Shown: in pieces, positions 1 through 64,000 of the stretch | Layout of the letters: the number at the start of each line of letters is the position of its first letter | Numbering within the stretch: the stretch's first letter is position 1 | From: Paramesorhizobium leguminum | GTDB taxonomy: Bacteria; Pseudomonadota; Alphaproteobacteria; Rhizobiales; Rhizobiaceae | Direction: 5' to 3' | Length of the DNA stretch: 64,000 nt | Assembly (NCBI RefSeq): GCF_003217235.1 | Contig: NZ_QJTF01000012.1 | Location: forward strand, 1-64,000 | Program-made: the position numbers and the translations under genes | Notes under the pieces: model-generated | The model's database searches: none | Seen by the model: the letters and a program-made list of their open reading frames with translations, nothing else | What the model was told of the DNA's origin: nothing

Positions 1-50
1 CGATAAAATTCCACAACAGAATGCTTGAAAGCAGTGCTGTGCCTGGACAT
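1..50 (-). CDS. IS3-family transposase OrfA, N-terminal fragment
   Basis: The reading frame starts with ATG at 50 and runs off the left edge after 16 codons (MSRHSTAFKHSVVEFY). The pattern FKxSVVxFY is typical of the start of OrfA proteins of IS150-like elements, which carry an N-terminal helix-turn-helix that binds the IS ends; OrfB, made by -1 frameshifting, would carry the DDE catalytic core. The position 45 bases inside the IS end is normal for the group. Only the first residues are visible, so this call rests mainly on context with the terminus at 95. Confidence 0.6.
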   Translation of the reverse strand, partial: MSRHSTAFKHSVVEFY

Positions 51-95
51 GAAAAACCCCCGAAGGTTGACATCCAACTTTCGGGGGTCAGTTCA
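1..95 (-). mobile_element. Terminus of an IS3-family (IS150-like) insertion sequence, cut by the window edge
   Basis: On the minus strand the phage tape-measure frame is broken at 95, where the sequence begins TGAACTGACCCCCGAAAGTT, a form typical of IS3-family (IS150/IS3 subgroup) terminal inverted repeats. Within it lies a near-perfect hairpin (arms 57-69 and 75-87, CCCCCGAAGGTTG against CAACTTTCGGGGG), which probably stops transcription entering the IS. An OrfA start codon follows at 50. The rest of the element lies outside the window, so its exact family and length cannot be stated. Confidence 0.75.
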
Positions 96-597
96 CCATT
101 GCGGCTTTTGCTTTTTGACTGGAGCCTTCGGTTGTCTCAAGCGTGGCTTGAAACTTTTCGAATTGCGAGGCCGTATCGATCAACTGCGTGGCGGCGAGTG
201 TTGCCCCACCGACAGCTATACCGGCAGCGCCAGCGGCGACACCACCAGCAACAACGGCACCGCGTACAGCTTTGCCGCCGCCATTTTTGACGTGTTCGAT
301 CCCCTTCTTGCCGATCGCCTTGGATCGCTCATGCAGGGCCTTTGTCGCGCGTCTGGTCGCTTGTTCAGCAGCACGCGCTCCCGCCGCGACTTTGTTATAA
401 GCGCTTCGGCCAGCCGATCCGAGCCGGTTCAGCGCGGATACCTGTTTCTCGGTTGCCCTGGTGTTGTTGTCGGCGGCGCTCTTGGATGACTTCGCCCCGG
501 CTTTGGTGGCGGCCGCCGTTTTCTTCTCCGCAGCCATGATCTTGTTCATGACCTTGGTCGCGCGGTCGACGCCTTCGAAAATCATCGCAAAGCGCAT
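96..597 (-). pseudogene. Phage tail tape measure protein, 5' fragment interrupted by an IS
   Basis: The frame starts at 597 and runs about 167 codons before the IS end; the apparent stop at 88-90 is inside the IS. The product begins MRFAMIFEGVDRATKV and contains a Lys/Ala-rich coiled region and then a long hydrophobic Gly/Ala stretch (about residues 110-140), followed by FEKFQATLETTEGS, a pattern common near the start of Mu/P2-type tape measures. Tape measures set tail length and are usually 600-1200 residues, so most of the gene is missing here or displaced beyond the IS. It follows the gp41-like chaperone, the normal Mu order. The phage could not build a tail with this gene in its present state. 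Confidence 0.85.
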
Positions 598-653
598 AAA
601 AAAAACCTCCGGCCGGAATACCTGCCAGAGGTCGCATTTTTCGGAAGTCAGGA

Positions 654-676
654 TGACCGGAACCGGGTTCCGGTCA
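654..676 (-). terminator. 23-bp perfect hairpin, copy 1 of 3
   Basis: TGACCGGAAC and GTTCCGGTCA are perfect arms around a 3-base loop. The TGA stop of the frameshifted tail chaperone (674-676) forms the first three bases of the hairpin. Two almost identical hairpins occur at 7655-7677 and 15205-15227, each beginning with a TGA in the minus-strand direction. This copy lacks a T-run after it, so it may be a weak terminator or an RNA-end protecting structure rather than a full terminator. Confidence 0.6.
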
Positions 677-1179
677 CTTCTCCTGGGCTTTGCGGATCGC
701 CGCCGCTTTTGCCTCTTCGAATTCTACTGTTTCGTTAAACCAAAACAGGAATTCGTCCATATCCATGGCTTCCAGCCTATCATGGTCCCAGCCCTGTTCA
801 ACGAGGAAAACATGCTGGGCGGGATATGACAGGTCTAGTTCAGCGCCTTTCCCGGCTCCCCCTCGCTGTCACCTCCATCCTTGCCGCCAAAGACTTCGCC
901 GATCAACTGGAGCATGTCGCCGGCAGGCACGAGTTCAGTGAGGTCAGTCAAGGTCAATTTTTCACCCTCGAAGCGCACCACCTCAGCGACAAACGAAGCC
1001 TGCGCCTTCGGGTTATCGCCCTTGGCGGTGCGATGTGCCCGCATCCAAGCGCCGTGATTAATGAAATTCAGCACCGTGCATTCAATCCCGCTTTCATCCA
1101 GTTTGACGGTGCGGCTACCAGCACTGGCTTCTTTATGGGCCTTCAGCTTGGCGCGAACGCCGGTCAGTTCTTCAGGCAT
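674..1179 (-). CDS. Tail assembly chaperone, -1 frameshift fusion product (gp41 + GpE-like tail)
   Basis: The gp41-like frame (from 1179) has the heptamer G GGA AAG at 853-847, the same slippery sequence used by lambda G/GT. A -1 slip there changes the frame to read ...GAELDLSYPAQHVFLV and continue to a TGA at 674-676, adding about 57 residues that end in FEEAKAAAIRKAQEK. The added part contains MDEFLFWFNETVEFEE, similar in style to the GpE/T extensions of long-tailed phages. Known family behaviour: the minor long form binds the tape measure and the short form coats it, at a fixed ratio. Frame, heptamer and position between tube and tape measure all agree, so the fusion is very likely real. 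Confidence 0.85.
835..1179 (-). CDS. Mu gp41-like tail assembly chaperone, short form
   Basis: This 114-residue protein starts MPEELTGVRAKLKAHKEA and ends GDSEGEPGKALN at a TAG (835-837) six codons after entering the slippery region. It sits between the tail tube gene and the tape measure, the place of tail chaperone genes in Mu-like, P2-like and lambda-like phages. The short form is expected to be the abundant product, helping the tape measure to fold and tube subunits to polymerise; it is not part of the virion. No catalytic motif is seen or expected. Confidence 0.8.
   Translation of the reverse strand: MPEELTGVRAKLKAHKEASAGSRTVKLDESGIECTVLNFINHGAWMRAHRTAKGDNPKAQASFVAEVVRFEGEKLTLTDLTELVPAGDMLQLIGEVFGGKDGGDSEGEPGKALN
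847..853 (-). promoter_or_regulatory. Slippery heptamer for programmed -1 ribosomal frameshift
   Basis: In the zero frame the minus strand reads CCG GGA AAG GCG, i.e. G GGA AAG, which fits X XXY YYZ exactly and is identical to the lambda G/GT site. After the slip, GGG AAA is read and the frame runs to 674. The zero-frame stop follows six bases later, as is common for such sites. Confidence 0.85.
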
Positions 1180-1229
1180 GTGATTTTTCCTTTTCGGGTG
1201 CGTTAGAAATTGCGGATCACTGCCCGGCC

Positions 1230-1742
1230 CTAACGGGGCCAGACCGGAACGCCGTTGATGTTGTAGATGTTGTTCCAGGCGTCGAATTCGATGATCGGGA
1301 CACTCGCCCCATAAACCGACTGCTTGAAAATCGAGATGGAGATGTCGTGCTCCTGGGCGAGGTTCTCGCCAAGCTTCGCCGTCCGCCCGCCCGTTTTCAT
1401 GGTCTGAAAGCCGAGATGGGTGATGAGCGTATGCGACTGGTCGCCATTGAGGCCATCGCCGTCGAAGATATCGACATAGGAGTGGAGCTGCAGCTTGTGG
1501 ACCTTGGTCGGGTTGAGGATCGACCGGGAAACCTCCTCATCCAGCCATTCGAAGGAAATCTTGCCTTCAATCGCCTCCACTGGGCGACCGGGCAGCTTCA
1601 GAACGCCGATCATGCCGAGCGTTTTATGTTCGACCTCGGTGTGACCGATCTCGCCCATGTCCAGTTCGGCCACCCGACCGCACACATCCACCTCGTTGAT
1701 GTAGCAGTCGGCCTGCGTGATCTGTCCGTTTTTCCGTGCCAT
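1230..1742 (-). CDS. Phage major tail tube protein
   Basis: A 170-residue protein starting MARKNGQITQADCYINEVDV and ending NINGVPVWPR. Length and pattern fit the tail tube family of contractile-tailed phages (P2 FII / Mu gpM), which stack as hexameric rings inside the sheath and carry DNA during injection. It lies directly after the sheath gene (15 bases apart), the conserved sheath-tube order. The stop codon is the TAG of a CGTTAG motif at 1220. The gene looks intact. Confidence 0.88.
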   Translation of the reverse strand: MARKNGQITQADCYINEVDVCGRVAELDMGEIGHTEVEHKTLGMIGVLKLPGRPVEAIEGKISFEWLDEEVSRSILNPTKVHKLQLHSYVDIFDGDGLNGDQSHTLITHLGFQTMKTGGRTAKLGENLAQEHDISISIFKQSVYGASVPIIEFDAWNNIYNINGVPVWPR

Positions 1743-1757
1743 AGTTTATGCCTCCTG

Positions 1758-3020
1758 TCAGGCCGCGAGCGAAAGCGCGTCGGCAATGAATTTCGTATCG
1801 ACGTAGGAATCGACGGTGATGCGCTCCATGACAGAGATCGGGTGACATTCGAGCCGATAGAAGAAGCGGCCATCCGCGATCTGCTCGGGCGTGTTCTTCG
1901 TCCGGTCGAAGCGGAAGGACGCGCCGTAAAACACGCCTTCGCCAACTTTGGAGCGCAGATAGGCGTTGACGCCTTCTTCCGCCGCCTCGACATTCTGGCG
2001 GGTGCCGAGCCGATCCACATAATTCATGAGGAAGAAAATGATCGCCTCATGCGTCATGTCGAGGATGCGGCGGGCATGGATGAAGTTCTCGACATGCGAG
2101 GATGACGGGAACGCAGCCGACCGGTTGCCGAAGGTGCGGAAGCCGGTGGCGAAGGAGCGCATCGCCGTGACGATGCCCGCTTCGTTCAGAAAGTTGGTGT
2201 CGTTCTGGTAGTCGGACGGATAGAAGTTGATCGGCACTTCCAGATCCACGATGCCCTTGATTTCGCGGTTCGATGACGAATGGTGCCAGCCCTGTTCGAG
2301 GTCGGTGGCGATGATGACGCCGGCCAGACGCGAGGACAGCGGGTCGAGCCGGGTTTCAGCCGCGCCGGCCGTGTCCTCGATCACGACATGCGGATAGGTC
2401 AGGATCGTGCGGGCGCTGGAAGTGTTGGCGATACCCGTCGCGCCGCGCGCCTCGACCGCCTGCTGCTTGGTCAGGCCAAGCGGTAGATCGGCAATCGCCA
2501 GCGCATTGAGGCGATGTGCCACCACATCCATTTCGGCACGGACGGTCGCAGCTGGCGAATAGCCCGGCGCGATGAGCAATTTCGGGAAATAGCCGAATTT
2601 ATTGTAACACTCATACGCACCGGAAAATCCGGTTGCCTGCCCGGCCGGCGTGATCGTGCCGTTGATTTCCTGCGTCGTTACCTTGGACGGATCGGGCGCA
2701 GCGCCGTCCTTGTGCGTGTCCGGATCGAACACGTTATTGACGATGATCGTGCCGCCGTCGCCCTGGTCGAAGATGGCGTCCAGTGCGGCAGGGATCGTAT
2801 AGCCCGCCTTGTGCGGCCCGAATGCCGCCGAGGCTTCAAGGTGCGATCGCACGATCATGCGCTTGTTGATGTAGCCGGCGCGCTTCTGGGCGGTGTCATG
2901 AACATCGTGAATGGGGGCCGTGCCGTTGACATATGTCACGGCAGATTTGACATCGCGAACGACCGTCACGCCGTCCTTGTGCTCAACGACCTCCGGGCCG
3001 TGGTGAAATGTTGCCGCCAT
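1758..3020 (-). CDS. Phage tail sheath protein
   Basis: A 420-residue protein, MAATFHHGPEVVEHKDGVTVV at the start and ending ADALSLAA. The pattern of the first 60 residues (VxxVKSAVTYVNGTAP) and the C-terminal FYRLECHPISVMERI segment fit the contractile tail sheath family (P2 FI, Mu gpL). The sheath surrounds the tube and contracts to drive it through the outer membrane. It is preceded by a 74-residue gene four bases upstream and followed by the tube gene, as in other Mu-like phages. No lesion was seen. Confidence 0.9.
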   Translation of the reverse strand: MAATFHHGPEVVEHKDGVTVVRDVKSAVTYVNGTAPIHDVHDTAQKRAGYINKRMIVRSHLEASAAFGPHKAGYTIPAALDAIFDQGDGGTIIVNNVFDPDTHKDGAAPDPSKVTTQEINGTITPAGQATGFSGAYECYNKFGYFPKLLIAPGYSPAATVRAEMDVVAHRLNALAIADLPLGLTKQQAVEARGATGIANTSSARTILTYPHVVIEDTAGAAETRLDPLSSRLAGVIIATDLEQGWHHSSSNREIKGIVDLEVPINFYPSDYQNDTNFLNEAGIVTAMRSFATGFRTFGNRSAAFPSSSHVENFIHARRILDMTHEAIIFFLMNYVDRLGTRQNVEAAEEGVNAYLRSKVGEGVFYGASFRFDRTKNTPEQIADGRFFYRLECHPISVMERITVDSYVDTKFIADALSLAA

Positions 3021-3023
3021 AGG

Positions 3024-3248
3024 TCAGGCTCCTTCTACAGGGATATCGGCGGCAATGGCTGCGGTCTCGCCGTATTCGGCGACGAGCAGCTTGCGGTCGA
3101 TCAGATTGCTAACGATCACATGATCTTCCGGCAGGCCGGTATAGGACGTACCGGGAAACAGCATCCGGGTCGGCTCGCCCTCGATGTCGAGCGGTGTGAC
3201 CGGGCCGGTGTAGCGATAGGACTTTCGGTTCTGCGGCTGCTTTGCCAT
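3024..3248 (-). CDS. Small phage protein upstream of the sheath gene
   Basis: This 74-residue protein (MAKQPQNRKSYRYTGPVTPL ... DIPVEGA) is packed between the gp37-like gene (13 bases upstream) and the sheath gene (4 bases downstream). It holds the place of the small gp38 gene of Mu but similarity is not obvious by eye. It is rich in basic residues at the N-terminus and has no membrane segment. Tight packing and good coding character support that it is translated; the function is unknown. Confidence 0.65.
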   Translation of the reverse strand: MAKQPQNRKSYRYTGPVTPLDIEGEPTRMLFPGTSYTGLPEDHVIVSNLIDRKLLVAEYGETAAIAADIPVEGA

Positions 3249-3260
3249 TCCTTCGTTCCT

Positions 3261-3752
3261 TCAGAGGGTTGAAAATGCGGGCCGCATGAGCGGCGCGGGT
3301 GACTGATTGGCACGGGCGACGGCGGGAAGGCCGAGCGCGATGCGGATTTCCCAGCGCCAGACGCCATCGTCCTCTCCCATCAACTGGTCGCGGGCTATGA
3401 TGGCGGGACCGGCACCGGCGAAGGCGCGGCCCTGCAGGGCAAGGCGGATATCTTCCAGATGATTGTACGCGCCGCCTTCGCCGCGTAGCGACCGCACCAG
3501 GAGCACCAGCGAGAATTCCATGGTGCGGATCTGCGACGTGTTTGCCGGTCCCTTGGGATTGGCATAGCGCGATCCGGCATAATGGATCAGCAGCGCGGCT
3601 GGCAGGCCGGAAAAGTCGTAAAGCTTCGGATCGTTTGGAAACACCTCGACCTTGCACTGGCCGGAGACGTTTTCCTTCAGGAAGGCCAGAAGCGCGTCTT
3701 CGACCTGTTCGATGACCAGCGGCGGACGGACGGTGCGAAGGCTGTCACTCAT
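3261..3752 (-). CDS. Mu gp37-like tail/neck protein
   Basis: About 163 residues. The start at 3752 (MSDSLRTVRPP) is preferred to the ATG three codons earlier because it forms an ATGA overlap with the stop of the gp36-like gene and has GGGTGG upstream. The sequence contains VEDALLAFLKENVSGQCKVE and the LPAALLIHYAGSRY block typical of the Gp37 family (older name DUF1834) found after gp36 in Mu-like genomes. Such proteins are thought to complete the head-tail connection or tail terminator. Context gp36-gp37-small-sheath agrees with this. Confidence 0.8.
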   Translation of the reverse strand: MSDSLRTVRPPLVIEQVEDALLAFLKENVSGQCKVEVFPNDPKLYDFSGLPAALLIHYAGSRYANPKGPANTSQIRTMEFSLVLLVRSLRGEGGAYNHLEDIRLALQGRAFAGAGPAIIARDQLMGEDDGVWRWEIRIALGLPAVARANQSPAPLMRPAFSTL

Positions 3753-4219
3753 GAGTGCCACCCATGAAGAATGCCGCTCACGCGGGAGGGTGGAATGATG
3801 GCGTCTACACGGGTCGAACCGGCCTCGCCGTTGACCGGCTCGCCGCCGATAGGCAGTTCGAATTTGCCTGTGGCGACGGCCTTGATGTTGGAGAGCGCCG
3901 CGTCGTGGCGTTCCTTCACGATATCAGAGACCTGTCCCTGACCGCCCGACTTGTCGCGCAGCCGGTAACGGGCAACGTCGCCGATCAGGCCCTTGACGAG
4001 CACAGGCGTGGTTTCCGGTGTCAGCGTCTCGATGACAGCATAGCGGGCACGGGCATAACCGATCAGAATATCCTCGGCATAGGCGAGCGCCGCGTCGATC
4101 TTCACCACATCGAGCGTGCGTCCGGCAGGATCGTTCAGATTGCCGATACCCGCGATCTGCGAGACTTCGGCAAGCCCGAACATCTGCGTAAATTCGTCAA
4201 CCGTTAGAAATCGCGGCAT
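3749..4219 (-). CDS. Mu gp36-like protein (DUF1320)
   Basis: 156 residues from ATG at 4219 (MPRFLTVDEFTQMFGLAEV). The longer frame up to 4327 is rejected because it would read through the terminator hairpin at 4240-4284. The pattern YAEDILIGYARARYAVIETL and DVARYRLRDK fits the DUF1320/gp36 family of head-completion proteins. It overlaps the gp37-like gene by ATGA. A CGTTAG motif lies at its very start (4202-4208), encoded with the rare leucine codon CTA. Confidence 0.82.
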   Translation of the reverse strand: MPRFLTVDEFTQMFGLAEVSQIAGIGNLNDPAGRTLDVVKIDAALAYAEDILIGYARARYAVIETLTPETTPVLVKGLIGDVARYRLRDKSGGQGQVSDIVKERHDAALSNIKAVATGKFELPIGGEPVNGEAGSTRVDAIIPPSRVSGILHGWHS

Positions 4220-4239
4220 TAGCGGGTATCCATTGTGAG

Positions 4240-4284
4240 AGAAAAAGCGAGCGGAGTGGCCCAGGAGAAAAACCACCCCGCTCG
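4240..4284 (-). terminator. Rho-independent terminator after the Acb2-like gene
   Basis: On the minus strand CGAGCGGGGTGG (4284-4273) pairs with CCACTCCGCTCG (4259-4248) with one G-T pair, followed by GCTTTTTC (4247-4240). It separates the head/anti-defence genes from gp36 and the tail genes. Confidence 0.8.
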
Positions 4285-4317
4285 AAAGGCCCGGCTTGGG
4301 AGACTTCGGGACGGGCC

Positions 4318-4554
4318 TTATTCGCAATCGATACGGGTCGGTCGAAACACAGCGCGATTGATCGCCATAAAACCCTGCTCGATGTGGGTACGACCGATGG
4401 CGAGCCAGCGCTTATCGATGTCATCATTCGTCTGAAAGGCATCCAACAACCGCAACAGATGCTCTTCCAGTTCCTTGTTGGCTTTCACCAACTGGATCGC
4501 GCCGTCGGTTTGAGGCTGATAACCGGGGATTGGCAGACCTTCGTGTTTCGGCAT
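4318..4554 (-). CDS. acb2: Acb2/Tad1-like cyclic-nucleotide sponge (anti-CBASS, possibly anti-Thoeris)
   Basis: A 78-residue, mostly helical protein. Residues 47-72 contain DKRWLAIGRTHIEQGFMAIN followed by RAVFRP, which matches the signature of the Acb2 (T4 Vs.4-like) family, where the published Pseudomonas phage protein has a closely similar RW-IGRTH-Q-G-MAL-RAV run. Known family role: hexamers bind cyclic di- and trinucleotides made by host CBASS (and in some cases Thoeris signals), so the host effector is not activated. It sits between the coiled-coil head protein and gp36, a position where Mu-like phages of this order carry such genes, and is followed by its own terminator. Assignment is by motif; the ligand is not known. 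Confidence 0.8.
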   Translation of the reverse strand: MPKHEGLPIPGYQPQTDGAIQLVKANKELEEHLLRLLDAFQTNDDIDKRWLAIGRTHIEQGFMAINRAVFRPTRIDCE

Positions 4555-4556
4555 CC

Positions 4557-5108
4557 CTATTTCCCCTCTTTCGCTGGTTTGGATGATTTACCGGCTTCAT
4601 CTTCCGGCTTCGACTGAGGAACCTCGACCAGCTTCTTTTCTGCCGCCTCGGCTCGGGCGGTCGCGTCGGAGAGCTTCTTCTCCAACTCGTTGGTGTGCGT
4701 GACCATCTCCACAAGCTGACGGTCCCGTTCGTCGATGGTCTTGCGATACTCGGCCAGATCGTTGCCGAGTTTGGCGATTTCCAACTGATGCTTTGCCTTC
4801 ATCTCATCGCATTCGCGTTTCAAAAGCCCGACAACAGCGGGGATCACTTCATCCACCATAGTCTCTGCAAGCACCTTGGCCTTTTGGGCCACCGCCAGAT
4901 CGAATGCCGCTTGGGAATTGATTTCCAGCGACGTGTCGGACAAATCGACGTTGGCCACACCTCTAACCACTACCGGGTCGATAACGCCGGAGGCGGCAAG
5001 CTGGCGCGCGAACGTCGTAGTGACGGCGACAGTCTTTCCGGCCGGTTCTCTAACGCCGTCGATCTTGGCGGGGCCGGTCAGGGTGACGGAGATTTTCCGA
5101 TCTTCCAT
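4557..5108 (-). CDS. Phage head-region protein with C-terminal coiled coil
   Basis: About 183 residues from ATG at 5108 (MEDRKISVTLTGPAKIDGV), chosen because GGAGG lies seven bases upstream; an ATG at 5120 overlapping the capsid stop is the alternative. Residues 1-60 look like a small beta domain (PAKIDGVREPAGKTVAVTT), and the rest is a long coiled coil rich in Glu, Lys and Ala (IAKLGNDLAEYRKTIDERDR) with a charged tail. It occupies the place of Mu gp35, between the capsid gene and gp36. It may be a head-tail joining or capsid-associated factor; this is inference from position only. Confidence 0.7.
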   Translation of the reverse strand: MEDRKISVTLTGPAKIDGVREPAGKTVAVTTTFARQLAASGVIDPVVVRGVANVDLSDTSLEINSQAAFDLAVAQKAKVLAETMVDEVIPAVVGLLKRECDEMKAKHQLEIAKLGNDLAEYRKTIDERDRQLVEMVTHTNELEKKLSDATARAEAAEKKLVEVPQSKPEDEAGKSSKPAKEGK

Positions 5109-5119
5109 ATCAGCCTCCA

Positions 5120-6070
5120 TCAAGCCGCTGTTCCAGCGTTCTGGATAAGGAACCCGGCCTCGGCACCGGTGATGGTGGCGCGGCGCTCGATGGTCGTCGG
5201 ATAAATCCACGAACCGTTGCGATCCTCGAAATAGGGTTTGTTGACCTGCGGATAGCCAATCAGCTCGTAGGTATAGGCGTAGGCCGGCACCTGAAAATTG
5301 TTCCCCAGCTCAGGAACGTAAGCGAGGATGGCATCATCGCCCCATACATCATTGGCGAGTGTGCTATCGTCCGCCGTTTCGGGTAGATAGACGGCTGCGC
5401 CAACGACGACCTTCTTGACGTCGAAATACGCCGCCAGCATCTCGGTCGAAATGCTGTCCTTTGACGTATATTTGAACTGCTCCCTGATCTTCGGATGGCT
5501 CTTCAGCGCATTGGCCGCGTTCGGGCCGAGGGCCAGCGTGTTCGGATAACGCCCGACGGAACGGCGGATCGCCTCCTTCGCCGCGTCGAGATCGCCCTTC
5601 GGATCGGAATTCGGGTCCGTCCAGCGGTCCGGACCGATCAATGCCAGCTTGTGATTGGCATCGTATCTCGAAGCATCGCGGGCGAGCCTGGCGCTATCGA
5701 CCTCCAAGGTTAGGTCGAGAACGTCGAGAACCATGTTGACGGCGCCGGCCGCGAGATCGATGCCGGGAACGGCATTGGCTTCTTGCTGATGTTCGACCGG
5801 GACAATCGCTTCAAGCGAATCCTGCGCCAGCGACACCGGATCGTCGGCATAGCCGTACTGGATGCGCTTGCGGTCGGCTCCCGGCGCACGGCGGGTGTTG
5901 AGCAGGCGAAAGCTTTCCTTGCCGAAACGGATCGTGCGCATGGAGCGGTTCGGGATCGACACGCGGGGCATCAGGTCGGCGGAAATGAAAGTGGAATTGC
6001 GATAGCCGCGCGCATGGGTCGAAAGGATAGGATCGACAACGGCGGCGGTACGCTGATTAAGAGCGGGCAT
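5120..6070 (-). CDS. Major capsid protein
   Basis: 316 residues, starting MPALNQRTAAVVDPILSTHA. The size, position after protease/scaffold and decoration genes, and blocks such as SVGRYPNTLALGPNAANALK and DDAILAYVPELG fit HK97-fold major capsid proteins of B3-like/Mu-like phages. The C-terminal part (YTYELIGYPQVNKPYF) is typical of the P-domain and A-domain end of this family. It would form the icosahedral shell after scaffold cleavage. The gene appears intact although the upstream protease/scaffold gene is broken. Confidence 0.88.
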   Translation of the reverse strand: MPALNQRTAAVVDPILSTHARGYRNSTFISADLMPRVSIPNRSMRTIRFGKESFRLLNTRRAPGADRKRIQYGYADDPVSLAQDSLEAIVPVEHQQEANAVPGIDLAAGAVNMVLDVLDLTLEVDSARLARDASRYDANHKLALIGPDRWTDPNSDPKGDLDAAKEAIRRSVGRYPNTLALGPNAANALKSHPKIREQFKYTSKDSISTEMLAAYFDVKKVVVGAAVYLPETADDSTLANDVWGDDAILAYVPELGNNFQVPAYAYTYELIGYPQVNKPYFEDRNGSWIYPTTIERRATITGAEAGFLIQNAGTAA

Positions 6071-6099
6071 GGACGTTCCTTCTGAAGTTCGGCGAGAGC

Positions 6100-6438
6100 C
6101 TATCGGAGGAGGATGGTGACGAATTCGCCGTCAGCCGCGCTGGTGAGTGCGGTGGCAAAGACGTTGACGGAACCGGCGGCAGCGGTCTTGACGCCGCCCG
6201 CCGCAGCGGAAATGAGCTTGTCACCCTTGGCGACGGGGCCGCGAGCTCGAACTCGCGCCGTGCCGATAAGCATCCCAGCCACGTCCAGGCCGATTTCGGT
6301 TGCCGGGTTGCAGGCGACGGCCTTCACGGGCGCATCGTCGGCGGTGACCTTGCCATCATTGTAGCCGACAAGGTCAAAAGCATCGAAAAGCGTGGTGGCG
6401 GTAATCGTGTCGCTAAGGACAGAATGAAAGAACTGCAT
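6100..6438 (-). CDS. Capsid decoration/cement protein (DUF2190-like)
   Basis: 112 residues, MQFFHSVLSDTITATTLFDA at the start, rich in Gly, Ala and Val with an alternating beta pattern (VRARGPVAKGDKLISAAAGG). Small beta-rich proteins of this type are encoded between scaffold/protease and major capsid in many tailed phages and bind the outside of the shell to stabilise it. It is 14 bases from the protease/scaffold frame and 29 from the capsid gene. The family call is by pattern and place. Confidence 0.7.
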   Translation of the reverse strand: MQFFHSVLSDTITATTLFDAFDLVGYNDGKVTADDAPVKAVACNPATEIGLDVAGMLIGTARVRARGPVAKGDKLISAAAGGVKTAAAGSVNVFATALTSAADGEFVTILLR

Positions 6439-6452
6439 GGCGTAATCTCCGG

Positions 6453-7602
6453 TTACGAAACAGCGGCAACGGCGTCGAGATAAGCCATGCCGGGATGGAC
6501 CTTCTGGTAGGCGACCGCCTTCGCATGCAACTCCATGTCGGACGGATCGACGGGCTTGCCGTCGGCGGCGAAGGACGCGGCGCGCCCACCTGCGCCGGTC
6601 ATTTCCGGCATGTCGAACGCGCCGAAGGAAACGATCTTCGGCTGCGCCTTCAGAATGTCGCGAAGCGCCTGGGCAACGGGAACGGCGGCTTCACCGGCAG
6701 CGAAGGAAACCGAGGTTTCAGCCGGGAGTGCGCCGAGGATCAACACGACCTTGTCCTTGCTGACCGGCAACAGCTTGCCATCCGCAACAAGGCTTTCGGC
6801 AAAAGAGGCGTTGTCGGCGTGCGCGGCTTCCTGCTCGCGCTTCCTGATGCGCTCTTCGCGCTCGGTCAGGGCGGCGTCGCGCGCGGCAAAAGCCGGATCG
6901 GGCGGTGTATTGGGTTTCGTCACGGGGAGAGGCTCCTTTTTGCGGGGAACAGGGGGTTCGGAAAAGGCCGGGCGGAGTGAAGGCTTCTCGATCTCGATTT
7001 CCGAAAGCCACTCGATGCGGAAAGCGGGCAGCGCCTTGTCGGCATCTTCCCTGCCAAATTTTTCGAGGATGAATTCGCGCAACATCTGGAAAAGACCGGC
7101 TGCATCCTCGAAACCGCGCTCGCCGAAATCGGCGCTCACGGTCACCGATGCGTCGGGCGCGGAAAACTGGACGTTCCTCAGGCCGGTCACAGCGGGAGCC
7201 GCGCCGCCGAGGAAGCCGATGTGCTTCGGATACCACGTGCCAGGCACAGGATTTGCGGCATGGTCGGGCCGGAAGAAGGAAAGGCTGACTTTTTTATAGC
7301 GCCCCTTTATAGCGCCCCGCCTTCACCGCCTCCGAAAACGCCGGCTCGATCTCACCCACCGTTGCATAGAGACGCTGCGCGCTGGCGTCATACTCAAATC
7401 CCTTTGCCCAGGCATAGGCCGGCGCGTCGGTGGATGGATGACCGACGACGCACGGCGCAGGGGCGGTTTCCGGATCGTAGCAGTCGGCAACCGCCTTCAG
7501 GTCGGCGGCGGTATAGGTGATCGCCGCGCCCTCCATGGGGGTGAAGGTGCCGGGGCGGAAAACCTCGATACGGGCGGTGGCGGTATTGGCGGACGTGGTC
7601 AT
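6453..7602 (-). pseudogene. Protease/scaffold protein (Mu gpI/Z-like), frameshifted by a 13-bp tandem duplication
   Basis: The N-terminal frame starts at 7602 (MTTSANTATARIEVFRPGTF) and gives the protease part (PAPCVVGHPSTDAPAYAWAK) but stops at 7294. The C-terminal frame (to 6453) holds the coiled scaffold part (AFAARDAALTEREERIRKRE) and a conserved Gly-rich tail. Removing one copy of the repeat GGGGCGCTATAAA joins the frames as ...RYKKVSLSFFRPDHAANPVP, a normal reading for this family. Mu gpI is a serine protease that matures the prohead and its C-terminal part acts as scaffold Z. With the frameshift no full-length protease-scaffold is made; a low level could come from slippage or reversion. 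Confidence 0.88.
7293..7318. repeat. Perfect 13-bp tandem duplication
   Basis: Plus strand 7293-7305 and 7306-7318 are both TTTATAGCGCCCC. Because 13 is not a multiple of three it shifts the protease/scaffold frame and creates a stop at once. Such short perfect tandem repeats arise and revert by replication slippage. Confidence 0.95.
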
Positions 7603-7654
7603 GTCGGCTCCAGAAATCATCTGAAGCGACCTTGCCGTATGCCAGAAAGCAAAA

Positions 7655-7677
7655 TGACCGGAACTGGGTTCCGGTCA
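7655..7677 (-). terminator. 23-bp hairpin followed by T-run, copy 2 of 3
   Basis: Arms TGACCGGAAC/GTTCCGGTCA around three bases, followed on the minus strand by TTTTGCTTT. It lies between the gpG-side interval and the protease gene and fits a rho-independent terminator. As in the other copies, the first bases are TGA; here they end a short frame reading ...HQFD. Confidence 0.75.
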
Positions 7678-7879
7678 ATCGAACTGGTGAACTCTCAACC
7701 GACAATGCGTCAGGTCGCGGCGGGTTTCAAGCCGGATCGTTTCCGGCAGGTGCCATCACCGGCCCGATAGCCCGGCATTCGATTTCTAACGCGTGTCTAA
7801 CGCGGGGTGAATCTGAAATCGGTAGATCGGGGCATTGGCAAGGCTTATGCGCATCCGTGGGCCAGAAAATCAAATGGCG
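7678..7879 (-). other. Gap between gpG and the hairpin, with remains of a small gene
   Basis: No intact gene is seen. One minus-strand frame reads DAHKPCQCPDLPISDSPRV and then ALEIECRAIGPVMAP, and a second frame continues ETIRLETRRDLTHCRLRVHQFD to the TGA of the hairpin. The Cys-x-Cys and EIECR patterns faintly recall small zinc-finger Com-like proteins of Mu-like phages, but this is weak. The stretch also carries two CGTTAGA motifs close together (7785-7791 and 7796-7802). It may be a decayed small gene. Confidence 0.3.
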
Positions 7880-8344
7880 TCATTCCACCGCCAGCCAGTC
7901 TTCCGCAATCGCAAAAATCTCTTCCTCGTCCCCGGTCGAGATGCCGACTGCCGGACGGGCGGGAATGACAGCGCCCGTCATATAGCCTTTCGATTCCCCG
8001 CCGAAATGCATCATCGCCGCCTGGACTTTTGCCGTCCCGACACGAACCTCCGTATCCGATGCTTCATAATTGTAGGAGCCACGCAAACCACCCGTTACCC
8101 GCAGGATAGGCGTTGGCCCATATCCCGCCGCTTCGCGCCGGGCAATGGTCACTGGCGACAACGGTGCCCACTTTTCCCCGTCCGGGCCTTGTTCGTTGTC
8201 AAAATTGTCGCCAACCGAATTCAAGAGATGCTCGCCCACATTGACATAAAATCCTCGCGGGCTTTCCATGCGGTCGATCAACTCCGCCAGCTTTTCGCGC
8301 ATGTCCGTGTCGTCAACGGTAGCCTTGTAGCTGATGCCGGTCAT
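7880..8344 (-). CDS. Phage virion morphogenesis protein (Mu gpG-like)
   Basis: 154 residues, MTGISYKATVDDTDMREKLA. The central part GDNFDNEQGPDGEKWAPLSP followed by TIARR and the PILRVTGGLRGS block are hallmarks of the Mu gpG / P2 gpS-like virion morphogenesis family, which takes part in head completion or tail joining. It follows gpF as in Mu. A tiny reading frame (8341-8409) with a good ribosome site overlaps its start by ATGA and may couple translation. Intact by eye. Confidence 0.85.
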   Translation of the reverse strand: MTGISYKATVDDTDMREKLAELIDRMESPRGFYVNVGEHLLNSVGDNFDNEQGPDGEKWAPLSPVTIARREAAGYGPTPILRVTGGLRGSYNYEASDTEVRVGTAKVQAAMMHFGGESKGYMTGAVIPARPAVGISTGDEEEIFAIAEDWLAVE

Positions 8345-8409
8345 GGACTTTTCCTTCGGATGGAACTATATTGAGGCCTGTCAGCAACGCGAGGACCGGT
8401 GATGGTCAT
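8341..8409 (-). CDS. Possible 22-codon leader frame coupled to gpG
   Basis: ATG at 8409 has GGGAG seven bases upstream and the frame (MTITGPRVADRPQYSSIRRK...) ends in a TGA that overlaps the gpG start as ATGA. The gpG start itself also has a weak AAGGAA. This looks like a translational-coupling leader, but so short a frame may be chance. Confidence 0.35.
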   Translation of the reverse strand: MTITGPRVADRPQYSSIRRKSP

Positions 8410-8450
8410 GGTAGCTCCCTGACATAAGGTCGGATCACCCCGGCCTTTTA

Positions 8451-9938
8451 TTATTCTGGCCGCTTGTAAATGAGTTTCCCCCCACGACGCAGGTCGATGC
8501 CTTTCAAGTTAGGCTTTCCAATCTCGCCAGTATTATAAGCGGTAGTTTCCTCCCAGAGCCTTTCTCCAATTTCAAAGACGATCATCAGGCCGTTTTCCGG
8601 GTCTGCACGAATATAGCGCCGATCCACAATCAACTCCTCAACCGCCTTGTCGACTGGGTCTTTTTTGCGAGCTACACCTAGCCAGATTTCATCGGGGTCC
8701 ATGAGCGCCTCCGCCAGCAACCGTGTGACAGTGGCTCGGTGCCCCTTCCCAACCTTCAAATCGCCTTTGCGATCCCGAAAAAGCCGGTCGGAAATAGGTA
8801 TTTTCGTACCGGCCTTGTCCTCGAACAGGACAGCCTTGCCGATGTCGGCACCGAATGGCTTCAGGAACGCCCGCACGTAATCTTCCGGCTGCAAGCCCTC
8901 TTCGAGGGGCTTTGCGGAAAACGGCTTGGCCTTCTTCAGCAAATCCTCAAGCGGCTCCGTAATATCGATTTCAACGGCCATCCGTGGATTGTCCAGCAGC
9001 TCGCGGCCTTCATCCATCAGGCTGGATGGCGTCAAGCCCCGCTCCCAGAGGTCACCGGGCATATAGTCCCAGCCATACCCGATGCCCTGCGGCTGCTCGA
9101 TCAGCTTGCCGGTCATCGGATCAATGATCGGCTCCATCAACTCGACCGGCGCGGCGTCCGGCTTGTCCTTGCCCAAGCGCTTCAGGTCGCGCATGGAGCG
9201 CGAACGAACGCCGCAAGTGCAAAGCCAGCCGTTAGGCGGAAAATGCGTTTCCCAGAATGGATCGTCATGCGGAAGGCAGAGACCGTGCCATGCCTCGTGC
9301 TGAGGACGCGGCGATCGCGGTGTGCGGGTCTCGCCGTGGCGGTATTCCCAGATCGGGCGCAGCTTCAGTATGTCCGGATCGCGCATCTGCTTGAGCCGTC
9401 CGGCCATATAGGAGGTGCGGACATTGGTCTCGAAGATCACCCGCGTTCGCCAGCCGCGCTCGCCTTTATATTGCCAACCATATTTGGCGACGATCCGGTC
9501 AAAATCGGCCCGAAAATCCTCGATCGTGCGGCCCTTTTCGATCGCATCGGCAATTGCCGTCTGGAAATCGGAGAGCATCGCCAGATCGGTTGCACCGGCA
9601 ATGACAAAACCGCGATCATGAACGCCGCGCATCGCGTCGGTCCAAACCTTCGTTATTTTGCCGCGCTTTTGGCGTAGATAGTCGATCTGTTCACGGAACG
9701 GTTGGTTGAAAACGTCTGCGTCGGCAAAGCTGGCCTCATCCTCGCCGTCCTGGTAGACCGCCTCGCGGCCATGTAGGGCCGCCAGCTCCAGCCCATCAGC
9801 TAGCAGTTTTCCTAACGCGGCGGGCGTCCATGTGGCGGCCAACTGGAGGACCGCGCGGGCGGCGGCGGGCAGATCGGCAGCGGCATCCAGCGCGGCGCGG
9901 ATGGCACTAAGGCGGCGGGTGAAATGGCCGCCAGCCAA
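8451..9938 (-). CDS. Head morphogenesis protein gpF with C-terminal PBECR-type nuclease-like domain; N-terminus out of frame with portal
   Basis: The gpF-type region covers SDFQTAIADAIEKGRTIEDF, the GWRTRVIFETNVRTSYMAG block and the Cys-containing FPPNGWLCTCGVRSRS segment, all typical of the SPP1 gp7/Mu gpF minor head family. The last 110 residues (PISDRLFRDRKGDLKVGKGH to KPNLKGIDLRRGGKLI) fit the PBECR nuclease-fold domains attached to phage head proteins. The frame has no good start: the first M at 9938 is only a TTG, and the residues before it (AEPDPVSDIAGRVEDLAGGH) look like the C-terminus of the portal. The frame joins the portal frame at the A9 run, so it is either made by slippage or broken. 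Confidence 0.8.
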   Translation of the reverse strand: MAGGHFTRRLSAIRAALDAAADLPAAARAVLQLAATWTPAALGKLLADGLELAALHGREAVYQDGEDEASFADADVFNQPFREQIDYLRQKRGKITKVWTDAMRGVHDRGFVIAGATDLAMLSDFQTAIADAIEKGRTIEDFRADFDRIVAKYGWQYKGERGWRTRVIFETNVRTSYMAGRLKQMRDPDILKLRPIWEYRHGETRTPRSPRPQHEAWHGLCLPHDDPFWETHFPPNGWLCTCGVRSRSMRDLKRLGKDKPDAAPVELMEPIIDPMTGKLIEQPQGIGYGWDYMPGDLWERGLTPSSLMDEGRELLDNPRMAVEIDITEPLEDLLKKAKPFSAKPLEEGLQPEDYVRAFLKPFGADIGKAVLFEDKAGTKIPISDRLFRDRKGDLKVGKGHRATVTRLLAEALMDPDEIWLGVARKKDPVDKAVEELIVDRRYIRADPENGLMIVFEIGERLWEETTAYNTGEIGKPNLKGIDLRRGGKLIYKRPE

Positions 9939-9991
9939 ATCCTCGACCCGGCCGGCAATGTCGCTGACCGGATCTGGCTCGGCGGCAAAGC

Positions 9992-11404
9992 TTACCGAGC
10001 TATAGAGTTTTTTTTTACGTCGAGCGGACCAAACAGCGCGGCAAAGACCGGATTTTCCGCCGCAGCCTTTCGCATCACTGCATCGCGCTTGCCATTTTCC
10101 ATGAAGGCGAAGCGAGCTTCCACGAGACAGTCGATGGCGGTTTGCGACAATGCATGGGTCAATTCGAACGACACGATGAATTCGCGGGCGTCGTCATCAT
10201 CGTCGATCAAGGCCGCTGATTTTAGAATTTCGACCAGGGCGGCATTCTCGGATGACGCCGCCTCGGCCTTGGCCTTGCGGGTTTCCGCCTTAGCCTTTTC
10301 GTTGCTCGGTCGTACCCGCCAGACACGGGGAACGCCGGCGCCGGGGAAATTATAATCCACCAGCCACTGCACGAGCTGCTCATGCAAGGTGTCGGAGAGA
10401 TGATCGGCATCGCTATCCACCAGCAGGTCGAGGATGCCGGCATGGGTTTCCGCCGCTGCCTTCGATCCAGCCGCGCCGATATCGGTCGTTAGCGTTTCGC
10501 CGAGGATGCAGATGGAAATCTGTTTGTCCCAATATTCCAGCCAATCCTGATAGCTGACCGATCCCGACCGCGCCGCTTCCAAAAATTTGACCGACGCACC
10601 GACCGGAACCGTGACGGCCGCGCTGGTCTTGATGCTGGCAAGCTTTTGCAGGAACTGGTTTTGCTCTTCCGACAGCATCCCATAAGGCGTTTCGCCAATG
10701 ACGGTTGGACCAGCGAATTTTTCCAGAAAATGCAGCCAGAACGCCACCCCCTCGCGCTTGAACAGCACGGCCCAGAAGAGTTGATGCCCGAGGCCGAGGC
10801 CATAGGGATTGTTGCCGACGACACCATGGCGATGGACAATGAACTTGCGCTCGGGCAGTTCAATACCCTCGTTCATGTTCGTCCAGGTCAACAGCCGGGG
10901 ACGCCAATCCTGCCCGAAGGCGAAACGCCGCTGATCATGGGTGACGATCTTTTCCAGCACGATGCGGTTGCCATCGCGCTTCCAGACGATTTCTGAGACG
11001 GCAAAACCTTTAAGGATCGCCCCGCCCGACAAATCCTCACAAATCCGGTCAAAGGGCAGATTTTCGAGCGTTTCGCGCACGAAATTCGCAGCCTCGACAT
11101 CGAGGGGCTTATCCGACGCCGCTTCGCACTCCCATTCGCGCGCCACGAGCTGCTTGGTGCGCTTAGTGAGGCAGGCCGACGCATGGGTGTCGCGTTTGAT
11201 TTCGTCATAAATCTTGAGCCCCTTGCCGCCGCCGCGCTGGATCAGCGTATCGTCGGCATGCTGCAAGGCACCGCTGTAAAACGGGATGGTGATATCGTTC
11301 TTTACGTCCGCGATCAGCGTACGGGCATCGGCAGGTAGGTTTTTGCGCTCGGCCGCCGTCACCTCTGAAAAGCTGGCTGTCTTGCGATTCTTGCGGCGGC
11401 TCAT
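9992..11404 (-). CDS. Portal protein, Mu gp29-like (DUF935), C-terminus displaced to another frame
   Basis: 470 residues from ATG at 11404 (MSRRKNRKTASFSEVTAAER). Blocks such as RTKQLVAREWECEA, LPERKFIVHRHGVVGNNPYG and LGETLTTDIGAAGSKAAAET are characteristic of the gp29/DUF935 portal family, which forms the dodecameric DNA gate of the head. It ends in VKKNSIAR at 9992, earlier than family members usually do; the missing 70-80 C-terminal residues appear in the -1 frame after nine A. The start overlaps the terminase stop by ATGA. Confidence 0.88.
   Translation of the reverse strand: MSRRKNRKTASFSEVTAAERKNLPADARTLIADVKNDITIPFYSGALQHADDTLIQRGGGKGLKIYDEIKRDTHASACLTKRTKQLVAREWECEAASDKPLDVEAANFVRETLENLPFDRICEDLSGGAILKGFAVSEIVWKRDGNRIVLEKIVTHDQRRFAFGQDWRPRLLTWTNMNEGIELPERKFIVHRHGVVGNNPYGLGLGHQLFWAVLFKREGVAFWLHFLEKFAGPTVIGETPYGMLSEEQNQFLQKLASIKTSAAVTVPVGASVKFLEAARSGSVSYQDWLEYWDKQISICILGETLTTDIGAAGSKAAAETHAGILDLLVDSDADHLSDTLHEQLVQWLVDYNFPGAGVPRVWRVRPSNEKAKAETRKAKAEAASSENAALVEILKSAALIDDDDDAREFIVSFELTHALSQTAIDCLVEARFAFMENGKRDAVMRKAAAENPVFAALFGPLDVKKNSIAR
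10008..10016 (-). promoter_or_regulatory. A9 slippage tract joining portal and gpF frames
   Basis: The minus strand reads GACGT followed by nine A and CTCTATAGC. In the zero frame this gives V-K-K-N-S-I-A-R and a stop; a -1 shift (or one extra A in the mRNA) gives V-K-K-K-L-Y-S-S-V and the portal C-terminus running into gpF. Runs of nine A are well-known sites of transcriptional slippage and -1 ribosomal frameshifting, but also of indels. Confidence 0.55.
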
Positions 11405-13059
11405 AGGCGGTATCCCTCAAGTCCTGAATTGCCAGCGCCGGCGGCGGTCATCATGCCACCACCGCCCGCACCAGCCTGCCCACCGCCCGCATAGTGGAGA
11501 GCGTGTTGCCAGAGCATGTCGAGACAGTCGGGGCCGTCATCATGGTCGGCGTCGGGCCATTGCTGGAGCTGGTCGATCAGCGTCTGTTGCGTCTGATTAA
11601 GGCGGATCAGGCCGTTCGCGATCGGCGGCTGAAGCCGCTCGATGCGCAGATCTTTGTCGGCGTTAGGAATGACGGGCACGGCGGATATGCCGACGCCTTG
11701 CTTGGCAGCGGTCATCATCAGCGTGGTCCGCAAAAATTCCTGAAACTGGACCGCCTCGACGAACCACAGCACGCAGCGATATTGCCGCTGCAAGGCGATG
11801 ATGTCGGAAATGATGATATCCGGCAGGCGGCGGCGGATCGACGCTTCCAGCACATCCATAGTGCCATGCAACCGGTTGTACCCGCCGATCAGGATGGCGC
11901 TCGGGTCGCGTCCGTGACCCTTTTTGCCAAGCGACGGATCAACCGCCCCGAAATGGATCAAGTCTGGCTGCTGAAGTGTCCAGAAGGTCAGCTTGCTGAA
12001 CGGACTGCCGGCATTGATCGGCTTGTTCTGATATTCGGTCTGGAAACTGTCGTGATCGGCGGCGCGCTCGAGCATGAGCCAGACGAGCGGCTGCATCGCG
12101 GGCCAGTTGACGATGGCGCCGGCGTCCATATCCGCCTTGTTGGCGTCGTAGAATGCGCGAGCGGCTTCCTCGCCGTCATTCTGGAAAAGCTCTTCGAACC
12201 TGTCCCACATATCCATGCGATCCGGAAACCGGATGACCGCCTGGAATTCGGCAACCCGCCAGACGGGAGATTTCGCGGCGCGCACCAGCACGGCGTCGTA
12301 GTGCAGCACCGTGCCGACCCAGACCACATCCATGCTGCCGTCGGGCGGACCTACCTTCAAGGCAGCGCGCTTGATCCACGTTTCCAGCTTTTTGCGCTGT
12401 TCGGGTGAGCGCACCGCCTCGTCATTTTCCAGATCGTCGAAGAACATGAGGTCCGGGCGATGCGGACCATGGCGGCGACCGCGCAGCTTCTGCACCGCGC
12501 CAAGCCCCTCGACACGGACATTGCCCTTGGTGACGATCTCGCCCTCGCGCCAGACCCGGCCCTGTCCGGTGGCGTCTGGAAAATCATAAGATAGGCGCGG
12601 GTTTTCGGTCAGTTCCGCCTTGATCGCCTCGATCAGCAGCGCGGCCTGCGCATAGACATCGCAGACCTCAAGGATATAGCGCTTGTGTCCGAGACAGATG
12701 CAATAAAGGGCAAACCCGAGCGACAGGTGCGTGGATTTCGACGATCCGCGGGGCGCGATAAACAAGTCTCTAACGCCCTTTTCAGAAGCGAGGATTTCCG
12801 GAACCCGTGCGAATATCGCCTTGTGAAAAAGGCTGTGCTCGCCCTTCACATAATGCGGCAGGTAGGTCTCCAAGAAAAACTGGAAGCCGGTTTCGGGATG
12901 CCGGACTTTAGCCAGGCGCTCGTCCCTAGCCTTCGGATCAGAGGCAAAGGCTGTAACCGACAGCTCGATCCAGCGCGAAAGCTCATCAGCCTTTTTGCTG
13001 ATGAACTCCTGAAACTCTTTCGGGCTGACTTTCGCCTTCAGGACTGGCCGCTTGCTCAT
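11401..13059 (-). CDS. Terminase large subunit (Mu gp28-like)
   Basis: 552 residues. Walker A-like APRGSSKST is at residues 102-110 and Walker B DLMFFDDLE at 203-211, forming the DNA-packaging ATPase; the C-terminal nuclease part contains AVDPSLGKKGHGRDPSAILI (near residue 370) and DHDDGPDCLDMLWQH, as in RNase-H-fold terminase nucleases. It cuts phage DNA with some flanking host DNA and pumps it into proheads. Genes on both sides overlap by four bases. The gene is intact and the C-terminus is Gly-rich. Confidence 0.9.
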   Translation of the reverse strand: MSKRPVLKAKVSPKEFQEFISKKADELSRWIELSVTAFASDPKARDERLAKVRHPETGFQFFLETYLPHYVKGEHSLFHKAIFARVPEILASEKGVRDLFIAPRGSSKSTHLSLGFALYCICLGHKRYILEVCDVYAQAALLIEAIKAELTENPRLSYDFPDATGQGRVWREGEIVTKGNVRVEGLGAVQKLRGRRHGPHRPDLMFFDDLENDEAVRSPEQRKKLETWIKRAALKVGPPDGSMDVVWVGTVLHYDAVLVRAAKSPVWRVAEFQAVIRFPDRMDMWDRFEELFQNDGEEAARAFYDANKADMDAGAIVNWPAMQPLVWLMLERAADHDSFQTEYQNKPINAGSPFSKLTFWTLQQPDLIHFGAVDPSLGKKGHGRDPSAILIGGYNRLHGTMDVLEASIRRRLPDIIISDIIALQRQYRCVLWFVEAVQFQEFLRTTLMMTAAKQGVGISAVPVIPNADKDLRIERLQPPIANGLIRLNQTQQTLIDQLQQWPDADHDDGPDCLDMLWQHALHYAGGGQAGAGGGGMMTAAGAGNSGLEGYRL

Positions 13060-13556
13060 GATGCGTAACGGCTCGCCAGTCGTTCACCGAACGGCTCGAT
13101 GATTTCCATGATAGCGGCGACATGCTGCGGGAAGTTTTCCTGAACGAACTCGATCAGGTATCCCATGACATCCTGTGCAACGCCAAGCTCGGAAATTTTT
13201 GGAGCAAGTTTCCCGGCGCTGGCGGTCATCTTCGTCATGGCGTCGGCAAGGGCCACCAGATGGCTCACCTTCTGCGCCAGTGCAAGTTCGCCGTTCTTGA
13301 TCTCGTCAAGCAGCGACTGCGCCATAATCATGAAGTCTTCAACGACGCTGGAAACCACCGTCTCAATGCCTTCACCGGCGATGACGGAGGCCGAGCGCGC
13401 AATATCCCAATCGTCGCCGTTTTCCTTGGCAGCTTTCTTCCACCGGCCAAATGTCGCCTGCGAAATGCCGAGTGACAAGGCAATCGTGGCAGCGGTCATG
13501 CGGCGATAGATATAATCCGAACGGGCCTTGCGGCGGGTATCCTGATCGCTCGCCAT
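13056..13556 (-). CDS. DUF1804-type phage protein, likely small terminase subunit
   Basis: 166 residues from ATG at 13556 (MASDQDTRRKARSDYIYRRM), a start that overlaps the stop of the preceding holin-like gene (TAATG). Residues 15-50 form a helix-turn-helix (MTAATIALSLGISQATFGRW), as in the DUF1804 family encoded directly before the large terminase in Mu-like phages. The middle is helical and the end is EPFGERLASRYAS. A DNA-recognition role in packaging is likely from position and the HTH but not proved. Confidence 0.75.
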   Translation of the reverse strand: MASDQDTRRKARSDYIYRRMTAATIALSLGISQATFGRWKKAAKENGDDWDIARSASVIAGEGIETVVSSVVEDFMIMAQSLLDEIKNGELALAQKVSHLVALADAMTKMTASAGKLAPKISELGVAQDVMGYLIEFVQENFPQHVAAIMEIIEPFGERLASRYAS

Positions 13557-13888
13557 TATTTGCCCCCCTTGCCGAGGCCGAGGATATCCTTGATGAGCTG
13601 CGGCGGATTGGCGGATGCCTGCTTGAGCCAGAGGATGAGGTTGCGGCCCGTGATGCCGTAGGCGGCGGCGACGGCATAGCCCCACGATCCGGGGTTTTCC
13701 GCCACGCCCAGAAGGTCGAGCGTCAGTTCCGTGGCGACGGTGGCGACGAAGACGCCGGCGATGATCGAGCCGATAGCCGTCAGCGGGCTATGGGAGCGCC
13801 ACTCAAGCAGGACCGACAAGGCCGCCGCGATGGTGGAGCTTAAAAGTGTCGCGACTTTCATGCCGAAAATGGTTTCAGGCCCTGTCAT
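13556..13888 (-). CDS. Putative holin or lysis membrane protein
   Basis: 110 residues with two or three hydrophobic segments (VATLLSSTIAAALSVLL; PLTAIGSIIAGVFVATVATE; near SWGYAVAAAYGITGRNLILW) and a Lys/Gly-rich tail (DILGLGKGGK). It lies between another small membrane protein and the small terminase in the lysis cassette. Holins have this size and topology. No family signature is decisive, so it could also be an antiholin. Confidence 0.6.
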   Translation of the reverse strand: MTGPETIFGMKVATLLSSTIAAALSVLLEWRSHSPLTAIGSIIAGVFVATVATELTLDLLGVAENPGSWGYAVAAAYGITGRNLILWLKQASANPPQLIKDILGLGKGGK

Positions 13889-14299
13889 TTATTTCCGTCC
13901 CCTTATGGCGGCAGCAATCGCGTTCAAGCCCCCGCCAAGAGCCTGAATTCCGAAAAATGAAAGTAGGATCGCGCCCTCCCATTCGTCGAAGGGCGCGGGA
14001 AACTTGGCGATCCGCCAGCCTAGCGCAAAGCAGGTGTCGAGCGTCACCAGGAGCAAATGCAGCGCGAAGCAACCGGCGATGACCGCCGTGATGAACCGCA
14101 TTTCCCAAAATCCGGCGGAAGCCAGCCGGATTTCCTTGGCGTTTCGCGCGGCCTCGACATGCCGGGTCACGTCCGCGATCGCGGCATCGGCAACGAGCCG
14201 CTGTTCGTCGTTTTCGGCCTTGAGCTTCATCTCATAGGCGCGGGTGAGCGCGCCCATGAGATCGCCGGTGAGCCATTGCAAGAGGGAGGAGAGCATCAA
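13889..14299 (-). CDS. 3TM-type phage holin
   Basis: 136 residues. An N-terminal amphipathic part with a coiled coil (AYEMKLKAENDEQRLVADAA) is followed by hydrophobic segments around FWEMRFITAVIAGCFALHLL and EGAILLSFFGIQALGGGLNA, ending in AAAIRGRK. This layout, with ARNAKEIRLASAGFWEMRF before the first membrane helix, fits the Holin_3TM family also seen in gene-transfer agents. It overlaps the endolysin gene by ATGA. It would permeabilise the inner membrane at lysis. Confidence 0.75.
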   Translation of the reverse strand: MMLSSLLQWLTGDLMGALTRAYEMKLKAENDEQRLVADAAIADVTRHVEAARNAKEIRLASAGFWEMRFITAVIAGCFALHLLLVTLDTCFALGWRIAKFPAPFDEWEGAILLSFFGIQALGGGLNAIAAAIRGRK

Positions 14300-15144
14300 A
14301 TCTCCTTCAGGCGGTTGACCGACCAGCGGCCCGACGCGAACATATAGACCGCGCCAGCACCAAGAAGCAGGAGCAGCGCGGTAATGCCGAAAGCCCAGGG
14401 ATTGTTGATGCCGACGATGCCGGATGCGACAGCCGTGCCGACCGTGCCGCCGATCAGGCTCTTCACTGAGCCACTGGCAGCGGGCGGCACATCGTCGGCG
14501 GTGGCAAGCGCGGGACTGACGTCGGGCAGTTCTTCCTCTTCGCTCGCGGCATCGATGGCGTCGAGGAAGTTTTTATGGTAGCCCGCGATGAGCTTGGCTT
14601 TGTCGGTGCCATTGACGATCCGGCGCGCATTCACTGGATCGTCCACCGTGTCGCTGAAATAGTCCGGGAGCCGTTTGCCGGTAAAAATACCTTCCGTCAT
14701 GCCGACGATGGCGATCCGGGCGCTGATGACCGGGTCCAGCGCCTTCGTCGGGTTGGTCACCAACTCGAGACCAAGACGTTTGCCGAGACGCCAGTAGTTC
14801 CGCTCATGCGTGATCTGGATGAAGCCGCGCCCGAAATGGCCATCACGCCAATAGGGCGTTTTAACGGACGGAAGATCGCCCTTCTTCCAGGCATTTTCGA
14901 GCCGATTCATTGCCTGCGTATCGGACGAGGCAAAGGTTTCCCGTACGGGCTGCATGCGTCCGCCCGTCTCGTGGAAAATCTGGGCAAGGATGTTGGCGAG
15001 CCAGCGCCGGTCGGTGAGGTGGTAATAGTCCCACTGGCTCAGAATGACATTGATGCCGTCGATCTGCGCCTGTGTCAGCCGTCCGCCGAAAGGTGCGCGG
15101 CGCAAATAGGAAAAGAAGGTAGTCGGGTTTTTGATCGGGGACAC
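14296..15144 (-). CDS. Endolysin-like glycoside hydrolase (GH19 type) with C-terminal membrane anchor
   Basis: About 282 residues; a GTG start at 15144 (VSPIKNPTTFFSYLR) with GAGG upstream is preferred to a TTG at 15171. The catalytic region contains LANILAQIFHETGGRMQPVR and YWRDGHFGRGFIQITHERNY, which fit the GH19/chitinase-like muramidase fold with the glutamate of HETGG as probable acid. The last 50 residues hold a membrane helix (WAFGITALLLLLGAGAVYMF), unusual for an endolysin and suggestive of an anchored or SAR-like enzyme. It cleaves peptidoglycan at lysis. Confidence 0.8.
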   Translation of the reverse strand: MSPIKNPTTFFSYLRRAPFGGRLTQAQIDGINVILSQWDYYHLTDRRWLANILAQIFHETGGRMQPVRETFASSDTQAMNRLENAWKKGDLPSVKTPYWRDGHFGRGFIQITHERNYWRLGKRLGLELVTNPTKALDPVISARIAIVGMTEGIFTGKRLPDYFSDTVDDPVNARRIVNGTDKAKLIAGYHKNFLDAIDAASEEEELPDVSPALATADDVPPAASGSVKSLIGGTVGTAVASGIVGINNPWAFGITALLLLLGAGAVYMFASGRWSVNRLKEI

Positions 15145-15204
15145 GGGTTGCCTCGCGGAGCAGGATTGCAATGCGAGGACTTTGGCGCGGTCTCAAAAGC
15201 AAAA

Positions 15205-15227
15205 TGACCGGAACAAGGTTCCGGTCA
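15205..15227 (-). terminator. 23-bp hairpin followed by T-run, copy 3 of 3
   Basis: Arms TGACCGGAAC/GTTCCGGTCA, then TTTTGCTTTT on the minus strand. The first three bases are the TGA of the Mor-like gene (15225-15227). It should end the middle transcript before the late lysis genes, which would then need their own promoter just downstream. Confidence 0.8.
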
Positions 15228-15608
15228 GCTATCATCAAATTCAAATAAAGCCATCTGGTTGCTCGGCGGTCCATTTGCCGCCTTGCGGACCCACCGCTGC
15301 GTTATACCGAGGCGGCGGGCAATTTCTCGCCTGGACAAACCTATCGCCTCCAGCCGCTTGATTTCGGCCCGCGCGCTACGAGGCGGACGGCAATGCGGCA
15401 CGGACAAGAGATTTCCGCCCATATAATTGCATATCGCATAGCCATCCTCCTTGCCAAGAGCCAGAATGACCGGATGCTGGTCATGCGGGTTCTTCGGGAA
15501 CTTGATTTCCTGCCCGCCATAGACCTGCACGATCTTGAGCGCCAGGCGCACACCGATGGTATCCGCGATCATCTCAATCGATGCCGGCAACGCCTGCAAA
15601 TCGGTCAT
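15225..15608 (-). CDS. Mor-family middle-transcription activator
   Basis: 127 residues from ATG at 15608 (MTDLQALPASIEMIADTIGV). The part LALKIVQVYGGQEIKFPKNP matches the Mor/C family dimerisation region (known pattern: G-G-x-x-hydrophobic-P), and a C-terminal helix-turn-helix follows (RLEAIGLSRREIARRLGITQ). In Mu, Mor dimers turn on the middle promoter with host RNA polymerase and lead to late expression. Its place between the early block and the lysis/late block agrees. The stop is inside a terminator hairpin. Confidence 0.82.
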   Translation of the reverse strand: MTDLQALPASIEMIADTIGVRLALKIVQVYGGQEIKFPKNPHDQHPVILALGKEDGYAICNYMGGNLLSVPHCRPPRSARAEIKRLEAIGLSRREIARRLGITQRWVRKAANGPPSNQMALFEFDDS

Positions 15609-15685
15609 GCGGCACCCGTTAAAAACGATTGTCCGCAATGCGGCGCAACTGCTATGCGATCGCCATTGGAAACGGGGACATCACC

Positions 15686-16012
15686 ATGAAAACCATACTT
15701 ATAGCTGCCTTGCTGGCCCTCGCGCCGACGCTGGCATTTGCCGAAACCAATCTGGAGGATTGGCAGAAAGTTGGTCTGGAAAAGATCAAAGGAGAAAAGA
15801 AAGTACGCGATGCTATATGGTCGCAAGGCATCAGCCTTTGGGTTGCGTTGGATGACGACGGAACCAAAAGAAGCGGTTTTGGTGAATATCTTTGCCTTGT
15901 TCTCAACCAGGCAGGACGCCCCAAGGGTAGATTTGTAGCAATTTCGCTTCTCGACTACGCGGCAATGTTGCGACAGGAACACAAGGAACTGGGCAAGGCA
16001 ATTTGCCAATAA
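15686..16012 (+). CDS. Small exported protein on the opposite strand (moron-like)
   Basis: 108 residues with a clear signal peptide: MKTILIAALLALAPTLAFA with cleavage likely before ETNLEDWQ. The start at 15686 is chosen over an upstream ATG because the signal peptide begins there and GGGGA precedes it. Two Cys remain in the mature part (YLCLVLNQ and KAICQ). It is the only structural-region gene on the plus strand, lying between Mor and GemA, and it is convergent with GemA with a 5-base gap. Such inserted, independently read genes often act in the lysogen, e.g. in superinfection exclusion; that role is inference. Confidence 0.7.
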   Translation: MKTILIAALLALAPTLAFAETNLEDWQKVGLEKIKGEKKVRDAIWSQGISLWVALDDDGTKRSGFGEYLCLVLNQAGRPKGRFVAISLLDYAAMLRQEHKELGKAICQ

Positions 16013-16017
16013 ACGCG

Positions 16018-16413
16018 TCATATCCCGCGCGCCTCCATCGCTTTCAGCGCCTTAATTATAGGGTCGGCCTGTTCAACGGATAAAAAATCCGGATCATCAA
16101 CCGGCGCGCGTCCGCTAACGAAGGACCGCAAGGCGGTGCGGGAACCGTCCTGAATGATACCCTTGCGGTGGCAGGATCGCCAAAGCGCGTGGATCAGCCG
16201 GATATAAGGTTTGTGCGAGGCCGGGAGTTGCTTCCCGGCCTTTTTGATTTTGAAGCCACGGCGCTTCAGTTCGTCGACCACGGCGATAAGCTGGCGCTCA
16301 GTCATGGCGCGCAAGGAATCGACGCCGGTCACGCGCATGTACATGGCGCGCTTGGTGTCATCATCCAGTCCAAGCTGCTGACAGGCGATATTGATGATGG
16401 CCTTGCTGTTCAT
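16018..16413 (-). CDS. gemA: GemA-like regulatory protein (Mu gp16 family)
   Basis: 131 residues, MNSKAIINIACQQLGLDDDT, with the family block RAMYMRVTGVDSLRAMTERQ followed by VVDELKRRGFK and the IRLIHALWRSCHRKGIIQDG block. These are the hallmarks of the Mu gp16/GemA family, which modulates host gene expression and DNA supercoiling during Mu growth. The start overlaps the stop of a small upstream gene by ATGA, and the gene ends the early operon. It looks complete. Confidence 0.85.
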   Translation of the reverse strand: MNSKAIINIACQQLGLDDDTKRAMYMRVTGVDSLRAMTERQLIAVVDELKRRGFKIKKAGKQLPASHKPYIRLIHALWRSCHRKGIIQDGSRTALRSFVSGRAPVDDPDFLSVEQADPIIKALKAMEARGI

Positions 16414-16631
16414 TTCCGCGCCGCCCTCTTTCGCCGGATGTCATAAACTTTAGAAAGATCATGAAGGACGCTGACGCGGATACGCTGCTCTGCTGCCTCT
16501 ACCGCCCGGCATGGTCTGGCGTCCAGATTGGAAGCACAACGGCACGAACCGTTTGCGAATTCGCAGACCAGTCGCCAAACCGGCTCCGGTGCGGGCGCGC
16601 CAGTGGAGAGAAGATTGGCTTTGCCAGTCAC
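16410..16631 (-). CDS. Small Cys-containing phage protein
   Basis: 73 residues, with ATGA overlaps on both sides (stop of the DUF2786 gene, start of gemA), so it is almost certainly translated. It contains four Cys (VCEFANGSCRCASNLDARPC) that could bind a metal, and ends in a basic stretch (DIRRKRAARK). No family is recognised; a small zinc-binding regulator is possible. Confidence 0.6.
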   Translation of the reverse strand: MTGKANLLSTGAPAPEPVWRLVCEFANGSCRCASNLDARPCRAVEAAEQRIRVSVLHDLSKVYDIRRKRAARK

Positions 16632-17311
16632 TTCGCACCGCCAATCAGCTTCTGCGGCTCCCGGCCGCGTACGCCATGGGCGATGTTGACGTTGTCGCCC
16701 GCCAGTGCACCGGCATACCGGGCATGATCGAAGCGCGGCTTATACGCTGGTGTCTTTACCGACCTCGTCTCGGGATAGCGGCGGTCGCGCTCCGCCTCGG
16801 CTTGCTGGATTTCCCTCGCCGAGATGCGTGGCTTGAACAGATCGAGTAGCCGCATCGTGAGGCTGAAAACCAGACCCGAGGTGAATTCAGCAGAAGCCTG
16901 CTTGCGCGTGGCCGTCGAACGGCGGCGGCGGTAAAACTCGCTCTTCTTGAATTTTTTCACCTCATGAGTGATCGCAGTTTCGCAAACGTCATGAAGATAA
17001 GCAGCGATTTCTGGCCCCGGCTCTTTGCCGATAAAGATGATGACACGGCCATCCAGCGAACTGGAGAGCATCGCGGCGGTGTTCGTGCAACGGGCAATCG
17101 CAGCCCAAAGAGTGGCGCGCGGCGAACGTTCGGAGGCATGAAGACGCGCCGCCTCCTGCGTCATGTCCAGTTCGTCGTCGGACAAACCGTATTCCCGCAT
17201 CAGTTCGGCCATTTTGGCGGCGGCTTCCATGGCCTCCGCCTCGGTGCAGCCGCGCGCCGTGGTGCGCTGACGCAAGGCATTGATGCGTTTCCGGAGAGCT
17301 TCGCTGATCAT
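16628..17311 (-). CDS. DUF2786-domain phage protein
   Basis: 227 residues. The N-terminal 40 residues (INALRQRTTARGCTEAEAME to LMREYGLSDDELD) match the DUF2786 pattern (L-x-K-A-x-x-T-x-x-x-E-A-x-x-A-x-x-K-A-x-x-L). The middle includes AIARCTNTAAMLSSSLDGRV and IGKEPGPEIAAYLHDVCETA, and the end is basic. It is a common early protein of Mu-like and other phages of alphaproteobacteria; the role is unknown. It overlaps both neighbours by four bases. Confidence 0.75.
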   Translation of the reverse strand: MISEALRKRINALRQRTTARGCTEAEAMEAAAKMAELMREYGLSDDELDMTQEAARLHASERSPRATLWAAIARCTNTAAMLSSSLDGRVIIFIGKEPGPEIAAYLHDVCETAITHEVKKFKKSEFYRRRRSTATRKQASAEFTSGLVFSLTMRLLDLFKPRISAREIQQAEAERDRRYPETRSVKTPAYKPRFDHARYAGALAGDNVNIAHGVRGREPQKLIGGAK

Positions 17312-17709
17312 GCCGCACCTGCCGTTCTAGGGCAGTTCAAAACGGCCATGAATATGACGCGTCTCGCAATTCTAGCCGTCATCGTTTCGATGACCTCATT
17401 CGAAGCCGAAGGATTGCAGGCCATAAAAATGCCGGCGATCGCATCTGCCAGAAGCATCATGGCTTCGCCGTGAGGCATTCCCGCCGTAGCAGCGGCTATT
17501 TTCGAAAGCCGCTGCTTGTCAAAGTCAGAACGGACTCTAGCCATGATCACTTCCTGCGTGGTCACGATCTTGCGCTTGAGTTCGGCCACCCGACCTTTCC
17601 AATAGGTCATCTCGCGATCACGCCGTGTGCCGCTATCGATCATATCGGCGCAGAAAAGCTGCGTCTCGGCGCGTTCCAGTTCCTTCTGCAATGTCTCGAG
17701 CGTTTCCAT
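17308..17709 (-). CDS. Early phage protein of unknown function
   Basis: About 133 residues from ATG at 17709 (METLETLQKELERAETQLFC), a start that overlaps the Gam stop as TGATG. The first 60 residues are a coiled coil; the rest is helical with MLLADAIAGIFMACNPSASN and IARRVIFMAVLNCPRTAGAA. It is translationally packed in the early operon. No family recognised. Confidence 0.6.
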   Translation of the reverse strand: METLETLQKELERAETQLFCADMIDSGTRRDREMTYWKGRVAELKRKIVTTQEVIMARVRSDFDKQRLSKIAAATAGMPHGEAMMLLADAIAGIFMACNPSASNEVIETMTARIARRVIFMAVLNCPRTAGAA

Positions 17710-18251
17710 CACGCCCTCGCAAGTTCAACGGCGGCGGAAATGTCGGCCTCGAACGGCTCGACGATGAAGTCCTCGCCAGCGGTGCCAATGCCAACGCCGG
17801 CGATCATCCGGGCGCGATCAGGATCGGCCAGGAGCGCTTCCTTATTCACCTCCTCCTTCGTGCGGAGGAAATCCGCTGAAAAGCCCAGTTTCTTGATCGC
17901 CTCGATTACCCGATCCGCCCCGGTGATGCGCACGCTAGGCGGACGAAGCCGCCAGCTCACCTTGCCCGTGCCCAGATCGGCCGTCTTGGTCCGACCACCA
18001 GCGGTCAGTGCATCACGGTTGGCTTCCGCCCATACTTTCAGCCCTTCTGTTTGCGCCGCGACCTTTTCTTTCAACGGAGTGGCCTGCTTTTCCGCTTCGG
18101 CCTTGAGGCGGGCCATCTGATCGTTCATATCGGCCTCAATGCGAGCGATCTGTCGGTTCGCCTCGCCGATATCGCGCAGCGCTTGCACAGCGTCCTCTCG
18201 GTTCTGCGGTACGGGCAGGTTGACCCCAAGGGTCTTTGTCTTTTTAGCCAT
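17709..18251 (-). CDS. gam: Gam-like host-nuclease inhibitor
   Basis: 180 residues from ATG at 18251 (MAKKTKTLGVNLPVPQNRED). The pattern EANRQIARIEADMNDQMARL followed by a long coiled coil and then LGTGKVSWRLRPPSVRITGA is that of the Mu Gam family. Mu Gam is a Ku-like protein that binds double-stranded DNA ends and protects linear phage DNA from RecBCD-type nucleases; here the long coiled coil is the dimer interface. It lies in the semi-essential early region as in Mu. Confidence 0.88.
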   Translation of the reverse strand: MAKKTKTLGVNLPVPQNREDAVQALRDIGEANRQIARIEADMNDQMARLKAEAEKQATPLKEKVAAQTEGLKVWAEANRDALTAGGRTKTADLGTGKVSWRLRPPSVRITGADRVIEAIKKLGFSADFLRTKEEVNKEALLADPDRARMIAGVGIGTAGEDFIVEPFEADISAAVELARA

Positions 18252-18268
18252 TTCTGGTTTCCTTCGGT

Positions 18269-18538
18269 TCAGGCAATGTTGCTGCCGCCGTCGCCGTCTG
18301 GGACAACGAACAGCCGGGGGCGTTTCGGGTTGGGAAAGGGAATGACGGTTTCGTCGGTCGCTAAGGGCGCATCTTGGGCGCACTTTTCCAGATGCCGCGC
18401 CACTCGCTCATAAGTCGTCAGGGCGAGAATGTAGGATTGCACCTGGGCACCGGTGAAAAAGACCGCGTTGCCGTTCGACCGGAACGAAACTGTTTCCATC
18501 TCGGAACGCAACTCACGCAGGCAGTCAGACAGCGACAT
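18269..18538 (-). CDS. Small early phage protein
   Basis: 89 residues (MSLSDCLRELRSEMETVSFR ... GDGGSNIA). It overlaps the end of the upstream HTH gene by 14 bases and lies 17 bases before gam. The N-terminal part is helical and the C-terminal third is Pro-rich (TVIPFPNPKRPRLFVVPDGD). No family recognised. Confidence 0.55.
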   Translation of the reverse strand: MSLSDCLRELRSEMETVSFRSNGNAVFFTGAQVQSYILALTTYERVARHLEKCAQDAPLATDETVIPFPNPKRPRLFVVPDGDGGSNIA

Positions 18539-18914
18539 CTTTCACCTCGATATTGATGGAGACGGGGTTTTGCGAGCAGCGGCGGCATGCCGCCCAATGG
18601 CGCAGCTTGTCGGGATCGCTGGTCGGCATGGGCGCGCTCGCATTATCGCGGCAGGCATCCGGCGCCAGATCGCTGCGAAGGTGTGGGCACCACACTTTTT
18701 GGGCGTAGAGCGCCATGACCTTCGGCGCGAGCTTGACTGACACCTTGTCCATGCGGGCCGAGTATTTCCCGGCGACGATCAGGGACACGGCGGTGCGCGA
18801 AGTGCCGAGTTCGTTGGCAATGGCCTGCTTCGTCCGGCCCGGCTTCTCGGTTTCCGCCTTCAGGACATCGACCCATTTTGGATCGGCCATTCGCATGAGG
18901 GTCATTTGTCGCAT
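18525..18914 (-). CDS. HTH protein with a C-terminal Cys/His cluster
   Basis: 129 residues; ATG at 18914 has GGAGG just upstream. Residues 20-50 form a lambda-repressor-like helix-turn-helix (TKQAIANELGTSRTAVSLIV). The second half holds WCPHLRSDLAPDACRD and HWAACRRCSQNPVS, five Cys and two His that may bind zinc. The domain pair is seen in early proteins of Mu-like phages. It probably regulates transcription, but the target is not visible. Confidence 0.62.
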   Translation of the reverse strand: MRQMTLMRMADPKWVDVLKAETEKPGRTKQAIANELGTSRTAVSLIVAGKYSARMDKVSVKLAPKVMALYAQKVWCPHLRSDLAPDACRDNASAPMPTSDPDKLRHWAACRRCSQNPVSINIEVKDVAV

Positions 18915-19501
18915 GACACCTCCTCGGCGAATTGGCGCAGGTTATAATCCCAGAGCGCCCCCTTGTGTGTCCGCCACGCCGGCGAAATCGGACCGGTGTC
19001 CTTCACCAGCCGAAACCGCTTGGAGCTGCCACCGTTGCGGTGCGTTCCGCGCTGGCGAGTAGGCAGTTCCGCCACATACCCGGCACGGCGAAGCAGCCTG
19101 ATATACTGTCGCACCGCAATATCCGGATAGCGTTCGTCGCGGGCAGCGGCCATGACGATGTCGCCCACGGTAAAACTCGGGCTTATCCGTATGGCGTTCC
19201 AGGCCCGCTGGCGAAGCGTATTCTGGAGCGGTTTGCGAGCGATGCAGGTATCCGGCCCGATCGGGCCACCGGCGATCTTTTCCCCGTTAGCGGCTGCGTT
19301 CAGACCGGCTTGTGTCAGGCGATAACAACCCCTTTCTGTCCGATCGAGATAGTCGCGCTTGATCAGGATGGAAGCGCCGCCCCAGATTTGCCGCCTGCTC
19401 AAGGGCAGCACCGCGCCAATCTCGTCTACCGTCCGGCACGATCCGTCGCTCAAACACTGCAGGACCATGGTGGGGATTTCTCCCGGAGCGTATCTTTCCA
19501 T
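18902..19501 (-). CDS. Winged-helix early protein
   Basis: 199 residues. Two winged-helix-like segments can be seen: VDEIGAVLPLSRRQIWGGAS with IKRDYLDRTERGCYRLTQAG near the N-terminus, and FTVGDIVMAAARDERYPDIA with VRQYIRLLRRAGYVAEL later. Start ATG at 19501 overlaps the stop of the MuB-like gene. Such proteins follow the transposition genes in alphaproteobacterial Mu-like phages; DNA binding is likely, function unknown. Confidence 0.65.
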   Translation of the reverse strand: MERYAPGEIPTMVLQCLSDGSCRTVDEIGAVLPLSRRQIWGGASILIKRDYLDRTERGCYRLTQAGLNAAANGEKIAGGPIGPDTCIARKPLQNTLRQRAWNAIRISPSFTVGDIVMAAARDERYPDIAVRQYIRLLRRAGYVAELPTRQRGTHRNGGSSKRFRLVKDTGPISPAWRTHKGALWDYNLRQFAEEVSCDK

Positions 19502-20268
19502 CAGAACGCCTCCGGAACCTTGACCGCCTGACTGCTCCGGCGGTCGGTGAAGATGACCTGACCCGCCATGTCGGCAAGCGTGACGCCCTCCGGCCCATAA
19601 TCGAAGCGCAGGCCGAAGCGTTCGATATTGGCGATGGCTTCCAACACTTCGCGGTTGTAGCCGCCGCTGACCGTATGGACGAACTTGATGAGATCGTCGG
19701 CTACCGGCACCTCGCAGCGCGCCGCGACCAGCGCTTTCACGTCTGCTTCGGTCATTTTTTCAAAACGGACCCGCTGCGACACGCGCGAGGCCACTTGCGG
19801 GAAACGGCCAAGGTGGTCGTTGACCTTTCCCATACCGACCAGGACGGTCGGCAATTCGATCATGTCGGATATGTCCCGGATCGTTTCTAGAATGCTGGGT
19901 TTGTTGGAAACGTGATCTGCCTCGTCGATGACGAGCCCGAACGCGCGCCGCCCCATCATGGCCGCGTCCTGGCGCAGCGCCAGTTCTTCTAACGCCTTGG
20001 CATATTTCTTGGCAAAGGCGTGAGGCGGATGAACCCGAAGGCTCTCCAACAACTCGTTCATGAACCACGCCGGCGTCCATTCCTTCTTGGCGCGCAAGTA
20101 CACGCAGCCATTCTGCGCCACCCAATGCTTGAGCGTCGTGGTTTTGCCGAGACCCGGCAAACCATCGACAACGACGAGACAGGCTTCCTGCGCGCCGCGC
20201 TGTTCCAGTGCGGCAAGCGCGCCCTGGTAGCGCTTCACGTTGGATGTCTCGACAAACTGGTTTCTCAT
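19501..20268 (-). CDS. MuB-like transposition ATPase
   Basis: 255 residues. Walker A GLPGLGKTT at 36-44 and Walker B GLVIDEADH at 111-119, followed by a sensor-type segment LPTVLVGMGKVNDHLGRFPQ. This is the AAA+ layout of MuB/TnsC-like proteins, which polymerise on DNA, choose the target, keep it away from the element itself and activate the transposase. It follows the MuA-like gene with 27 bases between, as in Mu. N-terminal HTH of Mu MuB is not obvious here, which is usual for this subgroup. Confidence 0.88.
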   Translation of the reverse strand: MRNQFVETSNVKRYQGALAALEQRGAQEACLVVVDGLPGLGKTTTLKHWVAQNGCVYLRAKKEWTPAWFMNELLESLRVHPPHAFAKKYAKALEELALRQDAAMMGRRAFGLVIDEADHVSNKPSILETIRDISDMIELPTVLVGMGKVNDHLGRFPQVASRVSQRVRFEKMTEADVKALVAARCEVPVADDLIKFVHTVSGGYNREVLEAIANIERFGLRFDYGPEGVTLADMAGQVIFTDRRSSQAVKVPEAF

Positions 20269-20295
20269 GCCTATTTTCCCTGTTAGTTGAGGCTG

Positions 20296-22554
20296 TCAGG
20301 CTACGGCGCGGATGACGTTTCGAAGGGCATCCACGTCGATGCCTGACAGCCGGAAATGTTCAATTGCGGCAGGGCTTTGCAGGCACCCGCGCAAGACGCG
20401 AACTTGGTTACTCATTAGCTCGTCGGGATGGTCGAGCGCCCACATGGCAAGCTCGACATCGGAACTGAAGGTCCGCCGTTTCGGCTGGACCTGTTGTTGA
20501 GGCTCGCGGTAGTCCGCAAGCACCTCGACATTCGAGGCGGTGACCAGTTCCGGCGTCACGTCGATGATCGGCATGGGCTGGATAGCGGACTGTTCGATGA
20601 GATAAGGCGTAATGAATTCCGCCTCGGCATCCTGAAGCTTGCTCTGAAGACGCTTGACGCGGCCCTTCTGGCGCTTTTCTTCCGCCGCCTGCTGGAAGGT
20701 CAGCGGGACATAATCCCGCTTGTTACCGGTGTAATCCGCAACGCAGATCAACGGGCCGGGCTGGCCTTCATCACGGTCGATCTCACGCACCCAAACAAAG
20801 CGCGCCTGGTCAAAGTCGTACCCGACCATGACCTCTTCGCCGTGATATGCCTCCAGCGCTTGGTGGTAGTATTTATTGTTGTTCCACTCGACGAGGCCGC
20901 GTCGCGCCACCCGGATTTCGTAGGGGCGGAACAGATCGTCCATCTCGTCAGCCACAACCGGCACCGGCTCGAAGCCGTCCGCGACATGCTGCGCCCAGAA
21001 CTCGTTAGGCGAATAATGACGGTACTTGCCGGTCGCCTCGTCCATGAAGCGCGGCAGTCCGCGATGCGGTTTGGCGTTATATTCGGCAATCGCCTCCGCA
21101 CACATGGCGCGGAAATTGTCCCATGAAGGCAGCAGGCGTGACATGCCGAGCAGCTTCAAATCCTGCCGTGTCGCCTTGTGCGCGGCCTTCGCCGCTTCCT
21201 TGTCCATCGGCGCGCCGAGATAGGTCGGCAGCTTCTGGGCAAGCGGGTTCCAGACGGTGCCATTGAAACGTTCGATGATACCCTTGGCCTGTGAGTTATA
21301 TGGCAGGGCATGCATCTTGGTGATGGCAAGCCGGCCCATCAGGCCGTTCACATCCGCGTCGAAGGTCTTGTTTTTGTAACCGGGACCACGATCGGTATAG
21401 AAAATCGCCGGAATGCCGTGGCTGACGCAGGATTTGCGCAAGGCTTCCGTCACCGAGATGACGTTTTCCTTCAGGGCAATGGAAAAGCCGACACATTTGC
21501 GGGTTGCCACATCAAGCATGGACGTGATTTCCGGCTTGAACGCCTTGCCGGTGATTGGATGCGCGACCTCGGCGTCGAACGTTTTGCCGTCAGCCGTGTA
21601 GATGGTGGTCGGGAACAGGTTTTCCGTCGAACGCTGGATGTAGGCCAACCGCGAGCGCAACGTTAGAAGCCCCTCGCGACCGACATTCTTCTCAATGTCG
21701 TTGAGCTTGGTTCTCAACGTGTAACGGACCTTTTCGACGGTCAGTGTGGTGGCAGGATTTTCCTTGCGGTATTCCGCCAACGCCTCGCTTGCAGCAGGTT
21801 TACCTGGCTTGGCATAATGCGTTAGAAATCCCCTGAACTCTTCGGAGACCGGCTCTTCGGCCTTGGTCAGCGCAGGGGCAAGCGCGGTGATGCCGGCGCT
21901 GTCGCGCTGACTGTACCAGCGCTGAACGGTTCGCAAAGACACTTGAAAATCATCCCCGGCCCGGTCATTTGCCAGCCGCAAAGTATCTTCCAGCAGGCCG
22001 AAGCCTGCCGGATCGGCAAGAAGAGAAACACGCTCCAGCAACATGCGCTCGCGGGCTGCCAGTGCCTCACCAGCCTCGACCTTTTCCAAGGCGGCTTTGC
22101 GCTCGGCATGTTCCTCCTGCGCGCGAACGAACATCATGATGGCTTCGCGCCGCGCGGCCATGCCGTTGATGGTGATATAGCGGTCGATGGCGGTGAGGAT
22201 TTCGCCGCGCGCTTCCATGGCCTGCCGCTGGCGGAACCGCAACGACGTAACTGGCAGAAGCGCGACCTTCCGCTTCTCTACTTCACGCCGACGCTCCTGC
22301 GCGGCAATCAAAACCGTCTTGATTTCAAGCCCGTCGATGACGTTCTGCATGACCTCCGGCAGCAGCGAACGGTGGTATTCGCGACCGCCGCCGCCTTCAC
22401 GACCGCTTCGGATGCGGCACTGGTTGTCGGGAAGGCCATTCCAGCCATGTTCATTTGCATGGCGCTGGACGCTGCGCTCTGAACGCGGGAAGCTGGTAAG
22501 CCCACGATCATCGGCAATTTTCGCCAACTCTCCGGCGGTGAACCATTCTTTCAT
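20296..22554 (-). CDS. MuA-type DDE transposase
   Basis: 752 residues from ATG at 22554 (MKEWFTAGELAKIADDRGLT), overlapping the upstream gene by ATGA. The N-terminal Mu-type winged HTH (residues 1-65) is followed by long DNA-binding helices, then the catalytic core: D322 (TADGKTFD), D388 (FYTDRGPGY) and E428 (GIIERFNG), with D-D spacing 66 as in MuA. The beta-barrel part (RFVWVREIDRDEGQPG) and a basic coiled C-terminus that contacts MuB follow. It cuts and joins the phage ends for integration and replicative transposition. All key residues are present, so transposition itself may still work. Confidence 0.92.
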   Translation of the reverse strand: MKEWFTAGELAKIADDRGLTSFPRSERSVQRHANEHGWNGLPDNQCRIRSGREGGGGREYHRSLLPEVMQNVIDGLEIKTVLIAAQERRREVEKRKVALLPVTSLRFRQRQAMEARGEILTAIDRYITINGMAARREAIMMFVRAQEEHAERKAALEKVEAGEALAARERMLLERVSLLADPAGFGLLEDTLRLANDRAGDDFQVSLRTVQRWYSQRDSAGITALAPALTKAEEPVSEEFRGFLTHYAKPGKPAASEALAEYRKENPATTLTVEKVRYTLRTKLNDIEKNVGREGLLTLRSRLAYIQRSTENLFPTTIYTADGKTFDAEVAHPITGKAFKPEITSMLDVATRKCVGFSIALKENVISVTEALRKSCVSHGIPAIFYTDRGPGYKNKTFDADVNGLMGRLAITKMHALPYNSQAKGIIERFNGTVWNPLAQKLPTYLGAPMDKEAAKAAHKATRQDLKLLGMSRLLPSWDNFRAMCAEAIAEYNAKPHRGLPRFMDEATGKYRHYSPNEFWAQHVADGFEPVPVVADEMDDLFRPYEIRVARRGLVEWNNNKYYHQALEAYHGEEVMVGYDFDQARFVWVREIDRDEGQPGPLICVADYTGNKRDYVPLTFQQAAEEKRQKGRVKRLQSKLQDAEAEFITPYLIEQSAIQPMPIIDVTPELVTASNVEVLADYREPQQQVQPKRRTFSSDVELAMWALDHPDELMSNQVRVLRGCLQSPAAIEHFRLSGIDVDALRNVIRAVA

Positions 22555-23018
22555 CGTCTTGCCTTCCTGCTGGCGGCGAGCGCTCGAATGCGAGCGTCCA
22601 CGTCGTCGCGATGATCTTCTAAAAGGCGCTCTTCGATCAGATCGGCGTATTCGTCTTCGATCACGGTCAGGCCGAACTCTCCCGGTACAAAGCCGAGCAA
22701 ATCCTTTGCCCCGGTCGCCTGGACAAGGGCGATGAAGGCGTCGAGCGGAATGCGATGCCCTTCCGATCCTTCGGAGGTCCATTTGTAGAGCGTGGCCGGC
22801 GTCACTTCGCGGTCCAGAAATTCACTCATCTTCTGCGCCACGGTTTCCCGGCTAAGCCCCTTTTCATCGCGGACATCGCGAAGGGCATGGGAAATCAACC
22901 GTGCAATTTTGCTGTCGAGCCGCCCGCGACCGATCACGTCCGCGCTGTATCCGACCGCCACCTTCGGCGGCTCCCAGCTGAACAGGTCTTTGGTGAGAGG
23001 ATCGCGGCGGCGGGACAT
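22551..23018 (-). CDS. HTH-containing early phage protein
   Basis: 155 residues. The middle reads GLSRETVAQKMSEFLDREVT followed by PATLYKWTSEG, a helix-turn-helix of the Cro/XRE sort, and the second half is acidic (VIEDEYADLIEERLLEDHRD). It stands between the ParB-like and MuA-like genes with overlap on the MuA side. Proteins of this kind are regularly found next to the transposase in these phages; function unknown, perhaps an accessory transposition or regulatory factor. Confidence 0.65.
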   Translation of the reverse strand: MSRRRDPLTKDLFSWEPPKVAVGYSADVIGRGRLDSKIARLISHALRDVRDEKGLSRETVAQKMSEFLDREVTPATLYKWTSEGSEGHRIPLDAFIALVQATGAKDLLGFVPGEFGLTVIEDEYADLIEERLLEDHRDDVDARIRALAASRKARR

Positions 23019-23020
23019 GA

Positions 23021-23995
23021 TCAGATGCGGCCCCGGCGCTGGAGAGAAGCGACAATGCGCTCTTCATGCTGCTCGACAACCTTGTCCAGTTCGGCGTCTT
23101 CCAGCTTGGCAAAGAATTTGCTCAACACGGTGATGCTATTTTGCATTTCCGCAAGACGCTCATCGACAACCGCTGCGACCACCGTGTCCGGCATCGCCCT
23201 CAGCGTATTCTTGACGGTATCGACCTTCTTTTCCGTAGGCGTCAGCACAACGCCATGGGCGATGATCGTTAGCGCGTCCGACACATTGGTCGCCTTCGGC
23301 GGATCGCTGAATAGAATGTCGAGGACCTTCGCCTGATCGGCATGGGACTGCTCGGCAAGCTGCTTCAGCCCGGCCTGATGATCGGCCAGCCATGTCCCGG
23401 CGCAACGTTTGCGCGAGGCGTCGGACAGGTCTTTCCAGATTTTAACGGCGAGTTCGATGGAGCGGCGGGAAAGGCTTATTTTGTCGGCAGTGGCGGCGGC
23501 GAAGCCAAAGACCTCATCGCTGTCAGCGGCAAGCCGCAATTTTTGCGTTTTGCCACCTGTATGTTGATTGCCCCGGTCACCGCCATGTTTCGCATCGGGG
23601 TACAGACGCTCATAGACCTGCTTTAACTCGAATAGATGATGGCAACGGTCGAGCACCTTCAGCTCATGCCGCCCGAGATTCTCCATCACCTCTTCAAGGC
23701 GCGCTTCATCATCGGTCGCTGCGGTCGAAATGGTCGCGGGGATCATCTCCCATGCCAACATTCTGAAAGCTTCAAGCCGCTTACGTCCGGCGATCAGGCG
23801 AAACCGATCACCGACTAAGCGAACGCGGATCGGATGCTGAAGGCCTGATGCTGCAATGATGAACGCGAGAGCCCCGGCTTCGTCTTGGTCGAACGAGCGA
23901 GCGCGATTATCAGGAATGTCGATGTCGGAGAGCTTGATATCTTGAATGGCGGAAATGCGGATTTCCGGGATGGCGACATTGACATGAGTGGTCAT
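23021..23995 (-). CDS. ParB/Spo0J-like protein of the early operon
   Basis: 324 residues. The N-terminal ParB/sulfiredoxin-fold region is clear: GLQHPIRVRLVGDRFRLIAG followed by RKRLEAFRML and the ENLGRHELKVLDRCHHLFEL block. A later HTH-type part contains ADKISLSRRSIELAVKIWKD. In classical ParB the first part is a CTPase clamp on parS sites; in Mu-like phages the homologue is of unknown role but always close to muA, so it may act in target choice or regulation. It overlaps the downstream and upstream genes by a few bases. Confidence 0.8.
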   Translation of the reverse strand: MTTHVNVAIPEIRISAIQDIKLSDIDIPDNRARSFDQDEAGALAFIIAASGLQHPIRVRLVGDRFRLIAGRKRLEAFRMLAWEMIPATISTAATDDEARLEEVMENLGRHELKVLDRCHHLFELKQVYERLYPDAKHGGDRGNQHTGGKTQKLRLAADSDEVFGFAAATADKISLSRRSIELAVKIWKDLSDASRKRCAGTWLADHQAGLKQLAEQSHADQAKVLDILFSDPPKATNVSDALTIIAHGVVLTPTEKKVDTVKNTLRAMPDTVVAAVVDERLAEMQNSITVLSKFFAKLEDAELDKVVEQHEERIVASLQRRGRI

Positions 23996-24237
23996 GCGTC
24001 ACCGCCTTCCGGCAGATGACCAAGCTCGCGCGCCATAGACAGATAGCCCGCCTTGAAGGCACGCCACGAGGTAAATCCGTCCGGGCGCGTATAGGCAGGA
24101 AGGTCCACATTCTCCCACCAAACATCAAAAGCCTTCTTGGCTCGCTCGACGATGTCGCGTTCGGATGCATACCCTTCCATGGCATTGCGGGCTTCTATGT
24201 CGCAGATGTCAGAAGCTGTTTCATGATTTGCCATCAT
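23992..24237 (-). CDS. Small acidic early phage protein
   Basis: 81 residues from ATG at 24237 or 24234 (MMANHETASDICDIEARNAM), both overlapping the TGA of the small membrane protein. It contains RAKKAFDVWWENVDLPAYTR and FTSWRAFKAGYLSMARELGH, a pattern of short helical phage proteins. It overlaps the ParB-like gene start by four bases. Function unknown. Confidence 0.6.
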   Translation of the reverse strand: MMANHETASDICDIEARNAMEGYASERDIVERAKKAFDVWWENVDLPAYTRPDGFTSWRAFKAGYLSMARELGHLPEGGDA

Positions 24238-24386
24238 CCGGCCCTCGCGACCATGACGGCAATCGCGGCGATCTCGGCGTAGAACATGACGCCCAGGACA
24301 AATGCGATTACGGCCCAAAACGAGAGCGCGTCCAGCAGGGAACCCCTGTCAGAAACGCTAGTGAGTTTAGACAGAAACGCGCTCAT
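24234..24386 (-). CDS. 50-residue single-pass membrane protein
   Basis: ATG at 24386 overlaps the stop of the Ner-like gene (GGCATGAGC) and its own TGA overlaps the next ATG ATG. The product starts MSAFLSKLTSVSDRGSLLDA and then has one membrane helix (FWAVIAFVLGVMFYAEIAAI) ending MVARAG. Coupling on both sides argues that it is translated. A small early membrane protein of a prophage could act in exclusion or host inhibition; this is open. Confidence 0.65.
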   Translation of the reverse strand: MSAFLSKLTSVSDRGSLLDALSFWAVIAFVLGVMFYAEIAAIAVMVARAG

Positions 24387-24682
24387 GCCGCTGCTTTCCT
24401 GTCAAAAGCAGCGTTAGATTTTAGACTTTCTAACGAGGGGTACTTTGAGGTATCAAGGATGCGGGTCTTCCGAATGGGATAGCGATCCGGGAAAAGCTCC
24501 TCGACAGGTACGTTGAGGAAATCGGCCAGCGCCCTTTCCGCTGGACGAACGGTTCGGGACCAGACGGCGCGAAAGGTGTTGGGGTTAAGGCCGTGCATTT
24601 CAGCGAGGCCGGTGAGGGTCATGCTGCGATCCTCAAGCTGCTTCTTGATCTCGGACTTGGTCCACTTTTTGGGTCTCGACAT
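24383..24682 (-). CDS. ner: Ner/Nlp-like transcriptional regulator
   Basis: 99 residues. MSRPKKWTKSEIKKQLEDRS followed by MTLTGLAEMHGLNPNTFRAV and RPAERALADFLNVPVEELFP is the Ner/Nlp (sugar-fermentation-stimulation) HTH pattern with the typical W-P-Y/F-x-x-R type linkage. In Mu, Ner turns down the early and repressor promoters after the early burst. Here it is the first gene of the early operon, opposite the repressor. Its C-terminal 25 residues are an extension. Two CGTTAG motifs lie inside its 3' end. Confidence 0.85.
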   Translation of the reverse strand: MSRPKKWTKSEIKKQLEDRSMTLTGLAEMHGLNPNTFRAVWSRTVRPAERALADFLNVPVEELFPDRYPIRKTRILDTSKYPSLESLKSNAAFDRKAAA

Positions 24683-24777
24683 TGGAACTCCTGAATGGAA
24701 AGCGGGTGTTGGCGCATCCGCTTTTTATTGATGGTTAAAACGCAACAGCGAAGCGCCGAAGCGCAGCGCATGAGTTT

Positions 24778-24806
24778 GGTATAATGACAAATCTGTCATC
24801 TGTAAA
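24778..24806 (-). promoter_or_regulatory. Early promoter of the prophage
   Basis: On the minus strand TTTACA (24806-24801) and TATACC (24783-24778) are 17 bases apart, a good sigma-70 promoter, with the ner-like start about 95 bases downstream. Operator dyads cover the spacer and the region upstream. Confidence 0.75.
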
Positions 24807-24827
24807 TACAGAATGACATATTTGTCA
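24785..24827. promoter_or_regulatory. Repressor operator: two TGACA-N4-TGTCA dyads around CTGTAAATACAG
   Basis: TGACA AATC TGTCA at 24785-24798 and TGACA TATT TGTCA at 24814-24827 are perfect dyads with centres 29 bases apart, and a perfect CTGTAAATACAG lies between at 24800-24811. They overlap the early promoter, so binding would shut off the lytic operon. On the plus strand CATATT (24817-24822) with TGTCAT 17 bases before it could serve the repressor gene. Confidence 0.8.
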
Positions 24828-24841
24828 TTGAGGATGGCGCA

Positions 24842-25522
24842 TTGAAAAAAGACCCCGATGACGATCTGATCGGTCAACGTCTTTCGCTCCTAATTGCAGA
24901 ATTAGGAGAGGAACGAGCCGTGGAGATCGCAGGGAAGTCAGGGCGTCAGCTGAAACGGTATGCGGCAGGCGATGAACCGCCATTTAGTGTGTTAAAAAAT
25001 CTGGTGTCTGCTTCTGATGCGACTTTGGACTGGCTTACGTTTGGCAACGCAGTCTCGCGTATGGATCACATCCTGCAACAGCGCTTCTTGGAGAAAGAAA
25101 ATAAGGAGCTGAAGAAGAAACTTCGCTCAGCCGATACAATCGAAGAAATAGAATACTTAAAAGAGATGCTTTCGTTAAATCAAAAGCTAGTTGTTCTTGA
25201 GGATCAACTTGTTAAAATGAGAGATAAGTCTGTCTTGAGCCGCTCACGAATGACGACGCCGAGTTTCAAACTAAGCGAAGCCGATATCATAGAACTGTGC
25301 GGAAAAGCGGTAATTGAAACGTATAAACGGGCAGACATACATCTTCCAACCACCGCTCTTCCCGGTGAAATAGCTCGGTTCTTCGAGCAAGTCCGCCTTA
25401 AAATTGACCACGACACGAGTCGCGAGAAATTGCTTTCTTACATCGAGGAGGCTGCGGAAAACCTATTTAAAAAATTGGCGGATGCTAGATCGCAGCCCGG
25501 CTCTGGTAAACGCTCGGCTTGA
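24842..25522 (+). CDS. Prophage repressor (c-type), no peptidase domain
   Basis: 226 residues starting at a TTG (24842) with GAGG nine bases upstream. The N-terminus has a lambda-repressor-like HTH (EERAVEIAGKSGRQLKRYAA), then FSVLKNLVSASDATLDWLTF, typical of phage repressors, then a long coiled coil (residues 75-125) and a helical C-terminus. There is no S24 (LexA-like) peptidase, so induction would not be by RecA self-cleavage; Mu repressors likewise are controlled by other means. It is divergent from the early operon across the operator. It is clearly more AT-rich than its neighbours. Confidence 0.8.
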   Translation: MKKDPDDDLIGQRLSLLIAELGEERAVEIAGKSGRQLKRYAAGDEPPFSVLKNLVSASDATLDWLTFGNAVSRMDHILQQRFLEKENKELKKKLRSADTIEEIEYLKEMLSLNQKLVVLEDQLVKMRDKSVLSRSRMTTPSFKLSEADIIELCGKAVIETYKRADIHLPTTALPGEIARFFEQVRLKIDHDTSREKLLSYIEEAAENLFKKLADARSQPGSGKRSA

Positions 25523-26115
25523 TGCTGGTGCACATCCTGCCCATTGCCGCATTCGCGGCATCGCTGCCCGACTGTAGATTCTTGATTGTCTGAGACGTGG
25601 AGATGGCCGCGTTGCCGCGTTAAAATGAGGGCTTGCTACATAGTCTTCTAACGCTGTCGGCGGTTTTGCCCGTGTCGGACCTCGATTTTACGAAGGTCGC
25701 AATCAACAGCGGAGAAAACCGTTATAAATCATGATTTTAGCTAAGGTCCGACAGATCGCTTAAAGGTCCGCCAAATTGGCGGACCTCAAATGCAACCATC
25801 AGATAAAATCTTCTGGATTAGCTATCAGGCACGTTGCTGACTTCGTCCGTCAGCTGGTCCCGCCTGTCCATAAAAAGCCCAGCACAACGCGGTTCTAACG
25901 CCCATGAGCGGCACCGCGCGGCAATGCATCGACTTTGCTGCCACAATGCGCGATAAACGATCTGAAATGCTCGATTTTGCCCCAACTTCTCAACGCCCTT
26001 TGCATTCCCATCCACGGCTTAAAATCGCCAGAACCGGAATTTCTCTTTTCTAAACAACCGCTTGTCTTGGTTTTATGGGGAACAGTCCGTGTGCCAAAGG
26101 TATTACCCCCCTACA
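25523..26115. other. Non-coding outer end of the prophage
   Basis: No convincing gene is seen in this 593-base stretch between the repressor and the phage end. It holds two CGTTAGA motifs (25647-25653 and 25894-25900), the GGACC dyads described separately, and the last bases TATTACCCCCCTACA. In Mu the corresponding segment carries transposase-binding sites; which bases do so here cannot be told by eye. The apparent 65-codon frame at 25818-26015 has no supporting features. Confidence 0.6.
25673..25785. repeat. Three related GGACC dyads near the phage end
   Basis: TGTCGGACC (25673-25681) is repeated inverted as GGTCCGACA (25745-25753), and a few bases on GGTCCGCCAA/TTGGCGGACC forms a near-perfect 21-base palindrome (25765-25785). 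The set may be a protein-binding array at the phage end or a bidirectional terminator after the repressor gene. Confidence 0.55.
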
Positions 26116-26583
26116 CTCGATCCCGAGCAAGGGATATTCGACCGGGCGATCGCCTGAAGCGACGCCCAGAATAAGCCGCCCTGCGGCGAGGCGGTCAGCA
26201 GACGCAACCGCCTTTGCCAGCATCACGGGATTGCGCAAGGGGAGCACGATGGCAGCAGTCCCCAGCGCGACATTCCTGGTGAGCCCAGCCAGAAATCCAA
26301 GATTGACAAATGGATCGTAGACCGAGCCGGCATCGCCGAAGTTGAGCGGATCGAACACCGGAACATCGCGCATCCAAATGGCGGCGAAGCCCGAGCGGTC
26401 GACCTGGGTGACAAGATCGGGATAGGCGGAAAGATCCGGCACACCGAAAGGACGGCCATCCGCTTTGCGGCGAGCCTCGCCTTCAGGAGACCAATCATTG
26501 TCGAGCGGCAGTTCGATGCCGAGAGTCAGCCCATCCCGACGGCGGATCAGATCGAGCGCGGTTGGGGAACGGTCAGTAGCCAT
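26116..26583 (-). pseudogene. LLM-class flavin-dependent monooxygenase, cut by prophage insertion
   Basis: The frame starts at 26583 (MATDRSPTALDLIRRRDGLT) and gives the first 156 residues of a bacterial luciferase-like monooxygenase, including SGFAAIWMRDVPVFDPLNFG and LILGVASGDRPVEYPLLGIE. At GAG|TGT (26116/26115) the similarity ends and phage sequence begins. A family member would have about 330 residues, so the 3' half should lie beyond the other phage end. The start overlaps the stop of the MFS gene by 11 bases, so both formed one operon. Confidence 0.85.
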
Positions 26584-27787
26584 GACCACCTCCCTGGAGC
26601 TGCGGGCCGGCATTTGTGACCATCGCCCTTTCCCGCCGGTCGAGCAGCCCACTCCAGACGGTGAGACCGAGAGCGACAGTCACCAGCAGAGCGCCGACCC
26701 AAGGCGTCGATCCAAGGCCGAGCCGCGAGTCGACGACCATGCCACCGACAGCGGCGCTCAGGGCGATGCCGAGGTTGGCGGCAGCGATATTGAGGGCAGA
26801 TGCAACATCGACGCCGCCGGGACGGTGCTTTTGCGCAAGCTGCACGACGTAGAGGTGCAGGCCGGGAACATTGCAGAAGGACAAGCCCCCGAGCAGGGCC
26901 AGCGTAAGGACGGTTCCAATCAGGGAGCCGGCTGTCAGCGTGAATGCCGCCAGCGCGACCGCCTGCAAAGCGAACATGATGATGAGGACGGGAACCGGGT
27001 CACGATCCGCCACGCGCCCGCCGATGATATTGCCCGCGATAACCGACGCCCCATAAAGGAACATCATGATTCCGATCTGGTTCGGAGCAACGCCGGTGAT
27101 GTTTTCCAGGATCGACGCGAGATAGGTGAACGCGACGAAGGTTCCGCCATAGCCGAAGAGGTTCATGCCGAAGGCCATCAACAGCCGCCCGCTTCCCAAC
27201 ACCCGTGCCTGATCAGCGAGTGTGCCCGGCGTCTGGACTTTTATGGAGCGCGGAAGAAGGGCGAACATGGCAAGGAGAGAGACGAGGCCCAAGCCGGTCA
27301 CCGCCCAGAAGGATGCACGCCATCCCAGGGCTTGCCCCAGCATCGTGCCGAGCGGGACGCCGGTAGCAATGGCGATGGTGAGACCGGAAAAGACAATGGC
27401 GATAGCCGATGCCCTGCGGTTTTCCGGGACCATGCTGGCGGCAATGGTCGCCCCAATGGCAAAGAACACGCCATGCGCAAAGGCGGTCATGATCCGGGCG
27501 ATGAGCAAAATCTCATAGTTCGGGCTGATCGCCGCGACCATGTTGCCAAGAGTAAACAATGTCATCAGCCCGAGGAGAAGCGGCCGCCGGGCAATATGTC
27601 CAGTTAGCGCCGTGAGGACAGGTGCGCCGATTGTCGCGCCAAGGGCGTAGACGCTCACGATAAGCCCGGCCATCGGCAGGGTGATGCCAAGATCGTGAGC
27701 AACGTTCGGCATGATGCCGACCGTCAGGAATTCGGTAGTTCCGATTGCGAAGGCACTGATTGCCAGTGCGAAAAGAGCTGGGTGCAT
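26573..27787 (-). CDS. MFS transporter, DHA1 (drug/arabinose efflux) type
   Basis: 404 residues with about twelve hydrophobic segments. The first helix MHPALFALAISAFAIGTTEF and the motif-A region LTGHIARRPLLLGLMTLFTL are typical of the AraJ/NepI-like DHA1 exporters; GVPLGTMLGQALGWRASFWA is a motif-C-like segment. It sits in the inner membrane and probably exports a small organic compound by proton antiport. It is co-transcribed with the interrupted monooxygenase and divergent from a LysR regulator that very likely controls it. Confidence 0.88.
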   Translation of the reverse strand: MHPALFALAISAFAIGTTEFLTVGIMPNVAHDLGITLPMAGLIVSVYALGATIGAPVLTALTGHIARRPLLLGLMTLFTLGNMVAAISPNYEILLIARIMTAFAHGVFFAIGATIAASMVPENRRASAIAIVFSGLTIAIATGVPLGTMLGQALGWRASFWAVTGLGLVSLLAMFALLPRSIKVQTPGTLADQARVLGSGRLLMAFGMNLFGYGGTFVAFTYLASILENITGVAPNQIGIMMFLYGASVIAGNIIGGRVADRDPVPVLIIMFALQAVALAAFTLTAGSLIGTVLTLALLGGLSFCNVPGLHLYVVQLAQKHRPGGVDVASALNIAAANLGIALSAAVGGMVVDSRLGLGSTPWVGALLVTVALGLTVWSGLLDRRERAMVTNAGPQLQGGGHGY

Positions 27788-27942
27788 TGTCGTTATCCCA
27801 TTGTTCGTCTCGATGAGGTTTCTGGTTTCGGGCGGCAGAAACGCCGCAAACGGTGATGGAAAATGTATTGCCTCGTAATTCCGTCGTTAATCGCGTATAT
27901 TGAAAATGGATCAGTGAATTAGTTTCATGATTGGAGCGGCGG

Positions 27943-28848
27943 ATGAACAACCGCGCCGGCGAAATGGAAGTGTTTATTGAGGTCGCGGAGCAGGCGAGCT
28001 TCGCTGCCGCCGCCCGACGGCTTCACCTCTCGCCGTCGGCAGTCAGCAAGGTGATCAGCCGCATCGAGGAGCGGCTCGGTACTGGCTTGCTGGTGCGTTC
28101 AACCCGCTCCTTGCGCCTGACCCAGGAGGGTGAAGTCTATCTGACGCATGCGCGGGATATTCTCGCTCAGATCAACGGGGTCGAGCGTACGATAACGTCA
28201 GGAGCATGCGCGACGCCGCGCGGCAGGCTGCGCGTGAACGCGTCGGTGCCAATCGCCAATTGCTGGGTGACGCCGTTTCTTCCTGAATTCCTCGAGAAAT
28301 ATCCCGAGATCGAATTGGATTTCTCGCTGACCGACGCCCTGATCGATCTCATCGAGGACAGAACAGACGTTGCCATCCGCGTGGGTCCGCTGCGCGATTC
28401 AAGCCTGAAGGCGCGCAAACTGCGGGAAAGCCGCTATGTCGTGGTTGCCGCCCCGAAATATCTCGCCCGGCGCGGTATTCCGCAGAGGCCCACGGATCTC
28501 ACCAACCATAATTGCCTGGCTTTCAACTTCCGGCGCAGCATGGATGAATGGCCTTTTCAGGAACATCCCGCCGCACCAATCCGATCCATTCCCATCCGCG
28601 GGAATATCCAGGTCAATAATGGCGAGACCGTCCGCCAACTGGCGGTAGCAGGCCTCGGTATCGCCCGTCTTGCCCGCTTCCATGTGCAGTCGGATATCGA
28701 CGCCGGACGTCTGGTCCCGATATTGGAGGAATTCAACCCTGGCGACACCGAGCTGATCCATGCGGTGTTTGTCGGGCATGAACAACTTGTCGCACGGGTC
28801 AGGGCTTTCGTCGATTTTCTGGCGGAGCGCATGGGCGCAAGCAACTGA
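27943..28848 (+). CDS. LysR-family transcriptional regulator
   Basis: 301 residues from ATG at 27943 (MNNRAGEMEVFIEVAEQASF); GGCGG precedes it. The N-terminal winged HTH reads AAAARRLHLSPSAVSKVISR and the linker helix IEERLGTGLLVRSTRSLRLT, both classical for the family; the effector domain begins about residue 90. It belongs to the group near DhcR/AaeR-type regulators. It is divergent from the MFS-monooxygenase operon (155-base gap) and is likely its regulator, responding to an aromatic or quinone-like ligand. Confidence 0.9.
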   Translation: MNNRAGEMEVFIEVAEQASFAAAARRLHLSPSAVSKVISRIEERLGTGLLVRSTRSLRLTQEGEVYLTHARDILAQINGVERTITSGACATPRGRLRVNASVPIANCWVTPFLPEFLEKYPEIELDFSLTDALIDLIEDRTDVAIRVGPLRDSSLKARKLRESRYVVVAAPKYLARRGIPQRPTDLTNHNCLAFNFRRSMDEWPFQEHPAAPIRSIPIRGNIQVNNGETVRQLAVAGLGIARLARFHVQSDIDAGRLVPILEEFNPGDTELIHAVFVGHEQLVARVRAFVDFLAERMGASN

Positions 28849-29254
28849 AAGCCGAAACCGCCCTTGGCGCCAGCTATCGGCTGGAACTCTCTCCCCCCCC
28901 CTCCCCCGTTTCGCTCCCACCACGGCGCACCTCTCGCTCTATTCAGAGCTTCATCCTGCAGGAGAGGCAGCAAGCAAATCCACCTTCGTTGAAAGTTCAA
29001 CAATGTTGAACTTTTTGCGCCGGGCATTGGCAATTTTCGCTTTGCGATTAACCGTTGAATGGTCGCGTGCTAATCAATCCTACGTTCGCACCAGGCGGAC
29101 GACAACAAATCGAGTGCTAGTCAGAAAAAGATCCTTCCCCGTTTCAACTACATTGAGAACGCGGTGTTACTTGGGATTGCCGAAAGGCCATTCCCGAGAA
29201 GGAAAGATGCGTTCAAGCGGGCGAAGCCTGTTTAACCCTTTTGGATGGACTATC
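28849..29254. other. Intergenic region before wecB with a dyad and a C9 tract
   Basis: No gene is seen. It holds a C9 run (28893-28901) and a perfect dyad GTTCAACA-A-TGTTGAAC at 28996-29012, described separately. A long open frame crosses the region in phase with wecB but has no family resemblance or start with a ribosome site before 29255. Confidence 0.6.
28996..29012. promoter_or_regulatory. Perfect 17-bp dyad, possible IclR operator
   Basis: GTTCAACAATGTTGAAC has eight-base perfect arms. A copy differing at three positions is found at 35510-35526 upstream of the YgiN-like gene, and an IclR-type regulator is encoded between the two. The dyad lies 243 bases before wecB. Confidence 0.55.
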
Positions 29255-30394
29255 ATGCAGAAAATCGCCTTTATCTTTGGTACGCGGCCTGAAGCCATCA
29301 AGTGCGCTCCGGTTATAAACGCCATGAAAGAAGATCCGCGTTTTGAACCGATCGTCATTGCCACGGGGCAGCATCGGGAAATGCTCGATGTCGCATTGGA
29401 GGAATTCAATATCATCCCCGATCTCGATCTTCATGTGATGATGCCAGGGCAAACCCTGTCGCAAGTGACACATAGGATTATGGAGGCATTGTCACGGCCA
29501 TTAAGCGAACTCGATATTGATGCCGTGATCGTGCATGGCGATACCGCCAGCACGCTGGCGGGCGCCCTTGCGGCATTCCAACACCGGATTTGTCTTGTCC
29601 ATCTTGAAGCGGGCCTGCGAAGCGGGAATATCGCTTCGCCCTTTCCCGAAGAGGCCAACCGGCGATTGGTCGCGCAAATTTCCGATCTGCACCTCGCGCC
29701 GACTTCCGGCAGCGCGGCGAATCTTATTCGGGAAGGCGCACCGAAGGATCGCGTGAAGGTCACGGGGAATACGGTTGTGGATGCGCTCCGCTGGGCTGCG
29801 GCCAATGCGCCTGCTTTCCGGGACGGCCCCTTGGCCGACCTCGAACAGGACGAGCGCCGTATCATCGTCGCCTCGGCGCATCGTCGGGAATCATGGGGCG
29901 AACCCATGAAAGAAATTGCAGCGGCGCTTTCAGAAATTGCCAATCAGGACGATGTTCGCCTGATTGTTCCGCTTCATAAAAATCAATTGGTCCGGGATAT
30001 CATGATCCCGGCGCTCAGCCATCGCGCCAATATCGATCTTATCGAGCCTCTGCCATATCGATGCTTCTGCCGGCTGATGCAGCGGGCGGATATCATCATT
30101 TCAGATAGCAGCGGCGCGGAGGAGGAAGGCCCCTCCTTGGGCAAGCCCACACTTGTCCTGCGAGAAATCACTGAACGCCCGGAGGCGATCGAAGCGGGAA
30201 CAGCGCGCCTGGTGGGACGCTGTGCATCCCGGATTGTCCAGGAAGTGCGAGCGCTGCTGCGGGACGAGGAATTGTATCGGCGTATGGCGCGCCCAGTCGA
30301 TGCCTATGGCGATGGCTGCGCGACAATGCGTGTGCTCGACGCGATTGCTGAATTTCTGCAATACCCGCGGGCATGTGATCTTCGCGTGGCCTGA
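29255..30394 (+). CDS. wecB: UDP-N-acetylglucosamine 2-epimerase (non-hydrolysing)
   Basis: 379 residues from ATG at 29255 (MQKIAFIFGTRPEAIKCAPV). The motifs GTRPEAIK (9-16), VIVHGDTAS, LVHLEAGLRSGNIASPFPEE, SAHRRESWGE and the DSSGAEEEGPSLGKP loop followed by LREITERPEAIEAGT are all those of WecB/MnaA. The usual loop is DSGG-QEE; here one Gly is Ser and Gln is Glu. The enzyme interconverts UDP-GlcNAc and UDP-ManNAc for surface sugars. Its neighbours (cupin, propeller, SDR) point to a specialised sugar route rather than enterobacterial common antigen. Confidence 0.88.
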   Translation: MQKIAFIFGTRPEAIKCAPVINAMKEDPRFEPIVIATGQHREMLDVALEEFNIIPDLDLHVMMPGQTLSQVTHRIMEALSRPLSELDIDAVIVHGDTASTLAGALAAFQHRICLVHLEAGLRSGNIASPFPEEANRRLVAQISDLHLAPTSGSAANLIREGAPKDRVKVTGNTVVDALRWAAANAPAFRDGPLADLEQDERRIIVASAHRRESWGEPMKEIAAALSEIANQDDVRLIVPLHKNQLVRDIMIPALSHRANIDLIEPLPYRCFCRLMQRADIIISDSSGAEEEGPSLGKPTLVLREITERPEAIEAGTARLVGRCASRIVQEVRALLRDEELYRRMARPVDAYGDGCATMRVLDAIAEFLQYPRACDLRVA

Positions 30395-30408
30395 TCAAGG
30401 TGAGGAAA

Positions 30409-31128
30409 ATGAAACAGAGCGAAACACGGCTCGCTTTCTCGGGCGAGTCATTAAAGGCGACCTTCATTGAAACGGCCGATGGCTATGCCGCCATCGGCAG
30501 AGCCATTGTCTTCAATCTCGGCTCAAATCCGGCGATTATCGATGGCGAACCGGCCCAGTCGGTTCCGCCGCTCGCATCGACCATTCTCTACAATGCCGTG
30601 GTGAAGACCGGAGAGCGGCTGATCGTCGTTCAGCTTCCTGAAAATTTCGTGACGGAGGGTTTCGCCGGTAGAGAGGGATGGGATAAATATTGTGATCTCG
30701 TTACCGATCCCAGCGAGCAACTTTCGCGCACCCCGCTTTACAGATCAGCACAACACCACCTCGGTCATTACGATTTTGGCCAGCATGTGCCCGCAGCCCT
30801 TCAGGATTTAGTGCGAGCCGATGAGCGCTTCACGGTGAAAGCCAATTTATGGTTTTCTCCGGCGGGGACTGATTGTCTCATTCATAATAGCCATGGGTTC
30901 CTCGAAACGCATGTACAGATCCACGGCCTTGGTCGTATGCAAAAATTCCGTAGCGCGGAGCATGATACGCTCTATGAGGAGATATTGATGGCTCCGGGGC
31001 AGAGCCACCGAATTTTCGACTGTCAGAGATCCTCGTCTGGAACTTACATTTATCCATGGCATCAGTATTATTCAGACACGGATTGCATATGGATGGCGAT
31101 TGAGTTCCATCCTGCGAGCAAAGCTTGA
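30409..31128 (+). CDS. Cupin-type protein resembling the cupin part of aldos-2-ulose dehydratase
   Basis: 239 residues from ATG at 30409 with AGGTGAGG upstream. The C-terminal half contains HNSHGFLETHVQIHGLGRMQ, then YEEILMAPGQSHRIFDCQ and YPWHQYYSDTDCIWMAIEFH: three groups of His/Glu in beta strands, as in metal-binding cupins. These strings recall the cupin domain of fungal aldos-2-ulose dehydratase/isomerase; that link is from memory of the family and needs a profile search. It follows wecB by 15 bases and is probably co-transcribed. No signal peptide. Confidence 0.6.
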   Translation: MKQSETRLAFSGESLKATFIETADGYAAIGRAIVFNLGSNPAIIDGEPAQSVPPLASTILYNAVVKTGERLIVVQLPENFVTEGFAGREGWDKYCDLVTDPSEQLSRTPLYRSAQHHLGHYDFGQHVPAALQDLVRADERFTVKANLWFSPAGTDCLIHNSHGFLETHVQIHGLGRMQKFRSAEHDTLYEEILMAPGQSHRIFDCQRSSSGTYIYPWHQYYSDTDCIWMAIEFHPASKA

Positions 31129-31212
31129 TTTATTTCTCATAACGATCCGCTGTGCTTTGCTCCGGTTGCCAAGGTTCCGACGGGACTGGAACAACTTTGT
31201 GGTGGGGGTATT

Positions 31213-31998
31213 GTGGGTGAGAAAAAGCTGATTCAATCTATTGAGCGCGCGGTCGCCCTCCTGGAAATCATAGCGCGAGAGGGCGGCAGCGCGAAGCTGA
31301 GCACCATCGCTGAAAAGGCAGGGATCAAGAAAACCACTGCTCATAATATATTGGCAACGCTGGAGGCGCTCGGATACGTAAAGCGGGGTATTGGCGATGT
31401 CCGCTACCGCCTCGGGGCGCGTATCCTCAATCTGGCACGTATCGCCGGTGACGACAGCATCTTGCGGAAACGGCTGCGCCCAGTCCTTGAGCAAATCGCC
31501 AAGGAGACCTCGGAAACGGTGTATCTGGCAGTCCCGAGCGGTGACGAGGTTTTTTATCTCGATGTGGTCGAGAGCAAGCGCAGCCCAAGAGCAAACTGCC
31601 TGCTTGGGCGACGGGAGCGCCTCGAAGGTTCGGCGATCGGATTGGTTTTTCTCGCGACGATGCCAGGTTTGCGCAAACGGGTTCTCGCCACACGTAGCGA
31701 CGCCTTGGGGCGGTCGATCTGCGAGGAGATCGATACCGTCGCAAGGCTTGGCTATGCACTTGATCTGGAACGGCACCAAGAAAGAGTAAACTGCGTCGCC
31801 GTTCCTTATTATGAAGGCGGAGAGGTTCGTGCCAGCATCGGGCTGAGCGGTCCTTCAACGCGCCTTCATCGCGACGATCTTAATGCCTGCGCCTGGGTCA
31901 TGCTGCGTGCGGTCGATCGTGCACATCGGATGAATCTGCGTCGACCATCCACGGCTTCAGAAGGTCTTGTTCTCTCCCATGTTCGGGAAGATGTTTAG
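31213..31998 (+). CDS. IclR-family transcriptional regulator
   Basis: 261 residues from GTG at 31213 with GGTGGGGG upstream. The winged HTH is clear (LSTIAEKAGIKKTTAHNILA followed by LEALGYVKRG), and the effector-binding part holds KETSETVYLAVPSGDEVFYL and AVPYYEGGEVRASIGLSGPS, typical of IclR proteins. It lies inside the cluster it is likely to control. IclR proteins often act as repressors relieved by a substrate, or as activators; the matching dyads at 28996 and 35510 are candidate sites. Confidence 0.9.
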   Translation: MGEKKLIQSIERAVALLEIIAREGGSAKLSTIAEKAGIKKTTAHNILATLEALGYVKRGIGDVRYRLGARILNLARIAGDDSILRKRLRPVLEQIAKETSETVYLAVPSGDEVFYLDVVESKRSPRANCLLGRRERLEGSAIGLVFLATMPGLRKRVLATRSDALGRSICEEIDTVARLGYALDLERHQERVNCVAVPYYEGGEVRASIGLSGPSTRLHRDDLNACAWVMLRAVDRAHRMNLRRPSTASEGLVLSHVREDV

Positions 31999-32165
31999 AT
32001 CCCGACGGCTGCGTTCACCCATGCTGAACTTTGGCGCTTTGGCTGATAGCCAAGACGGAAACCTACGGCGCTTTCGTTCATCCTCCGGCATACTCCGGAC
32101 ATAGAAGAGCCCCACGGCTCGGAGGCACTTCGGCTTCCGCTTGCGGGCGGCATGGGAGGTAGAGG

Positions 32166-32825
32166 ATGGAAAGGCTTTTATATTATTCACCGGGGACGAT
32201 TTCTCTGGCGAGCCATATTCTTCTGCGGGAGACAGGACTTCCGTTCAGCGCAGCACGGGTCCGCGTGGCGCAGAACAAGCATAGGAATTACCGCACTCCT
32301 GAATTCCTGGCAGTCAATCCACGCGGCCTGGTTCCGGTTCTGGTCGTTGGGCAGGAGACGATCACCGAATCCGTGGCTATCGCCCTGTATCTGGCCGAAA
32401 CCACGGAAGGGCAAAGCCTGCTTCCCCCCATGGGGACATTTGATCGGGTGCGAGCGTTGGAGTGGCTCGCTTGGCTGGCCACCGCCGTGCATAGGGTAAT
32501 CGGCGGATATTACCGGCCTGAGCATGTGGTGGAAGAACCTATCGCCGCGAGCGAAGTTCAAGCATTCGCGAAAGCCCAGTTTCAGCGCTACTGCGAAGAA
32601 ATAGAGGCGAAGATCGTCGAAGGGAGCCATTATATCCTGGGCGACCGCTACAGCCTCGTCGATCCCTTCCTGCTGGTTTATTACCGCTGGGGTGCGCAGA
32701 TGGGACTCGATATGCGTTCGCTTCGCAGATGGTCCAGCCTTGCCGAAAGAATGCTCGAACGCCCGGCGGTAACCGAAGCCCTTCAAGCCGAGGGCATCGC
32801 AATCTGGCCCGAGCCGCCGGCATAG
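32166..32825 (+). CDS. Glutathione S-transferase family protein
   Basis: 219 residues. The N-terminal thioredoxin-like part reads MERLLYYSPGTISLASHILL and contains NPRGLVPVLVVGQETITESV, with the cis-Pro of VPVL and the ITESV motif that binds the gamma-glutamyl part of glutathione. The helical C-terminal half contains YILGDRYSLVDPFLLVYYRW (the N-capping box region). Cytoplasmic; substrate unknown. It could detoxify or isomerise an intermediate of the cluster. Confidence 0.88.
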   Translation: MERLLYYSPGTISLASHILLRETGLPFSAARVRVAQNKHRNYRTPEFLAVNPRGLVPVLVVGQETITESVAIALYLAETTEGQSLLPPMGTFDRVRALEWLAWLATAVHRVIGGYYRPEHVVEEPIAASEVQAFAKAQFQRYCEEIEAKIVEGSHYILGDRYSLVDPFLLVYYRWGAQMGLDMRSLRRWSSLAERMLERPAVTEALQAEGIAIWPEPPA

Positions 32826-32914
32826 CGCGGCATAGTTCACCACGATCAACAATAGACACTGAAACCGTCCTTCGAGGCGGATGGTGGAATTTTGCGTAAA
32901 GAAAGGAGGATGCC

Positions 32915-34186
32915 ATGTCGAATGGTGAGAAATTATCGCAGTTTACACCGCCAGCGTTCCGGCCGGAAATCATCGCCGAGCACCTCAGAAGCGCCTACTG
33001 GATCGAGGCAATGGATCTGGACCAGGACGGCCGGATCGAATTTATCGGGCACGGCATGTCGCTCGATGAAATCTATTCATTCCGGAAAGAGCGCGGCGAC
33101 GAAACCATCTGGCGAAAGCACCTCGTTGCCAGTGGGGTTAACATGCCGGTGGGAATGGACCAGGCCGACATCACTGGAAACGGCTATCCGGATCTGATCG
33201 TGTGCTACGATCTTTATGGCGAGGCGGGGACATTCAAAGACCCCTCTCCTGACGGCGGCAAGATCGACTGGCTCGAAAACCCCGGCGCGACCAGCTCGTC
33301 AGCAGCGCGCTGGAACCGGCATTATATTGGCCAGGTCCCCGCAGCCCACCGTGTAAAAATCGGCCATTTCACACAGACAGAACGCCTTGAGGTTCTGTGT
33401 TTTCCCATCGTCTCATGCTCGGGAACCCATGGCGTGCTGGATATCACGCTGTTTACCCAGCCCGACGATGTCTACAACGCCGAAAGCTGGCCAAGCACCG
33501 TTATCGACAACAGCTATTTTCGCTTCGTTCACGGCGTCGAGAAACATTCCGATCTCATCCCCGGCTCGAACCTCGATTCCGTCATCGTTTCCTCGGACGA
33601 AGGGGTGACATGGCTCTTCTATAATGAATGGGAAAAAATCTGGCGAAAGGTGCCGATCGGAAGCGGCGAGTTCAGCCAGATCGATCGAACCCACTTCAAA
33701 GGAACCGGCGATGCCGATGTCGGCCGCATCGGTGGCGATCGTTTTGCCTATGTCGCTGCGATCGAGCCCTTCCACGGGAATACTGTGGCTGTTTACGTCA
33801 AGGACGGCAGCGCTGGAACCGGGCAAACCCGCTGGCAGCGGCATGTTCTCGACATTTACAGCGAGCCGAATAGCCTTGGAGAGAGTCCAGGCCATAGCGT
33901 CCTTTGCGCAGATTTCGATGGTGATGGCGACGATGAATTCCTCGTCGGTCTGCGCGGCCCCCATCCATGGCAAGGGGTCCTCTATTACAAAGCGGTGGAT
34001 ATAGCGAAAGGCGCTTTTACGAAATGGAAAGTCGGGACGGAATCGGTCGCGCGTATCATCGCGGGTGATTTTTCGGGATCTGGCCGGATCGATTTCGCAA
34101 CTATCGGCTATTCGATCAAGAACTATTACGAAGCGCCCAATCCGAAGATTGTCCTCTATCACAACCTTATCGGGGAAGATCGGTAG
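32915..34186 (+). CDS. FG-GAP/VCBS beta-propeller protein resembling the propeller part of aldos-2-ulose dehydratase
   Basis: 423 residues, no signal peptide; AGGAGG lies upstream of 32915. Repeated calcium-binding FG-GAP-like loops are seen: DLDQDGRIEFIGHG, DITGNGYPDLIVCYD, DFDGDGDDEFLVGLRGPHPW and DFSGSGRIDFATIGY, spaced as blades of a seven-bladed propeller. The strings IEPFHGNTVAVYVKD and GVLYYKAVDIAKG recall the propeller of fungal aldos-2-ulose dehydratase. With the cupin gene upstream it may form a two-subunit version of that enzyme, which dehydrates 2-keto sugars or 1,5-anhydrofructose. The function is inferred. Confidence 0.62.
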   Translation: MSNGEKLSQFTPPAFRPEIIAEHLRSAYWIEAMDLDQDGRIEFIGHGMSLDEIYSFRKERGDETIWRKHLVASGVNMPVGMDQADITGNGYPDLIVCYDLYGEAGTFKDPSPDGGKIDWLENPGATSSSAARWNRHYIGQVPAAHRVKIGHFTQTERLEVLCFPIVSCSGTHGVLDITLFTQPDDVYNAESWPSTVIDNSYFRFVHGVEKHSDLIPGSNLDSVIVSSDEGVTWLFYNEWEKIWRKVPIGSGEFSQIDRTHFKGTGDADVGRIGGDRFAYVAAIEPFHGNTVAVYVKDGSAGTGQTRWQRHVLDIYSEPNSLGESPGHSVLCADFDGDGDDEFLVGLRGPHPWQGVLYYKAVDIAKGAFTKWKVGTESVARIIAGDFSGSGRIDFATIGYSIKNYYEAPNPKIVLYHNLIGEDR

Positions 34187-34232
34187 CCTGCGCCTTTCCA
34201 GGATAAATCCAGCTTTTCAGAGGAGTATTGCA

Positions 34233-35018
34233 ATGCTGACTGACCTCAGTGGAGCCCGTGCTCTCATCACGGGGTCGACGACGGGCATCGGGTTTTCCAT
34301 TGCCGAACAGATGCTTGCTACAGGCGCCCAGGTAATCATCAACGGCCGCTCTTCGGAGCGGCTTGATGCGGCGCTGGAACGGCTGAATTCGCGTGGACAA
34401 GTATCGGGCATCGTTGCCGACGCCGGGACGGCGGAAGGTTGCGCTGCCATTGCCGAGGCTGCACCGCACGTGGACATTCTGATCAATAATGTCGGGATAT
34501 TCGCGCCGCGCCCTGTATTCGAAATTCCGGATGAGGAATGGGAGCGCTTCTTTGCGGTGAATGTCATGAGCGGCGTCAGGCTCACGCGCAGCTACATGCC
34601 CGGAATGATCGAGCGAGGATGGGGGCGCGTGATTTTCATCTCCAGCGAATCCGCTGTTCAGGTTCCCTCCGAGATGGTTCACTACGGCATGACCAAGCTT
34701 GCCCAACTCGCCGTCGCCCGCGGGTTTGCCGAGGCGGGTGCCGAAACCGGCGTGACGGTCAACAGCGTATTGCCCGGCCCGACATCGAGCGAGGGGGTCC
34801 AGCACTTTGTTCGCGAGTTGGTCGAGCATCGCGACCGACCGGGAGATGAGGTTGGCCGGGAATTTATGAGGCAATTCCGGCCCACATCGCTGATAGGCCG
34901 GCTAGCGTCCACCGAAGAGGTCGCGAACGCCGTTGTTTTTCTGGCGTCCCGGCAAGCCTCGGCCATTACCGGAACGGCATTGCGTGTCGATGGAGGGCTG
35001 ATACGGCACGTCATTTGA
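34233..35018 (+). CDS. Short-chain dehydrogenase/reductase (SDR)
   Basis: 261 residues from ATG at 34233 (MLTDLSGARALITGSTTGIG) with AGAGGAG upstream. The dinucleotide motif GSTTGIG is at 14-20, the NNVG motif in VDILINNVGIFA, the catalytic Ser in RVIFISSESAVQVP and YxxxK in MVHYGMTKLA. The C-terminus (SAITGTALRVDGGL) is typical of FabG-like enzymes. It would oxidise or reduce a hydroxyl group of a small molecule, probably in the same route as its neighbours, 46 bases after the propeller gene. Confidence 0.9.
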   Translation: MLTDLSGARALITGSTTGIGFSIAEQMLATGAQVIINGRSSERLDAALERLNSRGQVSGIVADAGTAEGCAAIAEAAPHVDILINNVGIFAPRPVFEIPDEEWERFFAVNVMSGVRLTRSYMPGMIERGWGRVIFISSESAVQVPSEMVHYGMTKLAQLAVARGFAEAGAETGVTVNSVLPGPTSSEGVQHFVRELVEHRDRPGDEVGREFMRQFRPTSLIGRLASTEEVANAVVFLASRQASAITGTALRVDGGLIRHVI

Positions 35019-35051
35019 GGTTCAGGCGCTGGACGCCGGCCTCAGAGCAAA

Positions 35052-35084
35052 ACGCCGATCATGCTGGACCGGCATGATCGGCGT
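35052..35084. terminator. Bidirectional terminator hairpin
   Basis: A perfect 13-bp stem (ACGCCGATCATGC / GCATGATCGGCGT) with a 7-base loop lies between the converging SDR (plus) and YgiN-like (minus) genes. On the minus strand it is followed by TTTTGC. Confidence 0.8.
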
Positions 35085-35103
35085 CTTGCTATGCTGTTCT
35101 GAA

Positions 35104-35415
35104 CTATTTTATGCGAGTGGTTTCCGCATCGGGCGCGAAGATATGAACAGTCATTTCCTGCGCAAGCACTTCATGTTTCGTTTTCTGGAATTCCTCGAAG
35201 TGCTTCGATGCCGTATGTGCATCGAGATCATCCTGGGACTGCCAGTTCTCGTAAAACATCCACGTAGCCGGGTTGGCTGCGGAGCGGTGCAGATCGTAAT
35301 TGATGCACCCTTTCTCCTTAAGTGTCGGCTCGATCATTCCGCGGAGCCGTTTACCCAGTTCTGCTTCCCGCCCGGGCTGGGCAGTGAGTTGCGCTATCAC
35401 GGTGACGACAGACAT
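35104..35415 (-). CDS. YgiN-like antibiotic-biosynthesis-monooxygenase (ABM) family protein
   Basis: 103 residues from ATG at 35415 (MSVVTVIAQLTAQPGREAEL). The pattern CINYDLHRSAANPATWMFYE followed by NWQSQDDLDAHTASKHFEEF is the ABM ferredoxin-like fold of YgiN/quinol monooxygenases, which work as dimers without a cofactor. It ends convergent with the SDR gene. The dyad 95 bases upstream matches the one before wecB, so the IclR protein may control it together with the cluster. Confidence 0.88.
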   Translation of the reverse strand: MSVVTVIAQLTAQPGREAELGKRLRGMIEPTLKEKGCINYDLHRSAANPATWMFYENWQSQDDLDAHTASKHFEEFQKTKHEVLAQEMTVHIFAPDAETTRIK

Positions 35416-35509
35416 GATAATCCTCCTCATCTGTTAGGCAGCGTTCTGTGCCGCCGACAAGATGAGGGTAGTAAATATGGCCGTTGCGCTAAATTCCTCG
35501 TCGGCAAAA

Positions 35510-35526
35510 GTTCATCCATGTTGAAT
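35510..35526. promoter_or_regulatory. Second copy of the GTTCA-ATGTTGAA dyad
   Basis: GTTCATCCATGTTGAAT matches the dyad at 28996-29012 at 14 of 17 positions. It lies upstream of the YgiN-like gene (start 35415, minus strand), at a suitable distance for a promoter-proximal operator. Confidence 0.55.
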
Positions 35527-35683
35527 GGTGACAGCATTTTGTTGCGCGCCGGATAAATTCGACGGCGTTTATGCAGGTCGAATTTCCCGGCTTGGATGCC
35601 GATCCGCTGTGGGTTTTAACGCTAGCTACCGCTGTGATCGCGATGACCCCGGCGGCTTTGGCCGCCGGGCCTTCGAAACCCGC

Positions 35684-36085
35684 TCAGAACGGTATATCGC
35701 TGTCATCGACGAGTTGGCCGTCCTCCTTTTCGGTCGGCTTCGCCCGGCTCAGGAAATCCACCGTCTCGGCGATGATCTCGGTGCTGTAGCGATCGACACC
35801 ATCGCGGTCAGTCCATTTGGTGTAGTGGATGCGGCCGCGGACCAGCACCTTCATTCCCTTCTCGCAATATTGCTGGACCGTCTTGCCCAGCCCGTTGAAG
35901 GCAGTGATGCGATGCCATTCGGTGTCCTGGACCCGGTAGCCGTTCTCGTCCCGGACAACTCTGCCCTCCGAGTAGCGTGGCCGCGAGGTGGCCAAGGTGA
36001 AGTGGGTGATGCTGGTGCCGCCTTGGGTGGCGCGGGTTTCGGGGGCCTGACCGATGTTGCCGGCGAGAATGGCGATGTTCTGCAT
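35684..36085 (-). CDS. ssb: Single-stranded DNA-binding protein of the island
   Basis: 133 residues from ATG at 36085 (MQNIAILAGNIGQAPETRAT), with GGAGCAACGGAG upstream. The OB-fold pattern (ITHFTLATSRPRYSEGR, TEWHRITAFNGLGKTVQQYC, EKGMKVLVRGRIHYTKWTDR) is that of bacterial SSB. It is shorter than chromosomal SSBs because the linker is nearly absent, yet keeps the acidic tip DDSDIPF that docks repair and replication partners. Such SSBs are common on conjugative plasmids and ICEs. A decayed inverted copy lies next to it. Confidence 0.92.
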   Translation of the reverse strand: MQNIAILAGNIGQAPETRATQGGTSITHFTLATSRPRYSEGRVVRDENGYRVQDTEWHRITAFNGLGKTVQQYCEKGMKVLVRGRIHYTKWTDRDGVDRYSTEIIAETVDFLSRAKPTEKEDGQLVDDSDIPF

Positions 36086-36326
36086 TTTAGTGTCTCCGTT
36101 GCTCCTCGGAGGGACCATTCCCTCCGACGAGACCCGGCCAAGGCCGTCGGGAGACACCTGCAACTGGCGGCCTGCCGCCAGCTCGCCCCCAAGCCCCGGG
36201 TGGAGCGGGCCAGCCGCGCTTGCGCGGCAACACGGCCGGGAGCCGCGGGGGTTGCGGGTGGAAACCGAACGGCATTAGGGGATCAGTCAGTCGGAGGGAT
36301 TGGTGCCTTTCGAGAGCATAACGGAG

Positions 36327-36708
36327 ATGCGCAACAGAACCATCGTCCTTGCCTTCCACAACGTGCGGTAGGCTCTGGCCGAACCATCATTCATAAGCGT
36401 GGCCGCAAGAGCCTCTTCATCGGTCATTCTGCAGTGACAGCCGAGAGGCAGGGTTGTCCGGGACGAGAACGACTATTGGAACCAAGGTATTTGGCACCCC
36501 CTCGCGCCGTGACCTCCACCAGCGGATTCCAACAATATTGTAAAAAGGGTATGCAGGTGACGGCCGTCGACTCTCACGGTATAGAAATGGATCGACCGCG
36601 ACGGTGTCGATCGCTACAATCACGCGGTCGTCCGACGGTCTGGCTCGGCGGGCAGAGGTGCTGGCCGAATATGACGGCCAGTTCGATGACAGCGATATAC
36701 CGTTTTGA
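36327..36708 (+). pseudogene. Decayed inverted copy of ssb
   Basis: Starting at ATG 36327 the plus strand follows ssb base by base with many changes: the frame stops after MRNRTIVLAFHNVR, then recognisable pieces appear in shifting frames (VVRDEN around 36450, QYCKKGMQV at 36531, and finally EYDGQFDDSDIPF with a TGA at 36706-36708). The end copies the SSB tail DSDIPF. Several frameshifts and stops rule out function. Confidence 0.75.
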
Positions 36709-36769
36709 GCGGGTTTCGAAGGCCCGGCGGCCAAAGCCGCAGGATAAGTGCAGCAAGTCGCGCAACGCC

Positions 36770-37186
36770 TCAGCGCGAGAACACAGCCGTACCGAGCGCG
36801 TTGAGATGGAGCATCGCCGCAATACCGATGAACAGGCCGCCTGCGCCGCCAAGCAGGTTCAACGCAACGCCCGAGTCGATGAAATGCTTCGTGGTGCCAT
36901 GGATGAGCGCATAACCGGCAACGGTTGCGGGTACTGCGAAAACCGCCAGCGCGATCAGGCGCAAAGCCGGATTCTTCGCAAAGCCCAGCACTGCAAACAC
37001 GAGCGCCACCGAAAGCAGCGCAGCGCCAACTGCGGCGAGGCCTGACATCAGGAAACCAGTTCCCATGTCATGGAAATACTGGAAGGCGCTCAGCCCGACC
37101 ATGAACGGCAGAGCATAGACGGCAAAATTATAGGCGACGATGCAAAGTATGATCGTCAGAGAAATGGCAAGCAGGATCAGCGTCAT
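36770..37186 (-). CDS. Small multi-pass membrane protein of the island
   Basis: 138 residues with four hydrophobic segments: MTLILLAISLTIILCIVAYN, GLAAVGAALLSVALVFAVLG, LIALAVFAVPATVAGYALIH and GAGGLFIGIAAMLHL. No conserved charged motif was seen. Proteins of this size and build occur near ssb and parB on rhizobial plasmids and ICEs. It may take part in conjugation or entry exclusion; this is guesswork from context. Confidence 0.65.
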   Translation of the reverse strand: MTLILLAISLTIILCIVAYNFAVYALPFMVGLSAFQYFHDMGTGFLMSGLAAVGAALLSVALVFAVLGFAKNPALRLIALAVFAVPATVAGYALIHGTTKHFIDSGVALNLLGGAGGLFIGIAAMLHLNALGTAVFSR

Positions 37187-37365
37187 GAAAGCCTCCGCAT
37201 GAACAGTTGAGGATCGCGTCAGGCTGCCGTTGGATACGCTCCGCCTGCGACTATGCCACTGTTCCGGTTCTGCAAGGAAGTTTCATTGGACGGCGAAAAT
37301 GGACTCGCGTCAAGTTATAGGCATGAAGTAGCGTCTCAGTTAGCCATTCGTTGCAATCTGAGGGG

Positions 37366-38346
37366 TCACTCCCAGTGTTTAAGATCCAGCTTTGTCGGAT
37401 TGGCAATCTTGAAGGTTCGAGTAATTCCATCGCCGGCATACAGAAGACGAAACCCGCCGAATTTTCCATCGCCACTCTTGGACCAGCTAGTGAGGAGAGA
37501 GCCGTAAATTCCAGAATTTGTTTCACCGGCCAACTTGTCGTCTAGCGATAGCACCCATTTGACTCGGTCAAAAGGATGATCATCGTCAAAAGAATACAGC
37601 GGAAGCCTGGCGAGTTTTATCGCTGTTTTCCGGAAAATCGAGGTATCGCGAGCTTCAACTATTCCAGGGTCGCAAGCTTTGATCCTTGTCAGGAATTCTG
37701 CCAGAGCCACCGACATTTCCCCAACATAAGTAAGCACATTCCAAAGAAATGATGTGACTGAAAGAACAGCCTTGCCGCCGCTGTGAAGAACCCGATGAGG
37801 TGCAACACCTCCATCTACCCACCCCTCGATGAAGAACCCCAATACGCGAAGGGTATGTCCGTCGTGGTGAAAATCAGTCTCGTATAGTCGCAAACGACCA
37901 TGCGCGTGTTTGATCGTATTGGCGAAGTTCGATATTTCATCCCGTAAAGGCTTTATCGCCTTCTTGAGCAATCTGACATCTGCCGACGAGGCGGATTCTC
38001 GGTCGGATTTATAGAATGTCTTGGCTATTTCTTCGAGATCATCGACGTGTTCCGCAGCCGCATACATAGTGAGTTCAAGGTAATCGATTATCTCGCCTTG
38101 AACGACATTGACGTTGTCCATGCTATCCAAGCTACTTGATACCTGCCAATAGGCTTCCAGCTTGTCAGCGCATTTAGCTACTTTGTCACAAATTCGGGCA
38201 ATAGAAAGATTGTAGATACCAAGCGGATGCCGACTGTCGCGCTGCTCATGATAAGACAGACCATTCTTCAACGAAGGAAGAATATTGAGAGCGGGCAACG
38301 GTGATCGGCCGCCATCCGGCGATATTTCTATTACTGGCTTTGACAT
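37366..38346 (-). CDS. Unknown 326-residue protein near the nuclease gene
   Basis: Starts MSKPVIEISPDGGRSPLPAL and ends TKLDLKHWE. The middle is helical (ICDKVAKCADKLEAYWQVSS; YLELTMYAAAEHVDDLEEIA) and includes ISNFANTIKHAHGRLRLYET, reminiscent of HEPN-like helical domains but without a clear R-x4-6-H motif. The C-terminal third has beta character. It is clearly more AT-rich than the island core, a sign of separate acquisition. It lies next to a putative defence nuclease, 245 bases away, so it may be a defence gene; no family was recognised. Confidence 0.6.
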   Translation of the reverse strand: MSKPVIEISPDGGRSPLPALNILPSLKNGLSYHEQRDSRHPLGIYNLSIARICDKVAKCADKLEAYWQVSSSLDSMDNVNVVQGEIIDYLELTMYAAAEHVDDLEEIAKTFYKSDRESASSADVRLLKKAIKPLRDEISNFANTIKHAHGRLRLYETDFHHDGHTLRVLGFFIEGWVDGGVAPHRVLHSGGKAVLSVTSFLWNVLTYVGEMSVALAEFLTRIKACDPGIVEARDTSIFRKTAIKLARLPLYSFDDDHPFDRVKWVLSLDDKLAGETNSGIYGSLLTSWSKSGDGKFGGFRLLYAGDGITRTFKIANPTKLDLKHWE

Positions 38347-38591
38347 TATTCACCTAGTGATACCCGCTTATATAACGGTCTGATCTGGGATTCCCTTTTT
38401 GGACTGCGCGTGCGCGTCTGCGACGTGCGTATTGGAATATAACACCTTCGCGCTGCGGCGTTTGCCGGACAGAATCGATCCCGTGCAAGTCTAATGCCTT
38501 TCAATGCTGGGATTCGGGCTGCGGCAAATTAAGCTAGAAGACCACTATCAGGTCTGCAATTCGGTTTCAAAGATCTGATCTGACCGTCGCC

Positions 38592-39572
38592 CTAGAACGG
38601 TATGTCGTCCGTTGGCTCGAAGCGGACCTCGGGCACGGCACCGGCGGGCAGCGGGATGTTAGTCACGACAAAAAGATTGAGAATGTCCTCACGGTCCATG
38701 AAGAGAATTTGGGCTCGCTTGCTCTGATCCAGCTTGCCGCCGAGCCAATTCCGCGCCTGCTTGGTGATTTCGCCACCGGCGACGATGAAGGCGTGATCGA
38801 CGAGGACGCGCCGGTTAAGCTCTGGATCGAAGATCTCGTGGCCAAGCATCATCGAGACCTGGTTGTAGATTTCGGCGATGTTGGCGTTGCCGGCCTTTGT
38901 GGCGCCCGATGAATCGATCTTGCCCTTTTTCGCCTGGATGCCGAAGTAGATTACGTGCATCGTAGGCAACGTGAAGCGCATCCAGATGTCCTTGCCGTAC
39001 TCAAGCTGTTTGTCCGCGTGCCCGGCCGCCGTTATGCGATGGTAGCCGAGTTGCCGGAACATCGGCAGCAAGATCTCCTCGATCAACTCGTCCTCGCTGC
39101 ACTTATCGAGGTAGTCCGACAGTTGCGACCGCTTCTTTATCTCTTCGGGCGCGAACGGCCGGTGCGGGTTCGAGACCTCCGTGACCTTATTGGTCTTGAT
39201 GTGCCGGAACTGAAGCATCGCCCCTTCGTCGAAATAGGCTTCGTAACCCTCCTTCCGGAAAGGCGCATTTAGCACCTCGAGTGCCGATGACCGATCAGGG
39301 TCACCATCAACTGCCTCGGAACGATCCATGAGTGTCCTAAACAGGTGGACGAACCTGGGCGGCAAGGCATTCGGCTGGGCCGACGGCTCTGCCAACAATT
39401 CTGTGAGCCTGTCCGCCGCCCAGATCGCCCGAGTGGAGCCGTCGTGCCGAAATGGTAGACCGCAGTCCTCGAAAAACTCGCTGATGTAGAAGCTGGAGCG
39501 GTACGGAAAATGCTTCGCATCCCCCACGACACACTCTGCCAGCGCCCGCATGTTTTTGGTTTTAAACTGCAT
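38592..39572 (-). CDS. Putative anti-phage nuclease: AbiJ-N-like domain plus PD-(D/E)XK, SSB-like C-terminal tip
   Basis: 326 residues. Residues 28-60 (YISEFFEDCGLPFRHDGSTR followed by WAADRLTELL) resemble the N-terminal domains of AbiJ-type abortive-infection proteins. Residues 160-220 show a restriction-endonuclease-like core: ELIEEILLPMFRQLGY, then QLEYGKDIWMRF with D195, then YFGIQAKKGKI with Q213-A-K215. The last residues are EPTDDIPF, nearly the acidic tip of SSB. The protein would cut DNA when a trigger is sensed; the tip may bind SSB partners or compete with SSB. Domain calls are by pattern only. It has its own promoter region of 300 bases. Confidence 0.65.
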   Translation of the reverse strand: MQFKTKNMRALAECVVGDAKHFPYRSSFYISEFFEDCGLPFRHDGSTRAIWAADRLTELLAEPSAQPNALPPRFVHLFRTLMDRSEAVDGDPDRSSALEVLNAPFRKEGYEAYFDEGAMLQFRHIKTNKVTEVSNPHRPFAPEEIKKRSQLSDYLDKCSEDELIEEILLPMFRQLGYHRITAAGHADKQLEYGKDIWMRFTLPTMHVIYFGIQAKKGKIDSSGATKAGNANIAEIYNQVSMMLGHEIFDPELNRRVLVDHAFIVAGGEITKQARNWLGGKLDQSKRAQILFMDREDILNLFVVTNIPLPAGAVPEVRFEPTDDIPF

Positions 39573-39875
39573 TCCATTTCCAAGGCCGATTCAGCAAAAC
39601 TATGATAATATAACAGCTCTGCAAATTGTATGGCGGCTCGTTCACCGGTTTGTTTAAGTTATGAGGGGTGATGCGGCCGAGAAGATATCAACCCGCGACT
39701 TTTCCCGAGACGCGAAGTGATTGTGAGCGCCTGAAAGAGAGCAGATGACGCGCCAACGGCACAATTCAGGCCAGTGTGTATTTCGGGATTTCGTGTCGTG
39801 AACCCAACTGGCCGCAATGGTTGCAAGCGGAAATTCAAGATTTGTGCGGCTGGAACAGTTGCCTGACGGCGACGC
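39573..39875. other. Intergenic region upstream of the nuclease gene
   Basis: 303 bases, AT-rich near the nuclease start (e.g. TATGATAATATAACAGC at about 39601), which suits a promoter on the minus strand. No gene, tRNA or repeat was seen. The plus-strand frame from 39817 is a shadow of the DUF2493 gene. Confidence 0.5.
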
Positions 39876-40811
39876 TTACGCGCCGCCGTCGAACTTCATG
39901 ACGGGGATGCCCAGCTTGCGCGCCTTGTCCGCGAGGTTCTCCTGGATGCCGGTGCCGGGGAAGACGAGGACGCCGACCGGCAGGACATCGAGCATGGCGT
40001 CGTTACGCTTGAAGGGAGCGGCCTTGCCATGCTTCGTCCAGTCCGGGCGGAAGGTCACCTGCGGCACCTTGCGATTATCTGCCCAGCGGGAGGCGATCAG
40101 TTCGGAGCCCTTCGGTGTGCCGCCGTGCAAGAGCACCATGTCGGGGTGCTTGGCGTGGACCTTATCGAGCTTCGCCCAGATCAGGTGATGGTCGTTGAAG
40201 TCGGCGCCGCCGGTTACGGCAACCTTGGGTCCGGCAGGCAGCAGTACCTCGGTTTCGGCCCGGCGCTTGGCGGCGAGGAAGTCGCGGCTGTCGATCATCG
40301 CCGAGGTCAGATGGCGGTGGTTGACCATCGAGCCGGCTCGTGGCCGCCAAGCGGTGCCGGTGTGGTGCTCGAAAGCTTCCGCCGAGAGGTCACGGAAGAG
40401 TTCCATGCTGTTGCGCCGCTCGATAAGGGTCTGCCCTTCTGCCGTGAGGCGTTCGAGTTCGACCGACTTCACCTCGCTGCCGTCCTGTTCCCGCTGAAGG
40501 CGACGCTGCGCCTGCTCGTTGTCGTCGAGTTCCCGCTCCACCCGGCTGGCGGCGCGGTGGAAGAGGTTGACGGTTCCCCAGAGCAGATCGTCGAGGTCGG
40601 GTTCGAGCCGAGTGTCGCCGAGCGTGGCGACGAGGGCATCGAAGATATCCGCGACCGCGGCGGCTATCATGTTGCCCTCTGGCAGCGGCCGGGGATCGGG
40701 TTCATCCCGGAACGGACGCCAGCCATAGAGCTGGAGTTCGGTGAGGAGATGATCGGTGGGGGATGAGGTGCGGGCCGCATCGAGACTCAGGTGTTCGTCT
40801 GCGTTCATCAT
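39876..40811 (-). CDS. DUF2493 (SLOG/YspA-like) island protein
   Basis: 311 residues from ATG ATG at 40811/40808 (MMNADEHLSLDAARTSSPTD). The C-terminal 120 residues hold the Rossmann-like SLOG domain: KVAVTGGADFNDHHLIWAKL, MVLLHGGTPKGSELIASRWA and VLVFPGTGIQENLADKARKL. Such domains bind nucleotides or related ligands, and DUF2493 genes are a steady part of alphaproteobacterial plasmid/ICE blocks beside the toprim and helicase genes. The N-terminal part is a helical region with a coiled coil. Exact role unknown. Confidence 0.82.
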   Translation of the reverse strand: MMNADEHLSLDAARTSSPTDHLLTELQLYGWRPFRDEPDPRPLPEGNMIAAAVADIFDALVATLGDTRLEPDLDDLLWGTVNLFHRAASRVERELDDNEQAQRRLQREQDGSEVKSVELERLTAEGQTLIERRNSMELFRDLSAEAFEHHTGTAWRPRAGSMVNHRHLTSAMIDSRDFLAAKRRAETEVLLPAGPKVAVTGGADFNDHHLIWAKLDKVHAKHPDMVLLHGGTPKGSELIASRWADNRKVPQVTFRPDWTKHGKAAPFKRNDAMLDVLPVGVLVFPGTGIQENLADKARKLGIPVMKFDGGA

Positions 40812-41124
40812 CGGGAGCGTCCTTCTTTCCGAGACCGCGCCCATCGCGGCCTTCGCAGGCGTCGAAGCTCACAGGCGGGACGGACTGGCACCCGGAGCGA
40901 AGCGCAGGGCTCGATGGCCAAGGCCGGCTATTTTGCCTCGCGATGCAAAGGCGGCTGCCCACCGCGCGCGCCGTGTCGCGTGCGGTGAGCAGCCGCCGGC
41001 GGAAAATAGTCGGCCGCCGCGCCATTGCCCGGCCGGCCCGTTTGTGAGCCGATCGCCCTCTTGAGAAGGCCGTGGGCGCCGCTCTCTGCGACAATGAAGG
41101 ATGTTCCGATGATGAACGCAGACG
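40797..41124. repeat. Long imperfect inverted repeat containing a second DUF2493 start
   Basis: The 19 bases CGTCTGCGTTCATCATCGG at 40797-40815 recur inverted at 41106-41124. Between them the sequence folds on itself around about 40974, with arms matching at GGCCGGCTATTTTGCC/CGGAAAATAGTCGGCC and GCGGCTGCCCACCGCGCGCG/CGCGTGCGGTGAGCAGCCGC. Similarity continues past 41150. The right arm thus holds a decayed copy of the DUF2493 5' end (MMNADADEEKS...) running into the toprim gene on the other strand. Confidence 0.7.
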
Positions 41125-41171
41125 CCGATGAAGAGAAGAGCCTGGCCGCGCCTCATTCCCCACCGCGCTCC

Positions 41172-42230
41172 TCACGCCTCCATGAACCGGCTGACGTCCT
41201 CGGGATGAAGCTGTTCCTTGAGGACCGCCCGGAGGGCATCGACGCCGCGCTGACGCAGATCGTCGTTGAAGTCCGCGCCGATCGGCGACACCGCAATCGC
41301 CTCGATCCCGACGCTTTCTGCTCTGGCCATCAGGCTGTCTCTTGCAGCGTTGCCTGCCGGGTCGCGATCTCGCAGAGTATAGAGCCTGCGCAGCGTTGCC
41401 GGGAACAGGATTGCGGCGAGGTGTGCGGCCGAGAGCGCCGCCAGCATCGGCATTTGGGGCAAGACCTGACGGGGCGACAGAACGGTCTCGATCCCCTCCC
41501 CGGCGGCGAGCACCTCATCGGCAATGCCGAAGCGGACGCCATGCCCGAGAAGATCGCCCATCGCCCGTCTCGGCGTCTCGACAGGCGCCTTGCCCGAACC
41601 GTCCGGAGCGAGCCCAAGAGGAGCAAGATACGTGCGGTGCGCGCCGGTCTGCCGTCCGTCGAGGTCGGTGACGGAAGCGACCATCGCCGGCCAGATCTCT
41701 GTGGGAGAACGCTCGCCCGCCCAATAATAACACCGTGGATGGTAGCGCAGCGCGGCGGTGCCGGAGAGCGACCTGATCGCCCGCCCGTTGAGGTAGATCT
41801 CCGCAAGTGTTCCGGGGATTGGCCGGGACATGGTGAAGAGCCGCCGCGCCGCTTCAGGCGAACGGACGGCCACGTTCGTTGTTCCGCCGGGCGGTCTCCT
41901 GGTCTTCGCCGGTCCGGGATGCGGGAGTGAGAGGAACCGGCGCGCTTCCTCGACAACCTGCCTGAAGTCGACAAGGCCAAGCGCCTCGCGGATGACATCG
42001 AGGAGGTCGCCGTGCTGTCCCGTCGCCATGTCGGTCCATTTGCCCGCCGCCCCTTTGCCGGTTTCCGGCCCGGTCAGGCGCACGAACATGGACCGGCCCG
42101 GACTGTTCTTCACGTCGCCGACAATCCAGTATCGCCCGGCGCGCCGACCGGACGATAGATAGTGGCGGCAAACCGCCTCGGCATTGCGGCCGAGACGGAT
42201 TGCCAGATCGGAAACATCGTGGCGGGACAT
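41172..42230 (-). CDS. Toprim-domain protein (DUF7146 type), primase-like
   Basis: 352 residues from ATG at 42230 (MSRHDVSDLAIRLGRNAEAV). The N-terminal part has a primase-like zinc-ribbon-type layout without clear Cys (HYLSSGRRAGRYWIVGDVKN; WTDMATGQHGDLLDVIREAL). The C-terminal part has a toprim fold: VLAAGEGIETVLS (with the Glu of the first motif) and LYTLRDRDPAGNAARDSL (with D-x-D). Such proteins accompany the strawberry-notch helicase on ICEs and plasmids and may prime transferred strands. The start overlaps the helicase stop as TGATG. Confidence 0.82.
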   Translation of the reverse strand: MSRHDVSDLAIRLGRNAEAVCRHYLSSGRRAGRYWIVGDVKNSPGRSMFVRLTGPETGKGAAGKWTDMATGQHGDLLDVIREALGLVDFRQVVEEARRFLSLPHPGPAKTRRPPGGTTNVAVRSPEAARRLFTMSRPIPGTLAEIYLNGRAIRSLSGTAALRYHPRCYYWAGERSPTEIWPAMVASVTDLDGRQTGAHRTYLAPLGLAPDGSGKAPVETPRRAMGDLLGHGVRFGIADEVLAAGEGIETVLSPRQVLPQMPMLAALSAAHLAAILFPATLRRLYTLRDRDPAGNAARDSLMARAESVGIEAIAVSPIGADFNDDLRQRGVDALRAVLKEQLHPEDVSRFMEA

Positions 42231-45200
42231 CAGGCCGCCTCCCGCTCCGTAATACGCTCGACCGGATAGGTGTCGAGCAGCTTGCCGAGAACAGCCGGAC
42301 CGGACGCGTCGACAGGCACGAAGAAGCGAAGCTTCCACGAAATGATCTCCGTGAAGAGACCATAGACGCGCAGGCGCTCCCGCATGGCCTCGGTAAAACC
42401 GGAAAGCTCGATGCGGTTCGCGCCCATGACACGGACGCGGCGAAGCTGCAGGTCTTCGGCAAGATCGAGGATCGTGCGGCCATCCAGAAGCGCGGCGAAG
42501 GCATCGTCCGCCGCAAGCGATGCCGTGCCCATCGCGGTCGCGTTGGCAGCCCAGGCCGGAGAGACACGGCGGCCGATGATGCGCTCGCCGTCATCGGTCT
42601 GGAGCCGATAAACCCGCGTCGACTCGTTCGGCAGGCGCTTCCACACCGGCAGGAGAAGCCCGGCGACCATATGGATGGTGGTGTCGGAGAATTGCGGGAC
42701 CTCCGAGACTTCCCGGCTCCAGATGGCGGCGAAGGTATCGTGGTCGGTTTCCTCCCAATGGCTTTCGGCCATCATCTTCAGCGATGCGTGATGGTGGTCC
42801 ATCGGCCGGATAAGCCGGACGCGCCGCTCGATCTCGCCATCGTCGAGCATCAGCGAAGGAGCCGGAACCTGCACGGCGGCACGGCCCGACTTGGAGTTCA
42901 CCAGCAGCTTGCCACGATTATCGTCGGCAAGGGCCAGAGCCTCTTCCAAAACCTTCGGCCGGTTGCGCCGCCGCTCGGTGATGGTGAGCAGCCGCGTCTC
43001 CGCGCCCGTCGCCGGATGGATATAGATCATCTTCCGGTCGCTGACGACGAAGCTTTCGGCCGTCAGGGTCTCCAGCCCGACATCGTAGACGCCGCTGGCG
43101 ACGGCTCCTTGCACCTTGGCGTCGAGTAATTGCTCAAAGGCGGTAAACAGGATGCCCTGAAGCTCAATGGTGAGCGCCAGCAGGCGGTTCAGGAAGGTCG
43201 TAATGGACGGCAGCTCATCCTTGATACCGTTCGGGTCCGTCAGCTTCAGGCCGGTGGCCGTCTCGAAGCAGTCGAGCGAGCAGCCCTCGATCTTACCCCG
43301 CACCAGCAGGAGATAGAGCTGACGCAGGGCGTCGCGGGCATAAGACGATTCCAGATTGTCTTCAGGGCGGAACAGCCCCTGCCCGCCCGTCTGGCGCTGG
43401 CCTCGCGTGATCGCGCCGAGCGTGTCGAGACGCCGGGCGATGGTCGATAGGAAGCGCTTTTCCGCCTTCACATCGGTCGCGATCGGGCGGAACAGGGGCG
43501 GCTGGGCCTGGTTCGTCCGGTTGGTGCGGCCGAGGCCCTGAATGGCGGCGTCGACCTTCCAGCCCGGCTCAAGCAGATAGTGAACACGCAGCCGCCGGTT
43601 TCGCGCCGACAGATCGGCATGGTAGCTGCGCCCGGTTCCGCCCGCATCCGAGAAGACGAGGATACGCTTCAGGTCGTCCATGAAGGCGGCGGTCTCCGCG
43701 AGGTTCGCGGACGGCGCGCGGTTCTCGACCACAAGACGGTCGCCCTTGCGAACGATACGGCGCGAGCGGCCCGTCACCTCGGCGACCTGTGTCGTGCCAA
43801 AGCGCTGGACGATCTGGTCGAGTGCGCCGGGAACGGGCGGGAGCGAAGCCAGCCGCTCGATCAGCTCGTCGCGGCGGGCGACGGCTTCGCGGCTTTCGAC
43901 GGGCTGTCCATCGCGATAGACCGGCCGCGACGACAGATTGCCTTCGGAGTCGGTGAACGGCTCGTAGAGCTGTACCGGAAAGGAATGGGCGAGATAGTCG
44001 AGCACATATTCCCTCGGCGTGATGTCGACGCGGACATCGTTCCATTCCTCGGTCGGGATCTCGGCCAGCCGGCGCTCCATCAGCGCTTCGCCGGTCGAGA
44101 CGATCTGGATCACGGCGGTATGGCCCTCCTCCAGATCGCGCTCGATCGAGCGGATCAAGGTCGGGGTCTTCATGCTGGTGAGCAGATGGCCGAAAAACCG
44201 CTGCTTGGCCGACTCGAAGGCGCTGCGGGCGGCGGACTTGGCCTGCCTGTTCAGCGTGCCATCGCTGCCGGTGATATTGGCCGCCTCCATCGCCGCATCG
44301 AGATGATTGTGGATGATGGCGAACGCTCCGGCATAGGCATCGTAGATGCTCCGTTGCTCGTCGGTGAGCTGGTGCTCAACCAGCTCATATTCCACGCCGT
44401 CATAGCTAAGCGAGCGCGCGGTATAGAGGCCGAGCGAGCGAAGGTCGCGGGCCAGAACCTCCATAGCCGCGACGCCGCCATCCTCGATCGCTTCGACAAA
44501 CTCGGCGCGGGTGGCGAACGGGAAATCGTCACCGCCCCACAGCCCGAGCCGCTGCGCATAGGCGAGATTGTGGACGGTGGTGGCGCCGGTGGCCGAGACA
44601 TAGACGACGCGGGCATCGGGAAGCGCGTGCTGCAGCCGCAGGCCGGCGCGTCCCTGCTGCGAAGGGGCGACATCTCCGCGTTCTCCCTTGCCTCCGCCGG
44701 CGTTCTGCATCGCGTGGCTCTCGTCGAAAATGATTACCCCGTCAAAATCGGAACCCAACCATTCGACAATTTGTCGGACGCGCGAAACCCTCTCCCCACG
44801 GTCGTCGGAGCGTAGCGTGGCATAGGTCGTAAATAGGATGCCTTCATGAAGCGTGATCGGCTTTCCCTGGGGGAAGCGCGACAGCGGCGTGATCAGCAGG
44901 CGCTCCATGCCGAGCGCCGACCAGTCGCGCTGCGCATCCTCGATCAGCTTGTCGGACTTCGAAATCCACACGGCCTTGCGGCGTCCGCGCAGCCAATTAT
45001 CCAAAATAATACCGGCCGATTGGCGGCCCTTGCCCGCGCCGGTGCTATCGCCGAGCATGAAGCCGCGGCGGAAGCGCACGGCACCCTTGGCGTCAGTGGG
45101 CGCGGACTGGACGAGATCGAAGGTCTCATCCACCGTCCAGGATCCGGTAAGATAGCCGGAATGTGCCTCACCGGCATAGATGACGGTCTCCAACTGGGCG

Positions 45201-46537
45201 TCGGACAGGAGATCCCGAATGTTCGCCGGGAGCATCGGGCGATAGCTCGGCTTTGGCGGCGCGACGCTCGCCATCGCGGCGGACTGCACGAGCTTGGTGG
45301 GATGCGCCTGAGAGCCGGGAATACGGATCGACTGCAATTCGTATTCCTCATAGATGGCATCGGTCAGCCGGGTGCCCCCGGGCGGCGTCCAGTCAACGGT
45401 TTCATAGGCGAGCTCCACACCCTCCGGATCGGCGGCAACGGTCGCGATGGGACGCACAGCGGATGAGCGCGCAAGATAGCCGCGCACAGATCGGGGCGTT
45501 GCGGCCGGAAGCACCGCCGGGATTTCCGGCAGCGAGACCGGCAGACGTGGGGGCACCTGCGCCTCGATCCATCCGAGCAGCGTTGCGACATCCGGCGCCA
45601 TGCCCGGCGACGCCGGGAAGACAACGGGATCAGCGGCGGGCGTCTTGTCTATGATGGTTAGCCGCGTCGGGAAGGCCGTGCCATGCTTGGCATAGACCGA
45701 ACCGGCTATTGCCGCAGAGAAGACAATCGTGCCCCGCTCCTGCAAGCGGACGAAGGCATCGCGCCAGTTGGGAAGGTCCGGCCCGACATTGGCCCCGGTA
45801 ATCGTCACCAGCCGCCCGCCGGGTGCAAGGCGGTTCAGCGCCGATGCAATATGGCGGAAACCGGCATCGGCTACGCGCCCAGCGACGTTCGCCAGAGCCG
45901 AAAACGGCGGGTTCATCAGCACGACTGAGGGCACGGTGCTGGCCGCGAGATGATCGTCGATTTGGGCTGCGTCGAAGCGCGTCACGGCAATGGCCGGAAA
46001 GAGTGAGGCGAGCAGATCGGCGCGAAGCTCGGCCAATTCGTTGAGGATAAGAGAGCCGCCGGAGATCTCGGCGAAGATGGCGAGGAGACCCGTGCCGGCC
46101 GATGGTTCAAGCACGATATCGTTCGGCGTGATGGCGGCCGCGGTCGCTGCCGCGAGACCCAGCGGCACCGGCGTCGAAAACTGCTGGAGCACCTGGCTCT
46201 CCTCGGAGCGGCGCGTATGCGTCGGCAGGAGGCCGGTGATTTTCGTCAGGGCGGAAAGCCGCAATACCGGAGAGGCGGCTTTACGGAAAAGCGCACGTCC
46301 GTACTTGCGCAAAAACAGAACGGTCGCCACCTCGCAGGCGTCGTAGGCCGCTTTCCAGTTCCAGGCGCCAGCAGTGTCGGAAGCGCCGAAGACTGTTTCC
46401 ATGGCCGCGCGCAGGATGGCGGCATCGATACGTTCCCCGCGTTCAAGATGGGCAAGAAGACGGTTGGCGGCGCCAAGTATGGCGGGCGTATGAGCAATGG
46501 GCGCGACCGAAGCGGCCACGGGCAAAGTGATGTTCAT
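42230..46537 (-). CDS. Giant methyltransferase-helicase fusion (strawberry-notch type)
   Basis: 1435 residues from ATG at 46537 (MNITLPVAASVAPIAHTPAI). The N-terminal 250 residues contain an adenine-methyltransferase fold, with VLEPSAGTG (142-150) for SAM and NPPF (209-212) as catalytic motif. A superfamily-2 helicase follows: GDSTGAGKGRQSAG (Walker A), VIIFDESHAMQN (DExH) and QGLGRTNRTNQAQPP (motif VI), as in strawberry-notch-like proteins. The layout recalls phage P1 DarB, which protects incoming DNA from restriction. It lies with an ArdB-type antirestriction gene and shares its leader type, so a role in guarding transferred DNA is likely but inferred. Confidence 0.85.
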   Translation of the reverse strand: MNITLPVAASVAPIAHTPAILGAANRLLAHLERGERIDAAILRAAMETVFGASDTAGAWNWKAAYDACEVATVLFLRKYGRALFRKAASPVLRLSALTKITGLLPTHTRRSEESQVLQQFSTPVPLGLAAATAAAITPNDIVLEPSAGTGLLAIFAEISGGSLILNELAELRADLLASLFPAIAVTRFDAAQIDDHLAASTVPSVVLMNPPFSALANVAGRVADAGFRHIASALNRLAPGGRLVTITGANVGPDLPNWRDAFVRLQERGTIVFSAAIAGSVYAKHGTAFPTRLTIIDKTPAADPVVFPASPGMAPDVATLLGWIEAQVPPRLPVSLPEIPAVLPAATPRSVRGYLARSSAVRPIATVAADPEGVELAYETVDWTPPGGTRLTDAIYEEYELQSIRIPGSQAHPTKLVQSAAMASVAPPKPSYRPMLPANIRDLLSDAQLETVIYAGEAHSGYLTGSWTVDETFDLVQSAPTDAKGAVRFRRGFMLGDSTGAGKGRQSAGIILDNWLRGRRKAVWISKSDKLIEDAQRDWSALGMERLLITPLSRFPQGKPITLHEGILFTTYATLRSDDRGERVSRVRQIVEWLGSDFDGVIIFDESHAMQNAGGGKGERGDVAPSQQGRAGLRLQHALPDARVVYVSATGATTVHNLAYAQRLGLWGGDDFPFATRAEFVEAIEDGGVAAMEVLARDLRSLGLYTARSLSYDGVEYELVEHQLTDEQRSIYDAYAGAFAIIHNHLDAAMEAANITGSDGTLNRQAKSAARSAFESAKQRFFGHLLTSMKTPTLIRSIERDLEEGHTAVIQIVSTGEALMERRLAEIPTEEWNDVRVDITPREYVLDYLAHSFPVQLYEPFTDSEGNLSSRPVYRDGQPVESREAVARRDELIERLASLPPVPGALDQIVQRFGTTQVAEVTGRSRRIVRKGDRLVVENRAPSANLAETAAFMDDLKRILVFSDAGGTGRSYHADLSARNRRLRVHYLLEPGWKVDAAIQGLGRTNRTNQAQPPLFRPIATDVKAEKRFLSTIARRLDTLGAITRGQRQTGGQGLFRPEDNLESSYARDALRQLYLLLVRGKIEGCSLDCFETATGLKLTDPNGIKDELPSITTFLNRLLALTIELQGILFTAFEQLLDAKVQGAVASGVYDVGLETLTAESFVVSDRKMIYIHPATGAETRLLTITERRRNRPKVLEEALALADDNRGKLLVNSKSGRAAVQVPAPSLMLDDGEIERRVRLIRPMDHHHASLKMMAESHWEETDHDTFAAIWSREVSEVPQFSDTTIHMVAGLLLPVWKRLPNESTRVYRLQTDDGERIIGRRVSPAWAANATAMGTASLAADDAFAALLDGRTILDLAEDLQLRRVRVMGANRIELSGFTEAMRERLRVYGLFTEIISWKLRFFVPVDASGPAVLGKLLDTYPVERITEREAA

Positions 46538-46632
46538 GTGAGAAGCCTTGAGGAGAGCGGAAACAGGAGAGCCGGCGCAGCGCTCTCTCAACCGCCCAGG
46601 CTCACCCGTCCCGCCGGTCCTCTCCCTCTCCA
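46538..46632 (-). promoter_or_regulatory. Structured leader of the methyltransferase-helicase gene (leader copy a)
   Basis: On the minus strand the gene is preceded by GGAGAGGGAGAGG, then GACGGG, then GGGCGGTTGAGAGAGCGCT, then a CT-rich part and the ATG. The same order (AGAGGGAGAG, GAYGGG, GGGC, GAGAGAGxGCT) occurs before three other island genes at 48006, 48587 and 51963. It is probably a cis-acting RNA. Confidence 0.65.
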
Positions 46633-46652
46633 TGCATGGCGACAGCCCGCAT

Positions 46653-46683
46653 AGAAAAAGCGCCTCGCCGGAAAGCGAGGCGC
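46653..46683 (-). terminator. Rho-independent terminator after the 214-aa island gene
   Basis: Minus strand GCGCCTCG-CTTTCCGG-CGAGGCGC followed by TTTTTC. It stands between the stop at 46693 and the leader of the helicase gene, so that gene is transcribed separately. Confidence 0.85.
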
Positions 46684-46692
46684 TGGACCAAA

Positions 46693-47337
46693 TCACCCGA
46701 AACGGCGGCCGTTTACGGTGAAGGTATATTCGTTGGCGGCGATCACCGCATCGACGGCTTCGTCCGAGGTCAGATATTCGTATTCATATTCGAGCTGGCG
46801 ATAGAGCCAGCCTGCCAGATCGCGAAGCGCCTCAATCACGATTTCCTCGGCATCCGCCGTCACGTCCTGACAGGTCGGACTGTCGCGCGCGACCGAGATG
46901 GCCATGCAATTCTCATGATAATAATGACCGCGATGACTGGCTTCGGCGTGAAGCTGGTAGAAATTGCGGCGTTGGATAGCCTGAAGGGTGTCTGCAATCC
47001 CATGCAGCGCCGCATCCTTCGGCGCGTAGGCACGGATCCGATGCGGAGCATCCTGCTCATAGGAATAGAATGTCTCGAAGCAGGCGCCGTCGCCCTGACT
47101 CCAAAAACCGCGGAACCAGATGCAGGGCTTCTGTCGAGTGCCCCCGCCCAGAAGGGGAACGGCGCGGGTTTTGAGGCGCAGCCCCAGGATTTCCGCGATC
47201 TGCTGGAAATCCCCGTAGACTGAATCATACCAGTCGTAGTCGAAACCGCCTTCGCGGTACCAGGCACGCGCCTTCTCCTTGGCGGCATCGGACAGTTCAT
47301 CGAAGCGATAGACCGTGGTTTCGATGATTTTACTCAT
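46693..47337 (-). CDS. Island protein with FDELSDAAKEKAR motif, unknown function
   Basis: 214 residues from ATG at 47337 (MSKIIETTVYRFDELSDAAK). The opening FDELSDAAKEKARAWYREGG followed by YDWYDSVYGDFQQIAEILGL is a recurrent pattern in proteins of plasmids, ICEs and phages. The middle has CIWFRGFWSQGDGACFETF and several His and Cys. It is an acidic soluble protein. A 19-codon frame overlaps its start and may couple translation. Function unknown. Confidence 0.7.
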   Translation of the reverse strand: MSKIIETTVYRFDELSDAAKEKARAWYREGGFDYDWYDSVYGDFQQIAEILGLRLKTRAVPLLGGGTRQKPCIWFRGFWSQGDGACFETFYSYEQDAPHRIRAYAPKDAALHGIADTLQAIQRRNFYQLHAEASHRGHYYHENCMAISVARDSPTCQDVTADAEEIVIEALRDLAGWLYRQLEYEYEYLTSDEAVDAVIAANEYTFTVNGRRFG

Positions 47338-47389
47338 CGGCATCACCTCCATCGAGAACCTGCGTGAAATGTATGGAATGGTCGGCCAT
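47330..47389 (-). CDS. 19-residue upstream frame overlapping the next start
   Basis: MADHSIHFTQVLDGGDADE, with a strong AAGGAG seven bases before its ATG (47389) and a TAA that overlaps the start of the 214-residue gene. The main gene also has GGAGG within this frame. It may be a coupling leader peptide. Confidence 0.4.
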   Translation of the reverse strand: MADHSIHFTQVLDGGDADE

Positions 47390-47401
47390 GTCAGGCTCCT
47401 T

Positions 47402-47430
47402 AAAACGGAAAACCCGGCGCGATGGCCGGG
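47402..47430 (-). terminator. Rho-independent terminator after the 177-aa island gene
   Basis: Minus strand CCCGGC-CATCGC-GCCGGG followed by TTTTCCGTTTT, 39 bases past the stop at 47469. Confidence 0.8.
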
Positions 47431-47468
47431 TCGGATTTACGGGAAAATGGAATGCGTGATCGTGAGCC

Positions 47469-48002
47469 TCACTCGGCCTTAAGCAGTGCCATCCGCGCGG
47501 CCTGCCGCCAGTCGGGGTGAACGAGGCGACCTTCGATTACGCTGGCGCGTATGCCGAGCCTGCGGGCGGTATTATAATTGTCCCAGCCCGCTTCGAAGGA
47601 CGCTTCAGCGCGCAATTTGCTCGCCTCTTCCATCACGAGACGAGCTTCGTCGTCCGAGGCAACAGGATGACACCATTTGACACCGCCCCGTACGGGTTCA
47701 CCGGCGAGAACCTGACATTGCTCGTTGTCGATAATGATGAACAAGAGCGGCTCGAAATCGGCGATCTCGTCGTCGCCGGTATCGATGTGAGCCTGCCCGG
47801 CGATCCGTTCAACGCAGGTTATGGCGTCGTTGAGGGTATCGCATTGGTCCAACTCGATGGTGAGCAAAACCTCAGAGGAACCATAGAGCGGATTGTCTTT
47901 CAGACTGGCTTCGCCGAGGCAGGTGACCCGCAGAGGAAATTTCCGGTGGAGCGCCGCGTTCGAGGACAAGTTCGTAGCGGTAACGGAGTTGAAGGTGTTC
48001 AT
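47469..48002 (-). CDS. Island protein of unknown function with leader copy b
   Basis: 177 residues from ATG at 48002 (MNTFNSVTATNLSSNAALHR). It contains SSEVLLTIELDQCDTLNDAI and FEPLLFIIIDNEQCQVLAGE, suggesting an alpha/beta fold, then a helical C-terminus (ARLVMEEASKLRAEASFEAG). It is flanked by other single-gene units, each with its own leader and terminator. No family recognised. Confidence 0.65.
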   Translation of the reverse strand: MNTFNSVTATNLSSNAALHRKFPLRVTCLGEASLKDNPLYGSSEVLLTIELDQCDTLNDAITCVERIAGQAHIDTGDDEIADFEPLLFIIIDNEQCQVLAGEPVRGGVKWCHPVASDDEARLVMEEASKLRAEASFEAGWDNYNTARRLGIRASVIEGRLVHPDWRQAARMALLKAE

Positions 48003-48090
48003 CACGATTGTCTCCCTGACGGGCGGCGGAAGCCTCTCTCCCGCCCCACAATCCCGTCACGGCCAAACCGGTCGCACTCTCCCTCTCCTC
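48003..48090 (-). promoter_or_regulatory. Structured leader, copy b
   Basis: GGAGAGGGAGAGTGCG, then GTGACGGG, GGGGCGGGAGAGAGGCT and CGCCGCCCGTC before the start. GACGGG and CCCGTC can pair around the GAGAGAG core, and GGGCGG with CCGCC inside it. Confidence 0.65.
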
Positions 48091-48163
48091 GCCCTCATAT
48101 AATTGGCCGTAGCCTGCATGAGAAAAGCGCCCCGCCGTGGAGCAGCAGGACGCTCCACATCAG

Positions 48164-48586
48164 TCAGTCGATGGCCTGGAATATCTCGGACGCCTCCGGA
48201 TGGCCGGTCGAATAATCGTAAAGCCGCCCGTAACCACGCGCGAGAAACTCGGATTCGTACCGGAAGGAGAGATGCGAGAAGGTGAACAGCGTGGCGATGA
48301 TACCAGCCGCCTCCGCCGAGACCTCGCCGCAATATTGGGTGATGCCGCCCTCAATTCTGCAGCGCTGCTGCGAGGCGGGCGCCAGGAACAACGGCTGGCC
48401 TTCATACTCGTAGAAATTCCAGAAGCCACCGCCATAATCGCGCGGGCTGAGCCGCTGCATGAATGTATAGACCGCGTTCTCGGCGACTATCAGAAGCGGC
48501 AGTCCGAATAGCCCCGGCAAGAACGTCTCGCGGCGATCCTGCGGAACGAGTGTAGCAAGGCGGGATGTGGTGGCCTGTGTTGTCAT
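48164..48586 (-). CDS. ardB: ArdB/KlcA-family antirestriction protein
   Basis: 140 residues from ATG at 48586. The family pattern is plain: RRETFLPGLFGLPLLIVAEN followed by AVYTFMQRLSPRDYGGGFWN with FYEYEGQPLFLAP, then SAEAAGIIATLFTFSHLSFR and a C-terminal YDYSTGHPEASEIFQAID. ArdB/KlcA proteins protect incoming plasmid DNA against type I restriction without mimicking DNA. It is transcribed alone from the leader-copy-c region, as suits a gene needed early after entry. Confidence 0.9.
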   Translation of the reverse strand: MTTQATTSRLATLVPQDRRETFLPGLFGLPLLIVAENAVYTFMQRLSPRDYGGGFWNFYEYEGQPLFLAPASQQRCRIEGGITQYCGEVSAEAAGIIATLFTFSHLSFRYESEFLARGYGRLYDYSTGHPEASEIFQAID

Positions 48587-48682
48587 CGGGCTTTCTCCGG
48601 AGAGCGAAACGGGAAAGATTCGGACAGCGCTCTCTTTGCCCGTCCGAACCCATCCCGGCCCCAGATGGCCCTCTCCCTCTAA
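48587..48682 (-). promoter_or_regulatory. Structured leader, copy c
   Basis: TTAGAGGGAGAGGGCC, then GATGGG, then GGACGGGCAAAGAGAGCGCTGTCC and CGCTCTCCGGAGAAAG before the antirestriction start. TTCGGAC and GTCCGAA form a hairpin around GGGCAAAGAGAGCGCT. Confidence 0.65.
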
Positions 48683-48806
48683 ATCCCCTCTAGACGGCTC
48701 CGCAGCAGAGTAATTCCAATAAACTGGTGGGCGTGAACAGTTTTCGGAAATCGCGAAGTTGCAGCAAAGATACTACAATAACTCAGTGATTCGAGGAGAT
48801 ATAAGA

Positions 48807-49040
48807 ATGGTATCTGTTATTTGGACCCCAGCAGACAAACCAACAGAACGGCACGTTGTTGTGCATGCACACCGCGACGGAATGCCAGCCGCAGACAAGG
48901 GTTATTTCTTTCTCAGTGATGAGAGCGACTGGGGTGGATCTGGTCCGTTTGACATGAGATTGGACGAGGTCATTGACCGGGCGAAGCAAAAGGCCTCGGA
49001 CGAGGGACTTCACACCGTCGTCGTGGTTCGCAAACCCTGA
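48807..49040 (+). CDS. Small island protein, unknown
   Basis: 77 residues from ATG at 48807 (MVSVIWTPADKPTERHVVVH), with GAGGAGATA upstream. Plus-strand, AT-richer than its neighbours. It contains GYFFLSDESDWGGSGPFDMR and ends KASDEGLHTVVVVRKP, a compact alpha/beta pattern. It is 34 bases before the SEC-C gene start and probably co-transcribed. No family recognised. Confidence 0.6.
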   Translation: MVSVIWTPADKPTERHVVVHAHRDGMPAADKGYFFLSDESDWGGSGPFDMRLDEVIDRAKQKASDEGLHTVVVVRKP

Positions 49041-49074
49041 TGAGCACCCACATCCGCTTGATGGAATAGCTTGT

Positions 49075-49731
49075 ATGCCTGCGATCAGCACTGATCTTTT
49101 CAAGAAGAATTTCACAACCACACCCAAGACGGTAAGCGCTGAAGTGCGGGCGTTTTGCCAGCATATCAGTCCCGACCACGAGCCTACCTATGTGCCAGTG
49201 TCTCCGGATGCCGGTGCGTTGCCCTCGGAGTGCTTTAACAACGTGGCGAGCAAGGTCGAACGCGATGGCGGAACGCTGGTCTATGGCTGGCTGATTTGGG
49301 AATGGCCCCGTGTCTTTGTCGAAGCCGAGCATCATGCGGTGTGGGAGCAAGATGGCGTTCTCACCGATATCACGCCCTATGTGAATGACGAGCGGCAGAT
49401 CCTATTCCTGCCCGATCCAACGCGTACATATGATTTCATCACGCAGAAACGCCTGATCAACATCAAGAAAAACTTGGGTAAACTGACATCAGTTGATGAT
49501 TGGATCGCGGCGGCCGACCGGTTGCATCGTGCTATCAAGACGAACTCCATAGGGAACCACTTTATGCTTGAGCGCTCATATCTCGCGTCGATGGATCAGG
49601 AGATCCGAAATGCTTTGGGATTGGTATTTGTCGATCTAGCCAAGAGCACAGGCCCCAATAGCCAGTGTTTCTGCGCAAGCGGCCGCAAGTTCAAGAAATG
49701 CTGTGGACCGCTCATCCAGCTTCACCCCTAA
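49075..49731 (+). CDS. SEC-C motif protein
   Basis: 218 residues from ATG at 49075 (MPAISTDLFKKNFTTTPKTV). The C-terminus CFCASGRKFKKCCGP is a SEC-C zinc-binding motif (C-x-C-x8-C-C), as at the end of SecA and of many stand-alone proteins. The N-terminal 190 residues contain GWLIWEWPRVFVEAEHHAVW and DITPYVNDERQILFLPDPTR. Stand-alone SEC-C proteins are of mixed or unknown function and are common in accessory regions and defence islands. Function here unknown. Confidence 0.7.
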   Translation: MPAISTDLFKKNFTTTPKTVSAEVRAFCQHISPDHEPTYVPVSPDAGALPSECFNNVASKVERDGGTLVYGWLIWEWPRVFVEAEHHAVWEQDGVLTDITPYVNDERQILFLPDPTRTYDFITQKRLINIKKNLGKLTSVDDWIAAADRLHRAIKTNSIGNHFMLERSYLASMDQEIRNALGLVFVDLAKSTGPNSQCFCASGRKFKKCCGPLIQLHP

Positions 49732-49820
49732 CAGTACCCAGGTTGTCATGACAAATGGCCCGGTGCTTTAAAGGAAGCACCGGGCCACGGTGAAGTTGTG
49801 GGTCTATCGATTACACAAAA

Positions 49821-51962
49821 TCACTCGGCCGCGATCATTGGGGCTTCGTTGTTTTCTTCGGCGTAGGACAGCCCGTCCTCGTCGATGTCCTCGGAGAGGA
49901 AGGCGGGCAACGTGTCGCTACTACCCCCTTGATTGCAAGCGTCGGACCTGCGCAGCGGTTCCGGCAGCCAGCCGCTGTCCGCCAGAAGGCGTTCGGCTTC
50001 CTTGGCCATGTCGCCCTTCTTGAGGTGATCGATGAGCTGCGCCGCCCGTTCGCCCGCGCCTTCCCATACCGCTTCGAGGATGCGCGGCTTGGTCACGCGG
50101 CCGAGATAATTCTCGGCAGTCGTCCTGAATCCGGCGTCTACCATGTCCAGACCGACGGCTCGCGCCAGCCGATCCGCCTCGGCCATGCGACGGTCGAGCC
50201 CCGCCTGCGAGATGCCAGTGGTGCTATAGGGATTCGGCCGTTCGTAGAGCGCGTTGATCCCGTAGGCGACGCAGTGGGCGAGCAGCGCCAGGCGACTGGC
50301 CTCGTCAAGCGTGGCGAGCCAGTCCCAGAGAGCGTCCTCCTCATTCGGCAACTCAGCCTTCCAGTCTTCATGACGCCGCATGACGGATTTCGCGTAAGGA
50401 GCCTCCGCGAGATCCTTGCCCTGCTCGCGGAAGAAGACATGCGTGACGGAAGCCTGCAGGCTGGCGCCTGACGTGCTGGCGCGTTGGAAGGTGTCGCGTA
50501 CCACTTTGTAGAGCAGCGCCGTGAGGGCGACATGCGGATTGGCTCCGACCGCATCGCGTAACGCCAGGGTGCGATGCGCCGTCAGTTCGGTCACAAGCCG
50601 TTCCGGAAGCGGCTTGATGGCATCCTCCTCTTCCTCCTCCGGCTCGGCCGGCTGCCCGCTGAGCGTGATGACGGCACGCTGGACGGAGGCTGCAACGGAA
50701 TCAGCACCGGCACCGCCAGCCTCCCTGGTTCCCGCGCCATCGGCATCCATCTGGGGCTCGTCCTCGGAGCGGACATATCCGCGATCCACCAACAACGATC
50801 CGTCGGCATCGATGCCGATGAAGACGCCGGCGATGGCGATGTCGGCAGGATCGTAGACCATCGGCCGCTTCTCGAATGCCTTGAGCGCCGTCTCGATCTC
50901 GCCGAGACGCTGATCGATTTCGTCGGGCAGCTCGTCGGCGCCTTCATATTCCGCCTCGAGACGATCATATTCCTCGCGCAGTGCATCGCGAGCGGCGCGC
51001 TCCTCATCCGTCAGATCGGCGAAGGTGCCGGCAAGCGCGCGAAGGCTGTGATCGTAGCCGTAGGGAAGATTGATATCGACGGCGATCCATTTCCATCCCT
51101 CGGTGGCGATCTCGTCGGCGGCAGCCTTCAGCTTCTCCGCCACCAGCCGGTCGAGCAGCGGCACATCCTCCAGCCACCCCTCCCCGTCGTCATCGAAGAG
51201 ATAGCGCGGCAGCAACGAACCGCCCGCCGCGATATAGGCGTCGATGCCGACGAAGAGCGCACGCTTGTCGGAGGCGGGAACGCTGGTTTCGGTCAGCATC
51301 TGACGGATGCGCCAGGGCTCGCGATAGTAGGACTGTTTGACCGCATCCCATACCTGCTCCTGACGACCATGGTCCGGATGCGCGGTGAACGCTTCCAGCG
51401 TCGCGAGCGTCATGCCGTTCTGGGCATAGACCTCGTGCAGCACCGGCGAAACCTTGGCGAGCACCAAGCGCTGCTCGACATAGCGCTGGGTGGTGAAATA
51501 TGCGCTGGCCACCTCCTTGGTGCTCATCCCGCCGTCGACCATGCGCTTGAACGCCTTGAATTGGTCGAGCGGATGGAGCGCGAGCCGGAAGGTGTTCTCG
51601 GCGAGCGAGTCATCGATAGCCGAGGTCTTGGCATCGGCCTTCTTGACGATGCAAGGGACAAGCCCGTCCTCCGGGAAGCGGCCGGTCTTGACCAGCCGTG
51701 CGATCGACCTGTAACGGCGTCCGCCCGCAGGGGTCTCAAAATCGCCGGTCTCGTTGCCATCAGCATCGAGGATAGCGCGGACATTGAGGCCCTGCACGAG
51801 ATCCTCGCGGCGCTCGATGTCGGAGGTGAGTTCATCGAGGCCGACATCAATATCGGTTTCGCGAACATTGCTGTCCGACAACCTGATCCGGTTGAACGGA
51901 ATATCGCGCGCCCGCGAGAAGACGATCATCGGGGCAGGTTTCTTCTTGGCAGCTTTGGCCAT
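49821..51962 (-). CDS. ParB/RepB/Spo0J-family protein of the island
   Basis: 713 residues from ATG at 51962 (MAKAAKKKPAPMIVFSRARD). The N-terminal ParB core is clear: NVRETDIDVGLDELTSDIER, NVRAILDADGNETGDFETPA, GGRRYRSIARLVKTGRFPED and DSLAENTFRLALHPLDQFKA; the HTH follows (MSTKEVASAYFTTQRYVEQR). The long C-terminal part (350 residues) is typical of the large ParB-like proteins of rhizobial plasmids and ICEs. No ParA gene is nearby. It may act in regulation or maintenance rather than partition. Leader copy d precedes it. Confidence 0.88.
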   Translation of the reverse strand: MAKAAKKKPAPMIVFSRARDIPFNRIRLSDSNVRETDIDVGLDELTSDIERREDLVQGLNVRAILDADGNETGDFETPAGGRRYRSIARLVKTGRFPEDGLVPCIVKKADAKTSAIDDSLAENTFRLALHPLDQFKAFKRMVDGGMSTKEVASAYFTTQRYVEQRLVLAKVSPVLHEVYAQNGMTLATLEAFTAHPDHGRQEQVWDAVKQSYYREPWRIRQMLTETSVPASDKRALFVGIDAYIAAGGSLLPRYLFDDDGEGWLEDVPLLDRLVAEKLKAAADEIATEGWKWIAVDINLPYGYDHSLRALAGTFADLTDEERAARDALREEYDRLEAEYEGADELPDEIDQRLGEIETALKAFEKRPMVYDPADIAIAGVFIGIDADGSLLVDRGYVRSEDEPQMDADGAGTREAGGAGADSVAASVQRAVITLSGQPAEPEEEEEDAIKPLPERLVTELTAHRTLALRDAVGANPHVALTALLYKVVRDTFQRASTSGASLQASVTHVFFREQGKDLAEAPYAKSVMRRHEDWKAELPNEEDALWDWLATLDEASRLALLAHCVAYGINALYERPNPYSTTGISQAGLDRRMAEADRLARAVGLDMVDAGFRTTAENYLGRVTKPRILEAVWEGAGERAAQLIDHLKKGDMAKEAERLLADSGWLPEPLRRSDACNQGGSSDTLPAFLSEDIDEDGLSYAEENNEAPMIAAE

Positions 51963-52048
51963 GGTGGTTTCTCCGCGACGGGCGCCGAGAGCCTCTCTCT
52001 CAGCCCGAAACCCGTCGAGAAGCGCAGCGCCGCCCCTCTCACTCTGGA
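51963..52048 (-). promoter_or_regulatory. Structured leader, copy d
   Basis: CAGAGTGAGAGGGGC, then CTCGACGGG, GGGCTGAGAGAGAGGCT and GGCGCCCGTCGCGGAG before the parB start. GACGGG pairs with CCCGTC, closing a stem around the GAGAGAGAG core; GAGAGCC/GGCTCTC forms an inner stem. Confidence 0.65.
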
Positions 52049-52308
52049 GGGCAGCGCCACGCAATCGGCAAAACGGAAATGCGCAAAGCCGGAGAAACTG
52101 CATTTCCGGCTTTGGGCAAATTAGAATGACCAGATGTGTAAGTCTTTGTGACGAGTTGATCGGCTCTCGCGTACGCCAAGCTGCGATAGCGTTACCCGAG
52201 GATATCCGCTTTTCCAAAACCGGCTGAAAAACCGGCTGAATTTTAAAAATTAAGCCGGTGTCAGTTGGCCTAAGTTTCTGAATTGCTATGAAATTCAAAT
52301 AGATGGAA
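52049..52308. other. Intergenic region between the ParB leader and tRNA-Arg
   Basis: No gene is seen. It holds a hairpin AAAGCCGGA/TCCGGCTTT (52085-52093 and 52105-52113) and a tandem AAAACCGGCTG repeat near 52217-52239. An island attachment junction should lie here or inside the tRNA 3' end, but the second copy of the tRNA end was not found in the window. Confidence 0.5.
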
Positions 52309-52385
52309 TGGCGCGCCCGAAAGGATTCGAACCTCTGACCCCCAGATTCGTAGTCTGGTGCTCTATCCAGCTGAGCTACGGGCGC
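52309..52385 (-). tRNA. tRNA-Arg (anticodon ACG)
   Basis: On the minus strand GCGCCCGTAGCTCAGCTGGA opens a full cloverleaf; the anticodon loop reads CTACGAA with ACG at 52351-52349, the T-arm has GGTTCGAATCC and the acceptor stem closes as CGGGCGC, followed by a genomic CCA (52311-52309). The 3' end points to the island, which is the common orientation for tRNA-targeted integration. Confidence 0.95.
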
Positions 52386-52525
52386 TTGACCATTTTGTGC
52401 GTCACTTGACGCAGCGCGGTAACTAATTGGTTCGGTTCCGGATTGCAAGCGCTTATGACAAAAAACTGTAATCTATCAGCAATTTCTTTTTGAGCGGCGA
52501 AAGGTGGTAGCGCCATGTTTTTTAA

Positions 52526-52572
52526 GCCGCATGATCTTGTCCCGAAAAGTCTGCAACTTTCCTGGATCATGC
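52526..52572. repeat. Rhizobial intergenic palindromic element
   Basis: The stretch AAGCCGCATGATCTTGTCCC followed by GAAAAGTCTGCAACTTTCCT and GGATCATGCTCAGGC has GCATGATC/GGATCATGC as inverted ends. Sequences of this kind are scattered through Brucella/Ochrobactrum intergenic regions. Here it lies just after the histidine kinase stop and may act as a terminator or be a remnant of a mobile repeat. Confidence 0.5.
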
Positions 52573-54132
52573 TCAGGCGCTTTTGCCGGCTTTCGCGGCC
52601 TGCCGCTGCTTGCGCCAGCTCGCCAGCGAAACCGGCATGTCGGGGATACGGATCTCGAAATGCGTGCCGAATGTCCTGTCCCCGCGCAATTCGATGGCGC
52701 CGCCATGCGCGCGGACCAACTCATGCGCGATGGCGAGGCCAAGGCCTGTGCCGCCGCTGCGTGTCGAGCCGCGGAATGCGGTGAAGAGATTGTCGCGGGC
52801 CATTTGCGGCAGGCCGGGGCCGGTATCCTCGATGCCGATAATGGCAACCGACCCGACCCGTCCTCCCGTGATGGTCAGGCGCTTCACCACGCTTGAATCG
52901 CTCGGCCGGTCGGCCGCCATCGCCTGCACGGCGTTGCGGCAAAGATTGGTCATGATGCGGAAGAACTGCTCCGCATCCACATCCACCTCGAAATCCCGCG
53001 GCACCATATTGCGGAATTCTATGCCGCTGTCCGGGTCAATCGGCAGCGTCTCCTCCACATCGGCAATGATAGTGTGCAGCAGCACGCGGCGCTGCTTCGG
53101 GGGCGCTTCCTGCGCGCGCCCATAGGCGATGACGCTTTCCGCATAGCCAATCGCCCGGCTGAGCGTGCGAATGAGCTTTGGCGCGAAGCGCTGCACGATC
53201 GGATCCTTGGCGTCCGCCAGATGATCCGACATCAACTGCGCGGAGGCGAGGATGTTGCGCATGTCGTGGTTGATCTTGGAAACCGCCAGCCCCAGATCGG
53301 CCAGATGCTTCTGCTCGGAGAAAGTACGCTGCAAATCAGTCTGGATTGCCGCCAGCTGGCGCTGCGCCACGCCCAGTTCATCCTTTCGACTGTCGGGAAC
53401 GATGATGCGCGTCGGGTCGTCCGGCGCTTCGGCGAAATGGATGATGTTGCGATGCACGCGGCGCACCGGGCGCAGCAGCAATTCGTTGATCGCGAGATAG
53501 ACGAGGCTTGCGGCGATGAGCGAAATCACCAGTGATACAAAAGCGACGTTCGCCGCATAATCCAACATCGCCTCACGCAGCGGCGCATCCGAGGTGACGA
53601 GTTCGATCACCTTGTCGCCGTTGCCCACCGGCCCGTAGACCCGCAAGGTGCGGTTACCGCCGGCGAAGAGGGTATCGAAGGCGTCCCATATCGCCGCTGC
53701 CTCGCTGGTATGGGCAAGGTCTATATGTTGATCGATGGTTTTCGGCATCTCGGACATGGCAAGAAGCCGCGAGGCGTCTTTCTCGCGCAGCGCGATGGCC
53801 TTGGTGCCTGTCGCCAGAAGCACGCTGTCCTGCACCGCGCGCGGCACGTCGGGCGTCTGCCCGTCGGCCAGAACGATGCTGACGGCGGCCACGGTATCAA
53901 GCCGCGCCGTCAGCCAGCGCATCCGCATGCTGGCGACGGAAGGCACGAAAATCAGCACTTCCGCCACGAGCACGGAAAGAACGGTCAGCAGCAGGACTTT
54001 GCTGGAAAGGCGATGGCGCAGGGGCAATTTGATCAGCGGGCGGTTTTTCTCGCAGGCGCTGGCGCGGTATGCTGCCCCCGGCACGGCAGCGGCCCCACCC
54101 TCCATTTCCCTGCCATCATCTTTTTCGGCCAT
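52573..54132 (-). CDS. Membrane sensor histidine kinase
   Basis: 519 residues. Two membrane helices (SKVLLLTVLSVLVAEVLIFV near 45-65 and AFVSLVISLIAASLVYLAIN near 195-215) flank a periplasmic sensor of about 130 residues. A HAMP-like part follows, then the H-box VSKINHDMRNILASAQLMSD, the N-box NLCRNAVQAMA, and the G boxes IEDTGPGLPQM and GGTGLGLAIAHELV. It should autophosphorylate on the His of NHDMR and pass phosphate to an unlinked regulator, since none is adjacent. Its place beside tRNA-Arg marks the island-free chromosome. Confidence 0.9.
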   Translation of the reverse strand: MAEKDDGREMEGGAAAVPGAAYRASACEKNRPLIKLPLRHRLSSKVLLLTVLSVLVAEVLIFVPSVASMRMRWLTARLDTVAAVSIVLADGQTPDVPRAVQDSVLLATGTKAIALREKDASRLLAMSEMPKTIDQHIDLAHTSEAAAIWDAFDTLFAGGNRTLRVYGPVGNGDKVIELVTSDAPLREAMLDYAANVAFVSLVISLIAASLVYLAINELLLRPVRRVHRNIIHFAEAPDDPTRIIVPDSRKDELGVAQRQLAAIQTDLQRTFSEQKHLADLGLAVSKINHDMRNILASAQLMSDHLADAKDPIVQRFAPKLIRTLSRAIGYAESVIAYGRAQEAPPKQRRVLLHTIIADVEETLPIDPDSGIEFRNMVPRDFEVDVDAEQFFRIMTNLCRNAVQAMAADRPSDSSVVKRLTITGGRVGSVAIIGIEDTGPGLPQMARDNLFTAFRGSTRSGGTGLGLAIAHELVRAHGGAIELRGDRTFGTHFEIRIPDMPVSLASWRKQRQAAKAGKSA

Positions 54133-54408
54133 CGATCCAACCCGCCGTGCCGCCGGCGAAATGCCAGCAATTGCGGCTTATATATGCCGCGAAATGGGTG
54201 GTTTCCATGGCAGGCACACAATTTCTTGAGTCCTCCCGGATCGATCCCTCACGCGGCCTTATGGTCGGCACGGCGCTCACATCGATTTCGCGGGCCCCAT
54301 GCCACGCATCATGAGAAGCCTTCGGTCATTGCGGTTATCCCTTCAATAATATTGCTCGAAATCGACCGAATAGGCATTCCCTTCCTCGAATTCGGGAAAC
54401 AATATCGC

Positions 54409-55170
54409 TCAAGGTGCCAGATTGCGTTCGAAGAATGCCAACAAGTGTTCATGATGTTCATTTTCGGCGGCGCTTCCGGGAACATGATCCTGCCCTTCAT
54501 AATAGTGAGTTTCGGATGCGCGACCGGAGCGATGCAGCCGTTCGGCCAAACGGCGCGTCATATCGACGGACCAGACCCGATCAGCCGTTCCATGACTTAG
54601 GAACAGAGGCCCTTCAAAGCGTTCGATTTCAATGGGAGTCGTAGGAAGAAGCTCATCAGAGGAGCCACGCCACGACCATGCGCGTTTGCCCGGATCCCAC
54701 GATTGCCATCCGGGATCGCCTGCGTCCCGCCATACTCGACCATCGAATGCTCCGCAGATGACATCTGGCGGGCTATGAATGGCGACGGCGTCCGGTATGC
54801 CGCTCAAATTGTCGCGGACCATAAGAGATGTGAGCAGCAAGGCATGTTCCGCGCCGCGAGAAACGCCATAAAGTCCCACCTTCTTGCCCGTGACAGGAAA
54901 CGCTCGCAATGCAGCAAGAGCATCGGCGGCCCTATCCAGAGGTACGTCAACGATATTTCCTGCATTCCAAGCATTGCCTCCATTTGAGTATCCAAAAGGA
55001 AACGCAAGGAAACCGTGCGCGGCAAAGATCACGGCATTTCGGTGGCTCCATCCTGACCAAGCGCCTTCCGAGCCGTGAAAGACCATGATAGCTGGGAAAG
55101 GACCATCGCCGGGCGGCCCATAGGTAGTGCCCCAATCGGGTATCAGGCGACGGACAATTTTCAGCGCCAT
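54409..55170 (-). CDS. Alpha/beta-hydrolase, BAAT/dienelactone-hydrolase-like
   Basis: 253 residues from ATG at 55170 (MALKIVRRLIPDWGTTYGPP). The oxyanion region is PFPAIMVFHGSEGAWSGW, the nucleophile elbow GLYGVSRGAEHALL (G-x-S-x-G with R) and the last catalytic residues are likely in LFLSHGTADRVWSVDM and YEGQDHVPG. The GVSRG elbow and the order fit the acyl-CoA thioesterase/BAAT C-terminal type. It lies 29 bases after the mutarotase gene on the same strand and may be co-transcribed. Substrate unknown. Confidence 0.78.
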   Translation of the reverse strand: MALKIVRRLIPDWGTTYGPPGDGPFPAIMVFHGSEGAWSGWSHRNAVIFAAHGFLAFPFGYSNGGNAWNAGNIVDVPLDRAADALAALRAFPVTGKKVGLYGVSRGAEHALLLTSLMVRDNLSGIPDAVAIHSPPDVICGAFDGRVWRDAGDPGWQSWDPGKRAWSWRGSSDELLPTTPIEIERFEGPLFLSHGTADRVWSVDMTRRLAERLHRSGRASETHYYEGQDHVPGSAAENEHHEHLLAFFERNLAP

Positions 55171-55199
55171 GTTACCAACCTCTGCATCTGACAGCCCCC

Positions 55200-56222
55200 T
55201 CAATCCCCCTCACCAAACACATATTGCGTCACCTGCCGGTAGGTCTCCCCGGGTCGCAGCACCGCGCCGGGGAAATGCGGGTGGTGGATGGCGTCGGGGA
55301 AGCGTTGGGGTTCGAGGCACAGGCCGCCATAGCGGTGGCCTTCCCGCCCGCCGCGCAAGGGCTGCGGAACCGGGAGGAACTTGCCGTCGTAGAATTGCAG
55401 TCCGGGTTCCGTCGTCCAGATTTCCATCTCGATGCCGCTTTGGGGGCCTTCGAGGCGGGCGGCGGGGCGCGGGGTTATTGCGGGCTCCATGGCGAGGACG
55501 AAGTTGTGGTCGTAGCCGGCATGCGGATGGTCGGGATCGCCGGAACGGATCGCGCGGGGCGTGGTGAAATCGTAGATCGTGCCTGCCACGGGCGCGATTT
55601 CGCCGGTCGGGATGAGATCGCCATCGACGGGCGTATAGGCCTTGCCCATGATGGTCAGGCGATGGTCGAGGATCGTATCGGAGCCGTCGAGATTGAAATA
55701 GGCGTGGCCCGCCAGATTGACGAGCGTCGGCCGGTCGGTTTCGGCGGTGAGTTCCAGCGTCAGCGTCCGGCCTTCGATGGAATAGCGGCATGTCGCGCGC
55801 ACTTCGCCCGGATAGCCTTCGTCATCGTGGGGCGATGTGAGCGTCAGCGTGACCGACGATGGCGTCAGGCCGGTGATTTCCCATAGCTTGGCGGAGAACC
55901 CTTCGACGCCGCCGTGCAGATGCGTGCGGCTGTTCTCGTTGAGGCTCAACTGGTGATCGACGCCGTCGAGCGTGAAGCGGCCGCCGGCGATGCGGTTGGC
56001 GCAGCGCCCGGCGATGGCGCCGACATAGGCGGTCTGGGCCAGATAATCTTCAAGCGTATCGAAGCCGAGGATGACCGAGTGCGGGCCGTCTTCTGCGCCA
56101 AGCGTCAGATCGGCAAGCGTCGCGCCATAGGTGAGGATGCGCGCGCGCAAATTCCCGTTGCCGATATCGATGGCGTGAACCGACTGCCCGCCCGCCAAAG
56201 ACCCGAATTCCATCTTGCTCAT
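55200..56222 (-). CDS. galM: Aldose 1-epimerase (galactose mutarotase)
   Basis: 340 residues (MSKMEFGSLAGGQSVHAIDI). The family motifs are present: AILTYGATL-type strand RARILTYGATLADLTL, YVGAIAGRCANRIAGGRFTL, LSLNENSRTHLHGGVEGFSA (with the His pair), VNLAGHAYFNLDG (second His) and a C-terminal Glu in LEPQRFPDAIHHPHFPGAVL. It interconverts alpha and beta forms of aldoses in the cytoplasm. It is divergent from the sugar ABC operon, with a 242-base shared control region, which suggests that the transported sugar is an aldose. Confidence 0.92.
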   Translation of the reverse strand: MSKMEFGSLAGGQSVHAIDIGNGNLRARILTYGATLADLTLGAEDGPHSVILGFDTLEDYLAQTAYVGAIAGRCANRIAGGRFTLDGVDHQLSLNENSRTHLHGGVEGFSAKLWEITGLTPSSVTLTLTSPHDDEGYPGEVRATCRYSIEGRTLTLELTAETDRPTLVNLAGHAYFNLDGSDTILDHRLTIMGKAYTPVDGDLIPTGEIAPVAGTIYDFTTPRAIRSGDPDHPHAGYDHNFVLAMEPAITPRPAARLEGPQSGIEMEIWTTEPGLQFYDGKFLPVPQPLRGGREGHRYGGLCLEPQRFPDAIHHPHFPGAVLRPGETYRQVTQYVFGEGD

Positions 56223-56464
56223 CTTCTTCCTCCCACCTTTCAGCGCCTAATCTTTATGCGTATCTTCCCACTACTCTCCGGCGCCCGCAAATCACATAGG
56301 GAAATTGCAAATAGCCGCTTCTCTTTTCATATTACTATATGATAATAGCTAAGCCAGTTCGGGAGGACAGCGTATCGGAGGCATCTTGAGACTTGACGTC
56401 TCAGGATGGGGCGCTGGGCCGGACGTTGGAGTACTATTCTACTCAGACGACAAGGGAGGATCTA
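56223..56464. promoter_or_regulatory. Divergent control region between galM and the sugar ABC operon
   Basis: It holds an imperfect dyad ATTACTATATGATAAT (56331-56346) in an AT-rich patch and a perfect dyad TGAGAC-TTGAC-GTCTCA (56387-56403). Either may be the site of the GntR/FadR protein encoded at the end of the ABC operon. A GGGAGG ribosome site precedes ytfQ. Confidence 0.5.
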
Positions 56465-57430
56465 ATGTCGTATTTCAAGCGCATGATGATGACCACGGTT
56501 GCGGCAATTGCGTTTGCCGGCGCGGCCAATGCCGCCGGCATGACGGTGGGTTTTTCGCAGATCGGTTCGGAATCCGGCTGGCGCGCCGCGGAGACCGCCG
56601 TCACCAAGCAGCAGGCGGAAAAGCGCGGCGTCGATTTGAAGATCGCCGATGCGCAGCAGAAGCAGGAAAACCAGATCAAGGCCATCAGAGGCTTCATCGC
56701 GCAGGGCGTTGACGGCATCTTCATCGCGCCAGTGGTCGCCACGGGCTGGGATTCGGTGCTCGAAGAGGCCAAGGACGCCAAAATCCCCGTCATTCTTCTC
56801 GACCGCACCATCGAGACGTCCAATCCCGATCTTTATCTGACGGCTGTCACGTCCGACACCGTGCATGAAGGCAAGGTTGCAGGCGACTGGCTGGTGAAGA
56901 CGGTCGGCGACAAGCCGTGCAATATCGTCGAACTGCAGGGAACCGTCGGCTCGAGCCCGGCGATCAACCGCAAGAAGGGTTTTGAGGAAGGCATTGCCGG
57001 CCACGCCAATCTCAAGATTGTTCGCAGCCAGACGGGCGATTTCACCCGTTCCAAGGGCAAGGAAGTGATGGAAGGCTTCCTCAAGGCGGAGAATGGCGGC
57101 AAGAACATCTGCGCGCTCTACGCCCATAATGACGACATGGCCGTCGGCGCGATCCAGGCCATCAAGGAAGCGGGCTTGAAGCCCGGCAAGGATATCCTGG
57201 TCGTCTCCATCGATGCGGTTCCGGATATCTTCAAGGCGATGGCCGAAGGCGAAGCCAATGCGACGGTGGAACTGACGCCGAACATGGCCGGTCCGGCCTT
57301 CGATGCACTGAAGGAATTCAAGGACAGCGGCAAGGCCCCGGCGAAATGGATCCAGACGGAATCGAAGCTTTATACGCAGGCTGACGATCCGATGAAGGTC
57401 TATGAGGAGAAGAAGGGGCTGGGGTACTAG
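56465..57430 (+). CDS. ytfQ: Sugar ABC transporter substrate-binding protein (YtfQ-like)
   Basis: 321 residues from ATG at 56465 (MSYFKRMMMTTVAAIAFAGA), with GGGAGG upstream. A signal peptide ends at about residue 24 (ANAAGMTVGF). The mature part has the periplasmic-binding type I fold: GFSQIGSESGWRAAETAVTK, ARGFIAQGVDGIFIAP-type segment, ILLDRTIETSNPDLYLTAVT and ICALYAHNDDMAVGAIQAIK, which is the YtfQ/galactofuranose-binding pattern. It captures a furanose or related sugar for the YtfR/YtfT/YjfF importer that follows. Confidence 0.9.
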   Translation: MSYFKRMMMTTVAAIAFAGAANAAGMTVGFSQIGSESGWRAAETAVTKQQAEKRGVDLKIADAQQKQENQIKAIRGFIAQGVDGIFIAPVVATGWDSVLEEAKDAKIPVILLDRTIETSNPDLYLTAVTSDTVHEGKVAGDWLVKTVGDKPCNIVELQGTVGSSPAINRKKGFEEGIAGHANLKIVRSQTGDFTRSKGKEVMEGFLKAENGGKNICALYAHNDDMAVGAIQAIKEAGLKPGKDILVVSIDAVPDIFKAMAEGEANATVELTPNMAGPAFDALKEFKDSGKAPAKWIQTESKLYTQADDPMKVYEEKKGLGY

Positions 57431-57444
57431 GTCCTTTTGATCTC

Positions 57445-57565
57445 TACGCCTGCCCCTCATCCGCCTGCCGGCACCTTCTCCCCGTGAAGAACGGGGAGAA
57501 GGAAGACGCGGCAACGCCTATGCCCCCTCTCCCCGTCCTTTACGGGGAGAGGGTAAGGGTGAGGG
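57445..57565. repeat. Rhizobial mosaic palindromic repeat between ytfQ and ytfR
   Basis: CTTCTCCCCGT-GAAGA-ACGGGGAGAAG (57475-57501) and CCCTCTCCCCGT-CCTTT-ACGGGGAGAGGG (57525-57553) are two strong hairpins, themselves enclosed by CCCCTCA and TGAGGGG. Such RIME-like mosaics are common in rhizobial intergenic DNA. In this place it could lower expression of the distal genes relative to the binding protein. Confidence 0.75.
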
Positions 57566-57611
57566 GCTAGCGGGAGGGTCTGCGGGTGAGGCTCAGTTGG
57601 AGGATCGCGGC

Positions 57612-59165
57612 ATGATGGAGAATGCACTTGCGCAGACACCTGCGCGGGATTTGAGCCAGCACGACGCGCTCCTGAGCGTCGAGAATATCAGCAAGTCGTT
57701 TCTAGGCTTCCGCGCGCTCGACGGTGTCGATTTCGCCATTCGCGCGGGTGAAATCCATGCGCTTCTGGGCGAAAACGGCGCTGGAAAATCGACGCTGATC
57801 AAGGTTCTGACCGGTGTACATCAGCCGGATTCCGGCACGATCCGCTTCGAGGGCGAGGCCATCGGCGTTCGCGATACGCTGCAGGCGCAGCATCTGGGGA
57901 TCGGCACCGTCTATCAGGAGGTCAATCTCCTGCCCAATCTGTCGGTTGCGGAAAATCTCTTCATCGGCCGCCAGCCCAAGCGCTTCGGCTTCGTCGATCG
58001 CCGCGAGATGGAAAGGCGCGCCCGGACGCTGCTCGCGCAATATGACATGAATATCGATGTTTCAGCCACTCTGGCGCAATATTCGGTGGCGGTGCAGCAA
58101 CTGATCGCGATCGCCCGCGCCGTCGATCTCTCAGGCAAGGTGCTGATCCTCGACGAGCCGACCGCCAGCCTCGATGCGCATGAGACGGAGATGCTCTTCG
58201 CCGTCATGCGCCAGTTGAAGGCGCGCGGCATGGGCATCGTCTTTATCACCCACTTCCTCGACCAGGTCTATGCCGTCAGCGACCGCGTGACGATCCTGCG
58301 CAATGGCAGGCTTGCAGGGACGGCATTGACCAAGGATTTGAGCAAGATCGATCTTGTTTCCAAGATGCTTGGCCGCACGCTCGCCGAAGCGACCCATACC
58401 GGGCACCGCGCCGCGCCGGAACCTTCCTCCCGCCGCATCTCGTTCAGCAATTATGGTCTCGCACGCAGCATCGCACCGTTCGATCTCGATATCGGCGCCG
58501 GCGAGGTTGTCGGCGTCGCGGGCCTGCTTGGTTCAGGTCGCACGGAAACCGCGCGTCTGCTTTTCGGCATCGATGTTCCCGATAGCGGCAAGGCCTCTAT
58601 CGACGGGCAGGAAATTCGTATCCGCAACCCGCGCGAGGCGATCAAGGCCGGCTTCGGCCTCTGCCCGGAAGATCGCAAGACGGACGGCATCGCCGGCGAT
58701 CTCTCCGTGCGCGAAAACATCGCGCTGGCGCTGCAGGCGCGGCGCGGCTGGCTCAATCGCCTGTCCAGCCGCGAACAGGCGGAACTGGCCGACCGCTTCA
58801 TCAAGGCGCTCGATATCCGCACCACCGATATGGAGAAGCCGGTCAAGTTTCTCTCCGGCGGCAACCAGCAGAAGGTCATTCTCGCCCGCTGGCTCGCCAC
58901 CAATCCGCGCCTGCTCATTCTGGATGAGCCGACGCGCGGCATCGATGTCGGGGCGCATGCGGAAATCATCGCGCTCATCAACAAGCTCTGCGACGAAGGC
59001 ATGGCGCTCGTCGTCATCTCCTCCGAGATCGAGGAAATCGTCGCCTACTCCACCCGCGTCCGCGTTCTGCGCGACCGGGTTCATACGGCGGAACTGACCG
59101 GAGCGGACATCAACGCGGCAACGATCATGCGAACGATCGCGGCGGATACGGGGAAGGTGCATTAG
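57612..59165 (+). CDS. ytfR: Sugar ABC transporter ATP-binding protein (YtfR-like)
   Basis: 517 residues from ATG at 57612 (MMENALAQTPARDLSQHDAL); GGAGGATC lies upstream. It has two ATPase halves: first GENGAGKST with signature region and EPTASLDAHETEM, second starting GLLGSGRTETARLL (a degenerate Walker A, usual for this family), with FLSGGNQQKVILARWLATNP and DEPTRGIDVGAHAEI. This tandem layout is that of CUT2-class sugar importers. It powers uptake through YtfT and YjfF. Confidence 0.92.
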   Translation: MMENALAQTPARDLSQHDALLSVENISKSFLGFRALDGVDFAIRAGEIHALLGENGAGKSTLIKVLTGVHQPDSGTIRFEGEAIGVRDTLQAQHLGIGTVYQEVNLLPNLSVAENLFIGRQPKRFGFVDRREMERRARTLLAQYDMNIDVSATLAQYSVAVQQLIAIARAVDLSGKVLILDEPTASLDAHETEMLFAVMRQLKARGMGIVFITHFLDQVYAVSDRVTILRNGRLAGTALTKDLSKIDLVSKMLGRTLAEATHTGHRAAPEPSSRRISFSNYGLARSIAPFDLDIGAGEVVGVAGLLGSGRTETARLLFGIDVPDSGKASIDGQEIRIRNPREAIKAGFGLCPEDRKTDGIAGDLSVRENIALALQARRGWLNRLSSREQAELADRFIKALDIRTTDMEKPVKFLSGGNQQKVILARWLATNPRLLILDEPTRGIDVGAHAEIIALINKLCDEGMALVVISSEIEEIVAYSTRVRVLRDRVHTAELTGADINAATIMRTIAADTGKVH

Positions 59166-59222
59166 GATGTTATGCGTGGTCACCCCCCTCTGCCCTGCCG
59201 GGCATCTCCCCCACCCCCCATC

Positions 59223-59408
59223 ATCGTCATCCTCGGGCTTGACCCGAGGATCCACGGCTAGGTGGCGGAAGCGGTATTATCACCCTCAACGGAATCATGA
59301 ATCATCAGCTAGATATCGGCCCCATGCGCTTGCTGGATCGCGTCGTTGTGGTGGTAACGTCAGCGCCCCTCAGCCGTGGATCCTCGGGTCAAGCCCGAGG
59401 ATGACGAT
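59223..59408. repeat. 37-bp perfect inverted repeat between ytfR and ytfT
   Basis: Bases 59223-59259 recur inverted at 59372-59408 without mismatch; each arm also contains the inner palindrome CCTCGGGCTTGACCCGAGG. About 110 bases lie between. It looks like a pair of rhizobial palindromic elements or a small non-autonomous mobile repeat that landed inside the ABC operon. A worn copy of the same motif seems to lie near 62465-62490 (GATTCTCGAGACGAGCCCGA). Confidence 0.8.
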
Positions 59409-59492
59409 GGGAGAGCCGTGGGAGATAACCGATCAGCTAAAGCAGGGTGCCATATACCTCGCAACTGTATCTCGCCATGAAAGGTTCGCACA

Positions 59493-60521
59493 ATGAACCG
59501 CTTCATCCCTCCCTCCCTCACCAAGGCCATGCCGCAGCTTCTGTCGCTGGCGGTCATCCTGTTTTGCAACTATCTCGCCTTCCCCGGCTTCTTCGACATC
59601 CGCTTCCAGGACGGGCGTTTCTTCGGGAGCGTGATCGATGTGCTCAATCGCGGCGCGCCGGTGGTTATTCTCGCCATCGGCATGACGGCGGTCATCGCCA
59701 CGAAGGGCGTTGATCTCTCGGTCGGCGCTGTCATGGCGGTTTCGGGCGCGGTGGCGGCGACGCTGGCGGTGCATGGCTATCCGCTGCCTGTCATCGTGAT
59801 TGCGGCGCTTGGGGTCGGCCTCGTCTGCGGCTTGTGGAACGGCCTGCTCATCGCCTTTTTCGATCTGCAGCCCATCATCGCCACGCTGATCTTGATGGTG
59901 GCGGGGCGCGGCATCGCGCAGCTCATCACCGAGGGCAGCATCGTCACCTTCACCGATCCCGGCCTCATCTTCTTCGGCACCGGCGCGTTCCTTGGCTTTC
60001 CCATGCCGGTCATTCTGGCGGCGATTCTGGGTGTCGCCGCTATTCTCCTGGTGCGGCGCACCGCGCTCGGCTTGCTGATCGAGGCCATCGGCGTCAATCG
60101 CAGCGCCAGCACGTTTTCCGGCATCAACAGCCGGCTCATCCTTCTGCTGGTCTACGGCTTCAGCGGTCTTTGCGCCGGGCTCGCGGGTATCATCGCCGCC
60201 GCCGATATCCGCGGCGCGGATGCAAACAATGCCGGTCTCTGGCTGGAACTCGACGCCATCCTCGCCGTGGTCATCGGCGGCACATCGCTGCTGGGCGGCC
60301 GGTTCAGCATCCTGATGTCGATCCTCGGCGCGATCATCATCCAGGCGATGAACACCGGCATCCTGATTTCGGGCTTTCCGCCGGAATACAACCTCATCCT
60401 CAAGGCCGCCGTCATCATCATGATCCTGCTCGCGCAGTCCGCCTCGGCTTCGGGCCTTGGCATATTCCTCAAGCGCGAGCTGAAGCCGGCAAAAATCGAA
60501 CGGCAGGAAATCCGTCCATGA
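59493..60521 (+). CDS. ytfT: Sugar ABC transporter permease (YtfT-like)
   Basis: 342 residues, MNRFIPPSLTKAMPQLLSLA, with eight to ten hydrophobic segments. The CUT2 permease hallmarks are present: GMTAVIATKGVDLSVGAVMA near residue 70 and ELDAILAVVIGGTSLLGGRF near 250. It forms half of the inner-membrane channel. It overlaps the next permease gene by four bases (ATGA), so the two are translated together. Confidence 0.92.
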   Translation: MNRFIPPSLTKAMPQLLSLAVILFCNYLAFPGFFDIRFQDGRFFGSVIDVLNRGAPVVILAIGMTAVIATKGVDLSVGAVMAVSGAVAATLAVHGYPLPVIVIAALGVGLVCGLWNGLLIAFFDLQPIIATLILMVAGRGIAQLITEGSIVTFTDPGLIFFGTGAFLGFPMPVILAAILGVAAILLVRRTALGLLIEAIGVNRSASTFSGINSRLILLLVYGFSGLCAGLAGIIAAADIRGADANNAGLWLELDAILAVVIGGTSLLGGRFSILMSILGAIIIQAMNTGILISGFPPEYNLILKAAVIIMILLAQSASASGLGIFLKRELKPAKIERQEIRP

Positions 60522-61507
60522 ACACCCGTCTTCTGCCCTTCTACGCCACGCTGCTGATCTGCGTGCTGCTCTATGCGGCCTGCGTGATCCAGTTTCCGAA
60601 CATGCTTTCGACGCGGGTTCTCGGCAATCTCCTGACCGACAATGCCTTCCTCGGCATTGCGGCGGTCGGCATGACCTTCGTCATCATCTCCGGCGGCATC
60701 GATCTTTCGGTCGGCTCGGTTATCGCCTTTACCGGGGTTCTCATCGCCGTGCTGGTGACGCAGCACGACGTCCACCCGCTGGCCGCCTTCGCCATCGCGC
60801 TTGTCTTCGCGACCCTCTTCGGCGCGGCCATGGGCGCAATCATCCATTATCTCGATGTGCCGGCCTTCATCGTCACGCTGGCGGGCATGTTTCTGGCGCG
60901 CGGGCTCTGCTTCGTTCTCACCACGCAGTCGATCCCCATCAACCACCCCTTCTACACCACCCTTCAAGGGCTTTACTGGCGCTTGCCGGGCGGTGGAAGG
61001 CTGACGCTGGTCGGCGGGCTGATGCTTGCGGTGTTCGCGGCGGGCATCATCATCGCGCATTTCACCCGCTTCGGCTCTTATATCTACGCCATCGGCGGCA
61101 ACCGTACATCCGCGGAACTGATGGGCGTTCCAGTGGGGCGCACCACCATAGGCATCTATGCGCTGTCCGGCTTCCTCGCCGCTCTCTCCGGCATTGTCTT
61201 CTCGCTCTACACCTCCGCCGGCTATTCGCTGTCGGCCGTCGGCGTCGAGCTCGATACCATCGCCGCCGTGGTCATCGGCGGAACGCTGCTCACCGGCGGC
61301 GTCGGCTATGTGGCGGGCACGTTCTTCGGCATTCTCATCCAGGGCATCATCCAAACCTACATCGTCTTCGATGGCACGCTTTCGAGCTGGTGGACCAAGA
61401 TTGTCGTGGGAATACTGCTGTTCGCGTTCATCGCATTGCAGCGCGTTCTTGTATTTTTGTCGGAAAGGCGGGTAACGGAACGAAGCATGGCAAGGAGTAC
61501 CGGGTGA
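60518..61507 (+). CDS. yjfF: Sugar ABC transporter permease (YjfF-like)
   Basis: 329 residues from ATG at 60518 (MNTRLLPFYATLLICVLLYA), overlapping ytfT by four bases. The same CUT2 marks are seen (GMTFVIISGGIDLSVGSVIA and VELDTIAAVVIGGTLLTGGV). Together with YtfT it makes a heterodimeric permease. Its stop overlaps the GTG start of the regulator gene (GTGA), tying the regulator into the operon. Confidence 0.92.
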   Translation: MNTRLLPFYATLLICVLLYAACVIQFPNMLSTRVLGNLLTDNAFLGIAAVGMTFVIISGGIDLSVGSVIAFTGVLIAVLVTQHDVHPLAAFAIALVFATLFGAAMGAIIHYLDVPAFIVTLAGMFLARGLCFVLTTQSIPINHPFYTTLQGLYWRLPGGGRLTLVGGLMLAVFAAGIIIAHFTRFGSYIYAIGGNRTSAELMGVPVGRTTIGIYALSGFLAALSGIVFSLYTSAGYSLSAVGVELDTIAAVVIGGTLLTGGVGYVAGTFFGILIQGIIQTYIVFDGTLSSWWTKIVVGILLFAFIALQRVLVFLSERRVTERSMARSTG

Positions 61508-62271
61508 CGATCGATAAAACGCAGCTTGGCCAATATGATTTCAGCACGTCGGCGCAATCGCGCACCCATCATGCGCATGTCATGCACGATCTGGGATTAG
61601 GCATCGTCAAGGGTTACTATGCCGAAAACAGCATCCTGCCGGGGGATGCCGAGCTTCTGGAACGCTTCGGCGTTTCGCGCACCGTGCTGCGCGAGGCATT
61701 GAAGACGCTTGCGGCCAAGGGGCTGATCCAGCCCAAGGCCAAGATCGGCACGCGGGTGCGCGAGCGCTCGCAATGGAACCTTTTCGACCCCGATATCCTG
61801 ATCTGGCATTTCGAGGCGGGCGTCGATTTGAGGTTCATGGAAAGCCTCGCCGAAATGCGGCTGGCGCTCGAGCCGGAAGCCGCCGCGCGGGCTGCGGAAA
61901 GGCGCACCGAAAAGCAACTGGCCGATCTCTATCGCTGGGCCGACCGCATGGGCGAGCGCAACGATACGGCGCAGGATTTCGTCCATAGCGATTTGCAATT
62001 CCACCTGACAATCGCGGAAGCCTCCGGCAATCCGTTCATGCGCTCGCTGAGCGCGCTTATCGAGGTGGCGCTCGTCACCGCCTTCACGCTCTCCTCCCCC
62101 ATTCCCGATACGGAGCGGCATGCAGCGTCAGCCCAGAAGCACCGCGCCATCGCGGACGCCATCGCCGCCCGCGACCCGGAAGCCGCCCGCGCGGCCATGC
62201 GGCTCGTTATTTTCGAAGGAGCGGAGCGGGTTGCGCAGGCGGAGCGGCTGAAGAACGGCGTGGCGGGGTGA
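61504..62271 (+). CDS. GntR-family (FadR subgroup) transcriptional regulator
   Basis: 255 residues from GTG at 61504 (VTIDKTQLGQYDFST), overlapping yjfF by four bases. The winged HTH reads SILPGDAELLERFGVSRTVL followed by REALKTLAAKGLI, and the FadR-type all-helical effector domain contains DLQFHLTIAEASGNPFMRSL, where Asp and His residues usually bind a metal next to a sugar acid. It is likely to repress the ytf operon and galM until the sugar or its acid appears. Dyads upstream of ytfQ are possible sites. Confidence 0.9.
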   Translation: MTIDKTQLGQYDFSTSAQSRTHHAHVMHDLGLGIVKGYYAENSILPGDAELLERFGVSRTVLREALKTLAAKGLIQPKAKIGTRVRERSQWNLFDPDILIWHFEAGVDLRFMESLAEMRLALEPEAAARAAERRTEKQLADLYRWADRMGERNDTAQDFVHSDLQFHLTIAEASGNPFMRSLSALIEVALVTAFTLSSPIPDTERHAASAQKHRAIADAIAARDPEAARAAMRLVIFEGAERVAQAERLKNGVAG

Positions 62272-63068
62272 AGTATCGTAGATTTTTTAGGACTTTCGCG
62301 AGAAATCGCTTGGCAGGCCATACGATTTAATTCAACTATAACGATAGTTATGCTATTTAATCTGCATCTATAAGATGATTTCGGTTATTCTCAATCCTCG
62401 GGTTAAACCTACCGACATAGAAAGAAAAACGAATTATTGCCTAGATGATCCGGCCGCAGCAGATTCTCGAGACGAGCCCGAGAATGACGACAGGATGCAT
62501 ACAAAGAAAGGACAACCGTCTCATTATTACTCGACAGCCATCCATTATTGATTCGGCGTTAATCAAAATTTCTTAGGTGTAAATCTTTAAATACCGCATT
62601 TAATACGCAAGGCAGCATCATGTATACCTATCTCAACCATTTGATATCACGTAAACTTTTATAGTTAAAAAAACATATATTGCCAAACGTGTTTTTTACA
62701 GTACAGATTCTCATAGCAACGCGTATTTCACAGGGTGATTTGAGTACTTACCAAGACTCATGGAGCTTATCTTGTTGGCGACCATTGCAACACTTCTGCT
62801 TATGGCAAATTTGGTCTTTCTATACCTAGAGAGAAGGCGGTTTGCCGTGCATGGTGAAGGCTGGGCCGCAAGCGTTGCCACATCAACCTGGGAGTTGGAG
62901 GGTTATACGCAATCCTTCGCTCAAGCCGACTTCGGTAACGTGATTCCTATCATCAGACATCACTCACCCGGACAGGCTGCGTCATACAGCCCGCTCGGAC
63001 TTTGTCATTCGACATCGCCTCCCGGCGGGGCGGAAACCGTACTTGACGATGTCCGATTTCGCGCAGCC
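62272..63068. other. AT-rich intergenic region with possible small exported or membrane frame
   Basis: The first 480 bases are clearly AT-rich and hold a dyad AACTAT-AACG-ATAGTT near 62336-62351 but no gene. From ATG at 62760 a plus-strand frame starts with a good membrane helix (MELILLATIATLLLMANLVF followed by LYLERRRF) and then stays open across the next gene to the window end; beyond about 62990 it is only the antisense of the hydrolase gene. It may be the remains of a small membrane protein gene that lost its end. Confidence 0.4.
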
Positions 63069-64000
63069 TTACAGCAGGCCGCGTGCAGCGAGGTTGCGCA
63101 TGAGAGCGGACGTGCCGAACACCCATGGCGGGCACTGCGTCGAGAGCCGGACCGTATTGGTCAGGCTGCCCAGCTCCGGATTGGAGATGGTAACGATGTC
63201 GCCCATCTTGTGCGTGAAACCTTCGCCCGGCACGTCACGGTCCTCGACGGGCGCGAACAGCGTTCCCATGAAGAGCATGAACCCATCGGGATATTGGTGA
63301 TGGGCGCCAATGGTCTGCGCGACGAGGTCGAGCGGATCGCGGCTGATCTCGCGCATGGTGCTGTGGCCCTTGAGCACGAAACCATCCTCGCCCGCGATCG
63401 ACAGGTCGAGATCGGCGTTGCGGACGTTGTCGATCGAATAGGTTTCATCGAACAGACGGATAAATGGACCGATCGCGGCGGAGGCATTGTTGTCCTTCGC
63501 CTTGCCCAGGAGCAGAGCCGACCGGCCCTCGACGTCACGCAAATTAACGTCGTTGCCGAGCGTGGCGCCCTTCACCGTCCCCCGACTATCGACCGCGAGC
63601 ACGATTTCCGGCTCGGGGTTGTTCCACCGCGAAATCGGATGCAGCCCGACCGACGCCCCCCAACCGACCGCGGCGAGGACTTGCGCCTTGGAGAATACCT
63701 CGGCGTCCGGGCCGATGCCGACTTCCAGATATTGGGACCAGACCCCCTCTTCGATAAGGGCGGCCTTAACCCTGGCCGCATCCGCGGAGCCGGCCTTGAG
63801 ATTGCGCAGACTGTCACCGATGATCGCGGTGACGCGCTCGCGGATCTTGAGCGCCAGGGCGGGATTGCCGGCGGCCTTCTCCTCGATCACACGCTCGATC
63901 ATGGAACGGGCGAAGGTGACGCCGCAGGCCTTGACCACCTGCAAATCGTTCGGTGCGAGAAAGTGAATCTTCGTCAGATCGCCGGCCGCTTCCACCGACT
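63069..64000 (-). CDS. Fumarylacetoacetate-hydrolase-family protein, 5' end outside the window
   Basis: At least 308 residues, open to the right edge; the GTG at 63995 is probably internal. The FAH fold marks are there: PNDLQVVKACGVTFARSMIE, LGNDVNLRDVEGRSALLLGK (residues near the metal site) and HSTMREISRDPLDLVAQTIG. Of this family some members are sugar-acid dehydratases (AraD1-like) or dioxoacid hydrolases. Next to a sugar transport operon a role in breaking down a 2-keto-3-deoxy sugar acid is likely, but this is inferred. It is convergent with the GntR gene across the AT-rich gap. Confidence 0.85.
   Translation of the reverse strand, partial: SVEAAGDLTKIHFLAPNDLQVVKACGVTFARSMIERVIEEKAAGNPALALKIRERVTAIIGDSLRNLKAGSADAARVKAALIEEGVWSQYLEVGIGPDAEVFSKAQVLAAVGWGASVGLHPISRWNNPEPEIVLAVDSRGTVKGATLGNDVNLRDVEGRSALLLGKAKDNNASAAIGPFIRLFDETYSIDNVRNADLDLSIAGEDGFVLKGHSTMREISRDPLDLVAQTIGAHHQYPDGFMLFMGTLFAPVEDRDVPGEGFTHKMGDIVTISNPELGSLTNTVRLSTQCPPWVFGTSALMRNLAARGLL

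Follow-up and report, generated by a model that had tools for sequence, protein, structure and literature searches.

A widespread, mobile family of predicted nucleases with a C-terminal tail resembling the SSB tip

Why would a protein with a nuclease-like body end in the acidic tip of an SSB? The question is raised by an open reading frame in the window, the whole 64,000-nucleotide stretch of DNA analysed here (Paramesorhizobium leguminum, contig NZ_QJTF01000012.1, positions 1 to 64,000 of the forward strand). A sequence-only reading had pointed out that the product of this frame (38592-39572, minus strand) ends in TDDIPF, close to the DSDIPF end of the SSB encoded in the same island, and had proposed an AbiJ-like N-terminal region joined to a PD-(D/E)XK core. 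Both ends are as described: the C-terminus of the 326-aa frame is EVRFEPTDDIPF, with TDDIPF as its last residues, and the island SSB, 2.4 kb from the nuclease gene, is a true SSB by its family match. Within the nuclease protein there was no match to the SSB family (PF00436), and searches of Pfam, PADLOC, NCBIfam, PHROGs and the PDB sequences returned nothing for it (PADLOC 2.0 models: 0 families at E up to 1); the family-profile search of the PDB gave two matches, both irrelevant. The features of the locus are the following:

38592-39572, minus strand: gene of the SSB-tipped nuclease; 326 aa, ATG start, TAG stop
39183-39572, minus strand: N-terminal domain, residues about 1-130; helical with two strands in the AF2 model, possibly AbiJ_NTD3-like
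38664-39149, minus strand: PD-(D/E)XK-type nuclease core, residues 142-303, predicted from AF2 secondary-structure order, fold matches and sub-threshold Mrr_cat
39093-39095, minus strand: E160, possible catalytic acid; invariant in 88 sequences, opens the second helix of the core (160-175)
38988-38990, minus strand: D195, predicted catalytic aspartate; invariant in 88 sequences, directly before strand 196-201
38928-38936, minus strand: Q213-x-K215, predicted catalytic Q-x-K; neither residue varies in 88 sequences, and the pair closes strand 207-215
38613-38645, minus strand: variable, low-confidence linker, residues 310-320, from column conservation; mean pLDDT 59 (block 311-320)
38595-38612, minus strand: SSB-like acidic tip TDDIPF, residues 321-326, from homologue comparison
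35684-36163, minus strand: island SSB, C-terminus DDSDIPF (PF00436, E 3.9e-29), for comparison of the tip only

A conserved PLP motif (residues 307-309) precedes the variable linker. The window also holds an inverted, decayed second SSB copy (36447-36743, plus strand), about 70% identical to the island SSB region over 321 columns and with its C-terminus still DDSDIPF. The next gene downstream of the nuclease gene (37366-38346, minus strand; 326 aa) had no match in Pfam, PADLOC or PHROGs, and a chance-level one only in NCBIfam.

The AF2 model, built with 84 homologues (mean pLDDT 83.2, pTM 0.56), shows an N-terminal domain made up largely of helices, plus two strands, followed by a core with the PD-(D/E)XK order of elements and by a tail modelled as low-confidence coil (block pLDDT 59 and 55). 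E160, D195, Q213 and K215 are invariant in the 88 aligned homologues; of these, D195 and Q213-x-K215 had been named by the sequence-only reading. Foldseek matches in the PDB include BstEII (the best, E 2.6e-3), MspJI (second-ranked, probability 1.00), FokI, Cap4, EcoT38I and EndoMS; these matches are modest (TM about 0.2-0.27), and the same list holds, at similar scores, RPB5-type RNA polymerase subunits, Sec14-like proteins and other non-nucleases. Among viral structure models the best match is a restriction endonuclease (E 1.3e-4), with RPB5-type proteins also among the matches. The Pfam family Mrr_cat appeared below threshold in 5 of the 84 members, amid chance-like matches of which some scored better. 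Taken from alignment and model, a core of PD-(D/E)XK type, with a conserved D...(D/E/Q)-x-K in a predicted alpha-beta fold, is supported; the SSB-tipped nuclease would presumably cleave DNA, in the metal-dependent manner that belongs to the definition of the superfamily.

The AbiJ-like character of the N-terminal region fared less well. The window protein has no AbiJ_NTD3 match in Pfam; among the 84 members the family appeared below the cut-off in five (best E 0.035, in searches where chance-like families reach 0.0083), and N-terminal pieces gave it in two of five members (0.018 and 0.12) and in none of four further ones. Some weak support comes from a domain relative: the family profile A3 reaches, through the N-terminal domain, the Abi_C protein L202 (profile E 1.5e-9; Abi_C E 2.9e-22). 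In L202 (878-1702, plus strand) the N-terminal domain of the nuclease is joined to Abi_C, and in L239 (1504-2373, plus strand) and L240 (904-1806, minus strand), which came from the phylum search around the Bacteroidetes genome, it is joined to other C-terminal parts, respectively one with a weak nucleoside-deoxyribosyltransferase-like match and one without an assigned family. All three proteins lack the SSB tip. No HEPN/Abi_C or DUF2726 domain was found among the 84 members of the nuclease family. The N-terminal domain thus shows, judged from sequence, a pattern as for a swappable defence sensor; it appears distantly AbiJ-like at best, and is probably a sensor or adaptor.

The sequence-only reading had suggested checking whether homologues keep the tail. 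An xPF C-terminus was found in 91 of the 99 homologues with a readable end, a set that contains some identical rows and excludes a partial match (L005), two stop-broken frames (L082, L084), a fragment (L013) and a shortened copy (L092), the last two of which nonetheless carry the tip. The tree set comprises 94 rows, 89 of them different, and its motif rule dropped five rows that the count of 99 includes. Across the 88 aligned homologues, per-column conservation is 16-19% in the linker (315-319) and 91-92% at P325 and F326. The tip is written with diverse codons in 90 genes (all four for Pro, both for Phe and three for Ile, followed by all three stops), which argues for selection on the peptide and not on the DNA. 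The nuclease also has the traits of the SSB-tip class as defined in excerpts of PMC10018359, a disordered linker and an acidic C-terminus ending Pro-Phe. That the tail is a mimic of the SSB tip is well supported.

Eight of the 99 homologues lack the tip, the outcome that the sequence-only reading had named as speaking against it: Nodosilinea (ending DGLSF), Blastopirellula (DDDFLF), a Blastocatellia MAG, Rhodomicrobium, Shimia and three Acinetobacter. On the tree, presence and absence of the tip require at least six changes. The Acinetobacter copies (L077, L078 and L086; 7001-7936) stop where the linker would start, and the SSB in their genomes ends in DDDLPF; the tip is therefore dispensable in some lineages, and these copies offer a natural tail-less control. 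For seven of the eight tip-less homologues (all but L078, whose core is identical to that of L077), reading on downstream in all three frames revealed no tip hidden by a frameshift. Seven further homologues on viral contigs, outside the 99, comprise five with the tip and two without (L226, ending DDIQF, and L228, ending SDFSF).

Outside SSB the tip is rare. The pattern [DE][IV]PF-stop occurs at four places in the 3.73 Mb genome: the chromosomal SSB, the island SSB, the SSB remnant (at 36694-36708, within the decayed copy) and the nuclease gene; the reversed-pattern control gave 0 matches with TGA/TAA stops and 1 with TAG. The collected loci gave 7,224 frames running from stop to stop over 90 aa or more, and 175 of them carried a tip-like end, classed by phmmer as 93 nuclease, 80 SSB and 2 neither, in a sample biased by the many loci chosen for nuclease or SSB, some of them overlapping. 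Within the sequences examined, almost all such tips belong to SSB or to the nuclease. A DUF6511 protein (PF20121, E 2.1e-24; L011, 8805-9335, plus strand) ends in FDDEIPF and may represent a second protein family bearing an SSB-like tip. A protein without Pfam match (L067, 1908-2420, minus strand) ends in DDEMPF, in a locus that also has a tip-less nuclease copy.

We compared each nuclease tip with the tip of the best-scoring SSB (PF00436) of its own genome, second SSBs being left out. The 74 pairs correspond to 73 of the 80 genome loci plus the window's genome (left out were L033, four genomes without an SSB match and two broken genes); a PF end is present on 66 nucleases and 72 SSBs, and on both proteins in 65 pairs. 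Residue -3 agrees in 52 of these 65, against a mean of 38.1 (sd 2.2) over 20,000 shuffles, none of which reached 52, and residue -4 in 47 (shuffle mean 33.8, sd 3.4; p 0.0002), and a partial Mantel test allowing for nuclease-core distance gave r 0.214 (p 0.0014). These statistics do not fully remove common descent, related hosts sharing both SSB and nuclease, and much of the agreement carries little information since I stands at -3 on both proteins in 43 of the 65 pairs. The independent-pairs test, with only 5 pairs, counted 2.0 changes the same way and 0.1 opposite for E at -4, and 1.7 vs 1.0 for non-I at -3, so that significance is out of reach. Examples come from single lineages: both actinobacterial genomes compared (Thermoactinospora, Nocardioides) have DEPPF on nuclease and SSB; three Sphingomonas have DDVPF or EDVPF on the nuclease and DDVPF on the SSB; and in the eight paired, tailed Rhodobacterales (by record title) DEIPF ends eight nucleases, which lie on several separate tree branches, and seven SSBs. 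Five of the six actinobacterial copies read end in PPF and one, on a Corynebacterium plasmid, in LPF, with no PPF end in any non-actinobacterial homologue read; on the tree the actinobacterial copies lie in one starred clade of 17 together with alpha- and betaproteobacterial and acidobacterial copies ending IPF or LPF. Mismatches with the host SSB occur as well, for example in a Paracoccus MAG, Ramlibacter, Croceicoccus and a Nitrospira MAG (where the SSB end is not PF). By these sequence comparisons, the nuclease tip is more like the SSB tip of its own genome than in shuffled pairs.

The gene is widespread and mobile. Relatives were found on 46 of 72,556 plasmid records, 36 of them covering at least 80% of the query and 24 of the 46 records predicted conjugative, in hosts that include Escherichia, Klebsiella, Rhodococcus, Ensifer and Mycobacterium. 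None of 50,697 phage records held a relative; IMG/VR gave 8 and 15 viral-contig loci in overlapping sets, which may be proviruses or host DNA. In the host's family 4 of 297 sampled genomes matched, its own included, with one of the four weak and partial. Species genomes yielded 211 relatives out of 291 pattern stretches (several of them MAGs, some on short contigs), and the best 80 of the 211, used as loci here, come by record title from Proteobacteria, Actinomycetota, Acidobacteria, Cyanobacteria, Planctomycetes, Bacteroidetes, Verrucomicrobia, Nitrospira and the former Deltaproteobacteria. Phylum searches for further actinobacterial and Bacteroidota members (396 and 395 genomes) returned the centre genome as the sole strong full-length match, all others being weak or partial. 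In E. coli, megablast with the plasmid copy as query matched 191 of 5,426 genomes, 189 of them at 80-90% identity; the product of a plasmid homologue (L014) ends in GDDIPF and that of the one chromosomal copy examined in NDDIPF. Around this chromosomal copy (L213, 15001-15981, plus strand), the stretch bounded by rspB and ydfJ is prophage-like, with dicB close to the gene.

The neighbourhoods are rich in defence genes, as a comparison with control regions supports. Neighbour frames (the two nearest on each side, 90-950 aa; 145 taken evenly from 261, after removal of seven loci that were redundant or cut and of those with fewer than four neighbours) matched 120 PADLOC families at E 1e-10, against 7 for 145 of 157 control frames, for which 20 carrier genomes supplied one 9-kb region apiece; this contrast counts families and not proteins, each family being matched by at most two neighbours, and it is smaller at the protein level because one protein can match many models. 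Among the 25 PADLOC families listed are retron reverse transcriptases, single-gene retron types, an oligonucleotide cyclase, HamA of Hachiman, AriA and PD-T7-1. The commonest Pfam family of the 145 neighbours is phage integrase (4), with conjugation and fertility-inhibition at 2 each and housekeeping proteins such as aconitase (2) also present. On the plasmids (12 of the 46 records read), annotated neighbours include TIR, Abi, S-4TM and DUF4238 proteins, a methylase-helicase cluster and ABC-three-component genes, and some neighbourhoods are ordinary. There was no recurring partner: no family occurred in more than 4 of 86 loci (610 neighbour frames from simple ORF calling, with at most four taken per side), and the two largest neighbour families are common to nuclease loci L025 and L027-L029, four close relatives of one another. 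The nuclease therefore probably acts alone or with core host proteins. A two-gene system was considered and rejected, given this lack of a recurrent family and the products of both flanking genes, which had no match in the collected loci beyond their own genome. A stand-alone mobile nuclease, probably with an anti-phage role, fits these surroundings.

The reading that we prefer, with a probability of roughly 55% as a whole, is that of a stand-alone, mobile, probably anti-phage nuclease whose tail copies the host SSB tip in order to dock on the enzymes that bind this tip. It would consist of a possibly AbiJ-like N-terminal domain (likely a sensor), an Mrr/MspJI-like PD-(D/E)XK DNase core, a flexible linker and the SSB-tip copy. 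In E. coli the SSB tip, which follows a linker that varies, brings in 17 or more proteins, and P and F are the most conserved tip residues, with a changed P disrupting partner binding (PMC10018359, in excerpt). Since the nuclease tail shares the anatomy of the SSB tail and resembles the tip of the same host, the simplest reading is that it would fit the same pockets and so serve recruitment. In this best-supported mechanism, the tip would occupy the pocket with which host enzymes of replication, recombination and repair normally bind SSB, and perhaps that of phage recombinases relying on host SSB; the nuclease would thereby reach DNA rich in single strands, for example phage genomes undergoing replication or recombination. 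Permanent attachment to the replication forks of the host might be harmful if nothing gated the nuclease, and the N-terminal domain is perhaps this trigger or gate. We infer the DNA cleavage, the phage as target, the docking and the N-terminal trigger.

Several other explanations share part of this evidence. The tail might be bait, a decoy for phage proteins that need the host SSB tip (RecT/Redbeta-type annealing proteins, YbcN-like proteins), whose docking would bring the nuclease to recombination intermediates or activate it. This possibility, to which we give a low probability, explains why the tip must resemble the host SSB, and it agrees with published excerpts: RecT-type recognition concerns mainly the seven C-terminal residues of SSB and appears host-specific, a property taken to account for the host tropism of Redbeta (PMC10711431), and YbcN requires the SSB C-terminus (PMC4118853). 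However, its phage partner is hypothetical, sequence cannot separate it from docking on host enzymes, and lambda Orf does not depend on the C-terminus for binding SSB (PMC4118853, in excerpt), so that some phage SSB users would ignore the bait. An integrated form, in which the mobile gene copies the host SSB tip, adjusts the copy after moving host and baits phage replication and recombination proteins, seems to us similarly possible but unlikely; if true, phage escape would be hard without the loss of the phage's own access to SSB. A role outside defence, as a mobile-element nuclease for plasmid competition or for the replication intermediates of its own element, is rather doubtful: common plasmid carriage with more than half of the records predicted conjugative, the prophage-like setting of the E. 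coli chromosomal copy examined and integrases as the commonest neighbours fit it, but the recurrence of neighbour families in at most 4 of 86 loci speaks against a tie to one element, and anti-phage genes abound nearby.

The tip could instead bind SSB itself (its OB core) or SSB condensates and so place the nuclease on SSB-coated ssDNA, in keeping with the likeness of the two tips in one host and with the competition of SSB tips with DNA for the SSB DNA-binding domains (PMC10018359, in excerpt). The same source describes this domain as highly conserved in bacteria, which would leave little reason for I-to-P changes such as that in the actinobacterial DEPPF, and we regard SSB binding as improbable. 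Still less probable is an internal lock, with the tail held in a pocket of the nuclease and displaced by crowded host or phage SSB tips when ssDNA accumulates; it recalls Nhi, Hachiman, Eco8 and Septu, thought to sense phage SSB (PMC12904381, in excerpt), but the AF2 tail is low-confidence coil and tip-less homologues exist. Coincidence, for which the eight homologues without xPF could be quoted, is very hard to reconcile with the 91 that have it, the codon diversity, the agreement with host SSB and the SSB origin of three of the four genome pattern matches.

If docking of the nuclease on SSB-binding enzymes is true, the SSB hub would join the host modules exploited by immunity, the need for the tip to suit the host would give a reason for transfer barriers between phyla, and the tip would be a portable peptide tag directing enzymes to sites of ssDNA processing. 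How defence nucleases choose phage DNA is often unclear, and a candidate rule would be to dock where SSB-binding enzymes gather. The presence of the gene in E. coli makes the model testable there.

Our search of the open literature, a scope without most subscription papers and bioRxiv and with sources seen in excerpt, brought up no report of a nuclease that carries a mimic of the SSB tip. The closest known proteins resemble the SSB-tipped nuclease in parts. In 2013 AbiJ-NTD3 was described in fusion with a REase domain (DUF2726; PMC3710099), and AbiJ-NTD proteins likewise combine an N-terminal domain with a nucleic-acid-cutting effector in a defence context; a relative of the domain (L202) carries Abi_C. 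Unlike them, the nuclease has an effector that matches neither DUF2726 nor Abi_C (84 members), its AbiJ_NTD3 likeness is sub-threshold, and excerpts of PMC3710099 mention no SSB-like tail on these fusions. The modular plan is thus known in outline, and the SSB-like tail is new. The modification-dependent enzymes Mrr and MspJI share the PD-(D/E)XK core with D...Q-x-K (MspJI as second-ranked fold match, Mrr_cat sub-threshold), whereas the SSB-tipped nuclease has no recognised modification-reading domain, another N-terminal domain and the SSB-like tail. Nhi, Hachiman, Retron-Eco8 and Septu also tie nuclease defence to SSB biology, but they are thought to detect phage SSB (PMC12904381, in excerpt), whereas here the nuclease carries the SSB-like tip. 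Bacterial SSB itself has the same variable linker followed by an acidic tip ending PF, borne in our case by a nuclease-like body, and this tail suggests that a nuclease, probably an anti-phage one, may be targeted in a new way.
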